Source: an uncultured Eubacteriales bacterium
Lineage (GTDB): Bacteria > Bacillota > Clostridia > Oscillospirales > Oscillospiraceae
Length of the DNA: 64,000 nucleotides
Direction: 5' to 3'
NCBI GenBank assembly: GCA_900316205.1
Contig: ONBX01000005.1
Coordinates: 1-64,000 of the forward strand
In this document: positions 1 to 64,000 of the stretch, piece by piece
Numbering within the stretch: the first letter of the stretch is position 1
Layout of the letters: every line of letters starts with the position of its first letter
Program-made: the position numbers and the translations under genes
The notes under the pieces: model-generated
The model's database searches: none
What the model saw: only the letters and a program-made list of their open reading frames with translations
Told to the model about the DNA's origin: nothing

Positions 1-87
1 TCACCATAGCTTTTTCTGCTCTGCAAGACAGGGCTTGGTTTTTGTGGCCTTTTTCAGGGCCTTACCCCTTCTTTTTTCGCATTAACC

Positions 88-122
88 GTCCCCTGTCCCC
101 TGTCCCATGTCCCATGTCCCAT
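88..122. repeat. Tandem 7-mer repeat
   Basis: Five head-to-tail copies of a 7-base unit, gtcccct twice then gtcccat three times. It lies in an otherwise gene-free stretch (1-300) that becomes AT-rich and contains a small hairpin (CAGTG-ATA-CACTG, 197-209) and a TATATT-like box near 220. No CDS was seen in 1-300. Confidence 0.8.
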
Positions 123-300
123 ACATGTTTGGGGGATTTTACTAATTCGATAATTTCGATTTCAGTCAGATTTGACTGTTGAGATTGTTCTTTTTCAGTG
201 ATACACTGAACTCATATTATTATATTATAGAGCATTGAAAGAGAATAGCTCTATTTTATTGACAAGTCTTAGATTATTCGGCAGTACAAAGGAGCAGAAA

Positions 301-1284
301 ATGAAGAACAGCATTCTTTCTAGAAAAGTTGTCGCACTGTCTCTTACGCTTGTTATAGTATTCTCTTTATCTGCCTGTGGCGAGAAACCAGCAAAAACAG
401 ATGCAAATAGTTATGCGGATCAAGCTGAGTTCTTAAAAGATATGGCAAAAGGAATTCAGAGCAGACTGGCCGCCGTAGATGACGAAAAACATGCCAATGA
501 TACAGATGAGCAGAAAGCAGAATACTACAAGGCTTTGGTGAAGTGCGAACTGGATCAGATCGCGAAATATGAAGATGCTGTTTTTGAGGACAGTAGATTT
601 GACGAACTAGCTCATCATTATATTCACGGTTGTCAGATGCAATATTCAGGTGCAGAAAACATAAGGAGTACAAGTCTATATAAAGCATTATGGAATGGTG
701 GCTCTACTGTAAGAAGTGGGATTATCGTGACCATGTATGAGCGGTATGATTTGCCCATAGACAGTAATACTGTTTCTTACTACACTAACTCCAATTCAGG
801 ATATGTTGTAAGTGAATCTCCCTCTTCCTCAGCTTCAAATAAAACAGAAGGAACTACACCATATGCCTTGGGGACGGTAGTCACAAAAAGCTGTGAAAAA
901 GGTGAGGCTGCTGTTTCGCTGGATGACGTAAAGATTAGAGGAACGATTCTTCAATTTACTGGGACAAATCACAGTTCTCTTTATTTTCCTAACAACCATA
1001 GTGTTTGGCATATCAGTTATTATGATGCGGATGGATATTTGCTTGAGACCTCAGGCCTATTTGGCTCGAATTGTAACGCAGATCCGTTTAAGCCTGGCAC
1101 AACTGTAGAAAACTTTACTATAGATTTTTCATATTCAAAGTTTTCAGATGATATAGTGTTTTTCTCAGTAGATGAGTTCGTTTTTGATGGGAATGATTCA
1201 GGGACATTAAATACGAGTGTGCGTTTCAATTATGCATTTGACAAAGACGGTAATCAAATCGACTATTATTCATTGAAACGGTAG
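301..1284 (+). CDS. Hypothetical lipoprotein, AT-rich
   Basis: Unknown function; predicted exported lipoprotein of 327 residues. I start at ATG 301 because AAAGGAG lies just upstream and the protein then opens with a lysine-rich n-region, a hydrophobic stretch and an LSAC lipobox with Cys26; a longer in-frame TTG start at 235 lacks a clear ribosome site. Residues 27-200 are polar and charged with a Ser-rich linker near 180-190. The C-terminal half looks beta-rich, resembling the extracellular Ig-like domains often attached to Firmicutes lipoproteins (DUF5067-type), but I cannot assign it. Base composition is clearly more AT-rich than every large neighbour, which suggests recent acquisition. 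No operon partner; the next gene begins 400 bp downstream. Confidence 0.75.
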   Translation: MKNSILSRKVVALSLTLVIVFSLSACGEKPAKTDANSYADQAEFLKDMAKGIQSRLAAVDDEKHANDTDEQKAEYYKALVKCELDQIAKYEDAVFEDSRFDELAHHYIHGCQMQYSGAENIRSTSLYKALWNGGSTVRSGIIVTMYERYDLPIDSNTVSYYTNSNSGYVVSESPSSSASNKTEGTTPYALGTVVTKSCEKGEAAVSLDDVKIRGTILQFTGTNHSSLYFPNNHSVWHISYYDADGYLLETSGLFGSNCNADPFKPGTTVENFTIDFSYSKFSDDIVFFSVDEFVFDGNDSGTLNTSVRFNYAFDKDGNQIDYYSLKR

Positions 1285-1692
1285 CTTTTGCTTTTTCTGG
1301 CCAAGACAAGGGGACGTACCTTTTGTCCCACCTGACCCGGCACAATTGAATCCAGAATCCGCTTCGCTGGGACCTCATCCACCGCAAGCGGTCCCCCTGT
1401 CCACCTTGCGGTGCCCGAAAACTGCTGCGGGCTTACGCTGATCCTTGCAGTTTTTGACCGCTGCGGAAAAGGAGCCCTCGCTTTTTCTGCCACAGGCAGC
1501 GCAAGGGCTTCTTTCCCCCGTGCGCGGGGAAGGCTTTGCGGCACCCCGGGGGCAAGCCCTCGGGGTGTTTTTGCTGCGGCGGAGGGGACTCCCTCAGAGA
1601 GTGAGCCAAGGCAAGGCGGGAGAATGGCTCTTGCACCGGGGACGGGGAGCGGCTATAATGGGGCGAGAATACGGAAAAAAGGAACGATCGCC
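1285..1692. repeat. Repeat-rich intergenic region (R2 family copy)
   Basis: No gene seen. From about 1401 to 1535 it carries a copy of a long imperfect hairpin repeat (here called R2): a CTTGCGGTGCCCGAAAA start, a TTTTTGACCGCTGCGGAAAA middle, then TTCTGCCAC.GGCAGCGC. Related copies occur at 56042-56130, 57963-58092 and 62155-62287. The section at 1340-1380 resembles 62500-62530. These are dispersed non-coding repeats; open frames through them are artefacts. Confidence 0.75.
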
Positions 1693-2523
1693 ATGCCGAA
1701 TGTACTTGAGATCACAGATTTTGCAGCCCCGGAGCTGGACGTTTATGCCAGACTCACGGAAAACCAGCTGGTGAACCGGGCGGACCCGGAAAACGGTCTC
1801 TTCATCGCCGAGAGCCCCAACGTGATCCTGCGGGCCCTGGACGGAGGCTATGAGCCGGTGTCCCTTTTGATGGAGCGCAGGCACATCGAGGGCCAGGCCC
1901 GAGAGGTGGTGGAGCGCTGCGGGGAGATCCCCCTCTACACCGCGCCCCTGCCGGTGCTCACGGAGCTTACCGGCTTTCCCCTGACCCGGGGCGTGCTCTG
2001 CGCCATGCGCAGGAGACCCCTGCCAAAGCCGGAGGAGATCTGCCGGGGGGCAAGGCGCGTCGCCGTGCTGGAGAACATCATGAACCCCACCAACCTGGGG
2101 GCCATTTTCCGCTCCGCGGCGGCCCTGGGCATGGACGCGGTGCTGCTGACCCCGGCCTGCTGCGATCCGCTGTACCGCCGGTCCGTGCGGGTGAGTATGG
2201 GGACGGTGTTTCAGGTGCCCTGGGCCTATCTGGGGGAGGACGTGAACCAGTGGCCAGAGCCGGGGATGACCCGGCTCCGGGAGCTGGGCTTTCGCTCCGC
2301 CGCCATGGCGTTGCGGGAGGATTCCGTCTCCATCGATGACCCCGATCTGATGGCGGAGGAGAAGCTGGCCATCGTCCTCGGCACCGAGGGGGACGGCCTG
2401 GGCGACGGGACCATTGCCGACTGCGACTACACCGTGCGCATCCCCATGTCAAACGGGGTGGACTCCCTGAACGTGGCGGCGGCCAGCGCGGTGGCCTTCT
2501 GGCAGTTGGGGAGGCGGCCATGA
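1693..2523 (+). CDS. SpoU/TrmH-family RNA 2'-O-ribose methyltransferase
   Basis: Predicted S-adenosylmethionine-dependent methyltransferase that modifies a ribose 2'-OH in tRNA or rRNA; cytoplasmic. The 276-residue protein shows the three SPOUT knot motifs in order: NPTNLGAIFRSAAALG (motif 1, about residue 130), VLGTEGDGL (motif 2, about 225) and IPMSNGVDSLNVAAASA (motif 3, near the C-terminus). The N-terminal 110 residues match the substrate-binding extension usual in this family. Start ATG 1693 is chosen because GGAACG sits before it and the upstream in-frame extension is repeat-derived. It overlaps the next gene by 4 bases (ATGA), so the two are probably translationally coupled. The RNA target cannot be told from sequence. 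Confidence 0.9.
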   Translation: MPNVLEITDFAAPELDVYARLTENQLVNRADPENGLFIAESPNVILRALDGGYEPVSLLMERRHIEGQAREVVERCGEIPLYTAPLPVLTELTGFPLTRGVLCAMRRRPLPKPEEICRGARRVAVLENIMNPTNLGAIFRSAAALGMDAVLLTPACCDPLYRRSVRVSMGTVFQVPWAYLGEDVNQWPEPGMTRLRELGFRSAAMALREDSVSIDDPDLMAEEKLAIVLGTEGDGLGDGTIADCDYTVRIPMSNGVDSLNVAAASAVAFWQLGRRP

Positions 2524-3347
2524 GCATCTGGTACCCGCGCTTTTACCCGGCCTTTCGCTGCCGGGCTGACCGGTGCCGGCACAGCTGCTGCCGGGGCTGG
2601 GAGATCGACGTGGACAAGGACAGCGCGGAGCTCTACCGGGGCCTTCCCGGAGAACTGGGGGAGGAGCTGCGGCAGGCGCTCTTTTCTGATGAAGAAGGCT
2701 GGCACTTTCGCCTGAATGAGGAGGAACGCTGCCCCTTCCTGGAGGCCGACGGCCTTTGCCGGCTCATCAAGCGCCTGGGCGAGGAGGCCCTCTGCAACAT
2801 CTGCGCCCTGCACCCGCGGTTTTTTGAGGAGCTGGACGCGGATGAGCTTTGGGGCCTGGGCCTGAGCTGCGAAGAGGCGGCGGCCCTGCTGCTCAAAGAA
2901 AAGGAGCTGCGCTTCGTGTGCAGAGAGAGCGGGGAGAGCCTGGACCTGCCGGGCCTGCTGCGTTCCGTGGGACTGGCCGTGCCCCGGGAGACGCTGCGCT
3001 ATCGCGTGCGGATCGACGAGGAGCGGCGGCGGGAGATCCTTCGGCGGTTTGGGAAAACGGAGCCCATCGACGAAAACTGGCCCCGGGAGCTGAAAGCGCT
3101 GGAGCATTCGCCCCTGCCGCAAGCGGGCGAGGGCGAGGATTACCAGCGGATCTATGAATACCTCCTCTACCGGCAGATCGAGCGAGCGGAGGAGCGGGAC
3201 TGGGAGAGCATCGCGGACTACGCGGCGCTCTGCACCGACTTCGTGGCGCTGTGGGACGCCCTGGAAGTGGACACTGCCGCCCATCTGCGCCGCTTTTCCG
3301 AGCAGATTGAGTACAGCACCGAAAACGTGGAGATCCTGATGGGATAA
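2520..3347 (+). CDS. FliB-family (flagellin lysine-N-methylase-like) Cys-rich protein
   Basis: 275 residues, starting in an ATGA overlap with the methyltransferase. The N-terminus has the Cys-rich signature of the FliB family: C14, C19 and a CCRGWEID block (about residues 24-31), then CPFLE, a C-L-C-R region and a C-N-I-C-ALHPRF segment. These cysteines are consistent with a metal or Fe-S centre. FliB methylates lysines on flagellin in enterobacteria, but many Clostridia carry members of this family without an obvious flagellin link, and no flagellar gene occurs in this window. The actual substrate is therefore unknown. Family assignment is by motif recognition; the function is inferred with low certainty. 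Confidence 0.8.
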   Translation: MSIWYPRFYPAFRCRADRCRHSCCRGWEIDVDKDSAELYRGLPGELGEELRQALFSDEEGWHFRLNEEERCPFLEADGLCRLIKRLGEEALCNICALHPRFFEELDADELWGLGLSCEEAAALLLKEKELRFVCRESGESLDLPGLLRSVGLAVPRETLRYRVRIDEERRREILRRFGKTEPIDENWPRELKALEHSPLPQAGEGEDYQRIYEYLLYRQIERAEERDWESIADYAALCTDFVALWDALEVDTAAHLRRFSEQIEYSTENVEILMG

Positions 3348-3356
3348 AGAGAACAG

Positions 3357-3395
3357 CTCTGGGCGGATACGCGCTGCATGCGTATCCGCCCAGAG
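3357..3395. terminator. Perfect hairpin after the FliB-like gene
   Basis: A 16-bp perfect stem (3357-3372 with 3380-3395, core GGGCGGATACGC / GCGTATCCGCCC) and a 7-base loop. No T-tract follows, so it may be a REP-like palindrome rather than a classical terminator. A hairpin of the same design (CGGATTCGC / GCGAATCCG) sits at 43898-43933. Confidence 0.6.
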
Positions 3396-4107
3396 ATGTT
3401 TTGCTGTTCGGCTGCAGCCGCGCGGGCCGCCACAGGACGCCGGCCCCTACGGGAAGAAGGGGGGACCCCTTCCGGTTCCGGGCTGGTAACAGCCCGGAAC
3501 CACCCCCCGGAGGAGGCAAGAGCGGCCCCTCTCCGTCGCTTCGCGACACCTCTCCCCGACGCGGGGAGAGGCAAGGGGCCTGAACAGGGACGGGGCGGGA
3601 TCCTTCGACTCGCCCTTCGGTCTCGCTCAGGATGACAGCGCTGCGCGCTGTGCGGGCCGCCGGGGACATCCCGACGCGCGAGAAACATCCCGACGCGCGA
3701 GAAACGCGTGACGTTCCAAACTCTGCCGTGACGTTCCAAGCTCTGCTCGGCCCCTACGGCGAACCGACAGTTTCTGCGTAGGGGCGGCGGCTTGTCCCCG
3801 CCCGGCGGCAAACAGGTCTGTGTACAAAAAACGTGCGGCGAATTCGTACAAGGCCACGAACTTGCCGCACGATCCAGTTTTTCCCCCGGCGGGGGAGGAT
3901 GTCAGCGCAGCTGACAGGTGAGGGAGAAAAGAGCAGAGCCTCAGCGATCGTCTCAGCTTCTCCCTCATCCGCCCCGGTGCGCCGCCGAGCAATACTCGGC
4001 GCTACGGGGCACCTTCCCCCGCTGGGGGAAGGACTTTGCGGGCGGATGATATCCGCCCCTGCGAATGGCGGTCGGGCCGCAGCGCAAAGCGGCGCGGTGA
4101 AAAACCT
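3396..4107. repeat. Mosaic of intergenic repeats
   Basis: About 700 bp without a credible gene. It contains: a GGATCCTTCGACTCG...CTCAGGATGACAG element at 3600-3637, also present at 23272-23306; two pairs of about 20-bp direct repeats at 3670-3748 (units beginning CCCGACGCGCGAGAAAC and GTGACGTTCCAA); and a copy of the repeat family I call R3 (CCCCCGGCGGGGGAGGATGTC with GTGAGGGAGAAA) at 3887-3936. Its partner half at 3957-4032 ends in CTTCCCCCGCTGGGGGAAGGA. Open frames here are due to high GC. Confidence 0.75.
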
Positions 4108-4215
4108 TCAGCCTTCCGCCGTCATATAATCATTATAATCCGCCTCGGAGGCGAAGAGGCAATAGCGCCCGTCCACCAGTCCGTAATATCCGCTTGCCGT
4201 AAAATAACCTCTCAT
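4108..4215 (-). CDS. 35-residue conserved-looking small protein
   Basis: A short reading frame on the minus strand, ATG at 4215 to TGA at 4108, encoding 35 residues that begin MRGYFTASGYYGLVDGRYC. It is preceded by a near-perfect ribosome site (AAAGGAGAG, 7-bp spacing) and by a TATACT box at 4271-4276, and it is divergent from the WYL regulator. The composition (Tyr, Gly and Asp rich; no membrane segment) resembles very small conserved proteins I recall from Ruminococcaceae, but I cannot name a function. The ribosome site, a properly ended frame and the dedicated intergenic space support a real gene. The divergent regulator could control it. Confidence 0.65.
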   Translation of the reverse strand: MRGYFTASGYYGLVDGRYCLFASEADYNDYMTAEG

Positions 4216-4270
4216 GATCGTCTCTCCTTTCACAACCGGGCCCGTTTGCCGCTTTCTGTTTTCTGAGCTC

Positions 4271-4276
4271 AGTATA
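4271..4276 (-). promoter_or_regulatory. -10 box for the 35-residue gene
   Basis: TATACT on the minus strand, 55 bp upstream of the small protein start. No good -35 box at 17 bp, so a weak or regulated promoter is inferred. Confidence 0.4.
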
Positions 4277-4322
4277 GAAAAAGCACTGTCCCATAAACCG
4301 GACTTTCAAAACCGCTTTCTGC

Positions 4323-4351
4323 TTCCCTTTTCGGGGCGGCTGTGCTATACT
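4323..4351 (+). promoter_or_regulatory. Promoter of the WYL regulator
   Basis: TTCCCT (4323-4328), 17 bp, TATACT (4346-4351); followed by GGGAGGGATCG before ATG 4382. The -35 box is poor, so strength is uncertain. Confidence 0.5.
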
Positions 4352-4381
4352 GAAAACGAGAAGAAAAAGGGAGGGATCGAG

Positions 4382-5371
4382 ATGCCAAAATCACCCAATC
4401 AGAAGCTGAAGCTGCTGGTGCTGCTGCGCTTTCTGGAGCGGCAGAGCGACGAAAAGCACCCGGTGACCATGGCGCAGATGATCGAGGAGCTGTCGCGCTG
4501 GGACATTCAGGCTGAGCGCAAGAGCCTCTACGACGACCTGGAGACCCTGCGGAGCTTTGGAGCGGACATCGTGGGACAGCGGGGCAAGAATCCCGGCTAC
4601 TACCTGGGAGCGCGGGACTTTGAACTGCCGGAGCTGAAGCTGCTGGTGGACAGCATCCAGTCCTCCAAGTTCATCACCGGGAAAAAGACCCTGGCCCTGA
4701 TCCGCAAGCTGGAGGGACTCTGCAGCGTCCATGACGCCCAGGTCCTGGAGCGGCAGGTCTTTGTCCGGGGCCGGGTCAAGAGTATGAACGAGAGCGTCTA
4801 TTACAACGTGGACGCCATCTCCGACGCCATCAGCCGGGACCGGGCCCTGCGCTTTCGCTACTTCGAGTTCACCGTGACCGGGGAGCGACACTACCGGCGG
4901 GAGGGGGGCTACTACCAGCTCAGCCCCTATGCCCTGATCTGGGACGATGAAAACTATTACATGCTGGCCTGGGACGAGGCGGAGGGCCGCTTCAAGCACT
5001 TCCGGGTGGACAAGATGACCCACATCACGGCCCAGGACCGGCCCAGAGACGGGAAGGAGGCCTTCACGGCCCTGGATATGTCGGTGTACTCCCAGCGGGT
5101 CTTCGGTATGTTTGCGGGGAAGACCGAGCCGGTGCGCATGCGCTTTGCCCGGCATCTGGCCGGCGCCGTCATCGACCGCTTCGGCAAGGACGTGATCCTG
5201 ATCCCCGAGGGGGAGGAGAGTTTCACCGTGACGGCGGAGGTGGCGGTGAGCCCGCAGTTTTTCGCCTGGGTCTTCGGCTTCGGCACCGAGGCGGAGATCC
5301 TGTCCCCGGAGGCTGTTCGGCGGGAGGCCGGGCGGCTGGCGGCGGACATCGCCGCGAAATATGGAGAATGA
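4382..5371 (+). CDS. WYL-domain transcriptional regulator (YafY type)
   Basis: 329 residues. The N-terminal 70-80 residues form a winged helix-turn-helix of the HTH_11 kind (KLKLLVLLRFLERQ... KSLYDDLETLRSFG), followed by a WYL domain at about 150-240 that contains the strings YQLSPYALIWDDENYYMLAW and FRVDKM. The C-terminal WCX region ends the protein. Such proteins are cytoplasmic DNA-binding regulators whose WYL domain senses ligands, often nucleic acids or nucleotides. Start 4382 has a GGGAGGGA ribosome site; upstream frame extension lacks one. It is divergent from the 35-residue gene, so regulation of that gene and of itself is plausible. No target operator was identified. Confidence 0.88.
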   Translation: MPKSPNQKLKLLVLLRFLERQSDEKHPVTMAQMIEELSRWDIQAERKSLYDDLETLRSFGADIVGQRGKNPGYYLGARDFELPELKLLVDSIQSSKFITGKKTLALIRKLEGLCSVHDAQVLERQVFVRGRVKSMNESVYYNVDAISDAISRDRALRFRYFEFTVTGERHYRREGGYYQLSPYALIWDDENYYMLAWDEAEGRFKHFRVDKMTHITAQDRPRDGKEAFTALDMSVYSQRVFGMFAGKTEPVRMRFARHLAGAVIDRFGKDVILIPEGEESFTVTAEVAVSPQFFAWVFGFGTEAEILSPEAVRREAGRLAADIAAKYGE

Positions 5372-5409
5372 GCGGGAACGCTTCCTTCCCGAAATGCCAC
5401 ACCTTTCCC

Positions 5410-5438
5410 TTGCATTGTGATGGCGGATACGATAAAAT
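5410..5438 (+). promoter_or_regulatory. Promoter of the zinc-ribbon/PP2C/subtilase operon
   Basis: TTGCAT (5410-5415), 17 bp, TAAAAT (5433-5438), about 95 bp before the first gene at 5534. It is the only good promoter I found before the gene run 5534-14125. Confidence 0.6.
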
Positions 5439-5533
5439 AATATGTACCGCTGCTGCGGGGAAGAAAGACGAATCACAACGGGGCCGGCACGCGGCCCCTG
5501 TCCGGCCGGAGCGCTGATAGGAGGAAATGACAC

Positions 5534-6508
5534 ATGTTTTGCAAATATTGCGGCAAGCCCATCGACGAGGGCACCATGCGCTGCAGGATCTGCGGCAGGC
5601 CTGTGGGACCGCTGGAGGGCGGAAACGGCTTCTGGGATCTGACCGAAGAGAAAAAGGAAGCCGTGCCGGAGAGCGAACCGGCTCCGGCCCGGACGGACCC
5701 TGCCGTTACCGAGGAGCTGAAAAGCCTGCGGGAGGAAGTGGAGAAGCTCCGCAAGGAGAAGAAGATGCACCCCGCCGGGAAGCGTGCGCTGCCCGCCGTG
5801 ATGGCGGCGCTGTTTGCCCTGCTGGCCCTGGCCCTGGGCGCCTTTGTGCTGTTCCAGCTCCGCGCCGCTGATGCGAGGCTGCAGGGCCTGGAGAGAAAAC
5901 TGGAGGAGTCCCAGACCAGGATCCGGGCCATTGAAGCGGCCAATGCCAGCGAGGAGCAGTCCCAGGCGGAGGAGCAGAGCACCACTGCCGGCGAACGCAA
6001 GTGGCAGGGCATCGGCGAGCTTACCGGGATCCCCCTGCAGCCCAGTCAGCAGCTTTTCGAGGGCCCCAACAAAGGCGACAACGACGACCGGGGCCAGAGC
6101 ATCCGCCTGGGCTACCCGGAATACTTTGAGGAGACGCCCATCTTCACCGCCCGCTTCCTGGGCCAGCCCGGGACCTATCGGTTTTTCTGGGTCAGGGTGG
6201 AGACGGATGAAAACACCAAGGAGGTCTTCTTTACCCCGCTGACGGAGGAAGAGGGCTATCTCTTCCACAATCCTACGGCAGGGGACCAGGATAAGATCTA
6301 TCGCCTGTCCATCGGCGGAGAGGTGAAGGAGGAGCACCTGGGCCACTATGCCTTTGTGGTGGTGGATACCCAGACGCGCTTCGGCTATGTGAGCCAGATC
6401 GTGGAGCTCTATGACCGGGCCGAGCAGGTCATTGCCCCCGCGGCGCAGAGCGAGCAGAGCGGCGAGGGATACGCCGCGGAAACGACCGGTGATGGCAATG
6501 GCAACTAA
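5534..6508 (+). CDS. Zinc-ribbon, coiled-coil, single-pass membrane protein
   Basis: 324 residues, function unknown. The N-terminus is a rubredoxin-like zinc ribbon (C3-x2-C6 and C17-x2-C20), followed by an acidic/Pro linker, a short charged coiled coil (about 55-78), one membrane segment (about 88-108) and a second coiled coil rich in Glu/Gln (110-150). The C-terminal 160 residues are an uncharacterised globular domain, predicted extracytoplasmic if the zinc ribbon is cytosolic. ATG 5534 follows AGGAGGAAATGACAC. First gene of a run with a PP2C-like phosphatase (overlapping by 17 bases), a second zinc-ribbon membrane protein and a zinc-ribbon subtilase. The repeated zinc-ribbon plus membrane-span design suggests the products act together at the membrane. 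Confidence 0.8.
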   Translation: MFCKYCGKPIDEGTMRCRICGRPVGPLEGGNGFWDLTEEKKEAVPESEPAPARTDPAVTEELKSLREEVEKLRKEKKMHPAGKRALPAVMAALFALLALALGAFVLFQLRAADARLQGLERKLEESQTRIRAIEAANASEEQSQAEEQSTTAGERKWQGIGELTGIPLQPSQQLFEGPNKGDNDDRGQSIRLGYPEYFEETPIFTARFLGQPGTYRFFWVRVETDENTKEVFFTPLTEEEGYLFHNPTAGDQDKIYRLSIGGEVKEEHLGHYAFVVVDTQTRFGYVSQIVELYDRAEQVIAPAAQSEQSGEGYAAETTGDGNGN

Positions 6509-7436
6509 GACGGAGACCGGAAACGGTATGCTGGGGATGACCGGCTTCCTCTTTTCCGTGAACGTGGAGCGAAAGCCGGAGAACGGGGAGGACAGCTTTG
6601 TCTATGCCCTGAACGAGAGCCGCGCCCTGGTAGGCGTGTTCGACGGCGGCCCCGGCGCGGGAGAGATCCCCGCGCTGAAGGGCAAAAGCGGCGGATATCT
6701 GGCTTCCCGGGCGGCAGCGGCGGCCTATCTCCACTGGTTTGAAGCGCTGCAGCCGGGACAGGAAAGCGACCCGGACGACGTGAAGGAACGGGTCCGGACT
6801 TATCTGAAGCTCTGCCGGGAGCAGGCCGGACCGGGATTCTCCGGGCGGCTGCCCACCACCGGGGCTGCGGCGATCTGCAGTCCGGCCCGGGGCGGGGCGG
6901 ACGTACAGCTCCACTGGGCGGGAGATTCCCGGGTGTATCTGCTGGACGGCGCGGGCCTTGCCCAGCTCACCGAGGACGATCCGGGCGGCATCGATGCCAT
7001 GCAGAGCCTCTCCGGCGAGAGGAGAACAGCCAACAGGATGCGCGGGGACCGGAATTTCACGATCCATACCGCCCGGCTCACCATGAACCGGCCCGGCCTG
7101 CTCTTTGCCGCAACGGACGGCTGCTTCCGGCATCTGGGGACGCCCATGGAATTTGAGTATCTGCTGTTGAGCACGCTGCAGAGTTCACCCAATGCCGAAA
7201 GCTGGGAGAGCGGTCTTTCCGAGGCCCTGGGCAAGACGGCGGAGGACGACTGCAGCATCAGCGGCATCGCCCTGAACGCCGGCAGCTTCGATGAGCTGAA
7301 GCGGCAGCTGGCGGGGCGGAGCAGTCTGGTTTACCGGACCTATATCCGGGGCCTGGACGCCTGCACCGAAGAAGAGAAGCAGCAGCTCTGGGAGCATTAT
7401 CGGGATCATTACCAGCGCCTGCTCTGCCGCGTGTAG
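6492..7436 (+). CDS. PP2C-like serine/threonine protein phosphatase
   Basis: About 314 residues with the PP2C (PPM) fold signatures: EDSF near residue 32, GVFDGG with metal-binding Asp at about 51, and WAGDSRVYLL with Asp at about 145, followed by LTEDD. PPM enzymes dephosphorylate Ser/Thr phosphates using Mn/Mg. The usual FDGHGG is FDGGPG here, so catalysis may be altered. It is cytosolic (no signal, no membrane segment). The start is uncertain: ATG 6492 or 6498 overlap the upstream gene; ATG 6529 is possible. No partner Ser/Thr kinase is encoded nearby, which is unusual because PP2C genes in Firmicutes normally pair with one. Confidence 0.75.
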   Translation: MAMATKTETGNGMLGMTGFLFSVNVERKPENGEDSFVYALNESRALVGVFDGGPGAGEIPALKGKSGGYLASRAAAAAYLHWFEALQPGQESDPDDVKERVRTYLKLCREQAGPGFSGRLPTTGAAAICSPARGGADVQLHWAGDSRVYLLDGAGLAQLTEDDPGGIDAMQSLSGERRTANRMRGDRNFTIHTARLTMNRPGLLFAATDGCFRHLGTPMEFEYLLLSTLQSSPNAESWESGLSEALGKTAEDDCSISGIALNAGSFDELKRQLAGRSSLVYRTYIRGLDACTEEEKQQLWEHYRDHYQRLLCRV

Positions 7437-7473
7437 ACAGGCTTGAATATCATGGGAAGAAAGCGGGTTTAGC

Positions 7474-8709
7474 ATGTCAAGGAAACGGAAAAGCCCTGTG
7501 GGCGTGAAAATCATAGCCTGTCTGCTGCTGTTGGGAAGTCTGGCTGCGCTGGCACTGCCTTGGATGAAGCTGGCGGCGGAGGTGGGACCGAATCAGACCC
7601 GGATGAGCCCGGGAGAACTGATCCAGAATTTCGCGGGGCTGGATGCCGCCGCGGTGCTGGATTCGGTCCAGTCTGAGCTGACGGCCGCCGGCGTCCAGAT
7701 GGACGTCAGTGCCCTGAGCGATCTGCTGCACCGGGTGCTGGACGGCCGCTTTCTGCCCCATGAGATGGGCATTGCGTGCCGGGATCTGTCGGTGATCTGC
7801 CGGGCTGCCCACCGGCTGGATCTGGCCGGCACCATGGAAACCCTGGCCTACGGCGTCTGGGGTGTGTTTGGGCTGCTGGCGCTGCTGGGCCTCATCGCCT
7901 TGATCTGCCAGCTGACGGATCACCGGGGCGGCATCGTGCCCTACTTTCTGCTGGGCGCCCTGGTCGCCGGGGGACTGCTCTATCTGCGGCAGACTGCCAA
8001 CGACTATCTGGTCCGGGAGAGCGAAACTCTGCTGGCGGGCTATGGCATGAGCGGCCTGATCCAGTATCTGGGCGTCAATGTGGAGATCGTGAAGATGGGC
8101 ATCGGCGCCTATCTCTGCCCGTTCCTGGCCCTGCTTTCTCTGCTGCTGATGGGCATCAAGAAAAGGGAGCCGGAGCCCCGCTATGAGGCAAGCCCCTATC
8201 CCGCCCGCAGGACCGGAGCGCAGCAGTCCCGACCCGCGCAGAATGTTGCCGCGGCGTGGCAGGAGATGAACAGCGAAGCCCGGAAAGCTGCCGGAACCGC
8301 GCCCGGGACGGCTCAGAGCCCTGCGCCCAGACCGAGCCAGAGTGCCGCACCCAAACCGAGCCAGAGCGCCGCACCCAGACCGAGCCAGAGCGCCGCACCC
8401 AAACCGAGCCAGAGCGCCGCACCCAAACCGAGTCAAGGGACCGCGCCTGCAGCGGCAGCTGTGTCCATCCAGGCCGGGCGGGTCCCCCTGCCCGGAGAGC
8501 AGAGCTGGACCTGTGCCTACTGCGGAAGACGCATGGGAGCGGACAAGAACTTCTGCGACCTCTGCGGCAGCACCCGGCCAAAACGCCGGGAGGCGCTATA
8601 CTGCAGCGCCTGCGGCGCCAAGCTGCGGCCTGACGCCCGCTTCTGCAGCAACTGCGGCAGGAGCGTTGTGACCGAAGAGAAAACCGGCGGAGCCGCCGGA
8701 GAAGCGTAA
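7474..8709 (+). CDS. Membrane protein with Pro-Ser repeat linker and two C-terminal zinc ribbons
   Basis: 411 residues, function unknown. One hydrophobic helix at residues 9-29 begins the protein. An approximately 100-residue loop follows, then three hydrophobic helices between about 125 and 230. Then comes a cytosolic-type linker with a perfect Pro/Ser repeat (PKPSQSAA, PRPSQSAA) encoded by four 24-bp DNA repeats at 8332-8427. Two zinc ribbons close the protein: CAYC...CDLC from about residue 347 and CSAC...CSNC near the end. TM plus zinc-ribbon tails of this kind are usual adaptors, but no enzymatic domain is visible. It sits between the phosphatase and the subtilase in the same direction, 37 bp after the phosphatase. 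A GGGTTTAGC context precedes ATG 7474, so its ribosome site is weak. Confidence 0.78.
   Translation: MSRKRKSPVGVKIIACLLLLGSLAALALPWMKLAAEVGPNQTRMSPGELIQNFAGLDAAAVLDSVQSELTAAGVQMDVSALSDLLHRVLDGRFLPHEMGIACRDLSVICRAAHRLDLAGTMETLAYGVWGVFGLLALLGLIALICQLTDHRGGIVPYFLLGALVAGGLLYLRQTANDYLVRESETLLAGYGMSGLIQYLGVNVEIVKMGIGAYLCPFLALLSLLLMGIKKREPEPRYEASPYPARRTGAQQSRPAQNVAAAWQEMNSEARKAAGTAPGTAQSPAPRPSQSAAPKPSQSAAPRPSQSAAPKPSQSAAPKPSQGTAPAAAAVSIQAGRVPLPGEQSWTCAYCGRRMGADKNFCDLCGSTRPKRREALYCSACGAKLRPDARFCSNCGRSVVTEEKTGGAAGEA
8332..8427 (+). repeat. Four 24-bp tandem repeats inside a CDS
   Basis: Unit CCGAGCCAGAGCGCCGCACC plus CAAA or CAGA, four near-identical copies and a degenerate fifth, encoding a Pro-Ser-Gln-Ala linker. 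Being in frame, copy-number change would alter linker length without a frameshift. Confidence 0.85.
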
Positions 8710-8851
8710 GAATCAGCGCGGGAGATCGGGACCTGAGTCCCTTCTTTCTGTGCGGCAAGGAACATAAGCCGCTGGCTCTGCCCCATCGGAATGAAGAGAC
8801 AGCCCGCGGCGTCAAGGGAGCACTTTGCACCGGATAAAGGAGAGACGAGAG

Positions 8852-11329
8852 ATGACAGCTTGTCCGCACTGCGGTGAGCCCATTTCGAAAACTGAACAAG
8901 TCTGCCCCGCCTGCGGAGCGGAGATCCTGCCGGAAGAAACTGCTGCCTCGGAGACCAGCCTTCCGGCAGAGGGGCAAGCCCCGGAGCCGGTGAGCCCGGC
9001 AGAGGAGTCCGCCCCGGCGGAGGAGTCTGCCCCGGAAGAGGAGACTGTCCCGGCGGAGGAACCTGCTCCGGCGGAGGAGTCCGCCCCGACGGAGGAACCC
9101 GCCCCGGCGGAGGAATCTGTTCTGGCGGAGGAGTCCGCCCCGACGGAGGAACCTGCTCCGGCGGAGGAATCTGCTCCGGCGGAGGAGTCCGCCCCGGCGG
9201 AGGAGTCCGCCCCGGCGGAGGAACCTGTCCTGGCGGAGGAGCCCGCCCCGGCGGAGGAGCCTGTTCCGGAGAAAAGGCCCGGCCTGCTGGAAAGGCTGCG
9301 CCGCATGCGTCAGGAGCAGAAGCCTGCCATTTTGTTTAACAGCGATGTCAGAAGAAAGGTCCTGCGGCGGATCGGCTATACGCTGACAGCTTTTGGCCTG
9401 CTGGCGCTGCTGGCGGTGGCCCTGTTTCTGATCCACATGCAGAGACAGCAGAAGGAGATCGAGACGGAGCCTGTGGGAAAGACCGGCTCTCTTCCCGCCC
9501 GCGCGGCGGTGATCAACTACTTCACGCCTCCGGAGGCGGATCGGGTCCGAACGGAAGCGGAGCTGAGCTTCCTGCCGGATGAGCTGATCGTGGTGGCGGA
9601 AGCGGGCACTTCCTATACGGATATGGAGCGCTTTTTCGGAGAGCAAGGCATCCGGGTCGCGGGCTATGTGGAGCTGACAGACACCTATCAGCTGCGCCTG
9701 CCCGGAAAGCACAGCCTGTACGGGCTGGCGCGGCTTGCCGATGAGCTGGAGAAGCAGGAACAGATCACCTGCGCTGCCGTGCATGCCGTCTGGGAGCCTG
9801 TGGGCTGCACGGTGCCGGAGGACCCCTGGGACAAGAGCGTCGATTGGGCGGAGTTGAGCCCCGGCGCCTCCAACTGGGGCCTCACGGCCATCGGCGCGCC
9901 GGAGAGCTGGGAGCTCTTTGAACCCGGCACGGTGCGTCTTGGCCTGATCGACAGCGCCTTTGACGGCGAACAGGAGGATCTGCGCTTCGGACTTCTCAGC
10001 GCCAATGAGAGCTACAGCCGCGCCCGCGGCGCAGAACAGAAGGAATTCTGGCAGCACGGTACTGCTGTGGCAGCCGTCGCCGCTGCGGTTCACAATAACG
10101 GGCTGGGCCTCAGCGGCGCGGCGGAGGACTGCCTGCTCTATGCCTATGGCAGCGGCACCCTCTGCTGCCAGATGGAGCAGCTTTCCACCCTGGCAGAGCT
10201 GGCAAGCCAGGATGTCCGGGTGATCCAGATCGGCCTGAGCTGGCAGGAGGAGCTGCTGGAGGAGATCAGCCGGGAGGAGTCCAAGGCCCGGCGCTATTAC
10301 TGGAGCGATCCCGCCCGGGTGGCGGAACTCAGCCTGGAGAGACTGCTGGAAAAGGGCTATGACTTCCTGCTGGTGCTGCCGGCGGGCAACGGGATCCAGG
10401 GACAGGGCGGCGACGCGGCCCTGGTGAGCCCCTTCGCGGGACTGGAGAAAAAAGAGCTCCGGCAGCGTATCCTGGTGGTCGGAGCAGTCGGCCTTGACCG
10501 AAAGGGGAGACTCTATGAGGCGCCCTTCAGCGGCAGGGGCGATCGGCTGGATCTGCTGGCCCCCGGCGTGGACATCTACACCGCGCTGCCCCAGGGCGAA
10601 TATGCCCGCCTCAGCGGGACCTCTCTTGCGGCCTCCTTTGTATCGGCCACCGGCACCGAGGCCTGGGCCATGAATCCTGCCCTCAGCGGGGCGGAGCTGG
10701 GAGAGCTGCTGCGCCGCGCGGGACAGACCCCGGTCCCGGACAGCGAGACCGGCCTGCTGGACATGATGGCGGCCCTGGAGACGGCGGAGAAAGGGGCGAA
10801 GGCGCTGCCCGACCGGGCGGAGGAGGAGCTGGCCCTGGACGCCTATGCCGCCCTGCTGCACGAGGGCGTGCAGCTGCAGGGCAGGGACGCAAGCGTGCGT
10901 CTGCCCGCCCGGCACTATCTGCTGCTGGATATGGACGGGGACGGTCTGCAGGAACTGCTGGTCTATGCGCTGAGCGAACAGGACGACAGCGCCAGCTTTG
11001 CGATCTACGGCTTCCGCAACGGAGAGCTGTGGGAGCTTGGCAACGCCTGGGAGACCTGCCGCTTTGCCTCCTGGGCCAATATGTCCCTGACCCTGGAGGT
11101 CTGCGATGGCCGCTTCCTCTATGCGGCGGCGGAGAAAAACTCCGGAAGCTATGGAGAGATGGGCGAGCGCTTCTGGCTGCGCTATGACGGAGCTGTGCTG
11201 AGCAGCGAGCCGGGAGACGGACGCCCGGAAAGCAGGGAAACCATCCTCCTGATCGAAAACAGCAGCATCACCGACGAGGGGATCCCCATTGCCTCCGCCC
11301 GGGATGCACTTTGGGATCGGGTCTGGTGA
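8852..11329 (+). CDS. Zinc-ribbon, membrane-anchored subtilisin-like (S8) serine protease
   Basis: 825 residues. Order of parts: N-terminal zinc ribbon (CPHC...CPAC), about 15 copies of a six-residue acidic repeat (PAEESA type) up to residue 138, one membrane span (about 173-195), then a subtilase domain. The catalytic triad is visible as Asp367 (LGLIDSAFDG), His402 (QHGTAVAAV) and Ser591 (SGTSLAASF), with the oxyanion Asn513 (PAGNG). A C-terminal domain of about 200 residues follows, containing a DMDGDGLQELLVY calcium-binding-like loop. Predicted topology: ribbon inside, protease outside. ATG 8852 follows AAAGGAGAG; a TTG at 8825 is less likely. Likely fourth member of the zinc-ribbon operon; the substrate is unknown. 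Confidence 0.88.
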   Translation: MTACPHCGEPISKTEQVCPACGAEILPEETAASETSLPAEGQAPEPVSPAEESAPAEESAPEEETVPAEEPAPAEESAPTEEPAPAEESVLAEESAPTEEPAPAEESAPAEESAPAEESAPAEEPVLAEEPAPAEEPVPEKRPGLLERLRRMRQEQKPAILFNSDVRRKVLRRIGYTLTAFGLLALLAVALFLIHMQRQQKEIETEPVGKTGSLPARAAVINYFTPPEADRVRTEAELSFLPDELIVVAEAGTSYTDMERFFGEQGIRVAGYVELTDTYQLRLPGKHSLYGLARLADELEKQEQITCAAVHAVWEPVGCTVPEDPWDKSVDWAELSPGASNWGLTAIGAPESWELFEPGTVRLGLIDSAFDGEQEDLRFGLLSANESYSRARGAEQKEFWQHGTAVAAVAAAVHNNGLGLSGAAEDCLLYAYGSGTLCCQMEQLSTLAELASQDVRVIQIGLSWQEELLEEISREESKARRYYWSDPARVAELSLERLLEKGYDFLLVLPAGNGIQGQGGDAALVSPFAGLEKKELRQRILVVGAVGLDRKGRLYEAPFSGRGDRLDLLAPGVDIYTALPQGEYARLSGTSLAASFVSATGTEAWAMNPALSGAELGELLRRAGQTPVPDSETGLLDMMAALETAEKGAKALPDRAEEELALDAYAALLHEGVQLQGRDASVRLPARHYLLLDMDGDGLQELLVYALSEQDDSASFAIYGFRNGELWELGNAWETCRFASWANMSLTLEVCDGRFLYAAAEKNSGSYGEMGERFWLRYDGAVLSSEPGDGRPESRETILLIENSSITDEGIPIASARDALWDRVW
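8996..9265 (+). repeat. Fifteen 18-bp acidic tandem repeats inside the protease gene
   Basis: Units of CCGGCGGAGGAGTCCGCC type encode PAEESA, PTEEPA or LAEESA hexapeptides between the zinc ribbon and the membrane span. Copies differ mainly at third positions, so the array is old enough to have diverged but may still vary in length. Confidence 0.85.
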
Positions 11330-11386
11330 GAGAGGGAGACGGAAGCGAGCTCCGCAGTCTGCTGAGATCGAAATGAGGAGAGAGAC

Positions 11387-12574
11387 ATGCCCCTTTTGAT
11401 CGTTCGCAATGACATCACGAAAATGCAGGTGGACGCCATCGTGAACGCCGCAAACGCCGGCCTTTCCGGCGGCGGCGGTGTGGACGGCGCCATCCACGCC
11501 GCAGCGGACCCGGAACTGCAGGAGGCCTGCCGCAAGCTGGGCGGCTGCCCGGCAGGGCAGGCGCGGCTCACGCCGGGCTTCCGGCTGCCCTGCAAATGGG
11601 TGATCCACACGGTGGGACCCGTCTGGCAGGGCGGCGGCGCCGGGGAGCGGGAAACGCTCCTGTCCTGCTACCGCAGCAGCCTGGAGCTGGCGGAGAGCCT
11701 GGGCTGCGAGAGCCTGGCTTTTCCGCTCATTTCCTCCGGCGCCTACGGCTACCCCAAGGAGGCGGCTGTGGAGGCGGCGCGGGAGGCCATCGAGCGCTTC
11801 CTCTGGGAGCACGAGATGACAGTCTATCTGGTGCTCTACGGGTCGGAGAGTCTGGCGGCTTCCCACAAGTACTTTGACGAGATCCGGGAATACATCGACA
11901 ATGCCTATGTGCAGGAGCATCCCTACCGGAGAAACCGCCGGGAGAGCCTGCTTTTCCACCGGGAGGAAGCTTCTGACAGCTTTGGCAGCGGCGCAACGCC
12001 GGAAGATCGGCCCTTCGAGGCGGAGAGCATGCCGCTGTTCCACGCTGCCCGGGCGGATGAGGAGACCGCTTCTGATGATCGGGAGTGGGCGCCTGGACCG
12101 TCGGGAACTCCCGCTCCGGCCTCCCAGCAGCCCGCGCCCAAGCCAGCGCCAAAGGAAAGCGCCCCTGGAATGCCCTTGGGGGGGCATGCACATTACGCCA
12201 TATCCTTTGACAGCCGCTTTGGCCGCCTGGACGAGAGCTTCCAGCAGATGCTGCTGCGGAAGATCGACGAGCGGGGCATGACCGACGCTGCCTGCTACAA
12301 GCGGGCCAATATCGACCGCAAGCTCTTTTCCAAGATCCGCAAGGATGTGGGCTACAGGCCCTCCAAGCCCACCGCCGTGGCCTTCGCCGTGGCGCTGGAG
12401 CTGGACGTGGAGGAGACGGAGGAGCTGCTGGAAAAGGCGGGCTTTGCCCTGTCCCGGAGCAGCCGCTTCGATCTGATCGTGCGCTGGTTCATCGAGCGGG
12501 AGATCTATGATGTGTTTACCATCAACGAGGCCCTGTTCGAGTTCGACCAGGCGCTGCTGGGGAATGTGTCATGA
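11387..12574 (+). CDS. Macro-domain (ADP-ribose binding) protein fused to a C-terminal helical/HTH-like domain
   Basis: 395 residues. The first 170 form a macro domain: the strings VDAIVNAANAGLSGGGGVDG and SSGAYGYPKEAA are the two ligand-binding loops that hold ADP-ribose or O-acetyl-ADP-ribose. A variable Pro/Ala linker (200-265) follows. The C-terminal 130 residues (KRANIDRKLFSKIRKD..., KPTAVAFAVALELDVEETEELL..., FDQALLG) resemble an XRE-like helical module that is often attached to macro domains in Clostridia. Cytosolic. Known family roles are ADP-ribose hydrolysis or de-ADP-ribosylation; the tail's role is unknown. It overlaps the HD gene by ATGA. It may belong to the preceding operon (57 bp gap, AGGAGAGAGAC ribosome site). 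Confidence 0.87.
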   Translation: MPLLIVRNDITKMQVDAIVNAANAGLSGGGGVDGAIHAAADPELQEACRKLGGCPAGQARLTPGFRLPCKWVIHTVGPVWQGGGAGERETLLSCYRSSLELAESLGCESLAFPLISSGAYGYPKEAAVEAAREAIERFLWEHEMTVYLVLYGSESLAASHKYFDEIREYIDNAYVQEHPYRRNRRESLLFHREEASDSFGSGATPEDRPFEAESMPLFHAARADEETASDDREWAPGPSGTPAPASQQPAPKPAPKESAPGMPLGGHAHYAISFDSRFGRLDESFQQMLLRKIDERGMTDAACYKRANIDRKLFSKIRKDVGYRPSKPTAVAFAVALELDVEETEELLEKAGFALSRSSRFDLIVRWFIEREIYDVFTINEALFEFDQALLGNVS

Positions 12575-12999
12575 TCTATACGGAGAATACCAACAAGGCC
12601 CTGCGCCTTGCCTATGAGGCCCACGCGGGCCAGTTTGACAAAAGCGGCGTGCCCTATGTGTTCCATCCCCTGCACCTGGCGGAGCAGATGGAGGATGAGG
12701 AGAGCATCATCGCCGCGCTGCTGCACGACGTGGTGGAGGATACCGCCTGGAGCCTGGCAGATCTGCGGGCCATGGGCTTTCCAGAAAAAGCGCTGGAGGC
12801 GGTGGCCCTGCTGACCCATGATCCGGCGGAGCCCTATCTCAGCTATGTGGCGCGGGTGAAGGAAAACCCCATCGCCCGGCGGGTGAAGCTTGCGGATCTG
12901 CGCCATAACAGCGACCTGAGCCGCATCAAAAAGGTGACGGAGCGGGACCTCAAACGGGTGGAACAATATGCCGCGGCCATCCGGCTGCTGGAAGCGTAA
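12571..12999 (+). CDS. Small HD-domain phosphohydrolase (SpoT/MESH1-like)
   Basis: 142 residues comprising only an HD domain. Visible metal ligands and catalytic residues: His32 (FHPLHLAEQ), His52-Asp53 (LLHDVVED), Glu56-Asp57, and a later KLADLRHN with Asp near 108. These match the (p)ppGpp hydrolase HD subfamily (Mn-dependent), and single-domain members are called small alarmone hydrolases. Whether it cleaves (p)ppGpp or another nucleotide cannot be read here. The ATGA overlap with the macro-domain gene implies translational coupling, so the pair may process related nucleotide signals. Confidence 0.88.
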   Translation: MIYTENTNKALRLAYEAHAGQFDKSGVPYVFHPLHLAEQMEDEESIIAALLHDVVEDTAWSLADLRAMGFPEKALEAVALLTHDPAEPYLSYVARVKENPIARRVKLADLRHNSDLSRIKKVTERDLKRVEQYAAAIRLLEA

Positions 13000-13039
13000 A
13001 AAAAGATCCGGCCCGTCGGCCGGAAGGGGAGGAAGATCC

Positions 13040-14125
13040 ATGAAGCTGAGCAAGATCGTCATCACCGGCGGCCCCAGCGCAGGCAAGACCACCGCCATGA
13101 GCTGGGTGCAGAACGCGTTCACCAAGCTGGGCTACACCGTTCTCTTCGTGCCGGAGACGGCCACGGAATTCATCACCGGCGGCGTGGCCCCCTGGACCTG
13201 CGGCAGCAACCTGGACTACCAGAAGGTACAGATGGAGCTGCAGCTGACCAAGGAGCGGCTCTTTGAAAAGGCCGCCCGCACCATGAAGGCGGACAAGATC
13301 CTCATCGTCTGCGACCGGGGCGCCATTGACAACCGGGCCTACATGAACGACCGGGAGTTTGCCGAGGTGCTCGGGGAGGTGGGCAAAACCGAGCGGGAAC
13401 TCATTGAGAGCTACGACGCGGTGTTCCACCTGGTAAGCGCGGCCAAGGGCGCGGAGGAGTTCTATACCCTTGCCAACAACGCCGCCCGCTATGAGACCGT
13501 GAGCCAGGCCGTAGAGATGGACGACCGGCTCATCGAGGCCTGGAAGAGCCATCCCCATCACTATGTCATCGACAACTCCGTGGAGCTGCGGGAGAAGCTG
13601 AAAAAGCTGATCGCCCAGATCCGGGAGTTTCTGGGCGAACCCGCACCCTTCGAGATCGAGCGGAAATTCCTGATCGAGATGCCGGATCTGGCCGCCCTGG
13701 AAAAGCTGCCCGGCTGCCGCCGGGTGGAGATCGAGCAGGCCTACCTGAAAACCGCGGCGGAGGAGAAGATCCGGGTGCGCAAATGGGTGGAGGACGGCCG
13801 GGCCATCTACTACAAGACCCGGCGCCGCCGTCTCAACGGCCGGAAGCTGGAGGTGGAGGAGCGCCTGACCCAGCGGGCCTACAAGGAGATGCTGGAGGAG
13901 GCCGGCGACAGCCTGCAGCTGCTGCACAAGACCCGCTACAGCCTCCCCTGGGAGGGGCAGGTCTTCCAGATGAATGTCTACCCCTTCTGGCAGGATAAGG
14001 CCATCGTGAAGCTGGAGCTGAACGAGGAGAACGCCCTTGTCCAGCTGCCCCCGATGCTGCAGCTGATCCGGGAGGTCACCGGCGAGCGGGAGTACAAGGA
14101 CTACGCCCTGGCCGCGCTGGAATAA
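13040..14125 (+). CDS. P-loop kinase-like domain fused to a CYTH triphosphatase domain
   Basis: 361 residues. The N-terminal half is an AAA_28-type nucleotide kinase-like ATPase with Walker A GGPSAGKTT (10-18) and a VCDRGAIDN segment that looks like a Walker B/switch region. From about residue 203 a CYTH (triphosphate tunnel) domain begins with the EIERKFL signature and continues with alternating charged strands (EKIRVRKW, IYYKTRR, KLEVEERL). CYTH domains bind triphosphates, polyphosphate or adenylate-type nucleotides with Mg. ATG 13040 has GGGGAGGAAG. It lies 40 bp after the HD hydrolase, in the same direction, and may be the last gene of the run. Substrate unknown. Confidence 0.88.
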   Translation: MKLSKIVITGGPSAGKTTAMSWVQNAFTKLGYTVLFVPETATEFITGGVAPWTCGSNLDYQKVQMELQLTKERLFEKAARTMKADKILIVCDRGAIDNRAYMNDREFAEVLGEVGKTERELIESYDAVFHLVSAAKGAEEFYTLANNAARYETVSQAVEMDDRLIEAWKSHPHHYVIDNSVELREKLKKLIAQIREFLGEPAPFEIERKFLIEMPDLAALEKLPGCRRVEIEQAYLKTAAEEKIRVRKWVEDGRAIYYKTRRRRLNGRKLEVEERLTQRAYKEMLEEAGDSLQLLHKTRYSLPWEGQVFQMNVYPFWQDKAIVKLELNEENALVQLPPMLQLIREVTGEREYKDYALAALE

Positions 14126-14128
14126 GAG

Positions 14129-14177
14129 AAAAGGAAACAGAGCTGTGAATCATGCTTTCACAGCTCTGTTTCCTTTT
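14129..14177. terminator. Bidirectional intrinsic terminator
   Basis: 21-bp perfect stem (AAAAGGAAACAGAGCTGTGAA with its complement), loop about 7 bases, flanked by A- and T-rich ends. It separates the convergent CYTH and CotH-like genes. Confidence 0.9.
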
Positions 14178-14195
14178 GCGTTATGAAAAATCCGA

Positions 14196-15953
14196 TCAGT
14201 CCGGGAGAACCTCGTTAAACTGCGCGTACCACTGCAGAACCTTCTGGAGGAGCAGATCATAGCGCGCGCGGAAGAAGGCCAGGGTCGCGGCCTCCTCGTT
14301 CTCCCAGGCCTCAGGGGAGACCTGAAAGCGCAGATAGTAATCGGAGCGCAGCGGCTCCCAGGTCCGGTCCCAGATCTGCAGCTGCTCCTCCACCCGCTCG
14401 GGGCGGAAGTCGACTGAGCCGATCTGCTGCAGGGAGCGCAGAAAGAGAAGACGAAAGTCCTCGTTTTGCATGGCGGCGGCAAAGAGCGGGTAGTTCTCCA
14501 GAGCCAGCTGAAAATGATCCGTCGTCACGTCGGTGCTTTCATCCCGGTAGAGACCGGCGCTGCAGCCGATGTCGTGGAGAATATACTGCCAGCGGCCCTC
14601 CCGGCAGGAGTCGTCCCGGGTCCGCCAGAGGATATCGTTGACCTCCCGGAACCAGTCCCCGTCCCCAATGTAAATGCGCAGGGCGCAGTAGTCGGCAAGA
14701 GACTGGACGTCCATGACGCGGCAGAAGTCCGCATAGATCTCCGGATCGCCCAGGTCCCTTTCCGCATAGGCGGCCAGCTCCTCATAGGCGGCCAGGTCTT
14801 CGGGCCGTCCCTCCTCCAACTGCCCGTCCTTGACGACGATCACCTGGGCGCGGTCCACCCCGCAGCGGTCGTGGAGCATCTGGACGGAGACCTTCTCCCG
14901 GAGCAGGTAGGGCCCCCAGTATTCCCCGTTGAGAAAGAGAATGGCGGGGCGGCAAAACGGCACGAGGAGATCCCGGTCCCACACCAGGTTCTGCAGGAAG
15001 CAGTCCTTGTATTTGAGCCCCTCGGTGTTGTTCCCGCCGGCCCGGAGAGTGAAGCTCCGGAGCGCATCCACGCCGGGGAAGAGCTTGCAGCGCAAAAGCT
15101 TTTCCCCGTAGGAACCCCGGAAATAGAGGGTAAAGGACTTCTGGCTGAAGCGCCGGGAGGAACCTCCGGCGATGCGGATCCCCGCGGCCTGCTCCAGAAC
15201 GGGACGATTGCCGCCGTCATAGAGCTGGAGGGTGCAGGGCCGCTCCCAGCTTCGGCCCCGCTGGGTGGCGTTGGATTCGTAGAGCCACCACTGCCGCTGG
15301 AGGAGGACGTCCTTCGCTTCTTCACTCTCCTCCCAGGCGGAATAGACTGCGCCTTTGACCAGGATCCCGCGCTCTTCGTCCAGCAGATCCTCCGGCTCGG
15401 CGAGGACGGAGAGCACCAGGCAGCCGGGATAGCGGGCGGCAAAGTCCGCCCCCAGAAAGTAGACCCTGGTCTGGGAGGCGGCGATGCGGTCGTCAGCATC
15501 CAGAAGCGAGACGCGAAGGATCCTGCCGCAGGGGAGATCTCCACTCTCCAGCAGAGGCGTGTCCAGCGGAGAGAGCAGCCGGTCCCGCTGCCGCAGCAGG
15601 GTGCCGGAGGCCTCCTTTTTCAGCGTAAGTTCCAGCGCATTGGCGCCGCAGCTGTCCTCCGGCGTGGGGCAACGCCCATCAATGGTATAGGCGATGCGGT
15701 AAGACACCGGAGCGGTGACGGTGACGCGGATCGCGTCCTCCGGGTAGGCGCCGGACTCCAGTGAAAAGCGGATCTCGGGCTTCGGCGGGGGCAGGGGGAG
15801 TTCATATGCTTTACCGGGCAGAGAGTGTGTCCGGATCACCACGGAGAGAGAGCCGACTCCCAGAAGCAGAAGGATCGGCAGCAGAAGCAGCGGTGCAAGG
15901 CGTTCCCGACGGGAGAGCACTTGTGCCGTCGCTTCTGTTTTGTGCAGTTTCAG
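14196..15953 (-). CDS. CotH-kinase family protein, membrane-anchored
   Basis: About 585 residues. After a short basic start, one membrane segment (about 20-40; LLLLPILLLLGVGSL) anchors an extracellular part with a beta domain (45-180) and a CotH-like kinase fold. Recognisable CotH strings: GGSSRRFSQKSF, FTLRAGGNN, FLNGEYWGPYLLREKVS, and ILHDIG. CotH proteins are atypical protein kinases that phosphorylate spore-coat proteins in Bacillus, but extracellular members have other roles. I choose a CTG start at 15953 because a strong AAAGGAGGG site precedes it by 8-9 bases and no in-frame ATG follows soon; the frame also extends upstream to 16034. It overlaps the cyclase gene by about 140 bases in another frame. 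Confidence 0.8.
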   Translation of the reverse strand: MKLHKTEATAQVLSRRERLAPLLLLPILLLLGVGSLSVVIRTHSLPGKAYELPLPPPKPEIRFSLESGAYPEDAIRVTVTAPVSYRIAYTIDGRCPTPEDSCGANALELTLKKEASGTLLRQRDRLLSPLDTPLLESGDLPCGRILRVSLLDADDRIAASQTRVYFLGADFAARYPGCLVLSVLAEPEDLLDEERGILVKGAVYSAWEESEEAKDVLLQRQWWLYESNATQRGRSWERPCTLQLYDGGNRPVLEQAAGIRIAGGSSRRFSQKSFTLYFRGSYGEKLLRCKLFPGVDALRSFTLRAGGNNTEGLKYKDCFLQNLVWDRDLLVPFCRPAILFLNGEYWGPYLLREKVSVQMLHDRCGVDRAQVIVVKDGQLEEGRPEDLAAYEELAAYAERDLGDPEIYADFCRVMDVQSLADYCALRIYIGDGDWFREVNDILWRTRDDSCREGRWQYILHDIGCSAGLYRDESTDVTTDHFQLALENYPLFAAAMQNEDFRLLFLRSLQQIGSVDFRPERVEEQLQIWDRTWEPLRSDYYLRFQVSPEAWENEEAATLAFFRARYDLLLQKVLQWYAQFNEVLPD

Positions 15954-16584
15954 GCCGCTCTCCCTCCTTTCGGGATCCTGTGCCCGGGAAGTCTCCCAGC
16001 TCCAGAAGGACGGCCCGGCAGGGAGCGCCGTCACAGCCGCTGAGGTTCAGAGGGGCGCAGTTGAGCAGATAGGCGCCGTCGGGCACCGCGGCAAGGCGGA
16101 TGCCCTCCAGCAGCACCACCTCCGCGCCCAGCAGCACCCGGTGCACGGCGGCGGGGGCGTTCTCCGGTCCCACGGTCTGGGATTCGTTGCCGTAAAGCGC
16201 GATCCCCGCGGCGGCGAAGACCCGGGCCGCCTCCAGGGTCAGGGTGGCGGCGCCTTTCACGAGGATGCGCTTTTCCGCCCCGGTGCCGGATGCGGCGGCG
16301 CGGGTGAGCATGGCTTCGGCGTCCTCCGCGGTCACATCGCCGGTGTGTGCCTCCACCCAGGCGGGGCCGATGCATTTCGTGAGAGGCACCTGGTCGATGG
16401 GCTTGCCGTCCCGGATGAAGTGGAAGGGCGCGTCCACATGGGTGCCGTTGTGCAGGCAGAGGGACATGGAGGTCAGGTTATACTCGCTGCCCTCCTCCAT
16501 CCGGCGCAGGGGGATCTTCTCGGGCTTGGGATCCCCGGGGAAGACGACACATTCAAAAAGAGGCTGGGTGATATCGTAGATCAT
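15811..16584 (-). CDS. Cyclase/arylformamidase-like (KynB fold) metal-dependent hydrolase
   Basis: 257 residues; the first 205 match the cyclase family (Mn/Zn hydrolases related to kynurenine formamidase), with the metal-binding motif HNGTHVDAPFHF at about residues 45-56 and the ribbon LNCAPLNLSGCDGAPCRAVLLEL near the usual end. Family members normally stop around 205-215 residues. Here an extra low-complexity tail of about 45 residues runs into the CotH-like gene, as though the original stop had been lost. Start ATG 16584 has AAAGGAG. The substrate is unknown; the overlap suggests co-transcription with the CotH-like gene. Confidence 0.85.
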   Translation of the reverse strand: MIYDITQPLFECVVFPGDPKPEKIPLRRMEEGSEYNLTSMSLCLHNGTHVDAPFHFIRDGKPIDQVPLTKCIGPAWVEAHTGDVTAEDAEAMLTRAAASGTGAEKRILVKGAATLTLEAARVFAAAGIALYGNESQTVGPENAPAAVHRVLLGAEVVLLEGIRLAAVPDGAYLLNCAPLNLSGCDGAPCRAVLLELGDFPGTGSRKEGERPETAQNRSDGTSALPSGTPCTAASAADPSASGSRLSLRGDPDTLSAR

Positions 16585-16619
16585 GACAAACTCCTTTCAC
16601 GAAAGCGGGTTGTAGCCCC

Positions 16620-16648
16620 AGTATAACACGCAGAAGGCCCCGCGGCAA
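16620..16648 (-). promoter_or_regulatory. Promoter of the cyclase/CotH-like pair
   Basis: On the minus strand TTGCCG (16643-16648), 17 bp, TATACT (16620-16625), about 36 bp upstream of the cyclase start. Confidence 0.65.
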
Positions 16649-16979
16649 CGGGCGAGGAATTTGCCATTCTGCCTGTATAACGTTTGAAAGGGCCAAAAGG
16701 TTTCAAAGAGAATAAAAAATGCTGTCCCGAGGACAGCAGAGAGAGGGAATAGTGAATAGGGAATAGGCAATAGAGAAGAAGGGAAAAGGAATGCGGTTCC
16801 CGTTTCGCTGTAGGGGACGGCCTCCCGGACGTCCCGGCGGCATTCGGCATATGCGACAAAAAAGGTCTGGCGAATTCGTGCATTCTGCGAATTCGCCGAA
16901 GCTTTCCTTTTTCTCTTTCATGTGCTGCCGGGAGGCTGATAGCCTCCCCTACGGCGTGAGAGCAAGAGCCTCGCGCAGA
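16649..16979. repeat. Repeat-rich intergenic region with nested hairpins
   Basis: No gene seen. It contains a small hairpin (CTGTCC-CGA-GGACAG near 16722-16737), a GAATAGTGAATAGGGAAT block (16745-16770) related to the element at 49761-49859, and a larger inverted repeat with arms TAGGGGACGGCCTCCCGG (near 16812) and CCGGGAGGC...CCTCCCCTA (near 16929-16952). Inside it is a 10-bp stem GGCGAATTCG/CGAATTCGCC (16869-16897). Confidence 0.7.
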
Positions 16980-17267
16980 TCATTCGATCTCGTAGCGCTC
17001 ATAGCAGTTGAGCAGCACTTCGCAGTCGCAAAAGCCGCCCATGTCCCGCATTTCCTGCAGGAGAGGCTCCAGCTTGTCGGGCGGGCAATGTGCTCCTACC
17101 CACTGGGCCGTCTTTTTCAGTGTGTGGTCACAGGGCTCTTTATCCAGCTCCTTCTGGAGGAAGCGGAAGAGCTGTCGGACCTTGGTTTTATTCAGCAGGT
17201 ACTTTTTGTTCTGCTCCGCTTTCCACTTTTTCAGCAGTTCTTTCTTCTCCTGTTTGGACAGTTCCAT
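16980..17267 (-). CDS. DUF2695 family protein
   Basis: 95 residues, highly charged and helical in the N-terminal two-thirds, ending with the DUF2695 signature GGFCDCEVLLNCY. Two cysteines in CDC plus one further on could bind metal, but no function is established for this family. Cytosolic. ATG 17267 follows an AGAAGGAGG site. It lies 31 bp after the Cys-rich unknown gene and is likely co-transcribed with it and with the M50 peptidase upstream. Confidence 0.85.
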   Translation of the reverse strand: MELSKQEKKELLKKWKAEQNKKYLLNKTKVRQLFRFLQKELDKEPCDHTLKKTAQWVGAHCPPDKLEPLLQEMRDMGGFCDCEVLLNCYERYEIE

Positions 17268-17297
17268 GGGGGCCTCCTTCTGATTTGGCGAGTGGAA

Positions 17298-18449
17298 TCA
17301 GGTGTTTCGGACGGCGGTATACCAGACCGGGCCGGTGGGATAGAGACAGTCCAGCGCGGGAAGAAGCTGGGCCTCCGCCTCGTGAAGGGCGGCAAAAAGC
17401 TTTTCCAGATGGGAAACGGCATCCTGCCGGCTTTCGGGCAGATAGGGGATCCCAGCGATGCGTCGGGAAAAGCCTGCCCCTTCCAGGGAAAGAAGAACGT
17501 TTACTTCATCCCCCATGCGGCCGGTATCAAACTCCAGAGTAAGGAAATGACCGTTAGGGGTTGGCTTTTCCATGCGCAACAGCCGCTGAACGGAGCCGAG
17601 ATAGCGATAGGAATAGGCCTGCCCAAGGCGCTTCAGCGCAGGGGCAAGAGAGACAGGGCCGCTTCCGCTTCGACGGGGAGACGAGAAGCGAGCTTTGAAA
17701 AAGGCTTCCCATTCGGAAACTGCAGATTCGCTCTGCCGCTCGATCCGCTCCAGCTCCGCCTGCTCCTCTGGCGCAAGAGTAAAATCCAGGCTCTCCCAAT
17801 GCCGAATGCCGGGGAGTAGGGCGGCCAGGGCATCCAGGTAGGGGGAAGCGTCCAGAACCTCGTCCCCATCTGTGATGTCAATACACAGTTCAATGCCGCT
17901 CTGCCGGGGAGATACCGTCCAGCGATGCAGGATGATGCACGGTCCCGTCAGCTCGTTCCGGGAGACGTCAATGGCGGAAGGCCAACTGCGGGAAAAGAAA
18001 TCGACGCCATGGTAGCAGAGAGAAATCTCGGAAAAACCGTAGCGCTTGTGGAGCTTCGGCATCAGGGGCAGAAGAAGGTCATGAGCCTCTTTCCCGGGGA
18101 AGGAGAGATTGGAAAGCCGGTGAAAGCTGCAGTCCTTCTCTCTGCGAAGAGAAAGAGGGCCGAGAGCGGGGCAGTCTGCCAAGGCGCGCTCACAGGCGCT
18201 CTTCTTCCGAAGAGCCTGCTGCGCTTCTTCGCGGCAAAACTCGCAGGCTTGCAGTTTCCTGCAGTTCCGGCAGCTCTCCCCGCTGAGAATCTTCTGATAA
18301 TACGCGGAGAAATCCATATCCTCAAAATCATAGAGGAAAGCCTGATAGGAAAGACCGAGGTTGTCAAGATAGCGGTCCACCAGTGAGGGCCACTGAGAAA
18401 AGGGGATCTTTGTACCAATGAAGAAAAAGCAAGAGCGATAGACGCGCAA
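17298..18449 (-). CDS. Unknown protein with a Cys-rich motif
   Basis: 383 residues; I do not recognise the family. The N-terminal region contains CRNC, KLQACEFC and further Cys at about 85 and 93, a cluster that could bind zinc or an Fe-S centre. The remainder is a mixed alpha/beta soluble sequence with a charged helix (EEQAELERIERQSESAVSEW, about 225-245). No signal peptide or membrane span. The start is TTG 18449 with an AAGGAG site 12 bases upstream; no ATG is available in the first 120 residues without losing the Cys cluster. Same-strand neighbours are DUF2695 and an M50 peptidase. Confidence 0.6.
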   Translation of the reverse strand: MRVYRSCFFFIGTKIPFSQWPSLVDRYLDNLGLSYQAFLYDFEDMDFSAYYQKILSGESCRNCRKLQACEFCREEAQQALRKKSACERALADCPALGPLSLRREKDCSFHRLSNLSFPGKEAHDLLLPLMPKLHKRYGFSEISLCYHGVDFFSRSWPSAIDVSRNELTGPCIILHRWTVSPRQSGIELCIDITDGDEVLDASPYLDALAALLPGIRHWESLDFTLAPEEQAELERIERQSESAVSEWEAFFKARFSSPRRSGSGPVSLAPALKRLGQAYSYRYLGSVQRLLRMEKPTPNGHFLTLEFDTGRMGDEVNVLLSLEGAGFSRRIAGIPYLPESRQDAVSHLEKLFAALHEAEAQLLPALDCLYPTGPVWYTAVRNT

Positions 18450-18486
18450 AGGGGATCACACTCCTTCTAAGAAAGCGGCAGGATCA

Positions 18487-19635
18487 TCAAACCGGCGGTG
18501 GAACGGCTGCAGCCTCCCGGGCAAGCTGCATCAGCTCCCGCTCGCCCTCCACCTCACAGGGGTAGGGGTAGCGGACGGCGACGCGGTCGAAATCCGCGGC
18601 GATCTTTTGGGCCTTGGCAGCATCACGCTCCGAAAGAAGGGCCAGAGCATAGGAGGTGCGGAGGACGGAGATGTTGGTTTTCATGGCCTTCATCAGCTTT
18701 TGCTGCTCCTTGGTGAGAAAGCCCTCCAGGACTTCCTGGCGATTGGGACCGATGAGCTCCACAAAGATCCGGTCGCAGGTGAGCTGCCCTCGGGAGAGGC
18801 CCATGCCCGCACTCTCATCCGCCAGCAGGCGCGCCATCATCTCGTCCGCCTCGGCAAAGCGGTGGGCGTCCATCAGGCGGGAGCTGGCAAGGGCTTGGGC
18901 GGAGAAGAAAAGATTGGCGCTCACGGCGCCCGCCTCCGGCAGGGTGAACCAGTCTTCCGGCATGTCCTTCAGACGGACGCCTCGGGAGAGCGCCTCGGTC
19001 ATCTTCAGCTGGACCCAGAAGACGCAGACAGCCTCCTTGCTTTTCATCAGGGTGAGGGCGTTGCAGCCGTCGTTGTCCACGGGCCCCAGGTGGAGGGGAA
19101 TGCCGTTGGTGAGGGCGTAGTAGACCCCGGCCAGGGCCAGCAGGCGGAGGAACAGCCGCAAAAAGGACGAGGGCGGGAGCAGAAGGGAGAGGGCGAAAAA
19201 GAGGGCGGCGACAAGATTCAGGATTGCCCCGCCGAAATTGTAGAGCAGCACGGGCATGGTCCCGTCCCGAAGCTCCGGTGGGATCATCAGGCATTGACCG
19301 CCGGTGCCGGCCAGGGAATAGCGGCGGAAGCGGAGCTTTTCCTCCTCCCGCACCAGCATCAGGCTGAAAACGCGGAAGGAGAGGAAACGGTAGCCGGTGA
19401 GAAGGCCGAAAACCAGGTGCCCCGCCTCGTGGATGATGACCTGCAGCAGCATGGCGGCGTAGAGGGAGAAGAGCGTCAGCGCGAAAAGCAGCAGCTTTTG
19501 CCCGAGGGAGAGACCCTCACCCAGGGGAATGAGGTAGTTCAGGAGCAGGACCCCGGCGCAGCCGCCCAGCAGCAGGGAGAGCAGCATGGGGATCCAGGAC
19601 TGGCCTTTGTGCCTGGGCTTTTTCTCTTTTTTCAT
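18487..19635 (-). CDS. M50-family intramembrane (site-2-like) metallopeptidase
   Basis: 382 residues. Several membrane segments in the first 175 residues carry the zinc motif HEAGH (His69-Glu70-His73) inside a hydrophobic helix. The third zinc ligand is probably the Asp in GPVDNDG near residue 198. The C-terminal 180 residues are a cytosolic helical, TPR-like extension (AEADEMMARLLADES, ALALLSERDAAKAQKIAADF). Site-2 proteases cut membrane-anchored regulators, but no anti-sigma factor is encoded nearby. The minus-strand neighbours are an unknown 135-residue protein upstream and the Cys-rich unknown downstream. Confidence 0.88.
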   Translation of the reverse strand: MKKEKKPRHKGQSWIPMLLSLLLGGCAGVLLLNYLIPLGEGLSLGQKLLLFALTLFSLYAAMLLQVIIHEAGHLVFGLLTGYRFLSFRVFSLMLVREEEKLRFRRYSLAGTGGQCLMIPPELRDGTMPVLLYNFGGAILNLVAALFFALSLLLPPSSFLRLFLRLLALAGVYYALTNGIPLHLGPVDNDGCNALTLMKSKEAVCVFWVQLKMTEALSRGVRLKDMPEDWFTLPEAGAVSANLFFSAQALASSRLMDAHRFAEADEMMARLLADESAGMGLSRGQLTCDRIFVELIGPNRQEVLEGFLTKEQQKLMKAMKTNISVLRTSYALALLSERDAAKAQKIAADFDRVAVRYPYPCEVEGERELMQLAREAAAVPPPV

Positions 19636-19670
19636 GGGAAACCTCCTGAAAGGGAGTCAGAATGGGATCG

Positions 19671-20078
19671 TCAATCCCGGACAAAACCTTCCGACCAGTC
19701 GGCCTTTCCGACGGTCCAGCGCTGGATCGTCCAGGCAGAGCGGCGGTATTGCGCCTGCAGCTCCGCCAGGGCGGCATTGGCCTGGGTCAAAGAGGGAAAG
19801 CAGCAGCTTTCCACAAGGTCGATCTCATCCAGATCCCGGTTCGTGTTCCAGCCGAGGATCAGGAAAACCTCCTGGAGCTCCTTGCACGCCGGCCCGGACA
19901 CTTCCTTCTCGGTGATCCGATAGGTGCAGGGATAGTCGCAAAAGCCCGGGACATGGGCGAGCATCTCCGCGGCAACGGCCTCCGCCTCCTCCCGGGAGGG
20001 GTAGAGCCCGATGGAGAATGCCTCCTCATAGGAATCATGAGAGAGTTCCGGATCGATGATGGTGAGTTGATACAGCAT
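19671..20078 (-). CDS. Hypothetical 135-residue protein
   Basis: Unrecognised soluble acidic protein without a signal peptide or membrane span. It has an AEAVAAEMLAHVPGFCDYPC segment and aromatic-rich C-terminus. ATG 20078 is preceded by AAAGGAAG at about 8 bp. Together with the M50 peptidase, the Cys-rich protein and DUF2695 it probably forms a minus-strand transcript starting in the AT-rich stretch 20110-20145, which holds TATAT-type boxes. Function unknown. Confidence 0.7.
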   Translation of the reverse strand: MLYQLTIIDPELSHDSYEEAFSIGLYPSREEAEAVAAEMLAHVPGFCDYPCTYRITEKEVSGPACKELQEVFLILGWNTNRDLDEIDLVESCCFPSLTQANAALAELQAQYRRSAWTIQRWTVGKADWSEGFVRD

Positions 20079-20173
20079 GGCAAGCTTCCTTTCTCAAAAC
20101 GGAAGCATGAGGATCATATATATTGTTACTATATATAGAAGAGGAAGAGGTACAAGGAAGAAGAAATGCGCTC

Positions 20174-20202
20174 TTGGAAAGCGCGCCGGGGCATGGTATA
20201 CT
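20174..20202 (+). promoter_or_regulatory. Promoter of corA-like gene
   Basis: TTGGAA (20174-20179), 17 bp, TATACT (20197-20202). No magnesium riboswitch (M-box) was recognisable between it and the start; the leader is only about 50 bases. Confidence 0.75.
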
Positions 20203-20254
20203 GTGCCCAAAGTCGAAAGTTTGACAGAGCGATTTGCGGGAAGGGGAGAGCGCT

Positions 20255-21178
20255 ATGGCGTACTATCTTTTGGAGGAAAGCATCCGCCCCTGCGGGGCGG
20301 AGGAGCTGCGGGACCCGGCGGGCCGCCGATACGTGGCGGTGCTGAGCAGCCCGGAATGGGAGCGGGAGCGGGACCGCTTCGACATGGGCATCGAGCTGGA
20401 GCCGGACGCGGGAAACATTCACAACACCAAGGCCGAGGTCAACTACGACTCCCTCACCGGGACCTTCCAGATCCCGGACCGGAGTGATCTCCAGGGGCGG
20501 GATTTCCGCTTTGCCTTCGCCCTGGACGAGAAGGGCGTCGTGTTCATCGACGACAGCGGCAAGGCGCAGCAGATGATCGACGAGATCCGCCGCACAAAGC
20601 GCTGGCGGGAGCCAAGTCTGGAGCGCTTCCTCTACGATTTTCTGGAGCTGATCGTGGACAAGGATCTGGCGCTGATGGAACGCTTTGAGTCCGAACTGAA
20701 CCGGATCGAGGACGGGATCCTGGCCGCCCGGGAGCAGAGCGACCTGGTGCGGGTCAACGAGATCCGCAGCGATCTGCGGGAACTGCTGGTGCACTATGAG
20801 CAAATCATTGACCTGACCCAGGAGCTGGAGGAAAACGAAAACGGCTTTTTCCTGGAGGAGAACCTGCGCTATTTTCACCTGTTTATGAACCTGATGGCCC
20901 GGAGGCACGATTTTGCCTCCTCCCTGCGGGATTACACCATGCAGGTGCGGGACCTGTACAACGCCCAGCTGGAGGTAAAGCAGAACCGGATCATGACCCT
21001 GCTCACGGTGGTCACCACCATCTTCATGCCCCTGACCCTGATCGCGGGCTGGTACGGCATGAACTTCCGCTATATGCCGGAGCTGGAGTGGCGCGCCGGC
21101 TACCCCATCGTGATCGCGGTGAGCGTGGCCGTGGTCGTGTTCTGCCTGATCTTTTTCAAGAAGAAAAAGTGGCTCTGA
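20255..21178 (+). CDS. corA: CorA-family Mg2+/divalent cation channel
   Basis: 307 residues. The cytoplasmic N-terminal alpha/beta domain and long stalk helix (about 120-235) precede two membrane helices. The first ends in the GMN selectivity motif (WYGMNFRYMPELEW), and the second is followed by a short basic tail (FFKKKKWL). CorA proteins form pentameric channels importing Mg2+ or Co2+/Ni2+. ATG 20255 follows AAGGGGAGAG; the more upstream in-frame ATG (20234) has no ribosome site. Own promoter and terminator, so it appears monocistronic. Confidence 0.93.
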   Translation: MAYYLLEESIRPCGAEELRDPAGRRYVAVLSSPEWERERDRFDMGIELEPDAGNIHNTKAEVNYDSLTGTFQIPDRSDLQGRDFRFAFALDEKGVVFIDDSGKAQQMIDEIRRTKRWREPSLERFLYDFLELIVDKDLALMERFESELNRIEDGILAAREQSDLVRVNEIRSDLRELLVHYEQIIDLTQELEENENGFFLEENLRYFHLFMNLMARRHDFASSLRDYTMQVRDLYNAQLEVKQNRIMTLLTVVTTIFMPLTLIAGWYGMNFRYMPELEWRAGYPIVIAVSVAVVVFCLIFFKKKKWL

Positions 21179-21192
21179 GTCTAAAAAACAGC

Positions 21193-21241
21193 AAGGCCGC
21201 CGGACCGGGAAGGAAAGATCCTTCCGGTCCGGCGGCCTTTT
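21193..21241 (+). terminator. Intrinsic terminator of corA-like gene
   Basis: Stem AAGGCCGCCGGACCGG / CCGGTCCGGCGGCCTT extended by AAGG/CCTT beyond a one-base bulge, followed by TTTT. It also blocks read-through into the convergent luxS region. Confidence 0.85.
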
Positions 21242-21353
21242 GCGGGCTCCTTCAGATAAAACAACTTGACTTGTCGGAGAATGCTGTCAGGAAAACGACG
21301 AGGAAATCGACGAGAGCAGAGTGTCCGCAAGATGCCGGAGCGATACGGTCTTC

Positions 21354-21878
21354 TCAGGAATCGTAGAAATGCTGCCCGTCCTCGGTGACGAGGCGCTCGG
21401 TCCGGGGATACTCGAAAATGTCATCGTTCTCGGCGTTGGCTTCCAGGTAGTCGGCAAACTCCCGGGCGTACCACTTGGCCATCTCCAGGTTGTGCATCAG
21501 GTAGTGGCCGCAGTTCACGGGGGCGGCGCCGGGGACCTCGGTGGCATCCTCCACGGCCCGGAAGGCACGCAGCAGCAGATCATACAGCTCCCGGGGCGCG
21601 CGCCGGCCCTTGAGGATCAGGTAAAAGCCGGTGAGGCAGCCCATGGGGCCCCAGTAGATCACCTCGTCCTTCCAATCCGGGTCGTTGCGGAGGAAGGTGG
21701 CGATGATGTGCTCCAGAGAGTGCATGGCGCCCACGTCGATGACCGGCTCCCGGTTGGGGCGCTTGAGGCGGACGTCATAGGTGGTCACGGCATAGTCGCC
21801 CAGGGTATCTACCCGGCTGGTGAAAATGCCGGGGACGATGCGGGTATGATCTACCGAAAAGCTCTGAATGAGTTCCAT
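21354..21878 (-). CDS. luxS: S-ribosylhomocysteine lyase (autoinducer-2 synthesis)
   Basis: 174 residues. LuxS splits S-ribosylhomocysteine into homocysteine and DPD, recycling methyl-cycle waste and giving the AI-2 signal. The metal ligands are visible as His53 and His57 in MHSLEH and Cys123 in PVNCGHY. The catalytic base Glu56 and the active-site Cys81 in GPMGC are present, so the enzyme looks intact. Length matches the family. ATG 21878 is preceded by AAAGGAGAATCC. It has its own promoter; no other methyl-cycle gene lies next to it. Confidence 0.96.
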   Translation of the reverse strand: MELIQSFSVDHTRIVPGIFTSRVDTLGDYAVTTYDVRLKRPNREPVIDVGAMHSLEHIIATFLRNDPDWKDEVIYWGPMGCLTGFYLILKGRRAPRELYDLLLRAFRAVEDATEVPGAAPVNCGHYLMHNLEMAKWYAREFADYLEANAENDDIFEYPRTERLVTEDGQHFYDS

Positions 21879-21912
21879 GTTGGATTCTCCTTTGTTGTGA
21901 TGTGTTCAAATG

Positions 21913-21941
21913 ATTATACCATAGCCCGGCCGGGCAAACAA
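21913..21941 (-). promoter_or_regulatory. Promoter of luxS
   Basis: Minus strand TTGTTT (21936-21941), 17 bp, TATAAT (21913-21918), 35 bp before the start codon. Confidence 0.7.
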
Positions 21942-22150
21942 CAAAAACCTCCTTGGCCCGGAGGCAAAGGAGGGGAAGGTACCCGTAGCGCCGAGCATTG
22001 CTCGGCGGCAAACCGGAGCGGATGCAAAGAACAGCAACGGAATGAAGCTGCGTTCTTCTGACGCAGCGGAGATGGAGAGATTCGCTTGCATCAGATTTCC
22101 CCTTGCGGGGGACGGGGAAATCTGATAGAGGTGTTTTACCTGTCTTTGTT
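21942..22150. repeat. Intergenic repeats and truncated tRNA-Ser-linked unit
   Basis: No gene seen. It has a hairpin GCCGAGCATTGCTCGGC (about 21990-22006). From 22067 there is a truncated copy of the tRNA-Ser 3'-end repeat: GCGGAGATGGAGAGATTCG, then a 12-bp stem ATCAGATTTCC/GGAAATCTGAT with a GTCCCCCGCAAG-type loop. It lacks the two other hairpins and the terminator found in the full copies. Confidence 0.75.
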
Positions 22151-22170
22151 AAGAAAGCAATCCTGTTCCG

Positions 22171-22354
22171 GCGGAGATGGAGAGATTCGCTTGCATCAGA
22201 TTTCCCCTTGCGGGGGACGGGAAAATCTGATAAAGGTATCGTCCAGTGTGCGCACTGGACGATGAACATGCCACCGGCATGTTCGGACATGATTCGAATC
22301 TCTCCACTCCTGAAAAAATACAGCCACCCCTTTTGGGGTGGCTGTATTTTTTGG
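22171..22354. repeat. Full copy 1 of the tRNA-Ser-linked 184-bp repeat unit
   Basis: Starts with the last 20 bases of the tRNA-Ser gene (GGCGGAGATGGAGAGATTCG as read on the plus strand) and ends with the tRNA-type terminator and TTTGGC. Between are three hairpins: ATCAGATTTTCC arm, CGTCCAGTG/CACTGGACG and GAACATGCC/GGCATGTTC. They are enclosed by an 11-bp outer stem GGAGAGATTCG/CGAATCTCTCC. Drawn as RNA it is cloverleaf-like. The homologous copy at 22820-23003 abuts the real tRNA. Confidence 0.85.
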
Positions 22355-22439
22355 CTAAAGATTGCGATTATAACATAATAGGGGTTACCGTTAAATGTCG
22401 TAACGCTAAAAGAACACACAAAGATAATGCTTTTGAGAA

Positions 22440-22736
22440 TTACTCATTAGAATCTCGATTAACAATCCATACACTAGTGAAATCCGGGTCAACCACGATT
22501 TCTCCGGTTGAATGGAGTCGATATTCTCCTTTTGGCGCTGGTTTGGTGGAGCTCAAATCTGGGGGAAGTCCAAAAACATCCCCATTCTGTTGTCTGAAGC
22601 ATATTTGCCTGTCGTTGGACTCAATTACCGTTCCCCAGTACTGCTTTTGTTCAATAAACTCATTGTCTTTCGTATAGTATGTAATTCCGACCAAAATCGT
22701 TTTCCCAAGCAAATCAGAGAAAGACAACTCAGACAT
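22440..22736 (-). CDS. Hypothetical 98-residue protein in a tRNA-flanked AT-rich insert
   Basis: 98 residues, soluble, beta-rich looking (ILVGITYYTKDNEFIEQ, YWGTVIESND, ICFRQQNGDVFGLP). I do not recognise it. The gene is much more AT-rich than its surroundings and lies between the two full copies of the tRNA-Ser-linked repeat, so it looks like the passenger of a small insertion. ATG 22736 follows AAGGGGGGGTAGACCTGA. The size and style resemble small immunity proteins of contact or interbacterial systems, but there is no toxin nearby and this is only a guess. Confidence 0.65.
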   Translation of the reverse strand: MSELSFSDLLGKTILVGITYYTKDNEFIEQKQYWGTVIESNDRQICFRQQNGDVFGLPPDLSSTKPAPKGEYRLHSTGEIVVDPDFTSVWIVNRDSNE

Positions 22737-22819
22737 TCAGGTCTACCCCCCCTTATATGATTCCAAATGATAGTATAACAAAGGATTGCTATCTTTGTCA
22801 AAATAGCAATCCTTTTCTG

Positions 22820-23003
22820 GCGGAGATGGAGAGATTCGCTTGCATCCGGTTTCTCCTTGCAGGGGACGGAGAAACCGGATAAAGGTATTCGCCAGTGTGC
22901 GCACTGGCTCATGCACATGCCACCGGCATGTGCGGACATGATTCGTATCTCCCCACTCCTGAAAAAATACAGCCACCCCTTTTAGGGTGGCTGTATTGTT
23001 TGG
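22820..23003. repeat. Full copy 2 of the tRNA-Ser-linked 184-bp repeat unit
   Basis: Same architecture as copy 1: tRNA 3'-end sequence, hairpins (ATCCGGTTTCTCC / GGAGAAACCGGAT; GCCAGTG/CACTGGC; GCACATGCC/GGCATGTGC) and the tRNA terminator. The outer arm here reads GGAGATACGAATC, close to the 5' acceptor arm of the tRNA (GGAGATG). An additional hairpin AAAGGATTGCTAT/ATAGCAATCCTTT (22780-22815) sits just outside. Confidence 0.85.
22962..22996 (-). terminator. Terminator of tRNA-Ser
   Basis: Minus-strand stem AATACAGCCACCC / GGGTGGCTGTATT followed by a T-run. A paralogous terminator lies at 22313-22352 in repeat copy 1. Confidence 0.9.
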
Positions 23004-23092
23004 CGGAGATGGAGAGATTCGAACTCTCGAGGAGCTTTTGACCCCTACACGATTTCCAATCGTGCGCGCTCGACCAACTACGCGACATCTCC
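23001..23092 (-). tRNA. tRNA-Ser (anticodon GGA)
   Basis: 92 bases with encoded CCA. Acceptor arm GGAGATG/CATCTCC, discriminator G, anticodon stem CACGA/TCGTG with loop TTGGAAA (anticodon GGA), a long class II variable arm (AGGGGTCAAAAGCTCCT) and T-arm GAGAGTTCGAATCTC. All features fit serine tRNA reading UCC/UCU. It has its own promoter and terminator. Its 3' 20 bases are repeated three times downstream. Confidence 0.97.
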
Positions 23093-23134
23093 GTGTTTGC
23101 TCAAGAATGAGGCTGTTCAATTGTCAGCTTGCAT

Positions 23135-23163
23135 ATTATAGTGCAGCTTTTCCGTAAAGTCAA
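23135..23163 (-). promoter_or_regulatory. Promoter of tRNA-Ser
   Basis: Minus strand TTGACT (23158-23163), 17 bp, TATAAT (23135-23140): near-consensus, as expected for a tRNA gene. Confidence 0.9.
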
Positions 23164-23201
23164 GGAATATTTTTGGAAAAGTCGAAAAGAATAGCGGTAG
23201 G

Positions 23202-23218
23202 CACGATTTCCAATCGTG
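23202..23218. repeat. Stray copy of the tRNA-Ser anticodon arm
   Basis: CACGATTTCCAATCGTG is identical to the anticodon stem-loop of the tRNA at 23048-23064 and lies 110 bp upstream of the tRNA 5' end. No other tRNA part surrounds it. Confidence 0.8.
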
Positions 23219-23725
23219 GGCGGAAGGGAAAAGGGAAGACGGAGGAACACGGGACCCTGCGCCGGGGGCGAGATCCTTCGACGCACTTCGCTTGCTCAGG
23301 ATGACAGGACGGGGGACGGAGGCTTGACTCCCTCCGTCATCCGCCTCGCGGGGATCGGCGGATGCCACCTCCCTCGGGGAGGGAGGCTGTGGGCGACCTG
23401 TGGTCGCCTGACGAGAAAAATCAGACGGAGGCGGCCAGAGGCCGCCCCTGCGGTGGGGGCGGGGTGGCTTGTTCCTCCCCCAGCGGGGGAGGATGTCGCT
23501 TAGCGACAAGTGAGGGAGAAAAAACTGTATTTCCCACTGCTGGAAAGGATCCGGCTTTCTCCCTCATCACCCTCCAGTGTGCGCACTGGAGGGAGCTTCC
23601 CCCGCTGGGGGAAGCACTGCCCGCCGTAGGGCCGCCGTCCGCTCATGCCTCCCCCAAAAGGGGATGTATCGCCGTCGCCTGTGCGGGAGGGGAGACCACT
23701 TTTTTTCAAGATCGGAGGAGATACG
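23219..23725. repeat. Repeat mosaic upstream of spoVAC
   Basis: No gene seen. It holds the GATCCTTCGACGCACTTCG...CTCAGGATGACA element (23272-23306), a copy of family R3 (23470-23525, CCCCCAGCGGGGGAGGATGTC), its partner half with CCAGTGTGCGCACTGG (23574-23589) and CTTCCCCCGCTGGGGGAAGCA (23594-23614). Confidence 0.75.
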
Positions 23726-24166
23726 ATGACCAATGAAGAATATCGTCGCTATGCGGGAAAGCACGCGCCGCGCTCCAAGGTGGGGCGCAACTGCCTGGGT
23801 GCCTTTCTGGTGGGCGGGAGCATCTGCTGCCTGGGACAGCTGATCCTGAACCTCTGGGGCAGGCTTGGCCTGGAGCAGCAGGACGCCGCCACGGCCACTT
23901 CCATAAGCCTGGTGTTTCTGGGAGCGCTGCTCACGGCCCTTGGCGTCTATGACGATCTGGCCCGGCTGGGCGGCGCCGGGACCCTGGTGCCCATCACTGG
24001 CTTTGCCAACTCCGTGGCGGCCCCGGCCCTGGAATTCAAGACCGAGGGGCTCATCACGGGGACGGCGGCCCGGATGTTCGTCATCGCGGGGCCGGTGATC
24101 GTCTTCGGCATCGGCAGCAGCGTGGTCTATGGCCTGATCCTGTGTCTTGTGGGAGGCGGCGCATGA
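23726..24166 (+). CDS. spoVAC: Stage V sporulation protein AC
   Basis: 146 residues, matching SpoVAC in length and in its start (EEYRRYAGKHAPRSKVGRNCLGAF begins the protein) and multiple membrane segments (about 25-50, 60-80, 95-110, 115-140). SpoVA proteins form the channel that moves Ca-dipicolinate into and out of the forespore core; in Bacillus SpoVAC also behaves as a mechanosensitive channel. ATG 23726 follows CGGAGGAG. Normally spoVAC is followed by spoVAD and spoVAE; here only a 42-codon frame follows and then a terminator, so the gene stands alone. Expression in the forespore is expected but I saw no clear sigma-G box. Confidence 0.9.
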   Translation: MTNEEYRRYAGKHAPRSKVGRNCLGAFLVGGSICCLGQLILNLWGRLGLEQQDAATATSISLVFLGALLTALGVYDDLARLGGAGTLVPITGFANSVAAPALEFKTEGLITGTAARMFVIAGPVIVFGIGSSVVYGLILCLVGGGA

Positions 24167-24291
24167 AAAAGAAGCGGGCGCAGCCGCCGGTACAGACCGG
24201 CCATGACGAACGGAGCGAGGAGCGGCAGCGGGGCGAGCAGCAGGGGAAAGAGGCGGCGGCGCCGGACGGCGTCAGCGGCAGCTGGACATGA
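24163..24291 (+). CDS. Short basic/polar frame coupled to spoVAC
   Basis: 42 residues, starting in an ATGA overlap with spoVAC and ending right before the terminator. It is rich in Lys, Arg, Glu and Gln (MKKKRAQPPVQTGHDERSEE start) and has no similarity I recognise to SpoVAD. It may be a small sporulation protein, or merely the fortuitous open frame left after loss of spoVAD. Confidence 0.35.
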   Translation: MKKKRAQPPVQTGHDERSEERQRGEQQGKEAAAPDGVSGSWT

Positions 24292-24327
24292 AAAACGGCA
24301 GCGGGGGAGATCCTTCCGCTGCCGTTT
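24292..24327 (+). terminator. Terminator after spoVAC
   Basis: AAACGGCAGCGG / CCGCTGCCGTTT stem with an 11-base loop. Remaining DNA to 24507 holds only the next promoter. Confidence 0.8.
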
Positions 24328-24437
24328 GCGTTCCATACGCCAAATGCCGGGGAAAACGAAAACACAGGTGGCGCTGGTCCTTTTTGCCAGAACAGCAGGG
24401 GAGTGCTGGGACGGTTTTGTGATTTTTGCCTAAAAGC

Positions 24438-24466
24438 TTGACGCTGGGAGCGGAAAAGCTTATAGT
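24438..24466 (+). promoter_or_regulatory. Promoter of the OYE/SDR/cyclase-like cluster
   Basis: TTGACG (24438-24443), 17 bp, TATAGT (24461-24466). The spacer is framed by direct AAAAGCTT copies (24432-24439 and 24454-24461), possible regulator sites. Confidence 0.8.
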
Positions 24467-24507
24467 AATAAAGAGAACAAGACTTCAGGCAGGAAGGAAG
24501 GGATCCT

Positions 24508-26586
24508 ATGTACGAAATGCTGCTTTCCCCCATGAAGATCGGCAGCATGACCGTGAAAAACCGCACGGTGATGACGGCGGCGGAATTCAGTCTGGGCCAG
24601 ACCAACGGAAAGCCCACGGAGCGGCTGATGGACTATTACGAAGAGCGGGCCAAGGGCGGCGTGGGCATGATCATCCCCGGTATCTGCCGGGTGAACGACA
24701 TGGGCGGCGCCTCCACCTTCACGCAGCTTGCCATGAGCCATGACTATCACATCGAGCCCATGCGGGAGTTTGCCGAGCGCATCCACCGCCATGGGGCCAA
24801 GCTCTGCATCCAGCTGCACCATCCCGGGCGGCAGGGCATGGCCAGCGCCATCAATTCCCTGCCGCTGGTGATCCCCATTGCGGACCGCTTTCCCGGCGTG
24901 ATGGACCAGGTGTTCAAGTGCACGCCGCTGCTCCTGGGCATGGAGGCCAAGGGCATCTGCTTCTCCGTGCAGGCCCCCTCCAAGGTGGAACTGGCAAAAC
25001 ACGGCGCCACCAGGATGCATGCCATGTCCAGGCGGGAGATCCACAGCCTGATTCAGGACTTCATCGAGGCGGCGGTGCGCTGTCAGAAGGCCGGGGTGGA
25101 CTGTGTGGAGCTCCACGGCGGCCACGGCTACATCATCCAGCAATTCCTCTCCCCCAACACCAACCGGCGCACCGATGAATACGGTGGAAGCTTTGAAAAC
25201 CGGATGCGCTTTCTCACGGAGATCATCCAGGGCATCCGGGCGCGCTGCGGCAGGGACTATCCCCTCACCGTGCGCCTCACCGCGGACGAGATGTACGACC
25301 GGATCGGGCAGCCGGGGAAGGGCTACGACCTGGAGACGGGCAAGCGGATCGCAAAGCGGCTGGAGGAGCTGACGGTGGACGCCATCAACGTGACCTCCGC
25401 CTGCTACGACGCCTATAACTACTGGCTGGAGCCAACGTCCTTCGAGCCGGGCTGGCGGAAGTATCTGGCAAGAGAGATCAAGAGCGTGGTGTCCATCCCC
25501 GTGATCGCAGCCAACGTGATCCGCACCCCGGAGCAGGCGGAACGGCAGCTCCAGGAGGGGGACCAGGACTTTGTGGCTTCGGCCAGGGCCTTTATCTGCG
25601 ACCCCCACTGGGTGGAGAAGGCCGCCACGGGGCGGGAAAAGGAGATCCGCCGCTGCATCGGCTGCCTCAACTGCATCCGCTCCTTCATGAATAACGCCGG
25701 CGTGGGCAAGCCAGGCGAGTGCGCATTGAACATGAGTGTGGCAAGGGAGAAGAGCTACTTCTCCATGCCGCGGGACGGCAGAGGACGGAAGATGCTGGTG
25801 ATCGGCGCAGGGCCGGCGGGCCTTACCGCCGCCCAGACCCTTGCCATGCGGGGTTTCGACGTGACGGTTTTTGAAAAGAGCGAAAAGCCCGGCGGTCAGG
25901 TCCTGACCGCCGCGGCCTGCCACTTGAAGGACAAGCTCTATTGGTGCATTGAGGACCTGATGGTGAACGCCAAAAAGGCCGGCGCAAAGATCGAGCTGGG
26001 CAGAGAGCTGAGCGCGGCCCAGATCGCCGCCATGGAGCCCTGGGGGGTCATCGTCGCCACAGGCGGCGAGCCTCTGGTGCCCCGGTCCATCCCCGGACTG
26101 GAGGGAGAGAAGGTCTTTACCGCGCCGCAGATCATCCACCGGGAGAAGGTGCTGCGAGACAAAAAGGTGATCGTGGCAGGCTCCGGCATGACGGGGCTGG
26201 AGACGGCGGAGATCCTGAACGAGACCGGGAACAAGGTGACCGTTATAGAGATGGCTCCGGAGATCGCCCCGGGGACCTGGTTCCAGCTGGTGGACGACGA
26301 GATGGAGCGCCTCTCCAAAACCGACACCTGCTTTGAGACCTGCACCAAGCTCCTCTCTGTGGATGAGAAAGGTGTCACGGTGGAGAACGTGAAGACCGGT
26401 GAGCAGCGGCGCATCCCGGCGGACGCCCTGGTGCTCTCCCTGGGCGTGCGCCCGGCGGGGCATCTTGCCAAAGAGCTGGACAAGCTGGGCGTCATGCGCA
26501 TCTGGTCTGTGGGCGATGCCAGACAGAGCGGTACCATCGCCGACGCCTGCCACAGCGCCTATGATACCGTGATGGCGATTTCCTGA
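24508..26586 (+). CDS. Old-Yellow-Enzyme/2,4-dienoyl-CoA reductase-like flavoprotein
   Basis: 692 residues, the usual size of the NADH:flavin oxidoreductases that combine an FMN TIM barrel, a 4Fe-4S site and an FAD/NAD(P)H domain. Residues 1-370 form the OYE barrel (FMN loop, HLHGGHGY-type catalytic segment ELHGGHGYIIQQFLSP). Cysteines for the cluster appear in RRCIGCLNCIRS and GECALN (about 375-410). From 430 the FAD motif GAGPAGLTAA and a later GSGMTGLETAE dinucleotide motif are clear. Relatives include 2,4-dienoyl-CoA reductase and the bile-acid/steroid reductases BaiCD, BaiH and similar enoate reductases, so the substrate is probably an enone or enoyl compound. ATG 24508 follows AGGAAGGAAGGG. 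Followed by an SDR (52 bp gap). Confidence 0.9.
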   Translation: MYEMLLSPMKIGSMTVKNRTVMTAAEFSLGQTNGKPTERLMDYYEERAKGGVGMIIPGICRVNDMGGASTFTQLAMSHDYHIEPMREFAERIHRHGAKLCIQLHHPGRQGMASAINSLPLVIPIADRFPGVMDQVFKCTPLLLGMEAKGICFSVQAPSKVELAKHGATRMHAMSRREIHSLIQDFIEAAVRCQKAGVDCVELHGGHGYIIQQFLSPNTNRRTDEYGGSFENRMRFLTEIIQGIRARCGRDYPLTVRLTADEMYDRIGQPGKGYDLETGKRIAKRLEELTVDAINVTSACYDAYNYWLEPTSFEPGWRKYLAREIKSVVSIPVIAANVIRTPEQAERQLQEGDQDFVASARAFICDPHWVEKAATGREKEIRRCIGCLNCIRSFMNNAGVGKPGECALNMSVAREKSYFSMPRDGRGRKMLVIGAGPAGLTAAQTLAMRGFDVTVFEKSEKPGGQVLTAAACHLKDKLYWCIEDLMVNAKKAGAKIELGRELSAAQIAAMEPWGVIVATGGEPLVPRSIPGLEGEKVFTAPQIIHREKVLRDKKVIVAGSGMTGLETAEILNETGNKVTVIEMAPEIAPGTWFQLVDDEMERLSKTDTCFETCTKLLSVDEKGVTVENVKTGEQRRIPADALVLSLGVRPAGHLAKELDKLGVMRIWSVGDARQSGTIADACHSAYDTVMAIS

Positions 26587-26638
26587 GAAAAGCTCTCATT
26601 TCGATAAAAGGAAGAACAAAAACAGGAGGGTAGGACTT

Positions 26639-27466
26639 ATGATCCAGCACAAAAACATCGTTGTCACCGGCGCTTCCAGCGGCATCGGCAAGGCCATCAT
26701 GGACGAGCTGGTGCAGCAGGAGGGCAACCGGATCCTTGCGGTCTGCCGTCATGCCGACCGCATCACCGGCTACGGCGAAAATGTGATCCCCTTTTCCAGC
26801 GACCTGAGCACCCGGGAGGGCGTGGACGCGCTCTTCGCGAAAGCAGAGGAGCTGTTTGAGAAGGTGGACCTCTACTTCTGCAATGCCGGCGCACCCTATT
26901 ACGAGCAGTTTGACTATGAGGACTGGGACCGGATCCGTTATCTTTTTGATCTGAACACCGTTTCCCACATCTACACCTATTCCAAGTATCTCAACCACCT
27001 CCATGGACGGCAGGGACGGCTGGTGTACACCATCTCCGCCATGGGGGAGATGGCCCTGCCCGGCTACGCCCTCTACGCCGCCACCAAGTTTGCCATGAAG
27101 GGCTTTCAGCAGGCGGTGCGGGACGAGGCGCCGGAAAACCTGCAGATCACCTGTGTATACCCGGTCTCCACCCGCACGAATTTCTTCAACGTGGGTTCCG
27201 GCGGCAGGAAGCTGACCCCGCCCTTCCCGGTGCAGGAGGCAGAGACCGTGGCCAAGGCCGTGGTGGAGGGCGTGAACAAGCTGAAAAAGCACATCTACCC
27301 CTGCCCGGTGTACCTGCCCAGCAAGTATTTGATGAAGGTGGTGCCGCCGGTGAAGGCCATGTACGTGAAGGCCCAGAAGAGCAAGCTCCACCGCTTCGTG
27401 AAGAAGGTCAGAGCCGAGGGCGAGGGGCTGCGGGAAGAGATCAAGCTGAAGAGAACGCTGAAATAA
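26639..27466 (+). CDS. Short-chain dehydrogenase/reductase
   Basis: 275 residues, classical SDR: TGASSGIGK cofactor motif at about 9-17, NAGAP (NNAG equivalent) near 83, and YAATK at about 150 as the catalytic Tyr-x3-Lys. The C-terminal 60 residues are basic and hydrophobic (KVVPPVKAMYVKAQKSKLHR), like the membrane-associating tail of retinoid/steroid-type SDRs. It oxidises or reduces a hydroxyl/keto group with NAD(P). ATG 26639 follows CAGGAGGG. Between an enone-reductase-like flavoprotein and a tocopherol-cyclase-like protein; the cluster suggests work on a hydrophobic polycyclic or isoprenoid substrate. Confidence 0.92.
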   Translation: MIQHKNIVVTGASSGIGKAIMDELVQQEGNRILAVCRHADRITGYGENVIPFSSDLSTREGVDALFAKAEELFEKVDLYFCNAGAPYYEQFDYEDWDRIRYLFDLNTVSHIYTYSKYLNHLHGRQGRLVYTISAMGEMALPGYALYAATKFAMKGFQQAVRDEAPENLQITCVYPVSTRTNFFNVGSGGRKLTPPFPVQEAETVAKAVVEGVNKLKKHIYPCPVYLPSKYLMKVVPPVKAMYVKAQKSKLHRFVKKVRAEGEGLREEIKLKRTLK

Positions 27467-27491
27467 GGGCTGAAAGAAGGAGGAAATCACC

Positions 27492-28634
27492 ATGGCGAAT
27501 ATTCATGACATCAGCCGGGACAGCTTCATGCTGAGAGGGCCGCTGGCCAAAAAGGGCTATGACTGGTGGTGGCACTCCCTGACAGCGGAGAATGCCGAGA
27601 CCGGCGAGAAAAAGCCCTTTTATATCGAGTTTTTCACCTGCAACCCGGAGCGGGCGGCAGAGGAGCCGGTGATCGTGTGGAACGACCCGGAAAAGCAGAA
27701 GAAGGGGATCCTGCCCTCCTACGTGATGGTGAACGTGGGCTTCTGGGGGGAGGATCACGGGCAGCTCCATAACTTCTACGCCTGGAAGGATGTGACCTTG
27801 CGGCCCGATGCACCCTACTTTATCTCCTGCGGTCCGTGCAATTGCTCCGAGACCTTCACCGAGGGCAGCGTCACCGTGAGGCCGGAGGAGCGGGACGCTC
27901 ATCCCGAGTGGATGTGCGACGCGGGCAGCATGAGCTGGCGCCTTGCCATCGACAAGAAGATCGCCTTCCACGTGGGCTACGGCGCCAGCAAGCCTCTGCG
28001 GGATCTGAACGCCTTTGAAATGTTCTGGCATGCCGAGGGCATGAAGACCTGCTACAGCGGCGAGATCATCCTGAACGGGGTGCGCTATGTGGTGCGGCCC
28101 GAGACCTGCAACGGTTATGCGGACAAGAACTGGGGCGGGGACTTCACCTCTCCCTGGGTATGGCTCTCCAGCAACGATCTCACCAGCCGCATCACAGGCA
28201 AGAAGCTGGAAAACAGCGTCTTCAACATCGGCGGCGGCCGACCCAAGGTGGGGCCGGTGGCCCTGAACCGAAAGCTGCTGGGCGAGTTCTATTACGAGGG
28301 GAAGGACTATGAATTCAACTTCTCCAAGTTCTGGACCCTCTCCGGCACGAAGTTCGACTGTCGGGAGACCGAGGACGAGATCCTCTGGCATGTGGACCAG
28401 ACTACCGCCACAGCGCGGCTGGTGACGGACATCCGCTGCTATAAAAAGGACATGCTGAACATCAACTACGAGGCTCCCACCGGTCTCAAGCGCCACAACC
28501 GCCTCTGGAACGGGGGCAACGGCACCGGCGTTCTGAAGCTCTACAAGCGTCTGCCCGGCGGAAAGGAGACGCTGATCGACGAGGTGGAGGCCCGGGGCAT
28601 CGGCTGCGAGTACGGGGAATACGACCCGGACTGA
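27492..28634 (+). CDS. Tocopherol-cyclase/carotenoid-hydratase-like lipocalin-fold protein
   Basis: 380 residues, cytosolic. The segments FEMFWHAEGMKTCYSGEIIL and GYADKNWGGDFTSPWVWLSS (with invariant-looking DKNWG) resemble the tocopherol cyclase family and the related AttH/hydroxyneurosporene-synthase proteins, which bind hydrophobic terpenoid-like molecules in a double lipocalin fold. In bacteria most such proteins are uncharacterised. ATG 27492 follows AAGGAGGAAATCACC. Third gene of the cluster, 25 bp after the SDR, same direction. Family assignment is by motif memory only; the reaction is not assigned. Confidence 0.72.
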   Translation: MANIHDISRDSFMLRGPLAKKGYDWWWHSLTAENAETGEKKPFYIEFFTCNPERAAEEPVIVWNDPEKQKKGILPSYVMVNVGFWGEDHGQLHNFYAWKDVTLRPDAPYFISCGPCNCSETFTEGSVTVRPEERDAHPEWMCDAGSMSWRLAIDKKIAFHVGYGASKPLRDLNAFEMFWHAEGMKTCYSGEIILNGVRYVVRPETCNGYADKNWGGDFTSPWVWLSSNDLTSRITGKKLENSVFNIGGGRPKVGPVALNRKLLGEFYYEGKDYEFNFSKFWTLSGTKFDCRETEDEILWHVDQTTATARLVTDIRCYKKDMLNINYEAPTGLKRHNRLWNGGNGTGVLKLYKRLPGGKETLIDEVEARGIGCEYGEYDPD

Positions 28635-28657
28635 TTCAGAAAGAGAACCCGGAAAAA

Positions 28658-28869
28658 GGAGCTGTCTCAAAACGCGTAAACCTCAGATTTGCGCGTAGGG
28701 GGCGCCTCTCTCGGCGTCCCGCGCCGAACGAAAGAAATGACAAAGGAAAACTCCGGCGAAAACGGTACCGTTTTCGCCGGAGTTTTTGCTGTTCTATCCG
28801 TTTTTTCACACAGGGATGCCGAGGGCGGCATCCCCTGCCATTCATCAGATCGGAACTTGAGACAGCCCC
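28658..28869. repeat. 212-bp inverted-repeat element with terminator
   Basis: Outer arms GGAGCTGTCTCAA (28658-28670) and TTGAGACAGCCCC (28857-28869). Inside is a perfect 40-bp palindrome, 28747-28786 (CTCCGGCGAAAACGG centre), with a following T-run, which works as a bidirectional terminator between convergent genes. No coding sequence within. It looks like a miniature inverted-repeat element that provides a terminator. Confidence 0.75.
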
Positions 28870-28888
28870 TTCTGCCTCTGCAGCCCGG

Positions 28889-30043
28889 TCATTCCCTTGC
28901 GGAGAAGCGGGCCAGGAACCAGAAGCGCAGACGGGAGCAGAGGGACCAGAGCAGCAGGAGCGCCGCCAGGTAAAAGAGCGTGGGACGAAGGGCGAGGCTG
29001 CCCAGGGCGGCCTTGAGGTAATAAGAGGTGGGCAGCAAGGCGCGGAAGGGAAGGGGCAGCTGCAGATCCACAAAGACGGGGCAGAGCACCAGTACCGCCA
29101 CGGCCAGAATGGGGATCAGGGCGCCGTAGTGCTCCTCCCGGGGGGAGAGACAGCGCAGCACCTCGCAGAAGAGGACGCAGCAGGGCAGGTAGAGCAGCAT
29201 CATCACTGCCTCCCGCCCCAGGCCCAGCCAGAGCCCGGAGAGATAGAGCGCGGCCAGCACCGCGAGGGCTGCGGGCACCATGGCCGTGAGGTGGCACAGC
29301 AGGGGCAGGAGCCGGCGCTTTGGCCGGGAGAGCCAGACAAAGCTCTCCTCCCGCTCCTCCCGGTAGCAATACATGCCGGAGGCAAGGCCGCAGAGCAGGA
29401 GCAGCAAGGCCAGGATCCCCCGCAGGGGAGCGGTGAGATAGCGCCCGCCAGGTTCGATCTCGCTGCCGTCCACGTAGGTGAAGCGGATGAGTTCTTCGGC
29501 GGTGAAGCGGCCGGCGTAAGCCCCGCGCAGGGTCTCCTCCGGGAGAGCATCGGCTCCCAGCTCGTTCACCAGAAAGTTTCGGAACACGGAAAAGGACAGC
29601 TCCGGATAGAGAGCGGCGTAGAGCTTTTCCCGGGCCAGCATGAGAAAGACGTTCTCCTCCCGCTCCACCACGGTGATGCTGCCGCCGGAGCCGTAGCGGG
29701 CGAAGAAGTCCAGGCGCTTTTCCAAGTCCGCGGGCAGGATCCAGGCGGCGTCCGCCTGTCCGCTGCGCACCGCCTCCCGGGCGGCTTCGGGATCCGGATA
29801 AGCGCTGCAGCGCAGGATGCTCTCGGCGTTCAGCAGCCGCTCCGCCGTGGTGCGGGCGGCGGCATCGGCGGGCTCCTCCAGACAGAGAGCCACGGTGACG
29901 ACCCCGCTTTCCTGCCGGGAAAAGAGGGCGAGAGCCAGGGCAAAGAGGGGGATCAGCAGCAGCACGGCCAGATACCCGGGCCGCCGGAGCAGACGCTTGG
30001 AGAGCAGACCGTACCAGAGAAAGAAGCGGCGAATGGAAGACAT
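28889..30043 (-). CDS. ABC-2-type permease subunit (second)
   Basis: 384 residues: one N-terminal membrane helix, an extracytoplasmic domain of about 160 residues (40-200), then five or six helices to the end. This is the usual YhgE/ABC-2 exporter shape. ATG 30043 is 17 bp from the other permease. Last gene of a four-gene minus-strand operon (lipoprotein, ATPase, permease, permease). Export of a peptide, lipid or drug is expected for the family but the cargo is unknown. Confidence 0.83.
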   Translation of the reverse strand: MSSIRRFFLWYGLLSKRLLRRPGYLAVLLLIPLFALALALFSRQESGVVTVALCLEEPADAAARTTAERLLNAESILRCSAYPDPEAAREAVRSGQADAAWILPADLEKRLDFFARYGSGGSITVVEREENVFLMLAREKLYAALYPELSFSVFRNFLVNELGADALPEETLRGAYAGRFTAEELIRFTYVDGSEIEPGGRYLTAPLRGILALLLLLCGLASGMYCYREEREESFVWLSRPKRRLLPLLCHLTAMVPAALAVLAALYLSGLWLGLGREAVMMLLYLPCCVLFCEVLRCLSPREEHYGALIPILAVAVLVLCPVFVDLQLPLPFRALLPTSYYLKAALGSLALRPTLFYLAALLLLWSLCSRLRFWFLARFSARE

Positions 30044-30059
30044 GATCGCAGCCCTCCCT

Positions 30060-31292
30060 TCAGGAGCGGTTCCTGCGGCGGCGGAGCAGCAGGCTCAGCA
30101 GCAGGAACAGCAGCAAATAGACCCAGACAAAGACGCGGGCAGAATTCTCCGGCAGGGAGAGAAGCTCGGCGCGCAGATCGTCCATGCCAACGCCCGCAGG
30201 GAGCAGGGCGCCCAGGCGGCGCAGGCCCTCCGGAAAGAAGGAGGAGGGGTAAAAGCAGCCGGAGAGATAGCCCTGGACCACGGCGGAGAGAAATTGCAGC
30301 AGAATGCCGCTGACGGCGCTGCCGGAGAGCTCATAGAGCAAAAACTGAAAGGCGCAGAGCATCAGGGCCGGCGGAAGCAGGGCGGGGAGCAGGGAGAGGG
30401 CGGAGCCCTCCCCCCGCTGCAGCTCCGGAATGGCGACGCCGAAGCGCCCCAGCAGCAAAAAAGCCAGAAGCCCGGCCACGGCCATGGCGCAGAGCAGCAG
30501 CAGGAAAAAGGCAATGAATTCGCAAAAGACCTGGCCGGCGGCGCCGAAGCCCTCGGCGCTGAGGACCTGGCCCAGCTCCCGGGAGCGCCGGGAGAAGAAG
30601 GGGGAACAACTGACGGACCAGAGCAGCACGAACACCAGAGACAGGCCGCAGAGATAATAGCCTGCCAGGCTCAGGGCGTTGTCAGTGTCCGGAAGCTCCA
30701 CGGTGTAGAGCCGCTGCCGGTCCAGAATGGCGGAGGCGTAGCGGGTGACCAGCCTGTCCCCGGCCCGGTAGGGATCCTGATCCGGAAGGGCTTCCCGTAC
30801 CAGGGCCTGGGCACCGTAAACGGCGTTCTCCGTCTCCAGAATGAGGGAGGAGATGGAGGCCACCAGCTCTCTCGTCATGAGGGAGCCCACATCGGAGCCG
30901 GCGGCCCTGGTGAGATAGGTGACGGGCCGGTGCTCCCCGTACCAGAGAGCCTGGGCAAAGCCGTCGGGAAAAAGGACCAGGCCGTTCAGCTCCCCTTTGG
31001 CGAGGAGCCGCCGTCCCTCCGCCTCCTCCATGCGCTCGAAGCCGACGGAGAAGCGGGAGGAGTCCACGCTCTGCAAAAGCTCCAGGGCCTGGGAGAGGAT
31101 CTCCTCCCCGCTGTCCCCCGCCACGCCGATGCGAAGCCGCTTTTGGGAGGCGTCGTCCTCGTTCAGGCGGGTGAGGATCAGGGCGCTCATGGCGCTGAGC
31201 ACCGCCAGCAGCAGGGTCACCGCCAGCATCCGCGGCAGAAGCCGGGCGGCCCGCTTCAGCTGCAGGCCGAAATAAGACGGAAGCTTTCTCAT
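30060..31292 (-). CDS. ABC-2-type permease subunit (first)
   Basis: 410 residues with an N-terminal helix (about 20-42), a large loop (44-205) and six C-terminal helices. It starts in a TGA/ATG overlap with the ATPase gene (31289-31292), so expression is coupled. Together with the next permease it would form the heterodimeric membrane part of the exporter. The N-terminal stretch RKLPSYFGLQLKRAARLLPR is typical of ABC-2 permeases. Confidence 0.85.
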   Translation of the reverse strand: MRKLPSYFGLQLKRAARLLPRMLAVTLLLAVLSAMSALILTRLNEDDASQKRLRIGVAGDSGEEILSQALELLQSVDSSRFSVGFERMEEAEGRRLLAKGELNGLVLFPDGFAQALWYGEHRPVTYLTRAAGSDVGSLMTRELVASISSLILETENAVYGAQALVREALPDQDPYRAGDRLVTRYASAILDRQRLYTVELPDTDNALSLAGYYLCGLSLVFVLLWSVSCSPFFSRRSRELGQVLSAEGFGAAGQVFCEFIAFFLLLLCAMAVAGLLAFLLLGRFGVAIPELQRGEGSALSLLPALLPPALMLCAFQFLLYELSGSAVSGILLQFLSAVVQGYLSGCFYPSSFFPEGLRRLGALLPAGVGMDDLRAELLSLPENSARVFVWVYLLLFLLLSLLLRRRRNRS

Positions 31293-31966
31293 GGGCGTTC
31301 CAGATCCCGGAGGAGAGCCTGCAGGTCTCCCGTGTAGCTGTAGGGGGAGAGCTTGCCGCCGGAGAGCAGGTATAGCTTACTGCAGAGCTCCATTTCCCAC
31401 TGGTCATGGGTCACCAGCACCAGCAGGCCGCCGTTGCTGCGAAAGCGCTCAAAGGTCTCCAGGATCCGCTCCTTGCACACCAGGTCCAGGGCGGCGGTGG
31501 GCTCGTCCAGCAGCAGCACCGAGGGGTCCCTTGCGAGAGCACAGCCGATGCTGAGCCGCTTGCGCATGCCGCCGGAAAGGCGGGAGGCGGTGGTTTTCAG
31601 AAAGTCCGGCACGCCCAGCTCCCGGAGCAGTCCCTGGTCCAGGGAGCGCTCCAGATCTTTCGGCGCGTACCAGAGCCGCAGATTGTCCAGGGCGCTCAGC
31701 TCCTCAATGAGCGGGGTACCCTGGGGCACGTAAGCAAGCGTGCGGGAGCGGAGGGAGGCGTTTTTCAACAGATCCTCCCCCTGCCAGAGACAGCGCCCGG
31801 CGTTAGCCCGGAGCACCCCGGCCAGAATGCGCAGCAGGGTGGACTTGCCGGTGCCGTTGGTGCCGATGATCCCGGCGCAGTCGCCCCGGTCGGCACTGAA
31901 GCCGGCCCCGGTCAGGACGGGGTTTCGGCCGTAGCGCTTTTGGATGTTTTCAACCGAGAGGTCCAT
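31289..31966 (-). CDS. ABC transporter ATP-binding protein
   Basis: 225 residues. Walker A GTNGTGKST (about 35-43), Q-loop YVPQGTP, signature LSGGMRKRL, Walker B VLLLDEPTAALD and an H-loop VTHDQWE are all present, so it should be active. I start at ATG 31966 (MDLSVENIQKRYG), 7 bp after the lipoprotein stop; the longer frame reaching 32011 overlaps that gene. It powers the two ABC-2 permeases downstream. Confidence 0.93.
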   Translation of the reverse strand: MDLSVENIQKRYGRNPVLTGAGFSADRGDCAGIIGTNGTGKSTLLRILAGVLRANAGRCLWQGEDLLKNASLRSRTLAYVPQGTPLIEELSALDNLRLWYAPKDLERSLDQGLLRELGVPDFLKTTASRLSGGMRKRLSIGCALARDPSVLLLDEPTAALDLVCKERILETFERFRSNGGLLVLVTHDQWEMELCSKLYLLSGGKLSPYSYTGDLQALLRDLERP

Positions 31967-31973
31967 GGCGCGC

Positions 31974-33653
31974 TCAGCCCATAAAGCCATTGATGAGAGA
32001 GTTGGGAACACCGGCTTCCGCCAGCTTGTTCAGGATCTTGGTGATGGTGGCAAAGCCCAGGGAGCCGGTCCAGGTGTCCAGATCCACGGACTCCGCGGGC
32101 GCGGTGATGGCAAAGGGCTCCTGGCTCTCACCCAGAACGGTGAGGGTCAGCAGGTCCTTGCCGCCGCTGCGCAGAACGCAGCTTAGATCCAGCTTTTCCT
32201 GGGTGCTGCGGTTGGAGGCGAAGAGCGTGAGGCTCCGCACCAGATCGAGGACCGGCGCCGGAGTGTCCTCGCCCAGGTCCTCACAGGCCTTGTCCAGCAG
32301 CTCCTTGGTGGGGATCAGCTCCACATCACCCAGGAAGCCCTCCTTGCCGAAGCTGCCGTCCACGTTGGCGGTGAAGACGGGGATGTCCAGTTCCTCCCGC
32401 TCCTGTCGTCCCCCCCAGTCATTCAAAGTGTGGGTGCTGATGAGGAAGCTGCCGTTGAGCTTGCCCTCCCGGGTCAGGCTGCCGCTGCCGCTGATGGTCA
32501 CGTCGTTGCCAATGTTCCAGGTATAGGGGTCCCCGGAGGAGGGGCTGACCGCGCGTTCAACATGGGAGCGGAATGCAGCCTCCAGGCCCAGCTTGTCGCC
32601 GTCCCGGGCGGTGAGATAGGAGAAGAGATATTCGGTTTCCCCGTTGCTCTGCAGTTCCAGATGGCGGCCCTGGATCTCGCCCTTGGGGTCGATAAACACG
32701 TCCATGAGAACGGCGGCCTTGTCCATATCCTCGGGAGTGGTGGACTCCAGCTTCTCCCGGGCCTCCCGGATGCGCTGGGGATAGGCCTCATGGAAGTCCG
32801 CGAAGCTGCCGGTCTCCGTTCCCTGGATGGTCAGAACATAGTATACCAGCTTTTCCGCAGAGGGATCCTCGGCGGCGGCGTCCACGCAGGCCTTGGCCAC
32901 GCGCAGCAGATCCTCCCCCTCCAGCTTCACGGTGGCGATGCTGCAGGCGTTTTCGATGCCGCCGGCGGTGATGCTCTCGTCCCGGAGCTCCACGTTCTCC
33001 ACGTTGTTCATGACAAGCTCATGGTAGCGCAGGACGAGAGAATTGAGCTCCTCCGGACTGAAGCTCATGGCGGCGGAGAACTCCTGCAGGTCCGCAGGAG
33101 CGCCGATCTGCTCGGCCAACTCCAGAAAGTTGAACTTCAGCCAATCTTCATTCAGCAGGGGCACGGAGGCGTAGACGTCCATGGTGGCGGGGTCCACCAC
33201 GCCGGTGAGGCTGAGAAGGTCGGTGTCGTTCAGGCGAAGGATCATATCGACCTGGCGCAGATCCTCCTGCATGCCCAAGGCGTAGCCGAAGCCCAGGCTC
33301 TTGAACCAGCTGAGATCCATGCCCACATTCTCGGTGATATGATCCCGCAGGTCCTGCGCCAGGGCGGACTGGTCCAGACGCAGCAGCAGCTCTGTCCGGG
33401 AAAAGCCCTCCTGCAGAGCGGCGCTGTATTCCGTGAGATTGCGGATGCTCATCAGCTCCTGGGCCCGGCGCTGTTCCACAGCGCGGTAGAACTCCAGGGG
33501 GGAGGGATAGTCCTTTTGGACGATGGCCATGGTCTCATCCCCGAGAAGTTCCCGCACAAGGGGGTCCGCCGGCTTATCTCCGCAGGCGGAGAGGGAAAGC
33601 AGCATCATCACGGAGAGAAGGATCGCAAGCATTCTGGTCCATCTTTTCATCAT
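31974..33653 (-). CDS. Hypothetical lipoprotein of an ABC exporter operon
   Basis: 559 residues. Signal peptide with a lipobox LSAC (Cys at about 25) directs it to the outer face of the membrane. The mature protein is a large mixed alpha/beta sequence with no domain I recognise (DUF6583-like lipoproteins have a similar look). Double start MMKRW; ATG 33653 has AAGGAG at 6-7 bp; the longer frame upstream is intergenic. It is the first gene of the operon lipoprotein-ATPase-permease-permease, so it may deliver or process the cargo. Confidence 0.8.
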   Translation of the reverse strand: MMKRWTRMLAILLSVMMLLSLSACGDKPADPLVRELLGDETMAIVQKDYPSPLEFYRAVEQRRAQELMSIRNLTEYSAALQEGFSRTELLLRLDQSALAQDLRDHITENVGMDLSWFKSLGFGYALGMQEDLRQVDMILRLNDTDLLSLTGVVDPATMDVYASVPLLNEDWLKFNFLELAEQIGAPADLQEFSAAMSFSPEELNSLVLRYHELVMNNVENVELRDESITAGGIENACSIATVKLEGEDLLRVAKACVDAAAEDPSAEKLVYYVLTIQGTETGSFADFHEAYPQRIREAREKLESTTPEDMDKAAVLMDVFIDPKGEIQGRHLELQSNGETEYLFSYLTARDGDKLGLEAAFRSHVERAVSPSSGDPYTWNIGNDVTISGSGSLTREGKLNGSFLISTHTLNDWGGRQEREELDIPVFTANVDGSFGKEGFLGDVELIPTKELLDKACEDLGEDTPAPVLDLVRSLTLFASNRSTQEKLDLSCVLRSGGKDLLTLTVLGESQEPFAITAPAESVDLDTWTGSLGFATITKILNKLAEAGVPNSLINGFMG

Positions 33654-33794
33654 TGCACACTCCTTTTTGACTGTTTTGGGCAAAATATCCCTTCTGAGGG
33701 TATAACGTTTTCCGGATAAAAATGTTCCGCCAGAATCAAGAAAACTATACCATATTCCCGGCTGCCTGACAAGCAAAGAAGGGACCGGAGCCGC

Positions 33795-33823
33795 TTTACG
33801 GGCAGGAAAAACCATGCTACAAT
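33795..33823 (+). promoter_or_regulatory. Promoter of acylphosphatase/SGNH hydrolase
   Basis: TTTACG (33795-33800), 17 bp, TACAAT (33818-33823). Confidence 0.55.
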
Positions 33824-33848
33824 ACAGGAAACAAGGGGGGGAAACGCT

Positions 33849-34139
33849 ATGGCGGAGAAAACGGTGCGCAGGCACCTGATCTTTGAGGGCCAGGTCCAGG
33901 GGGTGGGCTTTCGCTGGCGGGCCGGGCAGGCCGCCCGGGCCGCGGGTGCCACCGGCTGGGTCCGCAACGACTGGGACGGCACCGTCTCCATGGAGCTGCA
34001 GGGCAGCGAGGCGCAGATCGACCGGGTGCTCCAGACCCTGGAGCAGGGAAGATATATCCGCATCGAGAACGTAAACATCCGCACGATCCCCACGGAAGCG
34101 GACGAGCGGGACTTCGTGACCCTGGACGACAGGTGGTGA
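33849..34139 (+). CDS. acyP: Acylphosphatase
   Basis: 96 residues, full length for the family. It hydrolyses acyl phosphates such as acetyl- or carbamoyl-phosphate. The phosphate-binding loop VQGVGFRWRA supplies the catalytic Arg22, and Asn40 in GWVRNDWDG is the second catalytic residue. Cytosolic, ferredoxin-like fold. ATG 33849 has a GGGGGGAAACGCT leader. An SGNH hydrolase gene follows after 11 bp, so the two are co-transcribed. Confidence 0.95.
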   Translation: MAEKTVRRHLIFEGQVQGVGFRWRAGQAARAAGATGWVRNDWDGTVSMELQGSEAQIDRVLQTLEQGRYIRIENVNIRTIPTEADERDFVTLDDRW

Positions 34140-34150
34140 GGAGGAAAACC

Positions 34151-34858
34151 ATGCGTGTTTTATTCGTCGGCAACAGCCATACCTACTTCAACGATATGCC
34201 CGCCCAATTCGCCCGGATGTGCCGGGAAATGGACGGGGACGAGCCGGAGGTCCAGATGCTGGCCTACTCGGGCCGCTCCCTTCACTGGCACCGGGAGGAG
34301 TACTTTTCCCTGCGCTTTGCCCTGCTGCGGGGACGCTTTGACTACTGCGTGCTGCAGCAGCAGGCCCACCCCTTCCCGGGGGAGGAGGAGACGGAGCAGG
34401 CCCTGCGGGAGATCCTGCCCCTCTGCGAAAAGGCGGGGACAAAGCCGGTGCTCTTCATGACCTGGGCGGAGAAGGCGAAGCCGGAGAACGCCGGGAGCAT
34501 GATGTGCTGCTATCGGCGTCTGGCGGAAAAGTACGGCGCGCTGCTTGCTCCGGTGGGGGAGCTTTTCGAGCGCTTCCGGGGCACGGAGATCGAGCTCTAC
34601 TGGAAGGACGGGGAGCACGCGTCTCCTTACGGCAGCTATCTCACGGCGGCGACCCTGGCGGCGCTGCTCTGCGGGGGAGCGGGGCTGGAGCGCCTTTCGG
34701 ACCGGGGCTGCGACTTCGCGGCCTGCTTTGCAGGGGAGAACGGACTTCCCCGGGCGGAGGAGGACGCGGGCAGGGCGGAGATCGACCTGGACCCGGAGAA
34801 GACCGCCGCCCTGCGGGAGGCGGTGCGGGAGGCGCTGACCGGGAAAGAGCATGGTTGA
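34151..34858 (+). CDS. SGNH/GDSL-type hydrolase
   Basis: 235 residues. Block I GNSHT contains the nucleophile Ser9, the LQQQAHPFPG segment fits the Gly/Asn oxyanion region, and DGEHASPYGSYL near 160 carries the catalytic Asp/His. No signal peptide, so it is an intracellular esterase or lipase-like enzyme of unknown substrate. Some relatives remove acyl groups from sugars. ATG 34151 follows GAGGAGGAAAACC. Confidence 0.88.
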   Translation: MRVLFVGNSHTYFNDMPAQFARMCREMDGDEPEVQMLAYSGRSLHWHREEYFSLRFALLRGRFDYCVLQQQAHPFPGEEETEQALREILPLCEKAGTKPVLFMTWAEKAKPENAGSMMCCYRRLAEKYGALLAPVGELFERFRGTEIELYWKDGEHASPYGSYLTAATLAALLCGGAGLERLSDRGCDFAACFAGENGLPRAEEDAGRAEIDLDPEKTAALREAVREALTGKEHG

Positions 34859-34925
34859 TTTCTCCAAAAAATGGGGCGGAAAATTAGGAAAAGCATACAA
34901 AAGCCGGGAGAAGGGAAAGAATCCA

Positions 34926-34954
34926 TTGACTTTTCCCCCGGATTTTTCTACAAT
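34926..34954 (+). promoter_or_regulatory. Promoter of the GPH-type transporter
   Basis: TTGACT (34926-34931), 17 bp, TACAAT (34949-34954), near consensus. Confidence 0.85.
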
Positions 34955-34960
34955 ATGCAA

Positions 34961-34991
34961 GATGACATGTTTGCAGCGCAAAGATGTCATC
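34961..34991 (+). promoter_or_regulatory. Candidate operator: inverted repeat at the transcription start
   Basis: GATGACAT (34961-34968) and ATGTCATC (34984-34991) form an 8-bp perfect inverted repeat 15 bases apart, right at and after the expected transcription start of the transporter gene. Repressor binding or an RNA hairpin are both possible. Confidence 0.5.
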
Positions 34992-35029
34992 ATCGTTTGC
35001 CCGAAATGATTTGGGAGGAAAGAGAAACT

Positions 35030-36405
35030 ATGAAACAGTTGAAGCCCATCACCAACAAGCTGCTCTGGATCTTTGCCATCGGCCAGTTCGGCTGGAGTCT
35101 GTTGTCCGGCGTCGTGACCAACTGGATGGTCTATTACTACACCGGCACCCCCGACGCCAACAACCCCAACACCGGCATCTTTGCCTCCATGGTCACCCAG
35201 AACCCCATCGTCTTCAAGCTGACGCTCTTCGGCCTGGTCATGGCGGTGGGCCGCATCTTTGACGCGGTGACAGACCCTCTGATCGCCGGCTGGTCCGATC
35301 GCAGCAATTATAAGGGCGGCCGCCGCATCCCCTTTATGCGCACCATCGCCATCCCCTTCGCCCTGATCACCGTGGCTCTCTTCACCGTGCCCCAGACCGC
35401 CAACGTTGCCGTGAACGACGTGCTGCTCTTCGTGATCCTCATGTGCTTCTATCTCTTCATGACCATCTTCTGCACCCCCTACAACGCCCTGATCGCGGAG
35501 CTGGGCGACACCCAGGAGCACCGCATCAACGTTTCCACTTACATCTCCTTCACCTTCATCGCCGGTACCAGCATCTCCTTCATGCTGCCGAACGTGGCGG
35601 GCCTCTTCTCCTTCGCGGGCCAGGCCGGTTCCATCCGCCTTGCGGTGGCGACCATGTGTGCCGTCGCCTGCATCGCCATGCTGGTGCCCTCCCTCTATAT
35701 CAAGGAGCGGGACTATATCGACTCCAAGCCCAGCGAGACGCCCGCCTTCTCCTCTCTGCTCAAGACCTTCAAGAACGGGCAGTTCCGCCGCTTCGTGTAC
35801 AGCGACGTGATCTATTTCTTCGCCCTGACCCTGTTCCAGACCGGCCTTGCCTTCTATGAGACCAAGCTCATGGGCATTGAGGACACCTGGACCTTCCCCC
35901 TGACCGCCACCATGACCTTCGTGAGCGTGCTGCTCTACCCGGTGGTGAACAAGCTGGCTCCGAAGCTCGGCAAGAAAAAGCTGATCGTCACGGGCTTCTT
36001 CTCCTACGCCTTCGTGTTCTTCATCACCTCGTCTGCGGCAAGGGCCTGTACTGGGGCTTCATCGTGGCCATCTGCGCCGCCGTGCCTCAGGCCATTCTGG
36101 GCATCCTGCCCCAGGCCTGCGTGGCCGACGTGGCGGAGCTGAGCCGCCTGGAGACCGGCGAGGACCGCAGCGGCATGTTCTTTGCCGCCCGCACCTTCGC
36201 CTTCAAGATGGGCCAGGCCATCGCCATGGTGGTGTTCACCTCCATCACGGCGCTCCGCCCCGGCATGACCGAGGTTCTGCCCGGCCAGTACCGGACCACC
36301 GCTGTGGTGGCCACCGTCACCTGCCTCATCGGCGCGAGCCTTTTCCTGCTCTACAACGAGAAGATGATCCTCTCCCGGATCGAGGAGCTGAAGAAGCAGA
36401 GCTGA
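35030..36405 (+). pseudogene. GPH (MelB-like) sodium:sugar symporter, frameshifted
   Basis: Would be about 458 residues with 12 membrane segments. The first 335 codons (from MKQLKPITNKLLWIF) carry the GPH-family pattern: DAVTDPLIAGWSDRSNYKGGRR loop and FCTPYNALIAELG. At about 36027-36035 the reading frame changes by one base: the sequence continues correctly as VCGKGLYWGFIVAICAAVPQ and ends at 36405, but the original frame terminates at 36142 after a low-quality tail. A single missing base explains it; a sequencing error is as likely as a real pseudogene. Family members import sugars or glucuronides with Na+ or H+. ATG 35030 follows GGGAGGAAAGAG. There is no sugar enzyme next to it. Confidence 0.8.
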
Positions 36406-36409
36406 AAAA

Positions 36410-36605
36410 AGAACGACAAGAAAGAGCGCGTTGTAAAATGCGCTGTCATTGCGAGACCAGTTCGCAAACTGGTCGTGGCAATCCGTTAACCTGTGCGATG
36501 GTATACGGATCCCTACGCCCACACCAGTGACATCGGTCACTGGTTCGGAATGACAGGGTCCTGCATTTTGCAACGCGCTCTTTTGTTCTATCCGCTTGCG
36601 CATCT
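36410..36605. repeat. MITE-like nested inverted repeat (R4 family copy)
   Basis: Outer arms AAGAGCGCGTTG(T)AAAATGC (from 36422) and GCATTTTGCAACGCGCTCTT (to 36592). Inside are ACCAGTTCGCAAACTGGT and CACCAGTGACATCGGTCACTGG hairpins, and the string TGTCATTGCGAG...CGTGGCAATCCGT (36444-36486), which recurs at 54455-54495. It follows the transporter stop and could act as a terminator. Confidence 0.75.
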
Positions 36606-36632
36606 GCATATGCTTTCTGCGGGGGTGATGGG

Positions 36633-36914
36633 ATGGCCAAGGAAGAAATGCTGCAGGTGCCGGCGCTGCCCCACGGCCTGCGCCTGGAGGGCAGGGAAAA
36701 GCTCAGCATCACCGGGGTCCAGGACGTATCCGGCTTCGATGAGGGCACTGTTCTGCTGGAGACCGGCCTGGGAGAGCTCTGCATCCGGGGGGAGGGCCTG
36801 CATATCGAACGGATCGACCTGAACACCGGGGCCTTGGAGCTGCACGGCAGGATCCGGGAGCTGAGCTATGAGGAACCAGCCCGGGGCGGCCTGCTGTCCC
36901 GCCTCTTTTCCTGA
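36633..36914 (+). CDS. yabP: YabP family sporulation protein
   Basis: 93 residues. Full-length YabP (beta-rich, LSITGVQDVSGFDEGTVLLE, ELCIRGEGLHIERIDLNTGALELHG) with no signal. YabP is a spore-coat/early sporulation protein of the mother cell. Order yabP-yabQ-divIC-S1 protein is the conserved Bacillus/Clostridium block. ATG 36633 follows GGGGGTGATGG. The upstream repeat element (36410-36605) is 28 bp away. Confidence 0.93.
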   Translation: MAKEEMLQVPALPHGLRLEGREKLSITGVQDVSGFDEGTVLLETGLGELCIRGEGLHIERIDLNTGALELHGRIRELSYEEPARGGLLSRLFS

Positions 36915-36915
36915 G

Positions 36916-37314
36916 ATGGGGATCCGTCCCTCTGCCCAGGCCCTGGAGCTGCTGGAGGCGCTGCTGCTGGGCGTGGGCCTTGGCCTGGGCTACGACCTGC
37001 TCCGTCCGCCCCGGCGCAGGAGCGGGAGGCTGGGCGGGAGCCTGCTGGATCTGCTTTTCGCGCTGCTTGCCGGAGCGGCGGCCTTCCTCTCTGCCATGAA
37101 CAGCTCAGGAGGGCGAACAGGCCTGTGGGAGCTCAGCGCCACACTGCTGGGCTTTCTGCTTTATCTGTATGCGCTGAGCCCGGCGGTACTGCCGCTGCTG
37201 GAGGGCTGGTGTCGCGTGATGTTCAACACCATGCGATTATTTAAAAAAATTGAAAAAAATCTCTGGAAATCTGCAAAAAAAACTTTCCAAACCAGAAAGA
37301 ATGGATTATTATGA
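36916..37314 (+). CDS. yabQ: YabQ family spore cortex protein
   Basis: 132 residues with four hydrophobic segments (about 10-25, 45-65, 80-95, 100-112), then a basic tail KKIEKNLWKSAKKTFQTRK. YabQ is a mother-cell membrane protein needed for spore cortex formation in Bacillus. It begins one base after the yabP stop (TGAGATG), so the pair is coupled. The AT content at its end is higher than average. Confidence 0.9.
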   Translation: MGIRPSAQALELLEALLLGVGLGLGYDLLRPPRRRSGRLGGSLLDLLFALLAGAAAFLSAMNSSGGRTGLWELSATLLGFLLYLYALSPAVLPLLEGWCRVMFNTMRLFKKIEKNLWKSAKKTFQTRKNGLL

Positions 37315-37361
37315 AACGGTAGGTTCGGCCTTCGGACCGCCGTAAAAGGAGGAACGGAAGC

Positions 37362-37685
37362 ATGCCGAGCCGCAGGGGGATCGTTCGGATCGTCATTACC
37401 CTGCTGTTGGTCTATTCGCTGCTGTGCTTTGCCCGGGCGGGCAGGACACTTGCGGAAATGGAGCGCACAGCCGCCCGACTGGAAGGGGAAAGGGAACTGC
37501 TGGAGCAGGAGCACGCGGAATGGGAGCTGCGTCTGCTGCAGCGGGACAACCCCGAACAGGTGGAGGCGCTGGCCCGGCGGGAGCTGGGCATGGTGATGCC
37601 GGGAGAGATCGTATTTCTATTTACGCAAGCGGAAGAAGCCAAGTCGGCACAGACAGAGAGGGACCCTTTATGCCATTGGAAGTAG
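37362..37685 (+). CDS. divIC: Septum formation initiator DivIC/FtsB-like
   Basis: 107 residues: a membrane span (about 8-27) followed by a coiled coil (AEMERTAARLEGERELLEQEHAEWELRLL) and the conserved ELGMVMPGEIVF end typical of DivIC/FtsB, which link FtsL and FtsQ/DivIB at the division septum. ATG 37362 follows AAAGGAGGAACGGAAGC. Its 3' end overlaps the S1-domain gene by 16 bases. Confidence 0.9.
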   Translation: MPSRRGIVRIVITLLLVYSLLCFARAGRTLAEMERTAARLEGERELLEQEHAEWELRLLQRDNPEQVEALARRELGMVMPGEIVFLFTQAEEAKSAQTERDPLCHWK

Positions 37686-38125
37686 GAAGTATTGTAGAAG
37701 GAAAAGTTACCGGGATCACCAAGTTCGGCGCCTTTGTGTCCCTTCCCGAAGGGAAGAGCGGTCTGGTGCATATCTCCGAGATCGCAAACAGCTTTGTCAA
37801 TGACGTGCACGAGCACGTCCAGCTGGGACAGACGGTGAAGGTGCGTGTGCTGAGCGTGAGCGAGGAGGGGAAGATCAACCTCTCCATCAAGCGCGCCCTG
37901 GAACAGAGCCCTGCCCCCGCTCAGCGGGAGAATTTCCGCCGGAACAACCCGACGGCCCGGCCCGCGCAGAGCCCCAGGCCAGCGGTGGAGCGCACGGCGG
38001 CCGACGGGCCCAGCAGCAATGTGGAATTTGAGGATCGGCTGAAGAAATTCATGCAGGAGTCGGACAGCCGCATTGCGGATAACCGCATCTATGCCGATCA
38101 CCGCAGCCGGAACCGCCGGCGCTGA
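37670..38125 (+). CDS. S1-domain RNA-binding protein (YabR-like)
   Basis: 151 residues. The first 75 are an S1 OB-fold RNA-binding domain (VGSIVEGKVTGITKFGAFVSLPEGKSGLVHISEI), the classic S1 pattern, and a basic/Pro-rich disordered tail with DRLKKFMQESDSR follows. In Bacillus the equivalent YabR also sits after divIC. Starts inside divIC, ATG 37670, with AGAGAGGGACCC upstream. Its role in the cell is unclear; general stress or ribosome-linked functions are reported for relatives. Confidence 0.9.
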   Translation: MPLEVGSIVEGKVTGITKFGAFVSLPEGKSGLVHISEIANSFVNDVHEHVQLGQTVKVRVLSVSEEGKINLSIKRALEQSPAPAQRENFRRNNPTARPAQSPRPAVERTAADGPSSNVEFEDRLKKFMQESDSRIADNRIYADHRSRNRRR

Positions 38126-38264
38126 GGATGGCGTTTCACCAGGGCCGGAGTTTCTCCGGCCCTGGCTGAACACAGGGAGTGCTTCGGCGCTCCTTATATT
38201 ATGTTAGAGGATGGGTGGCCTGAGACTGAAAAACAGTCTCCCGCCCAGCCAAAAGGAGAGAAAC

Positions 38265-39572
38265 ATGACAGACTTCGGAACTCTGTACGAGGCGAAACGC
38301 AGCACGGCGGAGGATCTGGCAGCCCGGGTGGAGAGCGGATGGCTCATCGGCATGGACGCCGCTGTGGCCGGCGCACCCTGCATCCTGGAAGCCCTGGCCA
38401 AGCGGGCCGGGAAGGATGAACTGAAGGGCGTGCGCATCCAGACCCTGCTGGATGTCTACCCCTATCCCTTTTACGCGGACAACAGCCTTTTCGGAAAGCT
38501 CACCGGCGAGGCCTGGTTTTCCGGCGGCGGCGCCCGCAAGGCCGTGAACGCGGGCTTTGCGGATACCATTCCCAATTACTACCGGGACTGCCCGGGCCTG
38601 ATCCGCAAGGGGGAGGACTATGACCTGTTCATTGCCTCCGTGTCCCCCATGGACAAGCACGGTTATTTCAGCCTGGGGGCCACCTGCTCCTATTCCCCGG
38701 CCATGCTGGAAAAGGCCAAACGGGTCTTCCTGGAGGTCAACGATCGCCAGCCCCGCGCCGTCTGCGGCGGCCAGATCCACATCAGCCAGGTGGATGGATT
38801 CGTGGAGACCAGCTATGCCCTGCCGGTCCTGCCTCCCACCAAGCAGGATGCCATCAGCCAGCAGATCGGCGGCCTGATCGCGGAGCGGATCGACGACGGC
38901 TCCTGCATCCAGCTGGGCATCGGCGCCATTCCCGACGCGGTGGGCGCTGCCCTGACGGCAAAGCATGACCTGGGCATCCACACGGAGATGTTTACCGATT
39001 CCATGGTGGAGCTGATCCAGTGCGGCGCGGTGAACAACAGCAAAAAGCAGATCCACCGGGGCCAGAGCGTGACCACCTTTGCCTTCGGCTCCCAGCGGAT
39101 CTATGACTATATCGACGATAACCCCGGCATCGCCATTTTGCCGGTGGACTATGTGAACGATCCCAACGTCATCTGCCGGAACGACAACATGATCTCAATC
39201 AACGCCGCCCTGGAGGTGGACCTCTGGGGCCAGGTCTGCGCGGAGAGCGTGGGCACCAAACACATGTCCGGCACCGGCGGTCAGGTGGATTACGTCCGGG
39301 GCGCCACCCAGTCCCGGGGCGGCAAGAGCTTCATCGCCTTCTCGTCCACCACCAAGAACGACACCATCAGCAAGATCAAGTCCACCCTGACCCCCGGCGC
39401 GGTGGTCACCACCAGCAAGAACGACGTGGACTACATCGTCACCGAGTTCGGCGTGGCCCACCTGCGGGGCGAATCCCTTGCCAGCAGAGCCAGACAGCTC
39501 ATCGCCATCGCCCACCCCAACTTCCGGGACGAGCTGAGCTTCGAAGCGAAAAAGCGCGGCATCCTCATCTGA
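38265..39572 (+). CDS. Acetyl-CoA hydrolase/4-hydroxybutyrate CoA-transferase family
   Basis: 435 residues, full length for the family that includes 4-hydroxybutyrate, succinate and butyryl CoA-transferases. The catalytic Glu241 sits in GIHTEMFTDSM and the acyl-CoA loop GIGAIPDAV is clear. The C-terminal block YIVTEFGVAHLRG is the family signature. Reaction: transfer of CoA between an acyl-CoA and a free acid, typical of butyrate-forming fermenters. ATG 38265 has AAAAGGAGAG. Stands alone with its own terminator, so it does not define a pathway by itself. Confidence 0.92.
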   Translation: MTDFGTLYEAKRSTAEDLAARVESGWLIGMDAAVAGAPCILEALAKRAGKDELKGVRIQTLLDVYPYPFYADNSLFGKLTGEAWFSGGGARKAVNAGFADTIPNYYRDCPGLIRKGEDYDLFIASVSPMDKHGYFSLGATCSYSPAMLEKAKRVFLEVNDRQPRAVCGGQIHISQVDGFVETSYALPVLPPTKQDAISQQIGGLIAERIDDGSCIQLGIGAIPDAVGAALTAKHDLGIHTEMFTDSMVELIQCGAVNNSKKQIHRGQSVTTFAFGSQRIYDYIDDNPGIAILPVDYVNDPNVICRNDNMISINAALEVDLWGQVCAESVGTKHMSGTGGQVDYVRGATQSRGGKSFIAFSSTTKNDTISKIKSTLTPGAVVTTSKNDVDYIVTEFGVAHLRGESLASRARQLIAIAHPNFRDELSFEAKKRGILI

Positions 39573-39587
39573 TCGCCATCGATATGC

Positions 39588-39619
39588 AAAAAAGGAACAC
39601 CCGAGGGTGTTCCTTTTTT
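39588..39619. terminator. Terminator between CoA-transferase and LCP gene
   Basis: AAAAAAGGAACACCC / GGGTGTTCCTTTTTT stem with a GAG-containing loop, bidirectional. Confidence 0.92.
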
Positions 39620-39622
39620 GCG

Positions 39623-40636
39623 TTATTTTTCAATCCCGATGCCGTAGATGAATTCCTTGAGGCGCTCGGCCTCAAACTGGAAGTCACAGCGGGCGGGCTC
39701 CCCGGGAATGCGCAGGGGAACGGTCATCTGCTCCGCGGTCGCGCCCAGGAATTTTGAGGCGTGGTGCACCAGATCGGAGATCTGCTCCTTGGTGAGATTG
39801 GTGTGGATCAGGGGAAGAACCGTATCCGCCAGAGCGTCCAGTTCCTTCAGGCTCAGGCTTTTGGCCTTGCTCATGGCGGCCTGGATCACGCTGCGCTGGC
39901 GCTCCACCCGGTGCCAGTTGGAGTCGATGCTGCGCAGACGGGCGAAGCGGAGGGCCAGTGCACCGTCCAGGTGGTTGACTCCCTCCGAGAGGTGGTGCTC
40001 GAAATCCTTATCGATGGCCCAGGCCTCCACCTCGGTAAGCTCCACATCGATGCCGCCCATAGCGTCGATGATCTCAATAAAGGATTCAAAGTCCACCTGG
40101 ACATAGCCGGCCATATCCAGCAGGAAATAGTCCCGGAAAAGGCTGAGCATGTATTCCGGGCCGGCCCAGCGAAAGGCGTGGGTCAGCAGATCGATGTCGT
40201 GATCCGGCACGGGGACCATGATGCCCCGCTCAAAGCTGGATAGCTTGACCGAGCCGTCGGAGCGGTTCAGAGAAATGACCTGGATGGCGTCTGCCCGGCC
40301 GGGGTCGTGACCGTAGGGAAGCCGCTCATCCGTGCCCAGAAGCAGAATGTTGATCACGTCGCTGTCCCAGACCACTTCGCCCTCGGGAGGCGCCGCCGAA
40401 GTCTCGATCGCCTCTCCGGATTCGATCTCCTTCCGGGATTCCTCCTCCAGAAGCGCTGTCTCTTCCTCCGTGTATTCCGGGTGAACGTAAGTGCCGGTGG
40501 GGGTATAGGAGATCTTGTCCAGCTTCTCGTCCAGGTATCGGGCAAAAAACTTTGATGCGGCGATGCCAAGAACCAGCAGGATCAGGAGAACGCCCGCGGC
40601 GATCAGAAGGATCCATTTCTTCTTGTTATTTTTCAT
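39623..40636 (-). CDS. LytR-CpsA-Psr (LCP) family cell-wall glycopolymer ligase
   Basis: 337 residues. N-terminal basic stretch and membrane span (about 8-29) then the extracellular LCP domain from about 100: ILLLGTDERL, the catalytic Arg region GRADAIQVISLN, and the LSSFERG segment. LCP proteins transfer teichoic acid or capsule chains from lipid carriers to peptidoglycan. I start at ATG 40636 (MKNNKKKW); a TTG start at 40672 is possible. Single gene; downstream it faces the CoA-transferase through a shared terminator. Confidence 0.9.
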   Translation of the reverse strand: MKNNKKKWILLIAAGVLLILLVLGIAASKFFARYLDEKLDKISYTPTGTYVHPEYTEEETALLEEESRKEIESGEAIETSAAPPEGEVVWDSDVINILLLGTDERLPYGHDPGRADAIQVISLNRSDGSVKLSSFERGIMVPVPDHDIDLLTHAFRWAGPEYMLSLFRDYFLLDMAGYVQVDFESFIEIIDAMGGIDVELTEVEAWAIDKDFEHHLSEGVNHLDGALALRFARLRSIDSNWHRVERQRSVIQAAMSKAKSLSLKELDALADTVLPLIHTNLTKEQISDLVHHASKFLGATAEQMTVPLRIPGEPARCDFQFEAERLKEFIYGIGIEK

Positions 40637-40762
40637 TGCAGAATCTTCTTTCTTACGGATGCATGAGAGCAATGGGAGCAGCGGCAGCGCTTCATACAGC
40701 CTGCCGGCCCGCTGCCCATGCTGTTACGTCATTATAAGAAAATAGCGGCTCTTTGTCAATTC

Positions 40763-41464
40763 TCAGAGGAAGAACTTCTTGTGCAGCGAGCGGCGCAGCG
40801 CCGGGGAGAGGCCGATGATGATGAGCAGCAGGCCCAGAAGGAGCAGAACGGTGAGGGGATAGAGACTCCACCAGAGCATGGGGAGGGCAAAGCTCACATG
40901 GAGCAGAAACTCCAGCAGCAGACAAAAGCCGCCCAGGCCGATAAGGCCCCCGCCGAGAATAAAGAGCGCGCGGTGCCGCTTTTCCCCGACGGTGTAGCGG
41001 AGAAGGACGATCATGGCCTCCACAAGCAGCAGCAGGGCGCCGCCCGCCGGAAAGGCAAAGGACAAAAACCAGTGGCCGCCGGTTTTCAGCGAGATATAGA
41101 GGGCAAGGAGCAGCGCCGCCGTCATGGCGACGGGGAAAAACACCACGGGATAGGGGCGGCGGAACCAGAGGGGGAGACAGCCCCAAACATAGAGCGTCAG
41201 CAGTCCGAAGCAGACATAGCCGCTCCAGATGACCGCTCCGTCAAGCTTCAGATCCACCAGCAGGCAGATCAGAGCTGGCAGCAGAAACAGGAAGCTCAGG
41301 AGAAAGAGCACGGCGCCGTGGCTCACGGTCTCCGGCTCGGTATAACGGGGATAAAGGGAGGGCTCCTTCTCCTCCTGCAGATCCGGGTGCCAGACCCGCA
41401 GTGAGCACAGCGGGCAGCGCTCCACACCTTTTTGCAGCTCAACGCCGCAGCGCGCACAATACAT
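40763..41464 (-). CDS. DUF6320-type zinc-ribbon membrane protein
   Basis: 233 residues. A zinc ribbon (CARC...CPLC) at residues 3-20, then a linker and six or seven hydrophobic segments filling the remainder. This is the DUF6320 layout. No enzymatic motif. It is 28 bp after the acyltransferase-like gene and both are on the minus strand, a pairing I recall as common in Clostridia. Function unknown; it may assist the acyltransferase at the membrane. Confidence 0.8.
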   Translation of the reverse strand: MYCARCGVELQKGVERCPLCSLRVWHPDLQEEKEPSLYPRYTEPETVSHGAVLFLLSFLFLLPALICLLVDLKLDGAVIWSGYVCFGLLTLYVWGCLPLWFRRPYPVVFFPVAMTAALLLALYISLKTGGHWFLSFAFPAGGALLLLVEAMIVLLRYTVGEKRHRALFILGGGLIGLGGFCLLLEFLLHVSFALPMLWWSLYPLTVLLLLGLLLIIIGLSPALRRSLHKKFFL

Positions 41465-41491
41465 AGCAAGTCACCTCCACAGATGGCGGGT

Positions 41492-42781
41492 TCAGGTTTT
41501 TTCGTTGGATTCGATTTTGACGGCAAAGCCCAGCTTTACAAGACGGGTGAAGAAATGGCGCTCCAGGGTGGGCTCCACGGTATTGCGAACCAGATTCACC
41601 CAGGTCTTGCCCCGCCAGCTGGTGACGCTGCAGTTGTAGGGCGAGCTGGCCTGGGAGCCCAGGACGAATTCCACCCTGGTCACATAGGGGGCCATGGCCT
41701 GCGACAGGCGGACCTGACCCAGATTGGAGAGGGAGAGAGAGGCCACCCGCTCGCCGATGCTGTCAAACACCATGCGCATGATGAGGCTCTTGAGCCCCAG
41801 GGGCACGATCTTGAGCAGGGGATTGGCCTCGTCGTTTACATTGGGGGTGAAGATGGCCCGCATGTTTTTCTCGGTGATGGTGAGCTTCATCTGGTAATGG
41901 ACGAGCTTCACCAGCTCCTCAAAGCTGTAATCCCCCAGGCGGGGGTCCACGCCGACGTTGGCCACCGCAACAAAGTTGCGCATGGTGTCGCCGCCGTAGA
42001 GCTGGCGGAGATTCACCGGGATCTGAACCTTCACGGGGTGACGGCGCCGCCGGTGGGGCTGCTCAGCCGCCTGCATGTCCAGCAGGGCCTGGAGCAGCAC
42101 CGCGGTGAGATAGGCCGTCACCGTGACGCCCAGAGCCTTGGCACGGGCATGGAGAGCGTCGCTCTCCAGAATGCCGCAGGTCACGTGGAGGAAGCGGTCC
42201 GGCTCCAACTGCCCCTTGGGGCGGTAGACGTCGCGGCTGTCCCGGGGCGCGGCCACAGGTCCGGCGGTTTCCTGGAAGCGGTCCGCAAATTCCTCGGGGC
42301 GGGGAGCTTCGTGGAGATCCTTGATCCCCTCCTCGGCGGGGACCTCAACCCGATAGCGCAGGCGGATATACTCCGCTGCCAGATTTTTGGCAAAAATAAG
42401 GCCGCCGGTGCCGTCGGTAACGGCGTGGAAGAATTCCACAGCCATCCTGTCCCGGTAGTAGAGGACCCGGATGGCGCATCTGCGCACGTCCGAGAGCGTC
42501 ATGCCCACCAGCGGCTGGGCGCTGTCCTCCCGCACCCGGGGCGGGCGCTCCAACTCCTCCAGATAGTACCAGAAGGCGCTGCGCCGCAGACGGACGCAGA
42601 TGGAAGGGAAGCGCGGCGCCACATGGTCCAGGGCCTGCTGGAGCAGGGCCGGGTCCACCGGGTCCGGGAAGTTCAGCGAGATGCGAAAGGCATTGCTCCA
42701 GTGCTTTCGCAGGGAAGCGGGGAAGATGAGGGCTGCGTTGTCCAGCCGCATCCAGCGAAGCTCCCGTTTGCGTTCCTCCAT
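41492..42781 (-). CDS. Condensation/alcohol-acetyltransferase-like acyltransferase
   Basis: 429 residues of the chloramphenicol-acetyltransferase superfamily, the same fold as condensation domains and alcohol O-acetyltransferases. The catalytic HxxxDG motif is visible as FFHAVTDGTGG at about 135-145, and the second structural motif (SNLGQV) near 355 fits. Cytosolic, no signal. Its start ATG 42781 lies at AAAGGAGGG. The pair with DUF6320 suggests acylation of a lipid or envelope compound; no acyl donor can be read from the sequence. Confidence 0.85.
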   Translation of the reverse strand: MEERKRELRWMRLDNAALIFPASLRKHWSNAFRISLNFPDPVDPALLQQALDHVAPRFPSICVRLRRSAFWYYLEELERPPRVREDSAQPLVGMTLSDVRRCAIRVLYYRDRMAVEFFHAVTDGTGGLIFAKNLAAEYIRLRYRVEVPAEEGIKDLHEAPRPEEFADRFQETAGPVAAPRDSRDVYRPKGQLEPDRFLHVTCGILESDALHARAKALGVTVTAYLTAVLLQALLDMQAAEQPHRRRRHPVKVQIPVNLRQLYGGDTMRNFVAVANVGVDPRLGDYSFEELVKLVHYQMKLTITEKNMRAIFTPNVNDEANPLLKIVPLGLKSLIMRMVFDSIGERVASLSLSNLGQVRLSQAMAPYVTRVEFVLGSQASSPYNCSVTSWRGKTWVNLVRNTVEPTLERHFFTRLVKLGFAVKIESNEKT

Positions 42782-42880
42782 GAGCGACCCTCCTTTCTGG
42801 CGGTTTCGAAATAAGGAATTGCGAAGGACAGAAGAAAACTGAGTTCAATGCCCCGAAGGGAATCATAATCGTTTTTGCCG

Positions 42881-43158
42881 TAGCCTGACGGCGCCAATTC
42901 GAACACGGTTTTGATGGGCCAATTTCCGCCAATTCCGCGTCAAAGGGCTTGACAATACACAAAGTATTCTCTGCGCCCTTTTCCTTGTCTTGACGAAAAA
43001 TGGCTCCGTCAAAACTGCAAGGCACCTCTCAGCGAGAATTTTTCGAGGGATTTTTGTTGCGGACGACGAAGCCTTGCTGGCGCAAGGCGAGGAGGACAAG
43101 GCAAAAAGCACCGAAAAAGGCCGCTGAGAGGCGTGTTCGAATTGGCGCCATCAGGCTA
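42881..43158. mobile_element. 278-bp MITE-like element with 27-bp terminal inverted repeats
   Basis: Left arm TAGCCTGACGGCGCCAATTC... (42881-42907) and right arm ...GAATTGGCGCCATCAGGCTA (43132-43158) match at 26 of 27 positions. TTTGCC lies just outside both ends (42874-42879 and 43161-43166), possible target duplication. Inside are further inverted repeats (CACCTCTCAGCG / CGCTGAGAGGCG) and AATACACAAAGTATTC at about 42955-42970, which is shared with 53846-53870 in inverted orientation. No transposase. Confidence 0.7.
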
Positions 43159-43329
43159 GCTTTGCCACGGGAAAAACACCCTGAGCCGAGAATCGCAAGG
43201 CCTCGCGCCGACAAAACACGGCGCATCTCCCGTGCGCCGTGTGCGATAAGCGCGAGTTGACGATTGCGAAACGTCAGTTTTGCAATCGCCAAAAGTATAC
43301 CCCCAAAAGCCGGCCGCGTCCAGCCCTCC
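43159..43329. repeat. Hairpin-rich spacer before DUF1653 gene
   Basis: Two clear hairpins: CACGGCGCA/TGCGCCGTG (about 43210-43235) and GATTGCGAAAC/GTTTTGCAATC (43262-43286). No gene. Confidence 0.65.
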
Positions 43330-43358
43330 TTGACAGAAAGAGAGGGGCGGCGTATGCT
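43330..43358 (+). promoter_or_regulatory. Promoter of DUF1653/Smr pair
   Basis: TTGACA (43330-43335), 17 bp, TATGCT (43353-43358), near consensus. Confidence 0.85.
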
Positions 43359-43411
43359 GGTAGAGAGCTGCCCGGAAGGGTAGAGAGGGCGAAAAAGGAG
43401 TAGAGAAAGCC

Positions 43412-43636
43412 ATGAGCGAAGAGATCAAATGCGGGAAATACCGGCATTTCAAGGGCAGAGAATACGAGGTGCTGGGCCTTGCCACCCACTCCGAGACCGA
43501 GGAGCAGATGGTGGTCTACCGGCCCCTTTACGGCGAAGGAAAGCTCTGGGTCCGCCCGGCTGCCATGTGGAACGAGACCGTGGAACGGGACGGAAAGACT
43601 TTCCGGCGCTTTACCTACATCGGGGACGAGTCATGA
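43412..43636 (+). CDS. DUF1653 domain protein
   Basis: 74 residues, nearly all of it the DUF1653 domain: GKYRHFKGREYEVLGLATHS, the VVYRPLYGEGKLWVRPAAMW core and FRRFTYIG end. Function of the family is not established. Cytosolic. ATG 43412; the Smr gene starts in an ATGA overlap at its stop, so the two are coupled. Confidence 0.92.
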   Translation: MSEEIKCGKYRHFKGREYEVLGLATHSETEEQMVVYRPLYGEGKLWVRPAAMWNETVERDGKTFRRFTYIGDES

Positions 43637-43875
43637 ACGCCTTTCAGGAGATCAATGTGCACAACATGACGAAGGTCCAGGCGCTTACCGCCATCGATGC
43701 AGCCCTCCGACGGGCAAACGCCGGGGTCTACCGCATCCGGGTGATCCACGGCTATCACGGGGGCACGGTGCTGCGGGACGCGGTGCGGGCACATTATGCA
43801 AAGCATCCCAAGGTCAGGCGCATCGAGCTGGGCTTGAACCCGGGGGAGACGGACCTGATTTTGCGGGAGCTCTGA
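43633..43875 (+). CDS. Smr-domain protein, small
   Basis: 80 residues consisting of one Smr (MutS2 C-terminal) domain: NVHNMTKVQALTAIDAAL, VIHGYHGGTVLRDAVRAH and the ending HPKVRRIELGLNPGETDLIL. The HGYHGGTVLR motif is the usual HGxGxGxLR loop with tyrosine and histidine substitutions. Stand-alone Smr proteins act as nucleases or ribosome-rescue factors in other bacteria. ATG 43633 overlaps the DUF1653 stop by four bases. Confidence 0.87.
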   Translation: MNAFQEINVHNMTKVQALTAIDAALRRANAGVYRIRVIHGYHGGTVLRDAVRAHYAKHPKVRRIELGLNPGETDLILREL

Positions 43876-43897
43876 AAGGAAGACCATAGAGAAAGAA

Positions 43898-43933
43898 ATG
43901 CGGCGGATTCGCGCACATGCGAATCCGCCGCAT
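43898..43933. terminator. Perfect hairpin between convergent Smr and DUF4097 genes
   Basis: 15-bp stem ATGCGGCGGATTCGC / GCGAATCCGCCGCAT with a 6-base loop. R3-family repeat follows (43939-43990), which is the third copy of the GGGGGAGGATGTC element. Confidence 0.65.
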
Positions 43934-44025
43934 ATTGTGTTCCTCCCCCGGCGGGGGAGGATGTCGCTTGCGACAGGTGAGGGAGAAAGACGCGATATTC
44001 TCCCCTGTGCGGAGACGGGCTGCGC

Positions 44026-44997
44026 TCAGCCGACCTCGATATGGATGTCGCCGGTAGAAGTGGTGATCTTGCATGTGCCGCCGGAGACGGTATCGGGCAC
44101 ATGGATCTCTCCGGTGCTGCTGCGGACGAGGAAGACCTTTTCCGTGAGGAGCGTGCCGGAGACGTCGCCGGTATCGGTGCTGATGAAAAGCTCCCCGGCG
44201 TCGCAGTCTTCCAGGCGTACATCCCCGGTGCTCCGCTCCACGGAGAGCAGGCCGGAGACCAGCACCTGCTCCAGGCTGAGATCGCCGGTGTCTCCCTTGG
44301 AGGTGAAGCTTTCACTGCTTACCTCGCTCAGGATCGCTTTGCCGGTGGAGACGCTCACGTTCAGGTCCCCTGCGCAGGCGACGGAACGCAGCTCGATCCT
44401 GCCGGTATCGGTGGAGAGGGAGAGCGCCCCGGCGGAGAGAGCCTCCAGCCGGATATCCCCGGTGGTGGTCTTGATGCTGATAAGCCCGGAGGATGAGGCA
44501 CGGCAGTCCACATCCCCGGTATCGAGGGTAAAGCGGATGCTCTCAAAGGCAAAATCCCCGGGGAGGACCACATCTCCCGTGTCCTCGTCGATGGAGAGGG
44601 CGGCATAGTCCCGCCCAGGCAGATAGACCGTGATCCGGGGCTTTTCCACAGGGCCGAAGGAGAAGGAGAGCTTGTCGCGCCATTTCCTCTGATCGATGCC
44701 TTCGATGGAGAGCGTGTCCCCCTGCACGGAGGCGGAGAGCTTCCGCGTTTCCATCACCGCGTAGTCCACGCGGCAAACGCCGTCCTCAGAGGGGAGGAAG
44801 CGGATCTCCTCCGTATCGGAGGTGATGCTGATGTTCCGAAAGCTTTCGGAGATCTCCGCGGTGCCGGTGTCCAGCTTCGCGGTGCCGAACGCGCCCAGAT
44901 CCCAGTGGTGGAGGGCCAGCTCCCCAACGAAGAGAAGTCCTCCTGCCAGGATCAGGAGAAGGCCGACGATGAGCCAGGCTTTGGATGTTTTTCTCAT
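44026..44997 (-). CDS. DUF4097 beta-strand repeat protein
   Basis: 323 residues. One membrane span (about 7-28) followed by a right-handed beta solenoid of about 15 short repeats, each with a TGD turn (STGDVRLE, DTGDVSGT, TTGDIRLE and similar). DUF4097 proteins of this kind are surface exposed and often follow PadR and DUF1700 genes, as here. Start ATG 44997 follows AAAGGAGAAGTAATC; a longer frame to 45036 is less likely. Function unknown; perhaps an envelope sensor controlled by PadR. Confidence 0.88.
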   Translation of the reverse strand: MRKTSKAWLIVGLLLILAGGLLFVGELALHHWDLGAFGTAKLDTGTAEISESFRNISITSDTEEIRFLPSEDGVCRVDYAVMETRKLSASVQGDTLSIEGIDQRKWRDKLSFSFGPVEKPRITVYLPGRDYAALSIDEDTGDVVLPGDFAFESIRFTLDTGDVDCRASSSGLISIKTTTGDIRLEALSAGALSLSTDTGRIELRSVACAGDLNVSVSTGKAILSEVSSESFTSKGDTGDLSLEQVLVSGLLSVERSTGDVRLEDCDAGELFISTDTGDVSGTLLTEKVFLVRSSTGEIHVPDTVSGGTCKITTSTGDIHIEVG

Positions 44998-44999
44998 GA

Positions 45000-45596
45000 T
45001 TACTTCTCCTTTCTGAGAAACAGGGACTTGAGCCAAAGAGCGGTCTTCCCCGTCAAAGCGGCGGCGCCCTTGGAGGCCGCTTTACAGCCGAAGAACAGGA
45101 ATACGGAGAGACCCGCCAGCAGGAGCCCTGCGCCCATCATCAGCAGAGCGTTGGAGGGCTCGCCCCGGAAAAGGGACAGGACCCCGGTGACCAGCGCGCC
45201 AAGAGCGCCTGCGATCAGCGAGAGCTCTACCGCCCAGAGGCAGAGGATCAGGGACCAGAGCACGATGAAAACGGAAAGCAGCAGGACTAAGGCGGTGACC
45301 AGCAGGGGAAACCACAGCGGAAACCCCAGGACCAGCAGCAGGATCTCCCAGACGGGCATCCGGCCCCGGGAACGGATCTTTTCCCTGACCAGGGTGGGGA
45401 ATGGCGTCTCCGCCAGGATCTGGGCGGCGACTTCCTCCACAGGGCCAAGCTCCTCCACGGCCGCCTCTTCGGTCAGGCCTTCCTCCAGCCGGTCCTCGAT
45501 GCTCTCGCGGAAAAAAGCCAGGCGTTCCTGCAGCTCCTCCTGCGGGAGGCCGGAGAGCGCCTGCCCCAGCCGTGAGAGAAATTCCTGTTTATTCAT
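45000..45596 (-). CDS. DUF1700 (HAAS) membrane protein
   Basis: 198 residues. The N-terminal 70 form the HAAS helical domain (KQEFLSRLGQALSGLPQEELQERLAFFRESIEDRLEEGL), which in PadR operons is thought to bind PadR. Four hydrophobic segments follow (about 80-190) and a basic C-terminus. Starts 8 bases inside the PadR gene and precedes DUF4097, forming the standard three-gene unit. Confidence 0.9.
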   Translation of the reverse strand: MNKQEFLSRLGQALSGLPQEELQERLAFFRESIEDRLEEGLTEEAAVEELGPVEEVAAQILAETPFPTLVREKIRSRGRMPVWEILLLVLGFPLWFPLLVTALVLLLSVFIVLWSLILCLWAVELSLIAGALGALVTGVLSLFRGEPSNALLMMGAGLLLAGLSVFLFFGCKAASKGAAALTGKTALWLKSLFLRKEK

Positions 45597-45906
45597 GCCG
45601 CACCTCCCTGTTCACAAAGCGGTAGATTGCCAGGATTTCCTGCCAATCGTTCTGAAAATCCTCCAGCCGACGGATCCCTGCGCCGGTAATGTGGTAATAC
45701 TTCCGAAGCCGCCCGTCATGCTCCGCGCTGCGCACGGTGAGCATCCCCGCCGCCTCCAGCCGTTTCAGGATGGTATAGAGCGTGGACTCGGACATCTCCA
45801 GATAGGGCTTCATATCCTTGATGATCTGATAGCCATAGGAATCTTCGTTTCGGATCGCGGCCAGGACGCACACGTCCAGCAGACCGCGCTTGAGCTGCAT
45901 GTCCAT
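45589..45906 (-). CDS. PadR-family transcriptional regulator
   Basis: 105 residues: the winged HTH (SYGYQIIKDMKPYLEMSESTLYTILKRLEAAGML) followed by the dimerising helices. PadR repressors usually auto-repress and respond to envelope or drug stress. Start ATG 45906 follows CGGAGGTATTCT. The palindrome over its -10 box is a probable autoregulatory operator. First gene of the PadR-DUF1700-DUF4097 operon. Confidence 0.93.
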   Translation of the reverse strand: MDMQLKRGLLDVCVLAAIRNEDSYGYQIIKDMKPYLEMSESTLYTILKRLEAAGMLTVRSAEHDGRLRKYYHITGAGIRRLEDFQNDWQEILAIYRFVNREVRHE

Positions 45907-45925
45907 AGAATACCTCCGTTGATGG

Positions 45926-45959
45926 AATACATCGTATCACGAAGTATTGAGCCTGTCAA
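45926..45959 (-). promoter_or_regulatory. PadR promoter with overlapping palindrome
   Basis: Minus strand TTGACA (45954-45959), 17 bp, TACGAT (45931-45936). The imperfect palindrome AATAC-n-TCGTGATACGA-n-GTATT (45926-45948) covers the -10 box, an ideal PadR repressor site. Confidence 0.8.
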
Positions 45960-46030
45960 GGGCAGATCGCTTTGAAAAGGAAAAAACAAGAGGATAAAAG
46001 CAGTTTTCTGCGCGCATCTCTCCTTTTTTC

Positions 46031-46058
46031 TTGCAATTCGACAGAAGCGTGATAAAAT
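46031..46058 (+). promoter_or_regulatory. Promoter of the serine-hydrolase-like gene
   Basis: TTGCAA (46031-46036), 16 bp, TAAAAT (46053-46058). Confidence 0.6.
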
Positions 46059-46132
46059 AACTCTGTTGTGCATTGTGAAGATGCATGCTCTTTCACAGGA
46101 AAGGGCAAGATCCAGGAAAGCGGTTGGATAAA

Positions 46133-47974
46133 ATGATGAGACGGATCAAGAACCTGTTGTGTCTGGCGCTGGCGCTGTGCATGCTGCTGCCGGGACTGCC
46201 TGCCGCCTTTGGCGAGGAGCCTTCCGAGGAGCCTTCCGAGGCCCCTTCGGAGGACAGCTTCGGCATCGAGTTTCCGCAGGACGAGCGCTTTGATGATAAA
46301 AGCTGGGAACAGGTGGTGGAGGAGTTCCTGCAAAGCTGGGGGGCAGACCCCGACAGCGTTGGCCTGGGCTACTACAACACCGTCACCGGCGAAGAGCAGT
46401 ACTGGAACGGAGACAAGTACATGGTCTCCGGCAGCATGTACAAGGTGCCGCTGAACATGGCCTTTGCGGCCAAGGTGGCCAGCGGCGAGATGGACTGGGA
46501 CACCACCATCGGCGCCTTCTCCTACGAGCGGCTGCTGGAGGGCTCCATCGTCCACTCCGACAATGAATTTGCCAAGATCCTGTGGGAACACCTGGGCAAC
46601 GGCCGCTACCGCACCTACCGGAGGGTCATCGCTCCCCTGATGGGCGAGGATCCGGACACGGTGGACGCCAAGTATTATGAGAACAATTTCTTTACCCCCC
46701 GGCAGATGATCTTCTGCCTGCGGGAGCTCTATGAGAACCAGGAAAACTACCCCCGCATCATCGAGACCATGCAGCGGGCGGAGCCCACGGAGTACTTCAA
46801 GCGCCGGGAGAGACGCTTCAATATCGCCCACAAATACGGCTTCCTCCAGGAGACCTACCACCTGTACATGAACGACTGCGCCGTTGCCTTTACGGACGAT
46901 CCCATTGTGTTCGTCATGTTCACGGACAATACGGTCCACGCCTATGACGTGATGGCGGACTTCTGCACGCTGATGTGCGATTACGCCCAGTATCACCACG
47001 CTCTGCGCACGGCGCAGGAAGAGGTGGAGGCAGAGCGGCAGCGCCTGGAGGCGGAGCGGCTGGAGCAGGAGCGCCAGGAACAGGAGAGACTGGCTCAGGA
47101 GCAGCAGGAGCAGACGGTGCCGGAGACTTCCGTGAGCGCTTCCCCCACAGAGCAGCCCTCCGCCGTTGTGAGCGCCGCCCCTCAGCGGGAGGAGAACCGG
47201 AGCGCAGAGGCCGCGGAGGAGCAGCAGAAGAAGGGGCTTACCCCCGACTCCCTCGCCGCCATCGGCGGGGCGGTGCTGGCCATGGTGCTGGCGCTGGTGG
47301 CCCTTACCGCCATCGGCAGGCATTTTCGGGTGCGTCCGGGGATCTTCCTTGTGCTGGCGGTGCTGCTGAGCCTTGGCGCTCTGGGAAAGATCGTCTGGCC
47401 GGCCTTTGAGGATGCCCGGGACAAGCCCAGGGGAGACCCGCAGGAGACGGTAGTCAACTTCCTCGGCGCCCTCAGCCGGGGCGATACTGCAGAGGCCTAT
47501 GCCCGCATGGACTATGTGGAGACGCTGGGCCTGGACTACCAGCCCCAGCGGGAGAGCCAGAAGCAGCTTTTTGACGCCATGCGCAGGACCTTCTCCGCGG
47601 AGATCTACGGGGACTGCACGGTAAACGGGGAGCGGGCCTATCAGCAGGTGAGCTGCCGCTATCTGGATGTGGACAAGCTCAACACCGAGGCCAGGAGCCA
47701 GGCGCTCATTTACATCAGCCGCTATGTCAGCAGCCACTCGGTGGGAGAGCTGTACAATGAAAACGGCAACTACCGGCCGGAGCTGATGTGGGAAGCCTGG
47801 GACCAGGCGGTGCTGGAGCTGCTGCAGCAGCACCCGGAGGACTACCGCAGTTCTACCGGCATTCAGCTGGAGCTGCGCTGGCATGACGGCGCCTGGCATG
47901 TGGTGCCCGGCGATAAGCTTCTGCAGCTGCTGACCGGCGGCATCGATGTGACGGAGAAGGGGGGAGCGGCATGA
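46133..47974 (+). CDS. Beta-lactamase-like (serine hydrolase) membrane protein
   Basis: 613 residues. Signal peptide (about 1-25), acidic Ser/Glu linker, then a class A beta-lactamase-like domain with the serine-lysine dyad Ser101-Lys104 (GSMYKVPL), an SDN motif at Ser142 (HSDNEFA) and a KYG box at Lys234 (HKYG) in place of KTG. A Glu/Arg coiled coil (about 290-330), two membrane segments around 380-430 and a C-terminal NTF2-like domain follow. It is probably a cell-surface hydrolase or peptidoglycan-related enzyme rather than a drug-resistance beta-lactamase. The 3' end overlaps the next gene by 4 bases. Confidence 0.8.
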   Translation: MMRRIKNLLCLALALCMLLPGLPAAFGEEPSEEPSEAPSEDSFGIEFPQDERFDDKSWEQVVEEFLQSWGADPDSVGLGYYNTVTGEEQYWNGDKYMVSGSMYKVPLNMAFAAKVASGEMDWDTTIGAFSYERLLEGSIVHSDNEFAKILWEHLGNGRYRTYRRVIAPLMGEDPDTVDAKYYENNFFTPRQMIFCLRELYENQENYPRIIETMQRAEPTEYFKRRERRFNIAHKYGFLQETYHLYMNDCAVAFTDDPIVFVMFTDNTVHAYDVMADFCTLMCDYAQYHHALRTAQEEVEAERQRLEAERLEQERQEQERLAQEQQEQTVPETSVSASPTEQPSAVVSAAPQREENRSAEAAEEQQKKGLTPDSLAAIGGAVLAMVLALVALTAIGRHFRVRPGIFLVLAVLLSLGALGKIVWPAFEDARDKPRGDPQETVVNFLGALSRGDTAEAYARMDYVETLGLDYQPQRESQKQLFDAMRRTFSAEIYGDCTVNGERAYQQVSCRYLDVDKLNTEARSQALIYISRYVSSHSVGELYNENGNYRPELMWEAWDQAVLELLQQHPEDYRSSTGIQLELRWHDGAWHVVPGDKLLQLLTGGIDVTEKGGAA

Positions 47975-48510
47975 GCAGAGACCGGGATCTGGATCTTGAC
48001 GCCATCCTGGCGGAGTTTCACGGCCAGGACGAAGAAGCCCGGCCTGTGAACAGGACCGAGCCCCCGAAAACCCCGAGCCGCAGAGAACTGCGGGAGGAAG
48101 CGGAGCGGCAGACTGCCGCGCAAAAGCCCGCCCCCACCGGGGACAAAACCGTCCTCTTCGAGAAGCTGGCCACGGAGAGCCCCGCGCCGCAGCCGAAAGC
48201 TGCGGTCAAAGCGCCGGCCGCCGCGGGGGAGCCGCGGAAAAAAACGCCCGCCGCTCCGGTGCGGGAAGCGGCGGAGAAGCCGGCAAAGGCGCCCGTCCGG
48301 AAGCAGGCAAAAAAAGAGCAGAGGCCGGGTACGGCCTTTGCCCTGATGGCTTTGGTGCTGCTTGTTCTTGCGGTGGCATTGGCTGGCCTGATGCGCTGGA
48401 GCAGTCTGGCCGAGGAGGCAGCAAAGCCCCAGCCCCCGGAGGAGATCCGCCTGAGCCTGGGAGAGGATCTGGAAGCGCTTTTGAACGAAAAAGCGGCCTC
48501 CAGCAGATAA
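47971..48510 (+). CDS. Hypothetical single-pass membrane protein
   Basis: 179 residues. Basic/Pro/Ala-rich N-terminal region (1-120) without predicted structure, one membrane span (about 124-143) and a short acidic tail. ATGA overlap with the serine-hydrolase-like gene, so both are co-translated. The low-complexity arm and charged tail suggest a scaffold for a complex. Function unknown. Confidence 0.75.
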   Translation: MSRDRDLDLDAILAEFHGQDEEARPVNRTEPPKTPSRRELREEAERQTAAQKPAPTGDKTVLFEKLATESPAPQPKAAVKAPAAAGEPRKKTPAAPVREAAEKPAKAPVRKQAKKEQRPGTAFALMALVLLVLAVALAGLMRWSSLAEEAAKPQPPEEIRLSLGEDLEALLNEKAASSR

Positions 48511-48587
48511 ATCGTTTTGAGATTTGAGAGGACCGGAGTTTTCCGCGAAATCAGAAGCTTTTCAAAACGCAAAACTGAAAACTGCGC

Positions 48588-48622
48588 AAAACAACAGGGG
48601 ACTTGCGGTCCCCTGTTGTTTT
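48588..48622. terminator. Bidirectional terminator
   Basis: AAAACAACAGGGGA / TCCCCTGTTGTTTT stem, 7-base loop, followed on the plus strand by a T-rich end. It overlaps the last codons of the convergent thioesterase gene. Confidence 0.9.
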
Positions 48623-49013
48623 ATTGCTGTTTTGCCAGGGCTTTTTCCAGGAAGCGGGCGTTGTCGATGATGAAGCGCTCATGCTCGCCCTCGCCGATGA
48701 GCTCGTCCCCCGCCCAGGCGCGAACGGAGAAGCGGAGCTTCCGCCGGTCGATGGCGATGAGCTCGCTCTCGGCCCGGACAGAAAGCCCGATGGGTGTGGC
48801 GGCCAGATGGGAGACCTCCAGGCGGGTCCCCACCGTGCCCTGGCCTTCGGGAAGGTAGGGCTGGACGGAGCCTGCGGCGGCCTTTTCCATGAGGGCCAGC
48901 ATGGCGGGGGTGGCAAAGACCGGCAGCAGCCCGCTGCCCATGGCGGCGGCGGTGTTCTCCTCAGTGACAAGGGTTTCGGCAAGGCCTTTCAGACCGATGG
49001 AAAGAGCGTCCAT
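48621..49013 (-). CDS. FlK-like hotdog thioesterase
   Basis: 130 residues. Hotdog-fold FlK (fluoroacetyl-CoA thioesterase-like) features: VTEENTAAAMGSGLLPVFATPAMLALMEKAA at the start and GTRLEVSHLAATPIG in the core; relatives hydrolyse acyl-CoAs. ATG 49013 has GAGG 9 bp upstream; GTG 49028, overlapping the MBL stop by 4 bases, is an alternative. Co-directional with the MBL gene 11 bp upstream. Confidence 0.85.
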   Translation of the reverse strand: MDALSIGLKGLAETLVTEENTAAAMGSGLLPVFATPAMLALMEKAAAGSVQPYLPEGQGTVGTRLEVSHLAATPIGLSVRAESELIAIDRRKLRFSVRAWAGDELIGEGEHERFIIDNARFLEKALAKQQ

Positions 49014-49024
49014 GTTGTTTGTCC

Positions 49025-49732
49025 TCACTTTCTTTTCAGGAAGGCCAGCAGCCCCCTGCGCTCCGGCTTTTTCTCAGGGGCGGCCAGCTCCGTCCAGGCC
49101 TGGGGGCCCAGGAACTTCAGCACCGCCACCTGGGGCTCCATATCCTCGGAGACGGGGAAGGTGTCGGTATCATAGCGGTGGATGAACTCCGGCGCGTCAA
49201 AGTACTTGATGAACTCCTCCACGCTCTCCAGCCGGTGAGCGCCCCGGTTCTGGTCCCGGTAGTGCATGGGGATGATGACCTTGGCCATGATATCGTCCGT
49301 GGCCCGCTTGGCCTCCTGGGAGGGGAGCGCCGTGGCGGAGCCGGCGCAGATCATGCACACGTCCGCCCCGAAGAGCCGGGAGATCTGACCGCCGTCCAGC
49401 TGGGTGCCCAGATCCCCCATGTGGACCAGCTTGAGGCCCTCCGCCTCCAAAATGTGGATCTTGGTAAAGCCCCGCCAGTTGCCCATTTTGAACTCATGGG
49501 GCGCGGTGAGGGCGGTGATGGTAAAGGGACAGTCGCTCTCGGGCCGGCCGGAGAGCTCCACGCCCTCCCGGTAGTTGTGGCCGAAATGCTCGTGGCTCAC
49601 CAGGACCATGTCCGCCTTCAGGCGCAGCTTGGGGTAACCCGCGGTATAGTCGCTGTTATAGGGATCGATGATGATGGTATAGCCCTTGTGCCGGATGGCA
49701 AAGCAGGCATGCCCCAGCCATTGGATCGTCAT
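49025..49732 (-). CDS. MBL-fold (UlaG-like) metallo-hydrolase with altered metal motif
   Basis: 235 residues. Beta-lactamase-fold hydrolase with a strand-rich start (WLGHACFAI), followed by SHEHFGHN where His47, His49 and His52 line up with the HxHxDH zinc motif but the Asp is replaced by Gly51. Later ligands MGDLG (Asp) and IIPMHYR (His) remain. UlaG relatives are L-ascorbate-6-phosphate lactonases, but the missing Asp may change metal use. ATG 49732 follows AAGGAGGAAAACCT; the longer frame upstream is repeat DNA. Confidence 0.87.
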   Translation of the reverse strand: MTIQWLGHACFAIRHKGYTIIIDPYNSDYTAGYPKLRLKADMVLVSHEHFGHNYREGVELSGRPESDCPFTITALTAPHEFKMGNWRGFTKIHILEAEGLKLVHMGDLGTQLDGGQISRLFGADVCMICAGSATALPSQEAKRATDDIMAKVIIPMHYRDQNRGAHRLESVEEFIKYFDAPEFIHRYDTDTFPVSEDMEPQVAVLKFLGPQAWTELAAPEKKPERRGLLAFLKRK

Positions 49733-49760
49733 AGGTTTTCCTCCTTGCAGTCGGAAAAGT

Positions 49761-49859
49761 GAATAGTGAATAAGGAAGAGTGAAAAAGGAAGGTGTCGCT
49801 TCGCGACATTACAATTCATCCCCGAAGGGGATACCACAACTCTTCCCTATTCCCTATTC
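49761..49859. repeat. 99-bp hairpin element with GAATA arms
   Basis: Arms GAATAGTGAATAAGGAAGAGT (49761-49781) and ACTCTTCCCTATTCCCTATTC (49839-49859), complementary at 19 of 21 positions, with internal hairpins GTGTCGC/GCGACA and ATCCCCGAAGGGGAT. Same type as the block at 16745-16770. Confidence 0.75.
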
Positions 49860-49873
49860 GTTATTCCCTTATT

Positions 49874-50788
49874 TCATCCTTCCATCACGTGCAGGGCGCG
49901 GATCTCGGGATTTTGGATCTTCCCCTGGACGGCGAAGGCGTGGGGCTCCAGATAGTCCCAGGTCCCGTCAGAGAGCCCCTGGACGTGAAGCTCGGCAGAA
50001 ACGGTGGCGCAGATGTCCTCGATGACCCCCTGGCGGAGGGCGGGATCATCCTCGCCGGTGAGCAGAAATTCCAGCGCGGTGCGCAGATGCCCCAGCTTGG
50101 GCAGGGCGTCCATGCCCCGGAGCATCCACTTGGTATAGGGCATGTGCCGCTTTTCCAGCAGATAGACGGCGCCGCAGGCGGCGCGGACAAAGTCGGAGAG
50201 TTCCAGGGCGGCGGCGCCCTGTTCCCCATGCTTCAAACAGCGGGCATAGTTATACTGGCCGGTCTGGGCCATCTCGATGAGCCGGGCGGCCAGCTTTTTT
50301 TTGCGCACGTCCTCCGGCATACCGGAAAGCAGCGTCTCCCGGATGGCGGTGAACTGGCCCAGATCGTCCCGGAAGACCTGGCCGTTGGTGGCCTCCGCCA
50401 GGGCGTGGGAGGGGAGGGAGAGCCATTGCTGCCAGCTCTCCGGCGCGCCGGGGGAGCCGGTGTAGCGCCGGTAGAAAAAGGCGGTGCGCCGCACGCCGCA
50501 GTTGTCCTCCGCGAGAGCACTGTGCTTGCCGCCCTCGCCCAGGGGGAGACTGCGGTAGGCCCGGTTCAGGGCCACGCCATAGCGCAGATCGTCCTCATCC
50601 GTGAGCCAGAGACAGAAGCCCCGGGCAAAGTCGTGGTCCCGGGAAATCTCATCGTCATAGCCGTAGCACTCCGAGCCGTGGCCCACCAGACCCACGGCGA
50701 TGCGCCCCTCCAGCTGGGGAAACTGGGCGTGGATCATGGGTCGGCCGAACTCCTCATAGAGGGCCCGGGCCTCGTCAAGTCCCTGCAT
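49874..50788 (-). CDS. DUF4037 nucleotidyltransferase-fold protein
   Basis: 304 residues. N-terminal nucleotidyltransferase-like block GLVGHGSECYGYDDEISRDHDF, giving the GS...D-x-D pattern at about 55-75, then a helical DUF4037 region rich in Arg/Tyr. Related folds adenylylate or transfer nucleotides to proteins or antibiotics. Cytosolic. The 5' end overlaps the TPR gene by 14 bases. Substrate unknown. Confidence 0.85.
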   Translation of the reverse strand: MQGLDEARALYEEFGRPMIHAQFPQLEGRIAVGLVGHGSECYGYDDEISRDHDFARGFCLWLTDEDDLRYGVALNRAYRSLPLGEGGKHSALAEDNCGVRRTAFFYRRYTGSPGAPESWQQWLSLPSHALAEATNGQVFRDDLGQFTAIRETLLSGMPEDVRKKKLAARLIEMAQTGQYNYARCLKHGEQGAAALELSDFVRAACGAVYLLEKRHMPYTKWMLRGMDALPKLGHLRTALEFLLTGEDDPALRQGVIEDICATVSAELHVQGLSDGTWDYLEPHAFAVQGKIQNPEIRALHVMEG

Positions 50789-51590
50789 AGATCTGCTCCG
50801 CCCTTTCCTTCAGCTCTTTGGCGTAGAGAAAGTAGCCGAAATAGTCAAAGCTGGGGGCGCACTTGGAGATGGTGAAGGCGTGATAACCGTTGCGGGGAAG
50901 GCTGGGAGCATTGAGATAGTCCCAGGCCATCTCCATATACTCGCCGATGCGGGGATCCTCCGGGTCCTGCTTGTCGTAAAGCTCCGCCAGGTTGCAGCAG
51001 GTGACGGCCAGCTCGTTCTCCGGATTCCGGGAGTGGGCGATGATATTCAGAGCCAGGCGGAAGCTCCGCTCAGCCTGGAGATAGTCCCCCTCATCCTCGT
51101 AGCTCAGGCCCATATTGTTGTAGAGCCCGGCGAAGCGGTAGTCCATGGGGTCCAGATTGTCGGCATAGACCCGGGCGCAGTGCTCAAAGATGGGCAGCGA
51201 CTCCTTGGCCCTGCCGAAGGCCTTGAGGGTGGTGGCGGCGTTGATGAGCACCGTTGCCCCGGAGACGGTGGCGCCCATGCGGTGGATGCGGATCAGATCC
51301 AGGGCGCCGTTCACGGCGGCCATGGCCTTTTCCCGGTCCCCGTCCCGCCGGTGATAGCCCAACAGCTCGCTGAGCATGCTCAGTTCGCCCCGCCAGTCCC
51401 CCCGGCTGCGGGCGGCATCCCGCCACTGTTCCAGAAGGGCCAGGGCGTCCTTCTCCCGGCCGGCGTTGTAGAGCGCGTCCAGCTCGCGGATGACGGCGGG
51501 CACGTCGATGGGGTTGCGGCAGGGCTCGGCGTCGGGGATGCCGCGGTAAGCGCTGCTGTCAAAGCAGCAGCAGGCTTCGATGTAGTCCAT
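50775..51590 (-). CDS. TPR-repeat protein
   Basis: 271 residues. At least four TPR-like helix pairs (YNAGREKDALALLEQWRD, TLKAFGRAKESLPIFEHC, GLSYEDEGDYLQAERSFRLA and AELYDKQ...). Cys-rich start (EACCCFDSS). Starts at ATG 51590 after AGTGAGG; the longer frame to 51635 lies in the divergent promoter. Upstream partner of DUF4037 in an overlapping pair, so it may be an adaptor for that enzyme. Divergent from the thioredoxin-like gene. Confidence 0.85.
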   Translation of the reverse strand: MDYIEACCCFDSSAYRGIPDAEPCRNPIDVPAVIRELDALYNAGREKDALALLEQWRDAARSRGDWRGELSMLSELLGYHRRDGDREKAMAAVNGALDLIRIHRMGATVSGATVLINAATTLKAFGRAKESLPIFEHCARVYADNLDPMDYRFAGLYNNMGLSYEDEGDYLQAERSFRLALNIIAHSRNPENELAVTCCNLAELYDKQDPEDPRIGEYMEMAWDYLNAPSLPRNGYHAFTISKCAPSFDYFGYFLYAKELKERAEQIYAGT

Positions 51591-51602
51591 AAAAAACCTC
51601 AC

Positions 51603-51631
51603 TTGATAGCAGGCTGGGAATTGGATATAAT
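51603..51631 (+). promoter_or_regulatory. Promoter of the thioredoxin-fold gene
   Basis: TTGATA (51603-51608), 17 bp, TATAAT (51626-51631), close to consensus. Confidence 0.8.
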
Positions 51632-51679
51632 ACAAACGAATTATAAACCAAAGGGCTTTGCCTGTAAAGGAGAATCGCC

Positions 51680-53662
51680 ATGCCGAACCGTCTTCAAAAC
51701 GAGCGCTCCCCCTATCTGCTGCAGCACGCGGACAATCCTGTGGATTGGTACCCCTGGGGAGAGGAGGCCTTCGAGAAGGCCCGCCGGGAGGGAAAGCCCG
51801 TCTTCCTCTCCATCGGCTACGCCACCTGCCATTGGTGCCATGTGATGGCCCGGGAGTCTTTTGAGAGTCCTGCGGTGGCGGAGATCCTGAACCGGAGCTT
51901 CGTGCCTGTGAAGGTGGACCGGGAGGAGCGGCCGGACGTGGACGCGGTGTATATGGAGGCCTGCGTGGCCCTGAACGGCAGCGGCGGCTGGCCCCTGACC
52001 CTGCTGCTCACCCCGGAAGGGGAGCCCTTCTTTGCCGGAACCTATCTGCCTCGGGAGAACCGGGGGCGGCAGCTTGGCCTGATCCCCCTGCTGCAGGCGG
52101 TGGAGGCCAAGTGGAAGCGGGACCGGCAGGGTTTGGAGAAGACCGCCGGAGAGCTCAGCGCGTTCCTTCGCCGGGAGCGGCCCCTGCAGCCGGGAGCGCT
52201 GGACGAAGAGCTGCCGAAGCGGGCCTATGAGCAGCTGAAAGGGATTTTCGACGAGGAGTACGGCGGCTTCGGCACGGCGCCCAAGTTCCCTGCACCCCAG
52301 AATCTGCTGTTCCTGCTGCGCTATGCCGCTCTGACCGGGGAAAAGGAAGCCCGGCGCATGGCGGAGAAGACCCTGCAGCAGATGGCCCGGGGCGGCATCT
52401 ATGACCAGATCGGCGGAGGCTTTGCCCGCTACTCCACAGACCGGGAGTGGCTGGCGCCTCACTTTGAAAAGACCCTCTATGACAACGCCCTGCTGGCCCT
52501 GTGCTATACCGAGGCCTGGCAGGAGGGGCGCTTTGCCCTGTACCGCCGCATCGCGGAGGAGACCCTGGATTACTGCCTGCGGGAGCTCAAAAGCCCCTGC
52601 GGCGGCTTTTGCAGCGGCCAGGACGCGGACAGTGACGGGGAAGAGGGCAAGTACTATCTGCTGACCCCGGAGCTGGTGAAGGCGGTGCTGGGCGAGGACG
52701 AGGGGCGGCACTTCGGCGAGTGCTACGACATCACCCCCGAGGGCAATTTCCAGGGCAAGAGCATCCCCAATCTGCTGCTGAACCAGCGCTGGAACCTGAT
52801 CCCCGAGGGCTATGGGGAATACCGGCAGCGCCTCCGGGAGGACCGGGCAAGGCGGGTGAGTCTGAAAAGAGACGATAAGCTCCTCACCGCCTGGAACGGC
52901 ATGCTGCTGATGGCCCTCTCCCGGGCGGCCAGGGCCTTCGGGCGGGAGGACTATGCCGAGGCTGCCCGTAAGCTCGTCTCCTTCCTCCTGGAAAAGGCGG
53001 GAGGATCGGTGCCGGAGAAGCTGCGGGCCGTCTGCTACGAGGCCGAGAGCGCCTTTCTGCCCGGACAGCTGGACGATTACGCCTTCACGGCCCTGGGCCT
53101 GCTGGAGGCCTACGCCCTGGATCGGGACAGCGATCTGCTCCTGGCGGCGGAGGCGCTGGCCCGGGAGATCCCGGCCCACTTCACCGCGCCAAACGGCGGC
53201 TTTTACCGCAGCGCCGACCGGGCGGAGACGCTTATCAAGCGGCCCATGGAGCGCTATGACGGGGCCATGCCCTCCGGAAACTCCGCAGCGTTGGTCCTCT
53301 TCGACCTGCTGCGGCGGCTCAGCGGCAAGGAGGAGTGGCGGGAGGCTGCCGAAAGGCAGGGGGCCTTCCTCTGCGCGGCGGTGAAGGAGGCGCCCATGGC
53401 GGGGGCCTACGGCCTGCTTGGCCTGATGGGGCAGCTCTATCCCACAAAGGAGCTGGTGGCGGCCCTGGCCGGAGAGGAGAGCCGGATGCTCTCCAGCATC
53501 GAGAGCCGCTTTGATCCCCAGATCGCGATCCTGGTGAAAAAGCCCGGGGACGAGAAGCTGGCCGCATTTGCGCCCTTTACCGAGCCCTACGGCCCCATCG
53601 ACGGTAAGAACGCCTTTTATCTCTGCGAAAACGGCGCCTGCTCCCTGCCTGTTAGGGAGTAG
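51680..53662 (+). CDS. DUF255/YyaL-like thioredoxin-fold protein
   Basis: 660 residues. The N-terminal thioredoxin-like domain holds CHWCHVM (Cys50 and Cys53) and the start [20 protein letters not shown] that marks the family. The remaining 450 residues form an alpha/alpha (six-hairpin) toroid typical of glycosidase-like proteins ([33 protein letters not shown]). Members are widely conserved from bacteria to mammals (SSP411/SPATA20), cytosolic; their reaction is not settled. ATG 51680 has AAAGGAGAATCGCC. Confidence 0.92.
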
Positions 53663-53943
53663 GATTTTTGAGTTTTGAGAAGGGGAGCGGGAGACTCCCG
53701 CTTCCTTCTGACCCGAAAAAGCGCAAAAAAAACAGCCCCCTGGCGGGAGCAGACAAAAGACGATCAGAGGACAATCATACGGAGCACAGATGAAAAAGCT
53801 TGAGCGAGCAGCGAGAACATTTTTCGTCAAGCGAGGCATTGGCCGCAGGGAATACTTTGTGTATTTCCAAGGACAATAACGAAGCATGACGGAAAAGGGG
53901 CCGCTGCGAATCAAGTCTTTTTCGTCAGGGCTTCGTATCAGAC
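53663..53943. repeat. Hairpins and MITE-related relic
   Basis: No gene seen. GGAGCGGGAG/CTCCCGCTTCC (53683-53705) is probably the terminator of the preceding gene. The region 53790-53880 contains AATACACAAAGTATTCCCTGCG on the minus strand and CTTGACGAAAAATG, which also occur at about 42953-43005 inside the 278-bp element, so it looks like a relic of that family. Confidence 0.65.
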
Positions 53944-54007
53944 AAAAAAAGAAGCAGCCCTTGACTGTAACACGTCCGATTTTTCACACAGTCAAGGGCT
54001 ACTTCTT
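53944..54007 (-). terminator. Strong intrinsic terminator of the candidate ncRNA
   Basis: Minus-strand stem AAGAAGTAGCCCTTGACTGT / ACAGTCAAGGGCTGCTTCTT (20 bp, one mismatch) followed by seven T residues (53944-53950). Confidence 0.92.
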
Positions 54008-54232
54008 CGTGTTCTTGGTATCTAGCATCCTGGTTACCTCTCTTTCTACAGATTTTTTGCTGCTGTGTCGTTCTCGGGACTCGCAATCGGCATCTAATTT
54101 GGGTTCTCTTCCCCGCCCTCAAAAGTGAGGCATGCTTTTGGCCGTCGTTCCCGCTGGCGCATCCCCAGCAGCTTCCTCAGGTTCCCGTTCCTCGGATCTT
54201 TCCTATATGTAACGGACCTTCATCCTTTGTGG
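53944..54232 (-). ncRNA. Candidate structured non-coding RNA (about 289 nt)
   Basis: A dedicated promoter and a very strong terminator delimit a 289-base minus-strand transcript with no credible reading frame. It is purine-rich and has paired segments: CCGTT/AACGG, CCTCA-CTTT-TGAGG, GGC...GCC, and a long-range GCTGCTG (about 54168) with CAGCAGC (about 54057). The internal loops (GGAAAGATCCGAGGAAC, GGGAACGACGG, GAGAGGTAACC) look like conserved RNA loops. It lacks the RNase P, tmRNA, SRP and riboswitch signatures I know. Known Clostridial candidate classes of similar size, such as the raiA motif, are possible, but I could not confirm this. It may be species-specific. Confidence 0.65.
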
Positions 54233-54236
54233 CTAT

Positions 54237-54265
54237 AATATAGCAGATCATACGATGAAATACAA
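54237..54265 (-). promoter_or_regulatory. Promoter of the candidate ncRNA
   Basis: Minus strand TTGTAT (54260-54265), 17 bp, TATATT (54237-54242); start expected at about 54231. Confidence 0.75.
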
Positions 54266-54350
54266 GTGGTATTCTATACAAAATAAACAAAACAAACTTG
54301 TTGAAAGAGCAGAATTTCGGCATGACTCCGTGAAAATATCCAAAAAGCCC

Positions 54351-54380
54351 TTGACAATTTACCGTATTACATAGTATGAT
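54351..54380 (+). promoter_or_regulatory. Orphan plus-strand promoter
   Basis: TTGACA (54351-54356), 18 bp, TATGAT (54375-54380). Only about 15 bases separate the expected start from the terminator that follows. Confidence 0.7.
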
Positions 54381-54400
54381 AAATACGTTGGGGCCTAAAA

Positions 54401-54430
54401 ACCGACCGCTTTTCAGCGGTCGGTTTTTTT
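54401..54430. terminator. Terminator right after the orphan promoter
   Basis: ACCGACCGCT-TTTC-AGCGGTCGGT stem (54401-54424) plus seven T residues. It works from the plus strand; on the minus strand it also ends the mutY transcript (A-run and T-run both present). Confidence 0.9.
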
Positions 54431-54454
54431 CATGTTCCGGAGGAAGGATTTCCC

Positions 54455-54495
54455 TGTCATTGCGAGCCAGTGCGCACACTGGCGTGGCAATCCGT
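54455..54495. repeat. R4 family palindrome
   Basis: TGTCATTGCGAG, then CCAGTGCGCACACTGG (54467-54482), then CGTGGCAATCCGT. The same pattern with CCAGTTCGCAAACTGG occurs at 36444-36486. A related inverted end (GCGATGACAGG) appears about 54538. Confidence 0.8.
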
Positions 54496-54555
54496 TTTTC
54501 CCTTGCGGCAAGAGAGGCCACCCTGGGGGCGGCGAGGCGATGACAGGTTTTTCGT

Positions 54556-55593
54556 TTATTCGATGAGTGCCAGATAAGCTTTCAGTGCGGTGGGGATGGA
54601 GTAGCGGGCGCGGATCTCCTCGGCAGTCTCCCAGGTGAGGCCGGGGAGGGGCTTTCGGAGATCCAGAAGCCAGCCCTCCATGTGCCACTCCACATGGGTG
54701 AAGACGTGCTTGGCACTGCCGCAGGGGTCGATGCGCTCCGCCTGGGGGAAGCGGGCCCGGAGCTCCTCCTCCGTCACGGCGCCAAGCTCATTGGGAAACT
54801 CCCAAAGCCCGGCCAGAAGCCCCTTCTTTTCCCGCTGCCGGATGGCCCAGCGGTTCCCCCAGCGCAGAAGCAGCACGGTCCGTTCCTCCACCCGGCGGGG
54901 TCTGGGCGGGGCCTTTACGGGGAACTTTTCTTCCGTGCCGTTCTGGTGGGCGCGGCAGAGGCTCCGCCAGGGGCAAAGCTCGCACTTCGGCGAGCCGTTC
55001 GGGATGCAGATCGTCTCGCCCAGTTCCATGAGCCCCTCGGTGGTGAGGGCGGCGGCCTCCCCGCGGGGGTAGTGCTCCCGCAGCAGGGCGGTGACGCTCT
55101 TTTTCACGGCGGGGAAGAGAATGTCCCCGCTGTTTTCCAGCAGGCGGGAGAGCACCCGCAGCACGTTTCCGTCCACAGCGGGCTCCGGCTCTCCGCAGGC
55201 GATGGAGGCGATGGCCCCGGCGGTATAATCCCCGATGCCGGGGAGCGTGCGAAGCTGCGCCGCGGTATGGGGCAGCTCCCCGCCATAATCCCGCATCACG
55301 ATCTCCGCCGCTCGCTTCAGGTTGCGTGCCCGGCTGTAGTAGCCCAGCCCCTCCCAGAGCTTCAGGAGCCGGTCCTCCTCCACCGCGGCCAGGGCCGCCG
55401 CGTCCGGCAGCTCCGCCAGAAAGCGGTGGTAATAGGGGATTACCGTCTCTATCCGGGTCTGCTGCAGCATGATCTCCGAGATCCAGATACGGTAGGGCGT
55501 GGGCTCCTCCCGCCAGGGCAGCACCCGGCGGCTGAGAGCGTACCAGTCCGCGATCCGGGGCAGGGCCTGTTCAATGATTTCAGCGTCCGTCAT
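54556..55593 (-). CDS. mutY: A/G-specific adenine glycosylase
   Basis: 345 residues, full length. MutY removes adenine opposite 8-oxoguanine. Catalytic Glu40 (SEIMLQQ) and Asp141 (AVDGNVLR) flank the helix-hairpin-helix PGIGDYTAGAI. The 4Fe-4S cysteines appear as ICIPNGSPKCELCPWRSLC. A Nudix-like C-terminal domain, important for 8-oxoG recognition, follows from about 230. ATG 55593 has AAGGAGAGGTGCGCC; the longer frame enters a repeat array. Read-through is stopped by the terminator at 54401-54430. Confidence 0.95.
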   Translation of the reverse strand: MTDAEIIEQALPRIADWYALSRRVLPWREEPTPYRIWISEIMLQQTRIETVIPYYHRFLAELPDAAALAAVEEDRLLKLWEGLGYYSRARNLKRAAEIVMRDYGGELPHTAAQLRTLPGIGDYTAGAIASIACGEPEPAVDGNVLRVLSRLLENSGDILFPAVKKSVTALLREHYPRGEAAALTTEGLMELGETICIPNGSPKCELCPWRSLCRAHQNGTEEKFPVKAPPRPRRVEERTVLLLRWGNRWAIRQREKKGLLAGLWEFPNELGAVTEEELRARFPQAERIDPCGSAKHVFTHVEWHMEGWLLDLRKPLPGLTWETAEEIRARYSIPTALKAYLALIE

Positions 55594-55659
55594 GGCGCAC
55601 CTCTCCTTGCTTGCTGCTGCGATTGTAGCACAGGACGGGCAAATGCGCAAATGCTTTGG

Positions 55660-56246
55660 AGAGTATTCGCCTTCTCCCCGCAGGGAGGGAGGCATATGTG
55701 CTCCCCTGCAAGGGGAGCTGTCGCGGCGGCTCGCCGCTGTGACTGAGGGATTGTGCTCCCCTGCAAGGGGAGCTGTCACGGCGGCTCGCCGCCGAGACTG
55801 AGGGGTTTGACCCCTCCGTCACCGTCGCAAGCTCCGGTGACACCTCCCCTTTCAGGGGAGGACACACGGCAGGCAGATGATAGACACCCTACGCCGTTGG
55901 GACGAGCATCGCTCGTCCGCCAAGGCTCCTCCCTATCGGCCTTCGGCCACTGGCCACCTTGCCGCAATTGCCATTCCCGAGCCTGCTTCGCGATGGCCCG
56001 CCAACACCCCAGGGTGCCTTCTCTTGCCGCTGCGCGGCAATTCACCTTGTGGCGCGGCTGCGGAAATTGCGGCCTCGCTTTGTCTGCCACTGGCAGCGCG
56101 AGACCGCAATTCCCCCGGAGGGGGAAGGAAGAGCACCCGGCCCTTGCGGGACGGGGCGCCGCGTGATAGAATTTCAAAAAGGATGAAACCTTTTTACAGC
56201 TTTAAACGTTATAGGGACAGATCAAAGAAAACGGGAGGGAACGGAT
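55660..56246. repeat. R1/R2 repeat array
   Basis: Two R1 palindromes (TGCTCCCCTGCAAGGGGAGCTGT...GACTGAGG) at 55699-55748 and 55752-55805, followed by CCCTCCGTCACCGTCGCAAGC and a matching GACACCTCCCC half (55810-55861). A partial R2 (56042-56130) ends in CCCCGGAGGGGG. The following 100 bp hold the leader of the next gene. No CDS. Confidence 0.8.
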
Positions 56247-57539
56247 ATGGATAACAGCGAACAGGCTCTGGTGACCTGGCTGATCCTCTTCTTCCTTTTT
56301 GGGCTGCCGCTGCTGGTCACGCTGGGAGTGATCCTGGCAGGCTGGATCCAGAAGAGAAAAACAGGCGAGCGCAGCGACGGGCTTCGGGGGCTGGTCCTGC
56401 CGATCGGCCTGTGGGACGGCTTTGCCATCGGGCTTTTCGCTCTGCTGATGGGCATTTTTCAGCTCCATTGGTACATGAAGCTCTGCATCTTCCTGGCGGC
56501 GATCCTGCTGGAGGGGCTGCTGGTGGGCCTGATGGCCGGGTGGTTCACCTGGAAGCGCTTTCTCCTGTGGCTGCCCTGCGCCCTGGCTGTGGTCGGTACG
56601 CTGGTGGGTACGACCCTGTGGGAGAGACATCTGCGGGAGATCAGCATGCCGGAGAGCTTCAATTATCGGGACTATCTGCCCTTTCAGGAGGAGAGCCCCG
56701 TGGCGCGGCTGGAGGGGGAGAGCAGCCTGCGCTTTGCAGCGGACGAGAAGCTCCCCAAGATGGACGGGGCCACAGCTCTGTACCCGGTCTACGCCGCCTT
56801 TGCCCAGGCGACCTACCCGGAGGAGATGGAAAGATGGAACCGTTGGGATGTGGAGCAGCAGGTGTACTGCGGCACCACCTCTTCTGCCTACAGGAATATC
56901 GTAAAGGGAGGCTGCGACATTATCTTTGTGGCAGGGCCCAGCAGGGAGCAGGAGGAATACGCCAAAGAGCAGGGCGTGGAGCTGGTGTACACCCCCATCG
57001 GGCGGGAGGCCTTTGTGTTCTTTGTCAATCCCCAAAATCCCATCGAAGGGTTGACCCTGGAGCAGATCCGGGGCATCTATTCCGGCGGGATCACCGGATG
57101 GGCCGACCTGGGCGTTCCCGGCCTGGGGAAGATCCTGCCCTTCCAGCGCAGCGAGGGCAGCGGCAGCCAGACAGCCCTGGAGCGCTTCGTGATGGGGGAC
57201 ACGCCCCTGATGCCGGCGAAAACAGAGGAAATCATGACCGTGATGGATGGCATCGTGGAGCAGGTGTCCAGCTACAAAAACCACCCCAACGCCATCGGCT
57301 ACTCTTTCCGCTTCTACTGCACCGGCCTCATGCGGGGCTTTGACGTAAAGCTCCTGGAGATCGAGGGCGTGGCCCCCACGGTGGAGAACATCGAAAACGG
57401 CACTTACCCCCTGGCCTCGTATTTCTACGCCGTCACCCGCAGCGACGCGGACGAGAACACCCTGCGGCTTCTGGACTGGATCCTTTCGCCCCAGGGACAG
57501 GAGCTGGTGGAAAAAAGCGGGTATACGCCATTGACATAA
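56247..57539 (+). CDS. Substrate-binding (PstS-like) membrane protein
   Basis: 430 residues. Three or four N-terminal hydrophobic segments (about 9-30, 50-70, 75-98, 104-125) are followed by a periplasmic-binding-protein-type domain of about 290 residues. Segments such as DGATALYPVYAAFAQA, YCGTTSSAYRNIVKGGCDIIFVAG, FVFFVNPQNPIEGLTLEQIRGIY and RSEGSGSQTALERF are characteristic of phosphate-binding (PstS) proteins. It has no adjacent PstCAB transporter, so it may be a sensor-type protein or act elsewhere. ATG 56247 has AACGGGAGGGAACGGAT. Confidence 0.85.
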   Translation: MDNSEQALVTWLILFFLFGLPLLVTLGVILAGWIQKRKTGERSDGLRGLVLPIGLWDGFAIGLFALLMGIFQLHWYMKLCIFLAAILLEGLLVGLMAGWFTWKRFLLWLPCALAVVGTLVGTTLWERHLREISMPESFNYRDYLPFQEESPVARLEGESSLRFAADEKLPKMDGATALYPVYAAFAQATYPEEMERWNRWDVEQQVYCGTTSSAYRNIVKGGCDIIFVAGPSREQEEYAKEQGVELVYTPIGREAFVFFVNPQNPIEGLTLEQIRGIYSGGITGWADLGVPGLGKILPFQRSEGSGSQTALERFVMGDTPLMPAKTEEIMTVMDGIVEQVSSYKNHPNAIGYSFRFYCTGLMRGFDVKLLEIEGVAPTVENIENGTYPLASYFYAVTRSDADENTLRLLDWILSPQGQELVEKSGYTPLT

Positions 57540-57550
57540 GAAGAAGAAAA

Positions 57551-57593
57551 GGATCGGGCTTCCGCTGTACAGGACGGCGGAAGCCCGATTTTT
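57551..57593 (+). terminator. Terminator of the PstS-like gene
   Basis: ATCGGGCTTCCGC / GCGGAAGCCCGAT stem with an 11-base loop and TTTT end. Confidence 0.88.
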
Positions 57594-58122
57594 GCGTTGA
57601 GGGGCGGGCGATTCGTGAATCGCCCCTACGGGGGACAGGGGAGACGCCCTCCGTCATCCCTTAGAGAGGGAGGCATATGGGCTCCCCTGCAAGGGGAGCT
57701 GTCGCGGCGGCCAGCCGCTGTGACTGAGGGGTTTGCCCCCTCCGTTAATGACTCCCTCCGTCACGGAGCTTGTGTGAGACGCTCCGTGACACCTCCCTCA
57801 AAGAGGGAGGCATATGGGCTCCCCTGCAAGGGGAGCTGTCGCGGCGGCTTGCCGCCGGGACTGAGGAATTGTGCTCCCCTGCAAGGGGAGCTGTCGCGGC
57901 GGCTTGCCGCCGGGACTGAGGGGTCTGACCCCTCCGTCACCGTCGCAGGCTCCGGCGACACCTTCACCTTGCGGTGCCCGAAAAACGCTGCGGGCTTGCG
58001 CTTGTCCCTTGCGTTTTTCGACCGCTGCGGAAAAAGCGCCATCGCTTCTTCTGCCACTGGCAGCGCGATGGCGCTTTTCCCCCTTTCAGGGGAGGACACG
58101 CGAGAAGCGGTGAAACGCGGCC
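57594..58122. repeat. R1/R2 repeat array
   Basis: R1 copies at 57679-57729, 57816-57866 and 57872-57921, each GCTCCCCTGCAAGGGGAGCT-type with CGGCGG...CCGCCG. Then a full R2 hairpin (57963-58092) with the arm GCGCCATCGCTTC and GCGATGGCGC. Between copies lies an inverted repeat ACGGAGC/GCTCCGT (about 57762-57787). No gene. Confidence 0.82.
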
Positions 58123-61100
58123 TTACGGCGCGGGGGTGGGCGGGGTGCTCTGCCCGGCAGCCCTGGTGTAGACTGTGATGGTCTTGCTGAGATCCTGGTA
58201 ACGCACCGTCAGACGGACCCCGCCGGGGACGGCCTTCAGGGCCTCCAGGGTGCAGGAGCGCCCGTCGGTGTCCGGCGTTATCTTCAAGGCCTCATCGTTT
58301 TCACAGATCCAGGAGATCCCATCTGTCGGATAACGGCCCAGGGGGAAGAGCACCGCATCCAGCCGGACCGACTCCCCTTCGCTCAGGGTGAATTCCGAGA
58401 GCTGGTTATCGTAATAGAAGACCTCCAGCGCCTCCTGGGAGAAGTCTTCCGGCAGGTTGCCCTCCAGGGCGATCACCGTGAGGCGAAGGTCATGCTCGTC
58501 GCCCTCCGCCATGCGGCCAAAGGCCAGACGGCCGCCGCAGAAGGTGTTGCCCAGCTCGGAGGCGCCGTAGGCGTCCAGCGGGGCATCCGCAATCACCTGC
58601 CGGTAGGAAGGAGGCATCAGGGCGTCCAGATCCAGGGCGAGGAAGTCCTCCGGGGAGTAGGAGACAAGGGAGTCGGTGCCGGTGAAGATGGGGAAGGGGT
58701 AGCAGAGCTGGGTGCTCAGCGCCGCCCAATTGCCCTCGGCAATGTTCTGCTGCACAGCCCGGGCGAAGTCCAGAGTCTCTCCCTCCTGAAAGCGGCCGGG
58801 ATCCAGGAACTCGAAGGGAGGATAGGCCACGGCGTAGCCCTCCCCGGCAGGTCCGGCGGGGTCTGGATCCACGGAGAAGGGCTTCCCATCGGCATCCAGA
58901 TCAAAGCGGCTGCCCAGGAGAGGCTCCCCGTTCCAGCTCAGATCCCCGCTGTTGAAAAAGTACAGGGCGGGGCTGGGGACGTCGTGAATGTCGCAGTTCA
59001 GGAAGCGGACGCCGTCGGTGCGGGCCAGATGCACGCCGCCCTGGGAGCACTCATAGATCTCACACTCCCGGACCGCCACGCCGCTGCAGCCGTCGCAGTC
59101 CAGACCCAGGATGCCGCAGCCGTAGAGCCTGCAGCGGTCCAGGTCGATGCCGTGGCAGTTTGTAAAGTACAGGACGCCGCCCGAACAGGAGCCGGGCTCC
59201 CGGGTGTGCCCGGCGGTGAAATCCGAAAGACTGATGTTTTCGCAGTCCCGGAAGGCCAGCACATTGGCATAACGGGGCACGGCGGACAGGGTGACGGCCT
59301 TGGGATCCCCATTCGCGCCCCGGATGGTGAGGCCGGAAAGGTCCGTGATGATCAGCGCGGGCCCGTCGGGACTCTCCGACCAGTAATAATACTTGCCACC
59401 TACGCCGCCGTAATTGGACGCGGTGGAGAGGTCGAAGCTTTCCCCGTCCAGCAGGATGGTCCGGTCGGGGCCGATGGCCTTCAAAAACTCGTCCACGGTC
59501 TTCACGGTGACGCTGCCGCCCACGGGCAGCTCCAGGGCGTCCTCGGCAGGGAGAGGAGGATGGATTGTGGCCGGGTCAAGCTCCCGGTACTCCATGGCCT
59601 GGATGGCGGCCGGATCCAGAGCCTTTCCGTCCGCGTCCACGGGGAAGATGCCGCCGCCGTAGATGAAGCTTGCGATCTCATTGTCCGTAAAGGCGCAGCC
59701 GTCCACGGTGACGGGATATTGCTGCATCTGGAAGAGGCTGGTTTGGAAACCGTTGTTCTCCACCCGGTTGGAGAGGAAAAGGGCGTTTTTGCTGTTGACC
59801 GTGTTCAGAAGCGTCTGGCACGTGTTGTCGTGGACGCGGCAGTTCAGCACGGTGAAATCCTCGGTGAGGTCTGCGGAGAAAAGACTGTAGGCAGGACCGA
59901 CGCCGGGCTTGAGGCCGTTGCGCTCCACCTCGCAGTCCTCCACCAGTACATCCCGGCAGCTGTGGACGAACACGGCGCTGTAGCTGCACTCATAGATGTG
60001 GCAGCCTTTCACCTCCAGGCCGCGGCAGTCCCGTGCCTGCACGCCGATGGTGCCGCAGCCGAAGAGGCCGCAGTTGGATACGGCCAGGTCGCTGCAGACG
60101 TCAAAGTACAGCACACCGCCGTTGCAGTAGCCGGGGGCCTGGGTGTGCCCGGCGGTCAGGTCTTCCACCCGCAGCCCGTCGCAGTTCAGGAAATGGAGGA
60201 CGTTGGCGTAGCGGGGCACGGCGGCCAGGGTCGTTTTTCCCTCCCCGGCGCCCCGGATGGTCAGACCCTCGACGCCCAGGATCTGCAGCTCATAGCCCGG
60301 CGCGTTCTCCGCGCCGTCGGGAACGGCGACCCAGGCATAGTTGGGATCTGCGTTCTCCTTGCCGTAATCGGAGGCGGTGGAAAGGTCATACTCGCCCTCG
60401 GCCAGGACGATGGTGGCGTTGGGGACGATGGCGTCCAGAAATTCGTCCACAGTGGAGACGTGGGTCACGTTCTCCTCCCTGGGGACCAGGGATGCCTCCT
60501 GTCCGGAGGCGGGCCCCGCCGCTGCAGTGCAGCCGCAAAGCAGCAGCAGAGCCAGCAGGGCGGCCAGCACCCTGCCTTTCGTGTGTTGATAATGCATGAT
60601 TTGCTCCAATCTTTCTTTCAGATCCTTCTTCTCGGTGGAGAAGGTGGTGGCAACGACTCCCGCAGGCAGGGACGCGCTTGCGGCCATGCGCAAAAGCGTC
60701 TCGCCGTAGGACTGCTTTTTGTTCCGGTCCATGGAGCGGAGCAGCATCTCGTCACAGCTGAGCTCGCAGGCCCGGTTCAGCTCCCGGCGGATGAGCCAGG
60801 AGAGGGGATTGAACCAGTGCAGGGCCAGGACCCCGGCGGCAAACCACTTGTAGAGCGGATCCCGCCGCCGGTAGTGGCAGAGCTCGTGGCGCAGGATGTT
60901 CTCCAGCGTCTCCGGATCGGAGATCCCTTGGGGCAGAACGATCCGCGGGGAGAAGACCCCGAACATCAGGGGCGTTTGCAGCGCGGAACAGGTGGAAAGC
61001 GCCGGCTTTCTCCCGGGGATGCGGGCATAGAGGGCGGAAAGCTCCCGCTCCGGGCTCCGCAGCGCAGGCCGGAGGGCGCGGCGAAAGCGCAGGTAGGAGA

Positions 61101-61551
61101 CCACCGGCCAGAGAAAGCAGAGTCCTGCCCCAACGGCCCAGAGGGAGAGCCAGAGCCGGGGCGAGCGCCAGTCGATCCTGATGCTATGTTCGATTGCGGG
61201 GGAGGGGGAGAGGCTTGGCGCGGCGGCTGGATGGACCTCCGCCTCCGGGACTGCCGGAACCTGAGCCGGCAGATCAGCAAGCGGCGCATAGGCCGGGGCT
61301 GCCGTCGTTTCCGGCGGGAGATACACATCCTCCAGCAGCCGCGGCGCGGTCAGGTGCGCTGGCGCGCCGCCCTCGGTCTCCTGTCCCAGAGGGATCAGTC
61401 CCGGCAGGGGCAGCAGAAAGCGCAGCAGCACCAGCAGCCAGGCATAGTAATACACCGTGCTGGAAAGGCGCCCGCCCAGCAGCTTTTTCAAAAGCAGCAG
61501 CAAGAGCGCCAGGGCGCTGCCGCTGAGTGTGAGAGAGATCAGTGTCTCCAT
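58123..61551 (-). CDS. M56 (BlaR1-like) metallopeptidase fused to duplicated beta-helix domains
   Basis: 1142 residues. N-terminal M56 unit with membrane helices (about 5-25, 35-55, 140-160), a long extracellular loop (65-135), the zinc motif HELCHYRRRD (His222-Glu223-His226) and ELNRACELSCDE further on. A further hydrophobic helix ends in LLLCGC (about 320). From about 345 to 610 and 640 to 880 lie two homologous right-handed beta-helix repeats; both open with TVDEFLxAI...DLSTASxYG and contain LTIRGA and PRYANVL. A C-terminal beta domain follows. In BlaR1 the sensor is a penicillin-binding domain; here beta-helix domains replace it. Four bases after the BlaI gene (GGAGGACTGACGGG before ATG 61551). 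Confidence 0.85.
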   Translation of the reverse strand: METLISLTLSGSALALLLLLLKKLLGGRLSSTVYYYAWLLVLLRFLLPLPGLIPLGQETEGGAPAHLTAPRLLEDVYLPPETTAAPAYAPLADLPAQVPAVPEAEVHPAAAPSLSPSPAIEHSIRIDWRSPRLWLSLWAVGAGLCFLWPVVSYLRFRRALRPALRSPERELSALYARIPGRKPALSTCSALQTPLMFGVFSPRIVLPQGISDPETLENILRHELCHYRRRDPLYKWFAAGVLALHWFNPLSWLIRRELNRACELSCDEMLLRSMDRNKKQSYGETLLRMAASASLPAGVVATTFSTEKKDLKERLEQIMHYQHTKGRVLAALLALLLLCGCTAAAGPASGQEASLVPREENVTHVSTVDEFLDAIVPNATIVLAEGEYDLSTASDYGKENADPNYAWVAVPDGAENAPGYELQILGVEGLTIRGAGEGKTTLAAVPRYANVLHFLNCDGLRVEDLTAGHTQAPGYCNGGVLYFDVCSDLAVSNCGLFGCGTIGVQARDCRGLEVKGCHIYECSYSAVFVHSCRDVLVEDCEVERNGLKPGVGPAYSLFSADLTEDFTVLNCRVHDNTCQTLLNTVNSKNALFLSNRVENNGFQTSLFQMQQYPVTVDGCAFTDNEIASFIYGGGIFPVDADGKALDPAAIQAMEYRELDPATIHPPLPAEDALELPVGGSVTVKTVDEFLKAIGPDRTILLDGESFDLSTASNYGGVGGKYYYWSESPDGPALIITDLSGLTIRGANGDPKAVTLSAVPRYANVLAFRDCENISLSDFTAGHTREPGSCSGGVLYFTNCHGIDLDRCRLYGCGILGLDCDGCSGVAVRECEIYECSQGGVHLARTDGVRFLNCDIHDVPSPALYFFNSGDLSWNGEPLLGSRFDLDADGKPFSVDPDPAGPAGEGYAVAYPPFEFLDPGRFQEGETLDFARAVQQNIAEGNWAALSTQLCYPFPIFTGTDSLVSYSPEDFLALDLDALMPPSYRQVIADAPLDAYGASELGNTFCGGRLAFGRMAEGDEHDLRLTVIALEGNLPEDFSQEALEVFYYDNQLSEFTLSEGESVRLDAVLFPLGRYPTDGISWICENDEALKITPDTDGRSCTLEALKAVPGGVRLTVRYQDLSKTITVYTRAAGQSTPPTPAP

Positions 61552-61555
61552 CCCG

Positions 61556-61933
61556 TCAGTCCTCCACATGGAACAGCTCCTGCAGCTCCTCCAGATCCCG
61601 GCGGCTCAGACCCTCGGAGTGGACCAGCGCCGCCACCAGGTCCTTGGCGCTGCCGTGATACAGGCGGCGGATCAGGTTGTCGGTGGCCCAGGCGTTGTAT
61701 TCCTGCTCCGTGATACGGGGGGAATAGTAGAACACGTTCCGCTTTTCCTGGGCGATCACGCCCTTGGATACCAGACGGGAGACCAGAGTCTTCACCGTGG
61801 TGGCCTCCCAGCCCCGGCTGCGATGCAGGGCCTCGCGGATCTCCGTGACAGGCAGAGCGTCCTCCGCTTGCCACAGCAGCTTCATGACCTCCAGCTCGGA
61901 GTCAGAAATTTTATCGGCGAGAGAATCAGACAT
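61556..61933 (-). CDS. BlaI/MecI-family repressor
   Basis: 125 residues with the winged HTH of the BlaI/MecI/CopY family (ISDSELEVMKLLWQAEDALPVTEIREAL, TTVKTLVSRLVSKGVIAQEK) and the dimerisation tail. The repressor is normally cleaved after the M56 protease is activated. The M56 gene follows directly, which fits a BlaI-BlaR1 signalling pair. ATG 61933 follows AAGGAGGATTCCCCC. Confidence 0.93.
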   Translation of the reverse strand: MSDSLADKISDSELEVMKLLWQAEDALPVTEIREALHRSRGWEATTVKTLVSRLVSKGVIAQEKRNVFYYSPRITEQEYNAWATDNLIRRLYHGSAKDLVAALVHSEGLSRRDLEELQELFHVED

Positions 61934-61999
61934 GGGGGAATCCTCCTTGCAGGCAATGATAAAATGCGAATAGATTACACGCGTAGTCCGGACAAGTAC

Positions 62000-62028
62000 A
62001 AGATAGCACAGGAGACTACAGTTGTCAA
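62000..62028 (-). promoter_or_regulatory. BlaI promoter with a BlaI-type operator
   Basis: Minus strand TTGACA (62023-62028), 17 bp, TATCTT (62000-62005). The plus-strand sequence GACTACAGTTGTC (62014-62026) is an imperfect palindrome with the TACA..TGT core of BlaI/CopY boxes and covers the -35 box. Confidence 0.75.
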
Positions 62029-62039
62029 CCGGATAATTC

Positions 62040-62560
62040 TGAAGAAATCATAAAAGCATATGGGCTCCCCTGCAAGGGGAGCTGTCATGGCGGCCTGCCG
62101 CCGTGACTGAGGGGTCTGACCCTCCGTCACCGTCGCAGGCTCCGGCGACACCGCCACCTTGCGGGGAGGCGAAAAACGCTTCGGGCTTGCGCTTGTCCCT
62201 TGCGTTTTTCGACCGCTGCGGAAAAAGCGCCATCGTTTCTTCTGCCACTGGCAGCGCGATGGCGCTTTTCCCCCTTGCGCAGGGGAGGTTTTTCTGCGGG
62301 CGGCTGATAGCCGCCCCTACGGCGGGAGGGAACGCCACCTCATCCGCCCCAGTGTGAGCACTGGGGCACCTTCTCCTCAAGGAGAAGGCTTGAGGGCGGG
62401 CGCTTGTTCATCACTCCATTGCCGTAGGGACGAGCATCGCTCGTCCGCCCAGGCTTACGGAACGCGCAAATGAAAGCGAAAAGTTCCCGACGAAAGATCC
62501 GCTGCGCGGGGACCTCATCCGGCGCTTCGCGCCACCTTCCCCCTGAGGGGGGAAGGCTTT
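62040..62560. repeat. R1/R2 repeats upstream of the XRE gene
   Basis: R1 at 62062-62111 (GGCTCCCCTGCAAGGGGAGCTGTCATGGCGG), then GACCCTCCGTCACCGTCGCAGG, then R2 at 62155-62287, and later CCCCAGTGTGAGCACTGGGG near 62348 and CTTCTCCTCAAGGAGAAGG. No credible CDS. Confidence 0.8.
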
Positions 62561-62690
62561 GGCAGACTCAACCGGGAGGAGAGTCAACTCCCGTGTGAGG
62601 CGCTGGTATTTCGGCGTTTCCTCTGTAATAGTAGGGCCATGTAAGAGATGCGGACGCAGTTCCGCAGGAAAAGCCAAGGAGGAAACAAGA

Positions 62691-63707
62691 ATGGAAATGG
62701 GAAAAGAGATCCGCAGACTGCGCAATGAGAGAGGGCTGACCCAGGAGGCCCTGGCGGCGGACCTGCATGTGACAGCCCAGACCGTGAGCAAATGGGAGTG
62801 CGGCAACAGCGTGCCGGACGTGCAGATGCTGCCGGAGATCGCCGTGTACTTCGGCGTGACCATCGACCAGCTCTTTGCCATGAGCCCGGAGCAGCAGCTG
62901 GAACGGATGGAGAACCACATCTACGCCCGGGGCCTCTTCCCGGAGGCGGAGCAGCGGCAGCTGGAGCAGCAGCTCAAGGCCATCGGAGAGGATCCGGCCA
63001 TGACCGGGAAGACCGAGACGCTGCTGGCAAAGCTCTACAACAGCCAGGCCGAGCAGTACCGGCTGCTTGCCGTGGAGCACGGCAAGACCGCGGTGGAAAA
63101 GACCGGCGACCCGGACGCCATCAGCGAGCTCTGCAACGCCTGGGGGAGCTACATCCCCGACTGGTGCGTCCGCAACCACCACGCCCTCATCCAGTGGCTC
63201 AGCGACTACTGCCGCCGTAACCCGAAAAACCGTTCCGCCCATATGTGGCTGCTGGACAATCTCATTGACGACCGGCGCCTGACCGAGGCAAGAGAATGGC
63301 TCGAAAAGCTGGCCGCCATGGACAAGAGCTTCCGCGTGCCCCTGTACCGCTATCTCCTCGCCCAGGCGGCGGGCGAGCGGGAGGAGACGGAAGCCCAGCT
63401 CCGGGCTCTGGAAGAGCTGGCGGAAAGCGAATGGTGCTGCGCCACCACCCTGGGGGACATTTACACCCAGCGGCAGGACTATGACCGGGCCATCGCCTGG
63501 TACCGCAAAGGCCAGGAACTGCAGCCCTCCCCCAAATTCACCGACAGCGCCATGAGCATTGCCCACATCTGCGAGATCCGGGGCGACAGGGACGGGGCCA
63601 TCGCCGCCTACCGGGAGCAGCTGCGCCTGATGCGGGAGGACTGGGGCATCGCCGGCGGCGAGGACTACGCCCAGGTGGAGCGGGCCATCCACAGACTGCA
63701 GGAGTGA
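62691..63707 (+). CDS. XRE-family regulator with TPR-like C-terminus
   Basis: 338 residues. The first 65 carry the HTH (GKEIRRLRNERGLTQEALAADLHVTAQTVSKWECG). A TPR/helical-repeat region covers the rest (GQELQPSPKF..., RALEELAESEWCCATTLGDIYTQRQDYDRAIAWYRKG). This is the layout of peptide-sensing or tetratricopeptide XRE regulators (Rgg/PlcR-like in outline). Starts at ATG 62691 after AAGGAGGAAACAAG; the upstream frame is repeat DNA. No partner peptide gene was seen. Confidence 0.9.
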   Translation: MEMGKEIRRLRNERGLTQEALAADLHVTAQTVSKWECGNSVPDVQMLPEIAVYFGVTIDQLFAMSPEQQLERMENHIYARGLFPEAEQRQLEQQLKAIGEDPAMTGKTETLLAKLYNSQAEQYRLLAVEHGKTAVEKTGDPDAISELCNAWGSYIPDWCVRNHHALIQWLSDYCRRNPKNRSAHMWLLDNLIDDRRLTEAREWLEKLAAMDKSFRVPLYRYLLAQAAGEREETEAQLRALEELAESEWCCATTLGDIYTQRQDYDRAIAWYRKGQELQPSPKFTDSAMSIAHICEIRGDRDGAIAAYREQLRLMREDWGIAGGEDYAQVERAIHRLQE

Positions 63708-63811
63708 GGGTACCCCTATCCCCCAGTGTGCGCACTGGGGACTTCCCCCAAAGGGAAGCAAGAATTCTCCTTCGTCGGCGAGCAGAGCCTGGAACAGAAG
63801 AGCAGAATAAT
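63708..63811. repeat. Intergenic with CCAGTGTGCGCACTGG palindrome
   Basis: One copy of the 16-base dispersed palindrome at 63723-63738; otherwise nothing seen. Confidence 0.75.
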
Positions 63812-63852
63812 AAAAAGAACCTGCGCGGGTCTATCACCGCGCAGGTTCTTTG
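63812..63852. terminator. Terminator between XRE gene and oxidoreductase gene
   Basis: AAAGAACCTGCGCGG / CCGCGCAGGTTCTTT stem with an 8-base loop. Works for both convergent genes. Confidence 0.92.
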
Positions 63853-63879
63853 TTGTGTATTTGCTTTTTGAGGCAGGCC

Positions 63880-64000
63880 TCACACCGCAGCGTAGCCGGC
63901 GCGGTAGGCCTGCAGGTTCAGCTCCTTGAACTTGGCGGGCACCGTCTCAGCGATGACGGCTTCCCAGTCGATATCGTCCATGTGCAGGGCCTTGACCATG
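63880..64000 (-). CDS. C-terminus of a 2-oxoacid oxidoreductase gamma-type subunit (partial)
   Basis: Only the last 39 residues or so are present (MVKALHMDDIDWEAVIAETV... ending RAGYAAV), running off the window end. The pattern VPAKFKELNLQAYRAGY resembles the C-terminal end of ketoacid/indolepyruvate:ferredoxin oxidoreductase gamma (or IorB-like) subunits, which typically finish KxxELNxKAFExG. Those enzymes convert 2-oxoacids to acyl-CoA with ferredoxin. The call is provisional because the sequence is short. Confidence 0.5.
   Translation of the reverse strand, partial: MVKALHMDDIDWEAVIAETVPAKFKELNLQAYRAGYAAV

Follow-up and report, generated by a model that had tools for sequence, protein, structure and literature searches.

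Sequence comparison among related genomes indicates with high confidence that a segment of the window (the whole 64,000-nt stretch of DNA that was analysed) carries a member of a new, functional RNA family. The predicted architecture comprises a promoter, a Shine-Dalgarno (SD) sequence with a miniature ORF by the 5′ end, a structured core where present, and a second SD and micro-ORF that reaches into the terminator. The gene is standalone, without fixed neighbour genes, and the family recurs in uncultured gut and rumen bacteria. The explanation that we favour overall, although only tentatively, is that of a standalone RNA gene whose terminal micro-ORFs park ribosomes and whose stability or activity is tied to translation. 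As read from the window, all features of the RNA gene itself lie on the minus strand, and a second transcription unit diverges from it on the plus strand:

54351–54380, plus strand: divergent promoter, TTGACA (54351–54356) and TATGAT (54375–54380) with a spacing of 18, from the sequence
54387–54431, plus strand: predicted divergent tiny RNA, consisting of GTTGGGG, a hairpin, and a T run (fold −21.8 kcal/mol)
54266–54317, minus strand: operator-like block upstream of the −35 box, from the conservation of each position across 124 copies aligned at this box
54260–54265, minus strand: −35 box TTGTAT, from the sequence
54237–54242, minus strand: −10 box TATATT, extended (TGC before it), 17 bp from the −35 box, from the sequence
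54203–54223, minus strand: possible remnant or altered 5′ micro-ORF, ATGAAGGTCCGTTACATATAG (MKVRYI-stop), a weak candidate found by eye against loci L004 and L006
54161–54172, minus strand: 5′ arms of P1 (GCTGCTG, 54172–54166) and P2 (GGGAT, 54165–54161), from the covariance alignment
54088–54144, minus strand: inner domain, with P3 (CGGC, 54144–54141, with GCCG, 54091–54088), P4 (54130–54117), and P5 (54114–54101)
54059–54080, minus strand: 3′ arms of P2 (GTCCC, 54080–54076) and P1 (CAGCAGC, 54065–54059), from the covariance alignment
54036–54046, minus strand: SD of the 3′ micro-ORF, GAAAGAGAGGT, from the sequence and homologue patterns
53999–54028, minus strand: 3′ micro-ORF of 9 codons, ATGCTAGATACCAAGAACACGAAGAAGTAG (MLDTKNTKK-stop), from the sequence and conservation
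53942–54009, minus strand: intrinsic terminator (22 bp, −36.4 kcal/mol), hairpin 54009–53947 followed by a T run

An earlier reading of this DNA, made from the letters alone (the sequence-only reading), had proposed a promoter-to-terminator transcript between two genes, and the sequence elements of this outline were confirmed. The TTGTAT-17-TATATT promoter is present at 54265–54237 with an extended −10 box, and the terminator stem, given as 20 bp, measured 22 bp. Transcription would start near 54230 on the minus strand. In the aligned copies, the main promoter has the consensus tgTGcTATatTATAg.CA. Of 165 copies, 136 matched a promoter-plus-leader HMM (E < 0.1), with the 40 training copies counted in. 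The 5′ neighbour of the segment by coordinate is a DUF255/thioredoxin-like gene (51680–53662, plus strand), and on the other flank lies a gene of the MutY type (HhH-GPD and NUDIX_4 domains; 54556–55779, minus strand). The window also contains repeats of 83–176 nt at 55670–57970 (CTCCCCTGCAAGGGGAGCTGTC..., five copies of one family), which probably account for several long spurious ORFs in that region. Of the composition previously described, the purine richness was borne out (purine fraction 0.616), whereas the GC richness was not: the GC content of the segment is 0.498 vs 0.617 for the whole window.

Scanning the segment against Rfam 15 returned no family at the gathering score, in line with the earlier failure to recognize a known RNA, and the same scan of 18 homologous loci returned only tRNAs. 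A relaxed scan of the segment (E up to 10) gave 17 matches, all far below gathering and mostly hairpin look-alikes. The two best of these were rejected: mir-2363 at the terminator (E 0.00045, 32.5 of 90 gathering bits) and Hrs13 at the divergent hairpin (E 0.0013, 24.2 of 52 gathering bits). The raiA motif RNA, described as a standalone structured RNA of Bacillota (PMC11706538), had been one of two guesses for this segment. Only the length and stand-alone nature of the present RNA favour membership in a known structured family of this kind, and it is likewise standalone, structured, and from Bacillota; however, raising the E limit to 10 still gave no match to the raiA covariance model, and micro-ORFs are central to the present RNA. 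We therefore give next to no credence to a known family. The other guess, a new structured RNA class, is supported by the Rfam results and by the homologues and compensatory changes described below.

A DNA search found homologues in 33 of 60 genomes, with the window's own genome counted, and all of them belonged to its genus (33 of 37 members; 0 of the 23 other genomes of the order). The part best kept between most relatives was the last 100 nt rather than the middle of the RNA, in the order GAAAGAGAGGT, spacer, ATG-YTA-GAT-AYY-AAG..., stop, and terminator. A pattern for this 3′ module, which fixes codons 1–5 nearly completely and so misses variants in the genome, named-contig, and viral scans, occurred in 47 of 400 family genomes and 21 of 106 genera (reversed control, 0), and in 18 of 295 order genomes from seven families (f1, f3, f15, f16, f18, f19, and f20). 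Among 391 genomes sampled across the class, it occurred in the window's own genome only (0 of 373 from other orders). At least 118 stretches in named contigs matched; among the 80 titles listed, most were Oscillospiraceae, Ruminococcaceae, or Clostridia/Clostridiales, many came from ruminant samples, and Faecousia, Onthomonas, and Scatomorpha occurred. The named relatives are mostly Oscillospiraceae metagenome-assembled genomes (MAGs). The strict pattern had no match in viral contigs, and a 501-nt query had none in phage and plasmid collections. Literature searches turned up no account of the RNA or the peptide, and no paper matched any of four exact nonapeptides; an unnamed entry is possible among the 3161 candidate RNAs of Fremin and Bhatt 2021 (PMC8040213).

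The sequence-only reading had stated that the transcript contains no reading frame, which is wrong: a conserved 9-codon ORF with its own SD runs from 54028 to 53999 and overlaps the terminator. The final codons of this ORF and its stop lie in the 5′ arm of the terminator, and in relatives the stop directly abuts the CCC/GCC of the terminator stem. Since the first pattern had imposed codons 1–5, the search was repeated without codon constraint (SD, ATG, 18–30 bases, and CCCTKR, with any frame and 6–10 codons allowed); the strong 3′ SD is itself imposed by the search patterns. This codon-neutral search found 72 places in 57 of the 400 family genomes (reversed control, 1) and was without a match in the other 343, a patchy distribution within the window's order. 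In 66 of the 72 places, an in-frame stop stood exactly before the CCC/GCC of the stem, with a length of 9 codons in 51 and 8 codons in 15; the other six lacked such a stop and by eye resembled ordinary gene starts. With the codons imposed, the length was 7–9 codons in 155 of 158 copies. The N-termini of the 66 were MLD (61), MEP (4), and MI (1). In the 61 MLD copies, Leu-2 was encoded by TTA (57), CTA (2), TTG (1), or CTT (1), Asp-3 by GAT throughout, and Lys-5 by AAG (57) or AAA (4), with Thr, Ile, or Asn at codon 4. In other words, every change at codons 2 and 5 was synonymous. The changes of length by whole codons and these synonymous changes favour translation, while the strong codon preference indicates that the RNA letters matter too. 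At one locus (L050, approximately locus position 1521), TGG replaces the usual stop and lengthens the frame; this is possibly a decayed copy. Furthermore, the same architecture with another 3′ micropeptide (MEPTFEAE-stop type; MIEPIHFVK-stop once) was seen at L183, L185, L186, L187, and G108:C119:1802–1854, suggesting that the peptide module is exchangeable.

These features bear directly on a rival explanation, in which the locus is a tiny mRNA whose functional product is the nonapeptide MLD(T/I/N)K-x-x-x-K, alone or together with a tripeptide MYR from the 5′ end, and the core merely tunes translation. Frame, length, and stop are kept as a peptide would require, one locus (L020) by eye uses CTC, ACG, and AAA and still encodes MLDTK, and copies without a core retain both ORFs. 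However, the codons at positions 2, 3, and 5 are nearly fixed, beyond the need of a peptide alone, another peptide sometimes starts at the same place, and the core covaries strongly where it is present. A functional nonapeptide is possible, although we would not bet on it, and ranks close behind ribosome parking.

The stop codon within the 5′ arm of the terminator also points to a leader-peptide attenuator, a class to which pyrBI belongs and in which a small ORF overlaps the terminator, as the 3′ micro-ORF does here. Translation of this ORF would then block the terminator and let transcription continue into a downstream gene, since a ribosome terminating within the 5′ arm should open the hairpin. 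However, the nearest downstream gene (from mechanical ORFs) was on the same strand in 75 cases and on the opposite strand in 72, a search for a conserved gene neighbourhood across loci found no neighbour family in more than six, and the next gene in the window is convergent. Lacking a consistent same-strand downstream gene to regulate, this reading fails a defining test, and we consider it highly improbable. In two close relatives (L002 and L109), the divergent side, read by eye, leads into the end of a MutY-like gene just as it does in the window, so that over short distances the locus seems to pass on by vertical inheritance. Several copies occur in some genomes, with up to six in the codon-neutral search (G251); these six lie on two contigs of one genome (L042 and G251:C56, G251:C76), approximately 0.4–1.4 kb apart on each, and the L042 copies that were read each have their own promoter.

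At the other end of the RNA, 94 of 128 aligned copies had an ATG after an SD-like sequence past the promoter, and in 72 of these 94 a stop followed within four codons, compared with approximately 17% expected by simple codon arithmetic; this frequency may be overstated because the 40 training copies of the 5′-end profile had been selected for their miniature ORF, and no 5′ ORF of ≤4 codons was detected in 56 of the 128. The commonest forms were MYR-stop (17), MYK-stop (7), MI-stop (6), MYI-stop (5), and MY-stop (5), and the commonest sequence was AUG-UAC-AGG-UAA. When the 5′ module alone was searched strictly, it was found at 7 places in 7 of 260 family genomes, the window's own not among them, and the 3′ module lay downstream in all 7. 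In the window this ORF is altered, and by eye the SD of the candidate lies too close to the start; relatives have ATG-TAC-ATA-TAA/TAG (MYI-stop) at this site with a better-spaced SD. The shortest copies, L215 and L216, have 14 nt from the first stop to the second SD, and 33 nt separate the two ORFs in L215, so that the smallest form consists of promoter, SD, MYR-stop, SD, MLD...-stop, and terminator. The core is absent in these two copies, and also in L046 and L199. The shortest copies, which keep both ORFs without a core, fit a function of the peptide or of the ribosome sites better than a function of the core.

Where the core is present, it covaries strongly. The pairing of GCTGCTG with CAGCAGC proposed from the sequence alone was recovered as P1 (54172–54166 with 54065–54059), a helix that covaries among homologues. 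Between the 3′ arms of P2 and P1 lies a bulge of 10 nt with GACA, and the P4 hairpin, CCTCACTTTTGAGG in the window, is of the type CUCR-CUUA-YGAG. Eight close sequences served to build a covariance model, which gave 81 matches in the 78 loci searched, 36 of these matches longer than 115 nt; covariation was counted on all 81 rows (45 short) and again on the 36 long rows and then on the 28 long non-seed rows. In an alignment that was fitted to the proposed structure and hence biased in its favour, among copies related by descent and against shuffles preserving base content only, 88.2% of cells in all rows were paired vs 62.1% when shuffled, 244 cells had double-sided changes vs 68.1 shuffled and at most 53 slid, and the covariation score was 0.159 vs 0.048 shuffled and at most 0.028 slid. 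Double-sided changes occurred in 7 of 7 pairs of P1 and 4 of 5 of P2; the overall number of pairs with such changes (24 of 26) was near the shuffled mean of 19.5 and is less telling. P3, P4, and P5 were paired in 88.1%, 93.0%, and 75.2% of cells, respectively, P5 being the weakest. The 28 full-length non-seed rows gave similar values, with 85.3% of cells paired vs 59.6% shuffled, 162 double-change cells vs 49.3 shuffled and at most 43 slid, and pairing of 89.1% (P1), 77.5% (P2), 88.3% (P3), 91.3% (P4), and 72.1% (P5). The compensatory base changes of a structured standalone RNA were thus found. The evidence for structure is this covariation, because the fold energy stood out only when the terminator was included (z = −3.68 for the complete RNA); without the terminator and 3′ ORF, z was −0.76, and 40 of 200 shuffles were as good. 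One strict hairpin form occurred in 27 of 116 copies, with 1.9 expected from base shuffles. The core model matched 27 of 61 genus genomes, some via the SD tail alone, and had no match in the other 34.

Upstream of the −35 box, approximately 50 bp are conserved in the 124 aligned copies, with TTTT-CACAA and TTTTGTACAA elements 24 nt apart. The family consensus of this operator-like block is roughly AATTTCTG..TTTT-CACAA-N14-TTTTGTACAATATTCC, and the window form is AAATTCTGCTCTTTCAACAAGTTTGTTTTGTTTATTTTGTATAGAATACCAC. The block sits between two divergent promoters, the second of which, together with its hairpin RNA (plus strand, 54351–54431), had been missed in the sequence-only reading. A divergent TTGAC..TANNNT promoter was present in 102 of 124 copies vs 3.0% in base-shuffled sequence. 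Of the 100 divergent loci with 300 nt upstream, 71 had a GTTGNG start after the promoter and 65 had a terminator hairpin no more than 75 nt away, where base shuffles gave 0.92 and 0.6, respectively. The hairpin begins a median of 11 nt past the −10 box, and the predicted RNA is approximately 40 nt long. The window's divergent hairpin (54401–54431) is flanked by T runs on either side, and it may double as the terminator of the convergent MutY-type gene.

A divergent small RNA beside a longer RNA with small ORFs, in several copies in some genomes, is the topology of the type I toxin-antitoxin loci TisB/IstR-1 and ZorO/OrzO (PMC3919570), and by sequence the promoter and terminator frequencies above predict such a small RNA, which would here act as the antisense antitoxin of the micro-ORF mRNA. 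Divergent type I loci are described as having approximately 18–21 nt of complementarity (PMC3919570). In contrast, among the 75 of 102 divergent loci with the required G[TA][TA]GNG start, the mean rank of the cognate partner was 0.4999, and the longest Watson-Crick run between tiny and main RNA had a median of 6 and a maximum of 8 (non-cognates, 6 and 9). The 9-nt seed paired about as well with three regions as shuffled seeds did (−6.55/−6.52, −4.6/−4.88, and −9.34/−9.02 kcal/mol). Moreover, the peptides, as read from the sequences, are short (2–9 aa), charged, and not hydrophobic, and the divergent RNA comprises hardly anything besides a terminator hairpin. With neither antisense complementarity nor a hydrophobic peptide, the toxin-antitoxin reading fails a defining test and is very improbable.

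Ribosome parking can be compared with several known systems. SgrS and SR1 are dual-function sRNAs that combine a structured part with a small ORF, as the RNA here does, but its ORFs are much shorter and terminal, one at each end, and the 3′ one extends into the terminator. STAB-SD elements are strong SDs by the RNA 5′ end that form part of an mRNA leader; the RNA here likewise has a strong SD adjoining its 5′ end, but a start-stop ORF follows it and no gene. Phage lambda bar is a minigene, and minigenes share with the 5′ ORF here a start-stop ORF of 2–3 codons and an SD near the 5′ end; by analogy, protection of the RNA in cis may apply to both, although the ORF here is one of two terminal ORFs on a standalone RNA without a downstream protein gene. 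Translation of minigenes, such as the two-codon ORF mg2 of axe-txe, has been linked to altered RNA fate or protection (PMC8708949), as have SD-like sequences near 5′ ends, where the STAB-SD elements of Gram-positive mRNAs are cited (PMC7509114). On the basis of the layout and of these published effects, we propose ribosome parking as a working mechanism, a possibility that we put clearly below even. Ribosomes would load at both ends of the RNA and finish after a few codons, leaving the core untranslated. The 5′ ribosome site would shield the RNA from nucleases, and a ribosome on the 3′ ORF would cover the base of the terminator hairpin; how long the RNA lasts and how it folds would therefore depend on, or report, the availability of ribosomes. 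The core, where present, may act in trans, and a regulator bound between the two divergent promoters may set expression. A more elaborate form, which we hold to be rather doubtful, is a new class of translation-sensing RNA that is translated only in two start-stop micro-ORFs at its ends, with ribosomes as caps, the 3′ one controlling the terminator. The status of ribosomes or aminoacyl-tRNA would set its fate, and it would be made together with the divergent hairpin-only RNA under one operator.

The RNA has no Rfam entry, and ordinary annotation would not be expected to include ORFs as short as these. To our knowledge, the micro-ORFs, if translated, are among the shortest conserved ORFs, and they would offer a clean system for the effect of translating 2–9 codons on an RNA. 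A functional nonapeptide, if that reading is true, could serve, for instance, in signalling or regulation inside the cell. A second conserved element is the divergent RNA, hairpin-only and with a GUUGNG start. The RNA family itself may represent a new kind of ribosome-linked regulator.
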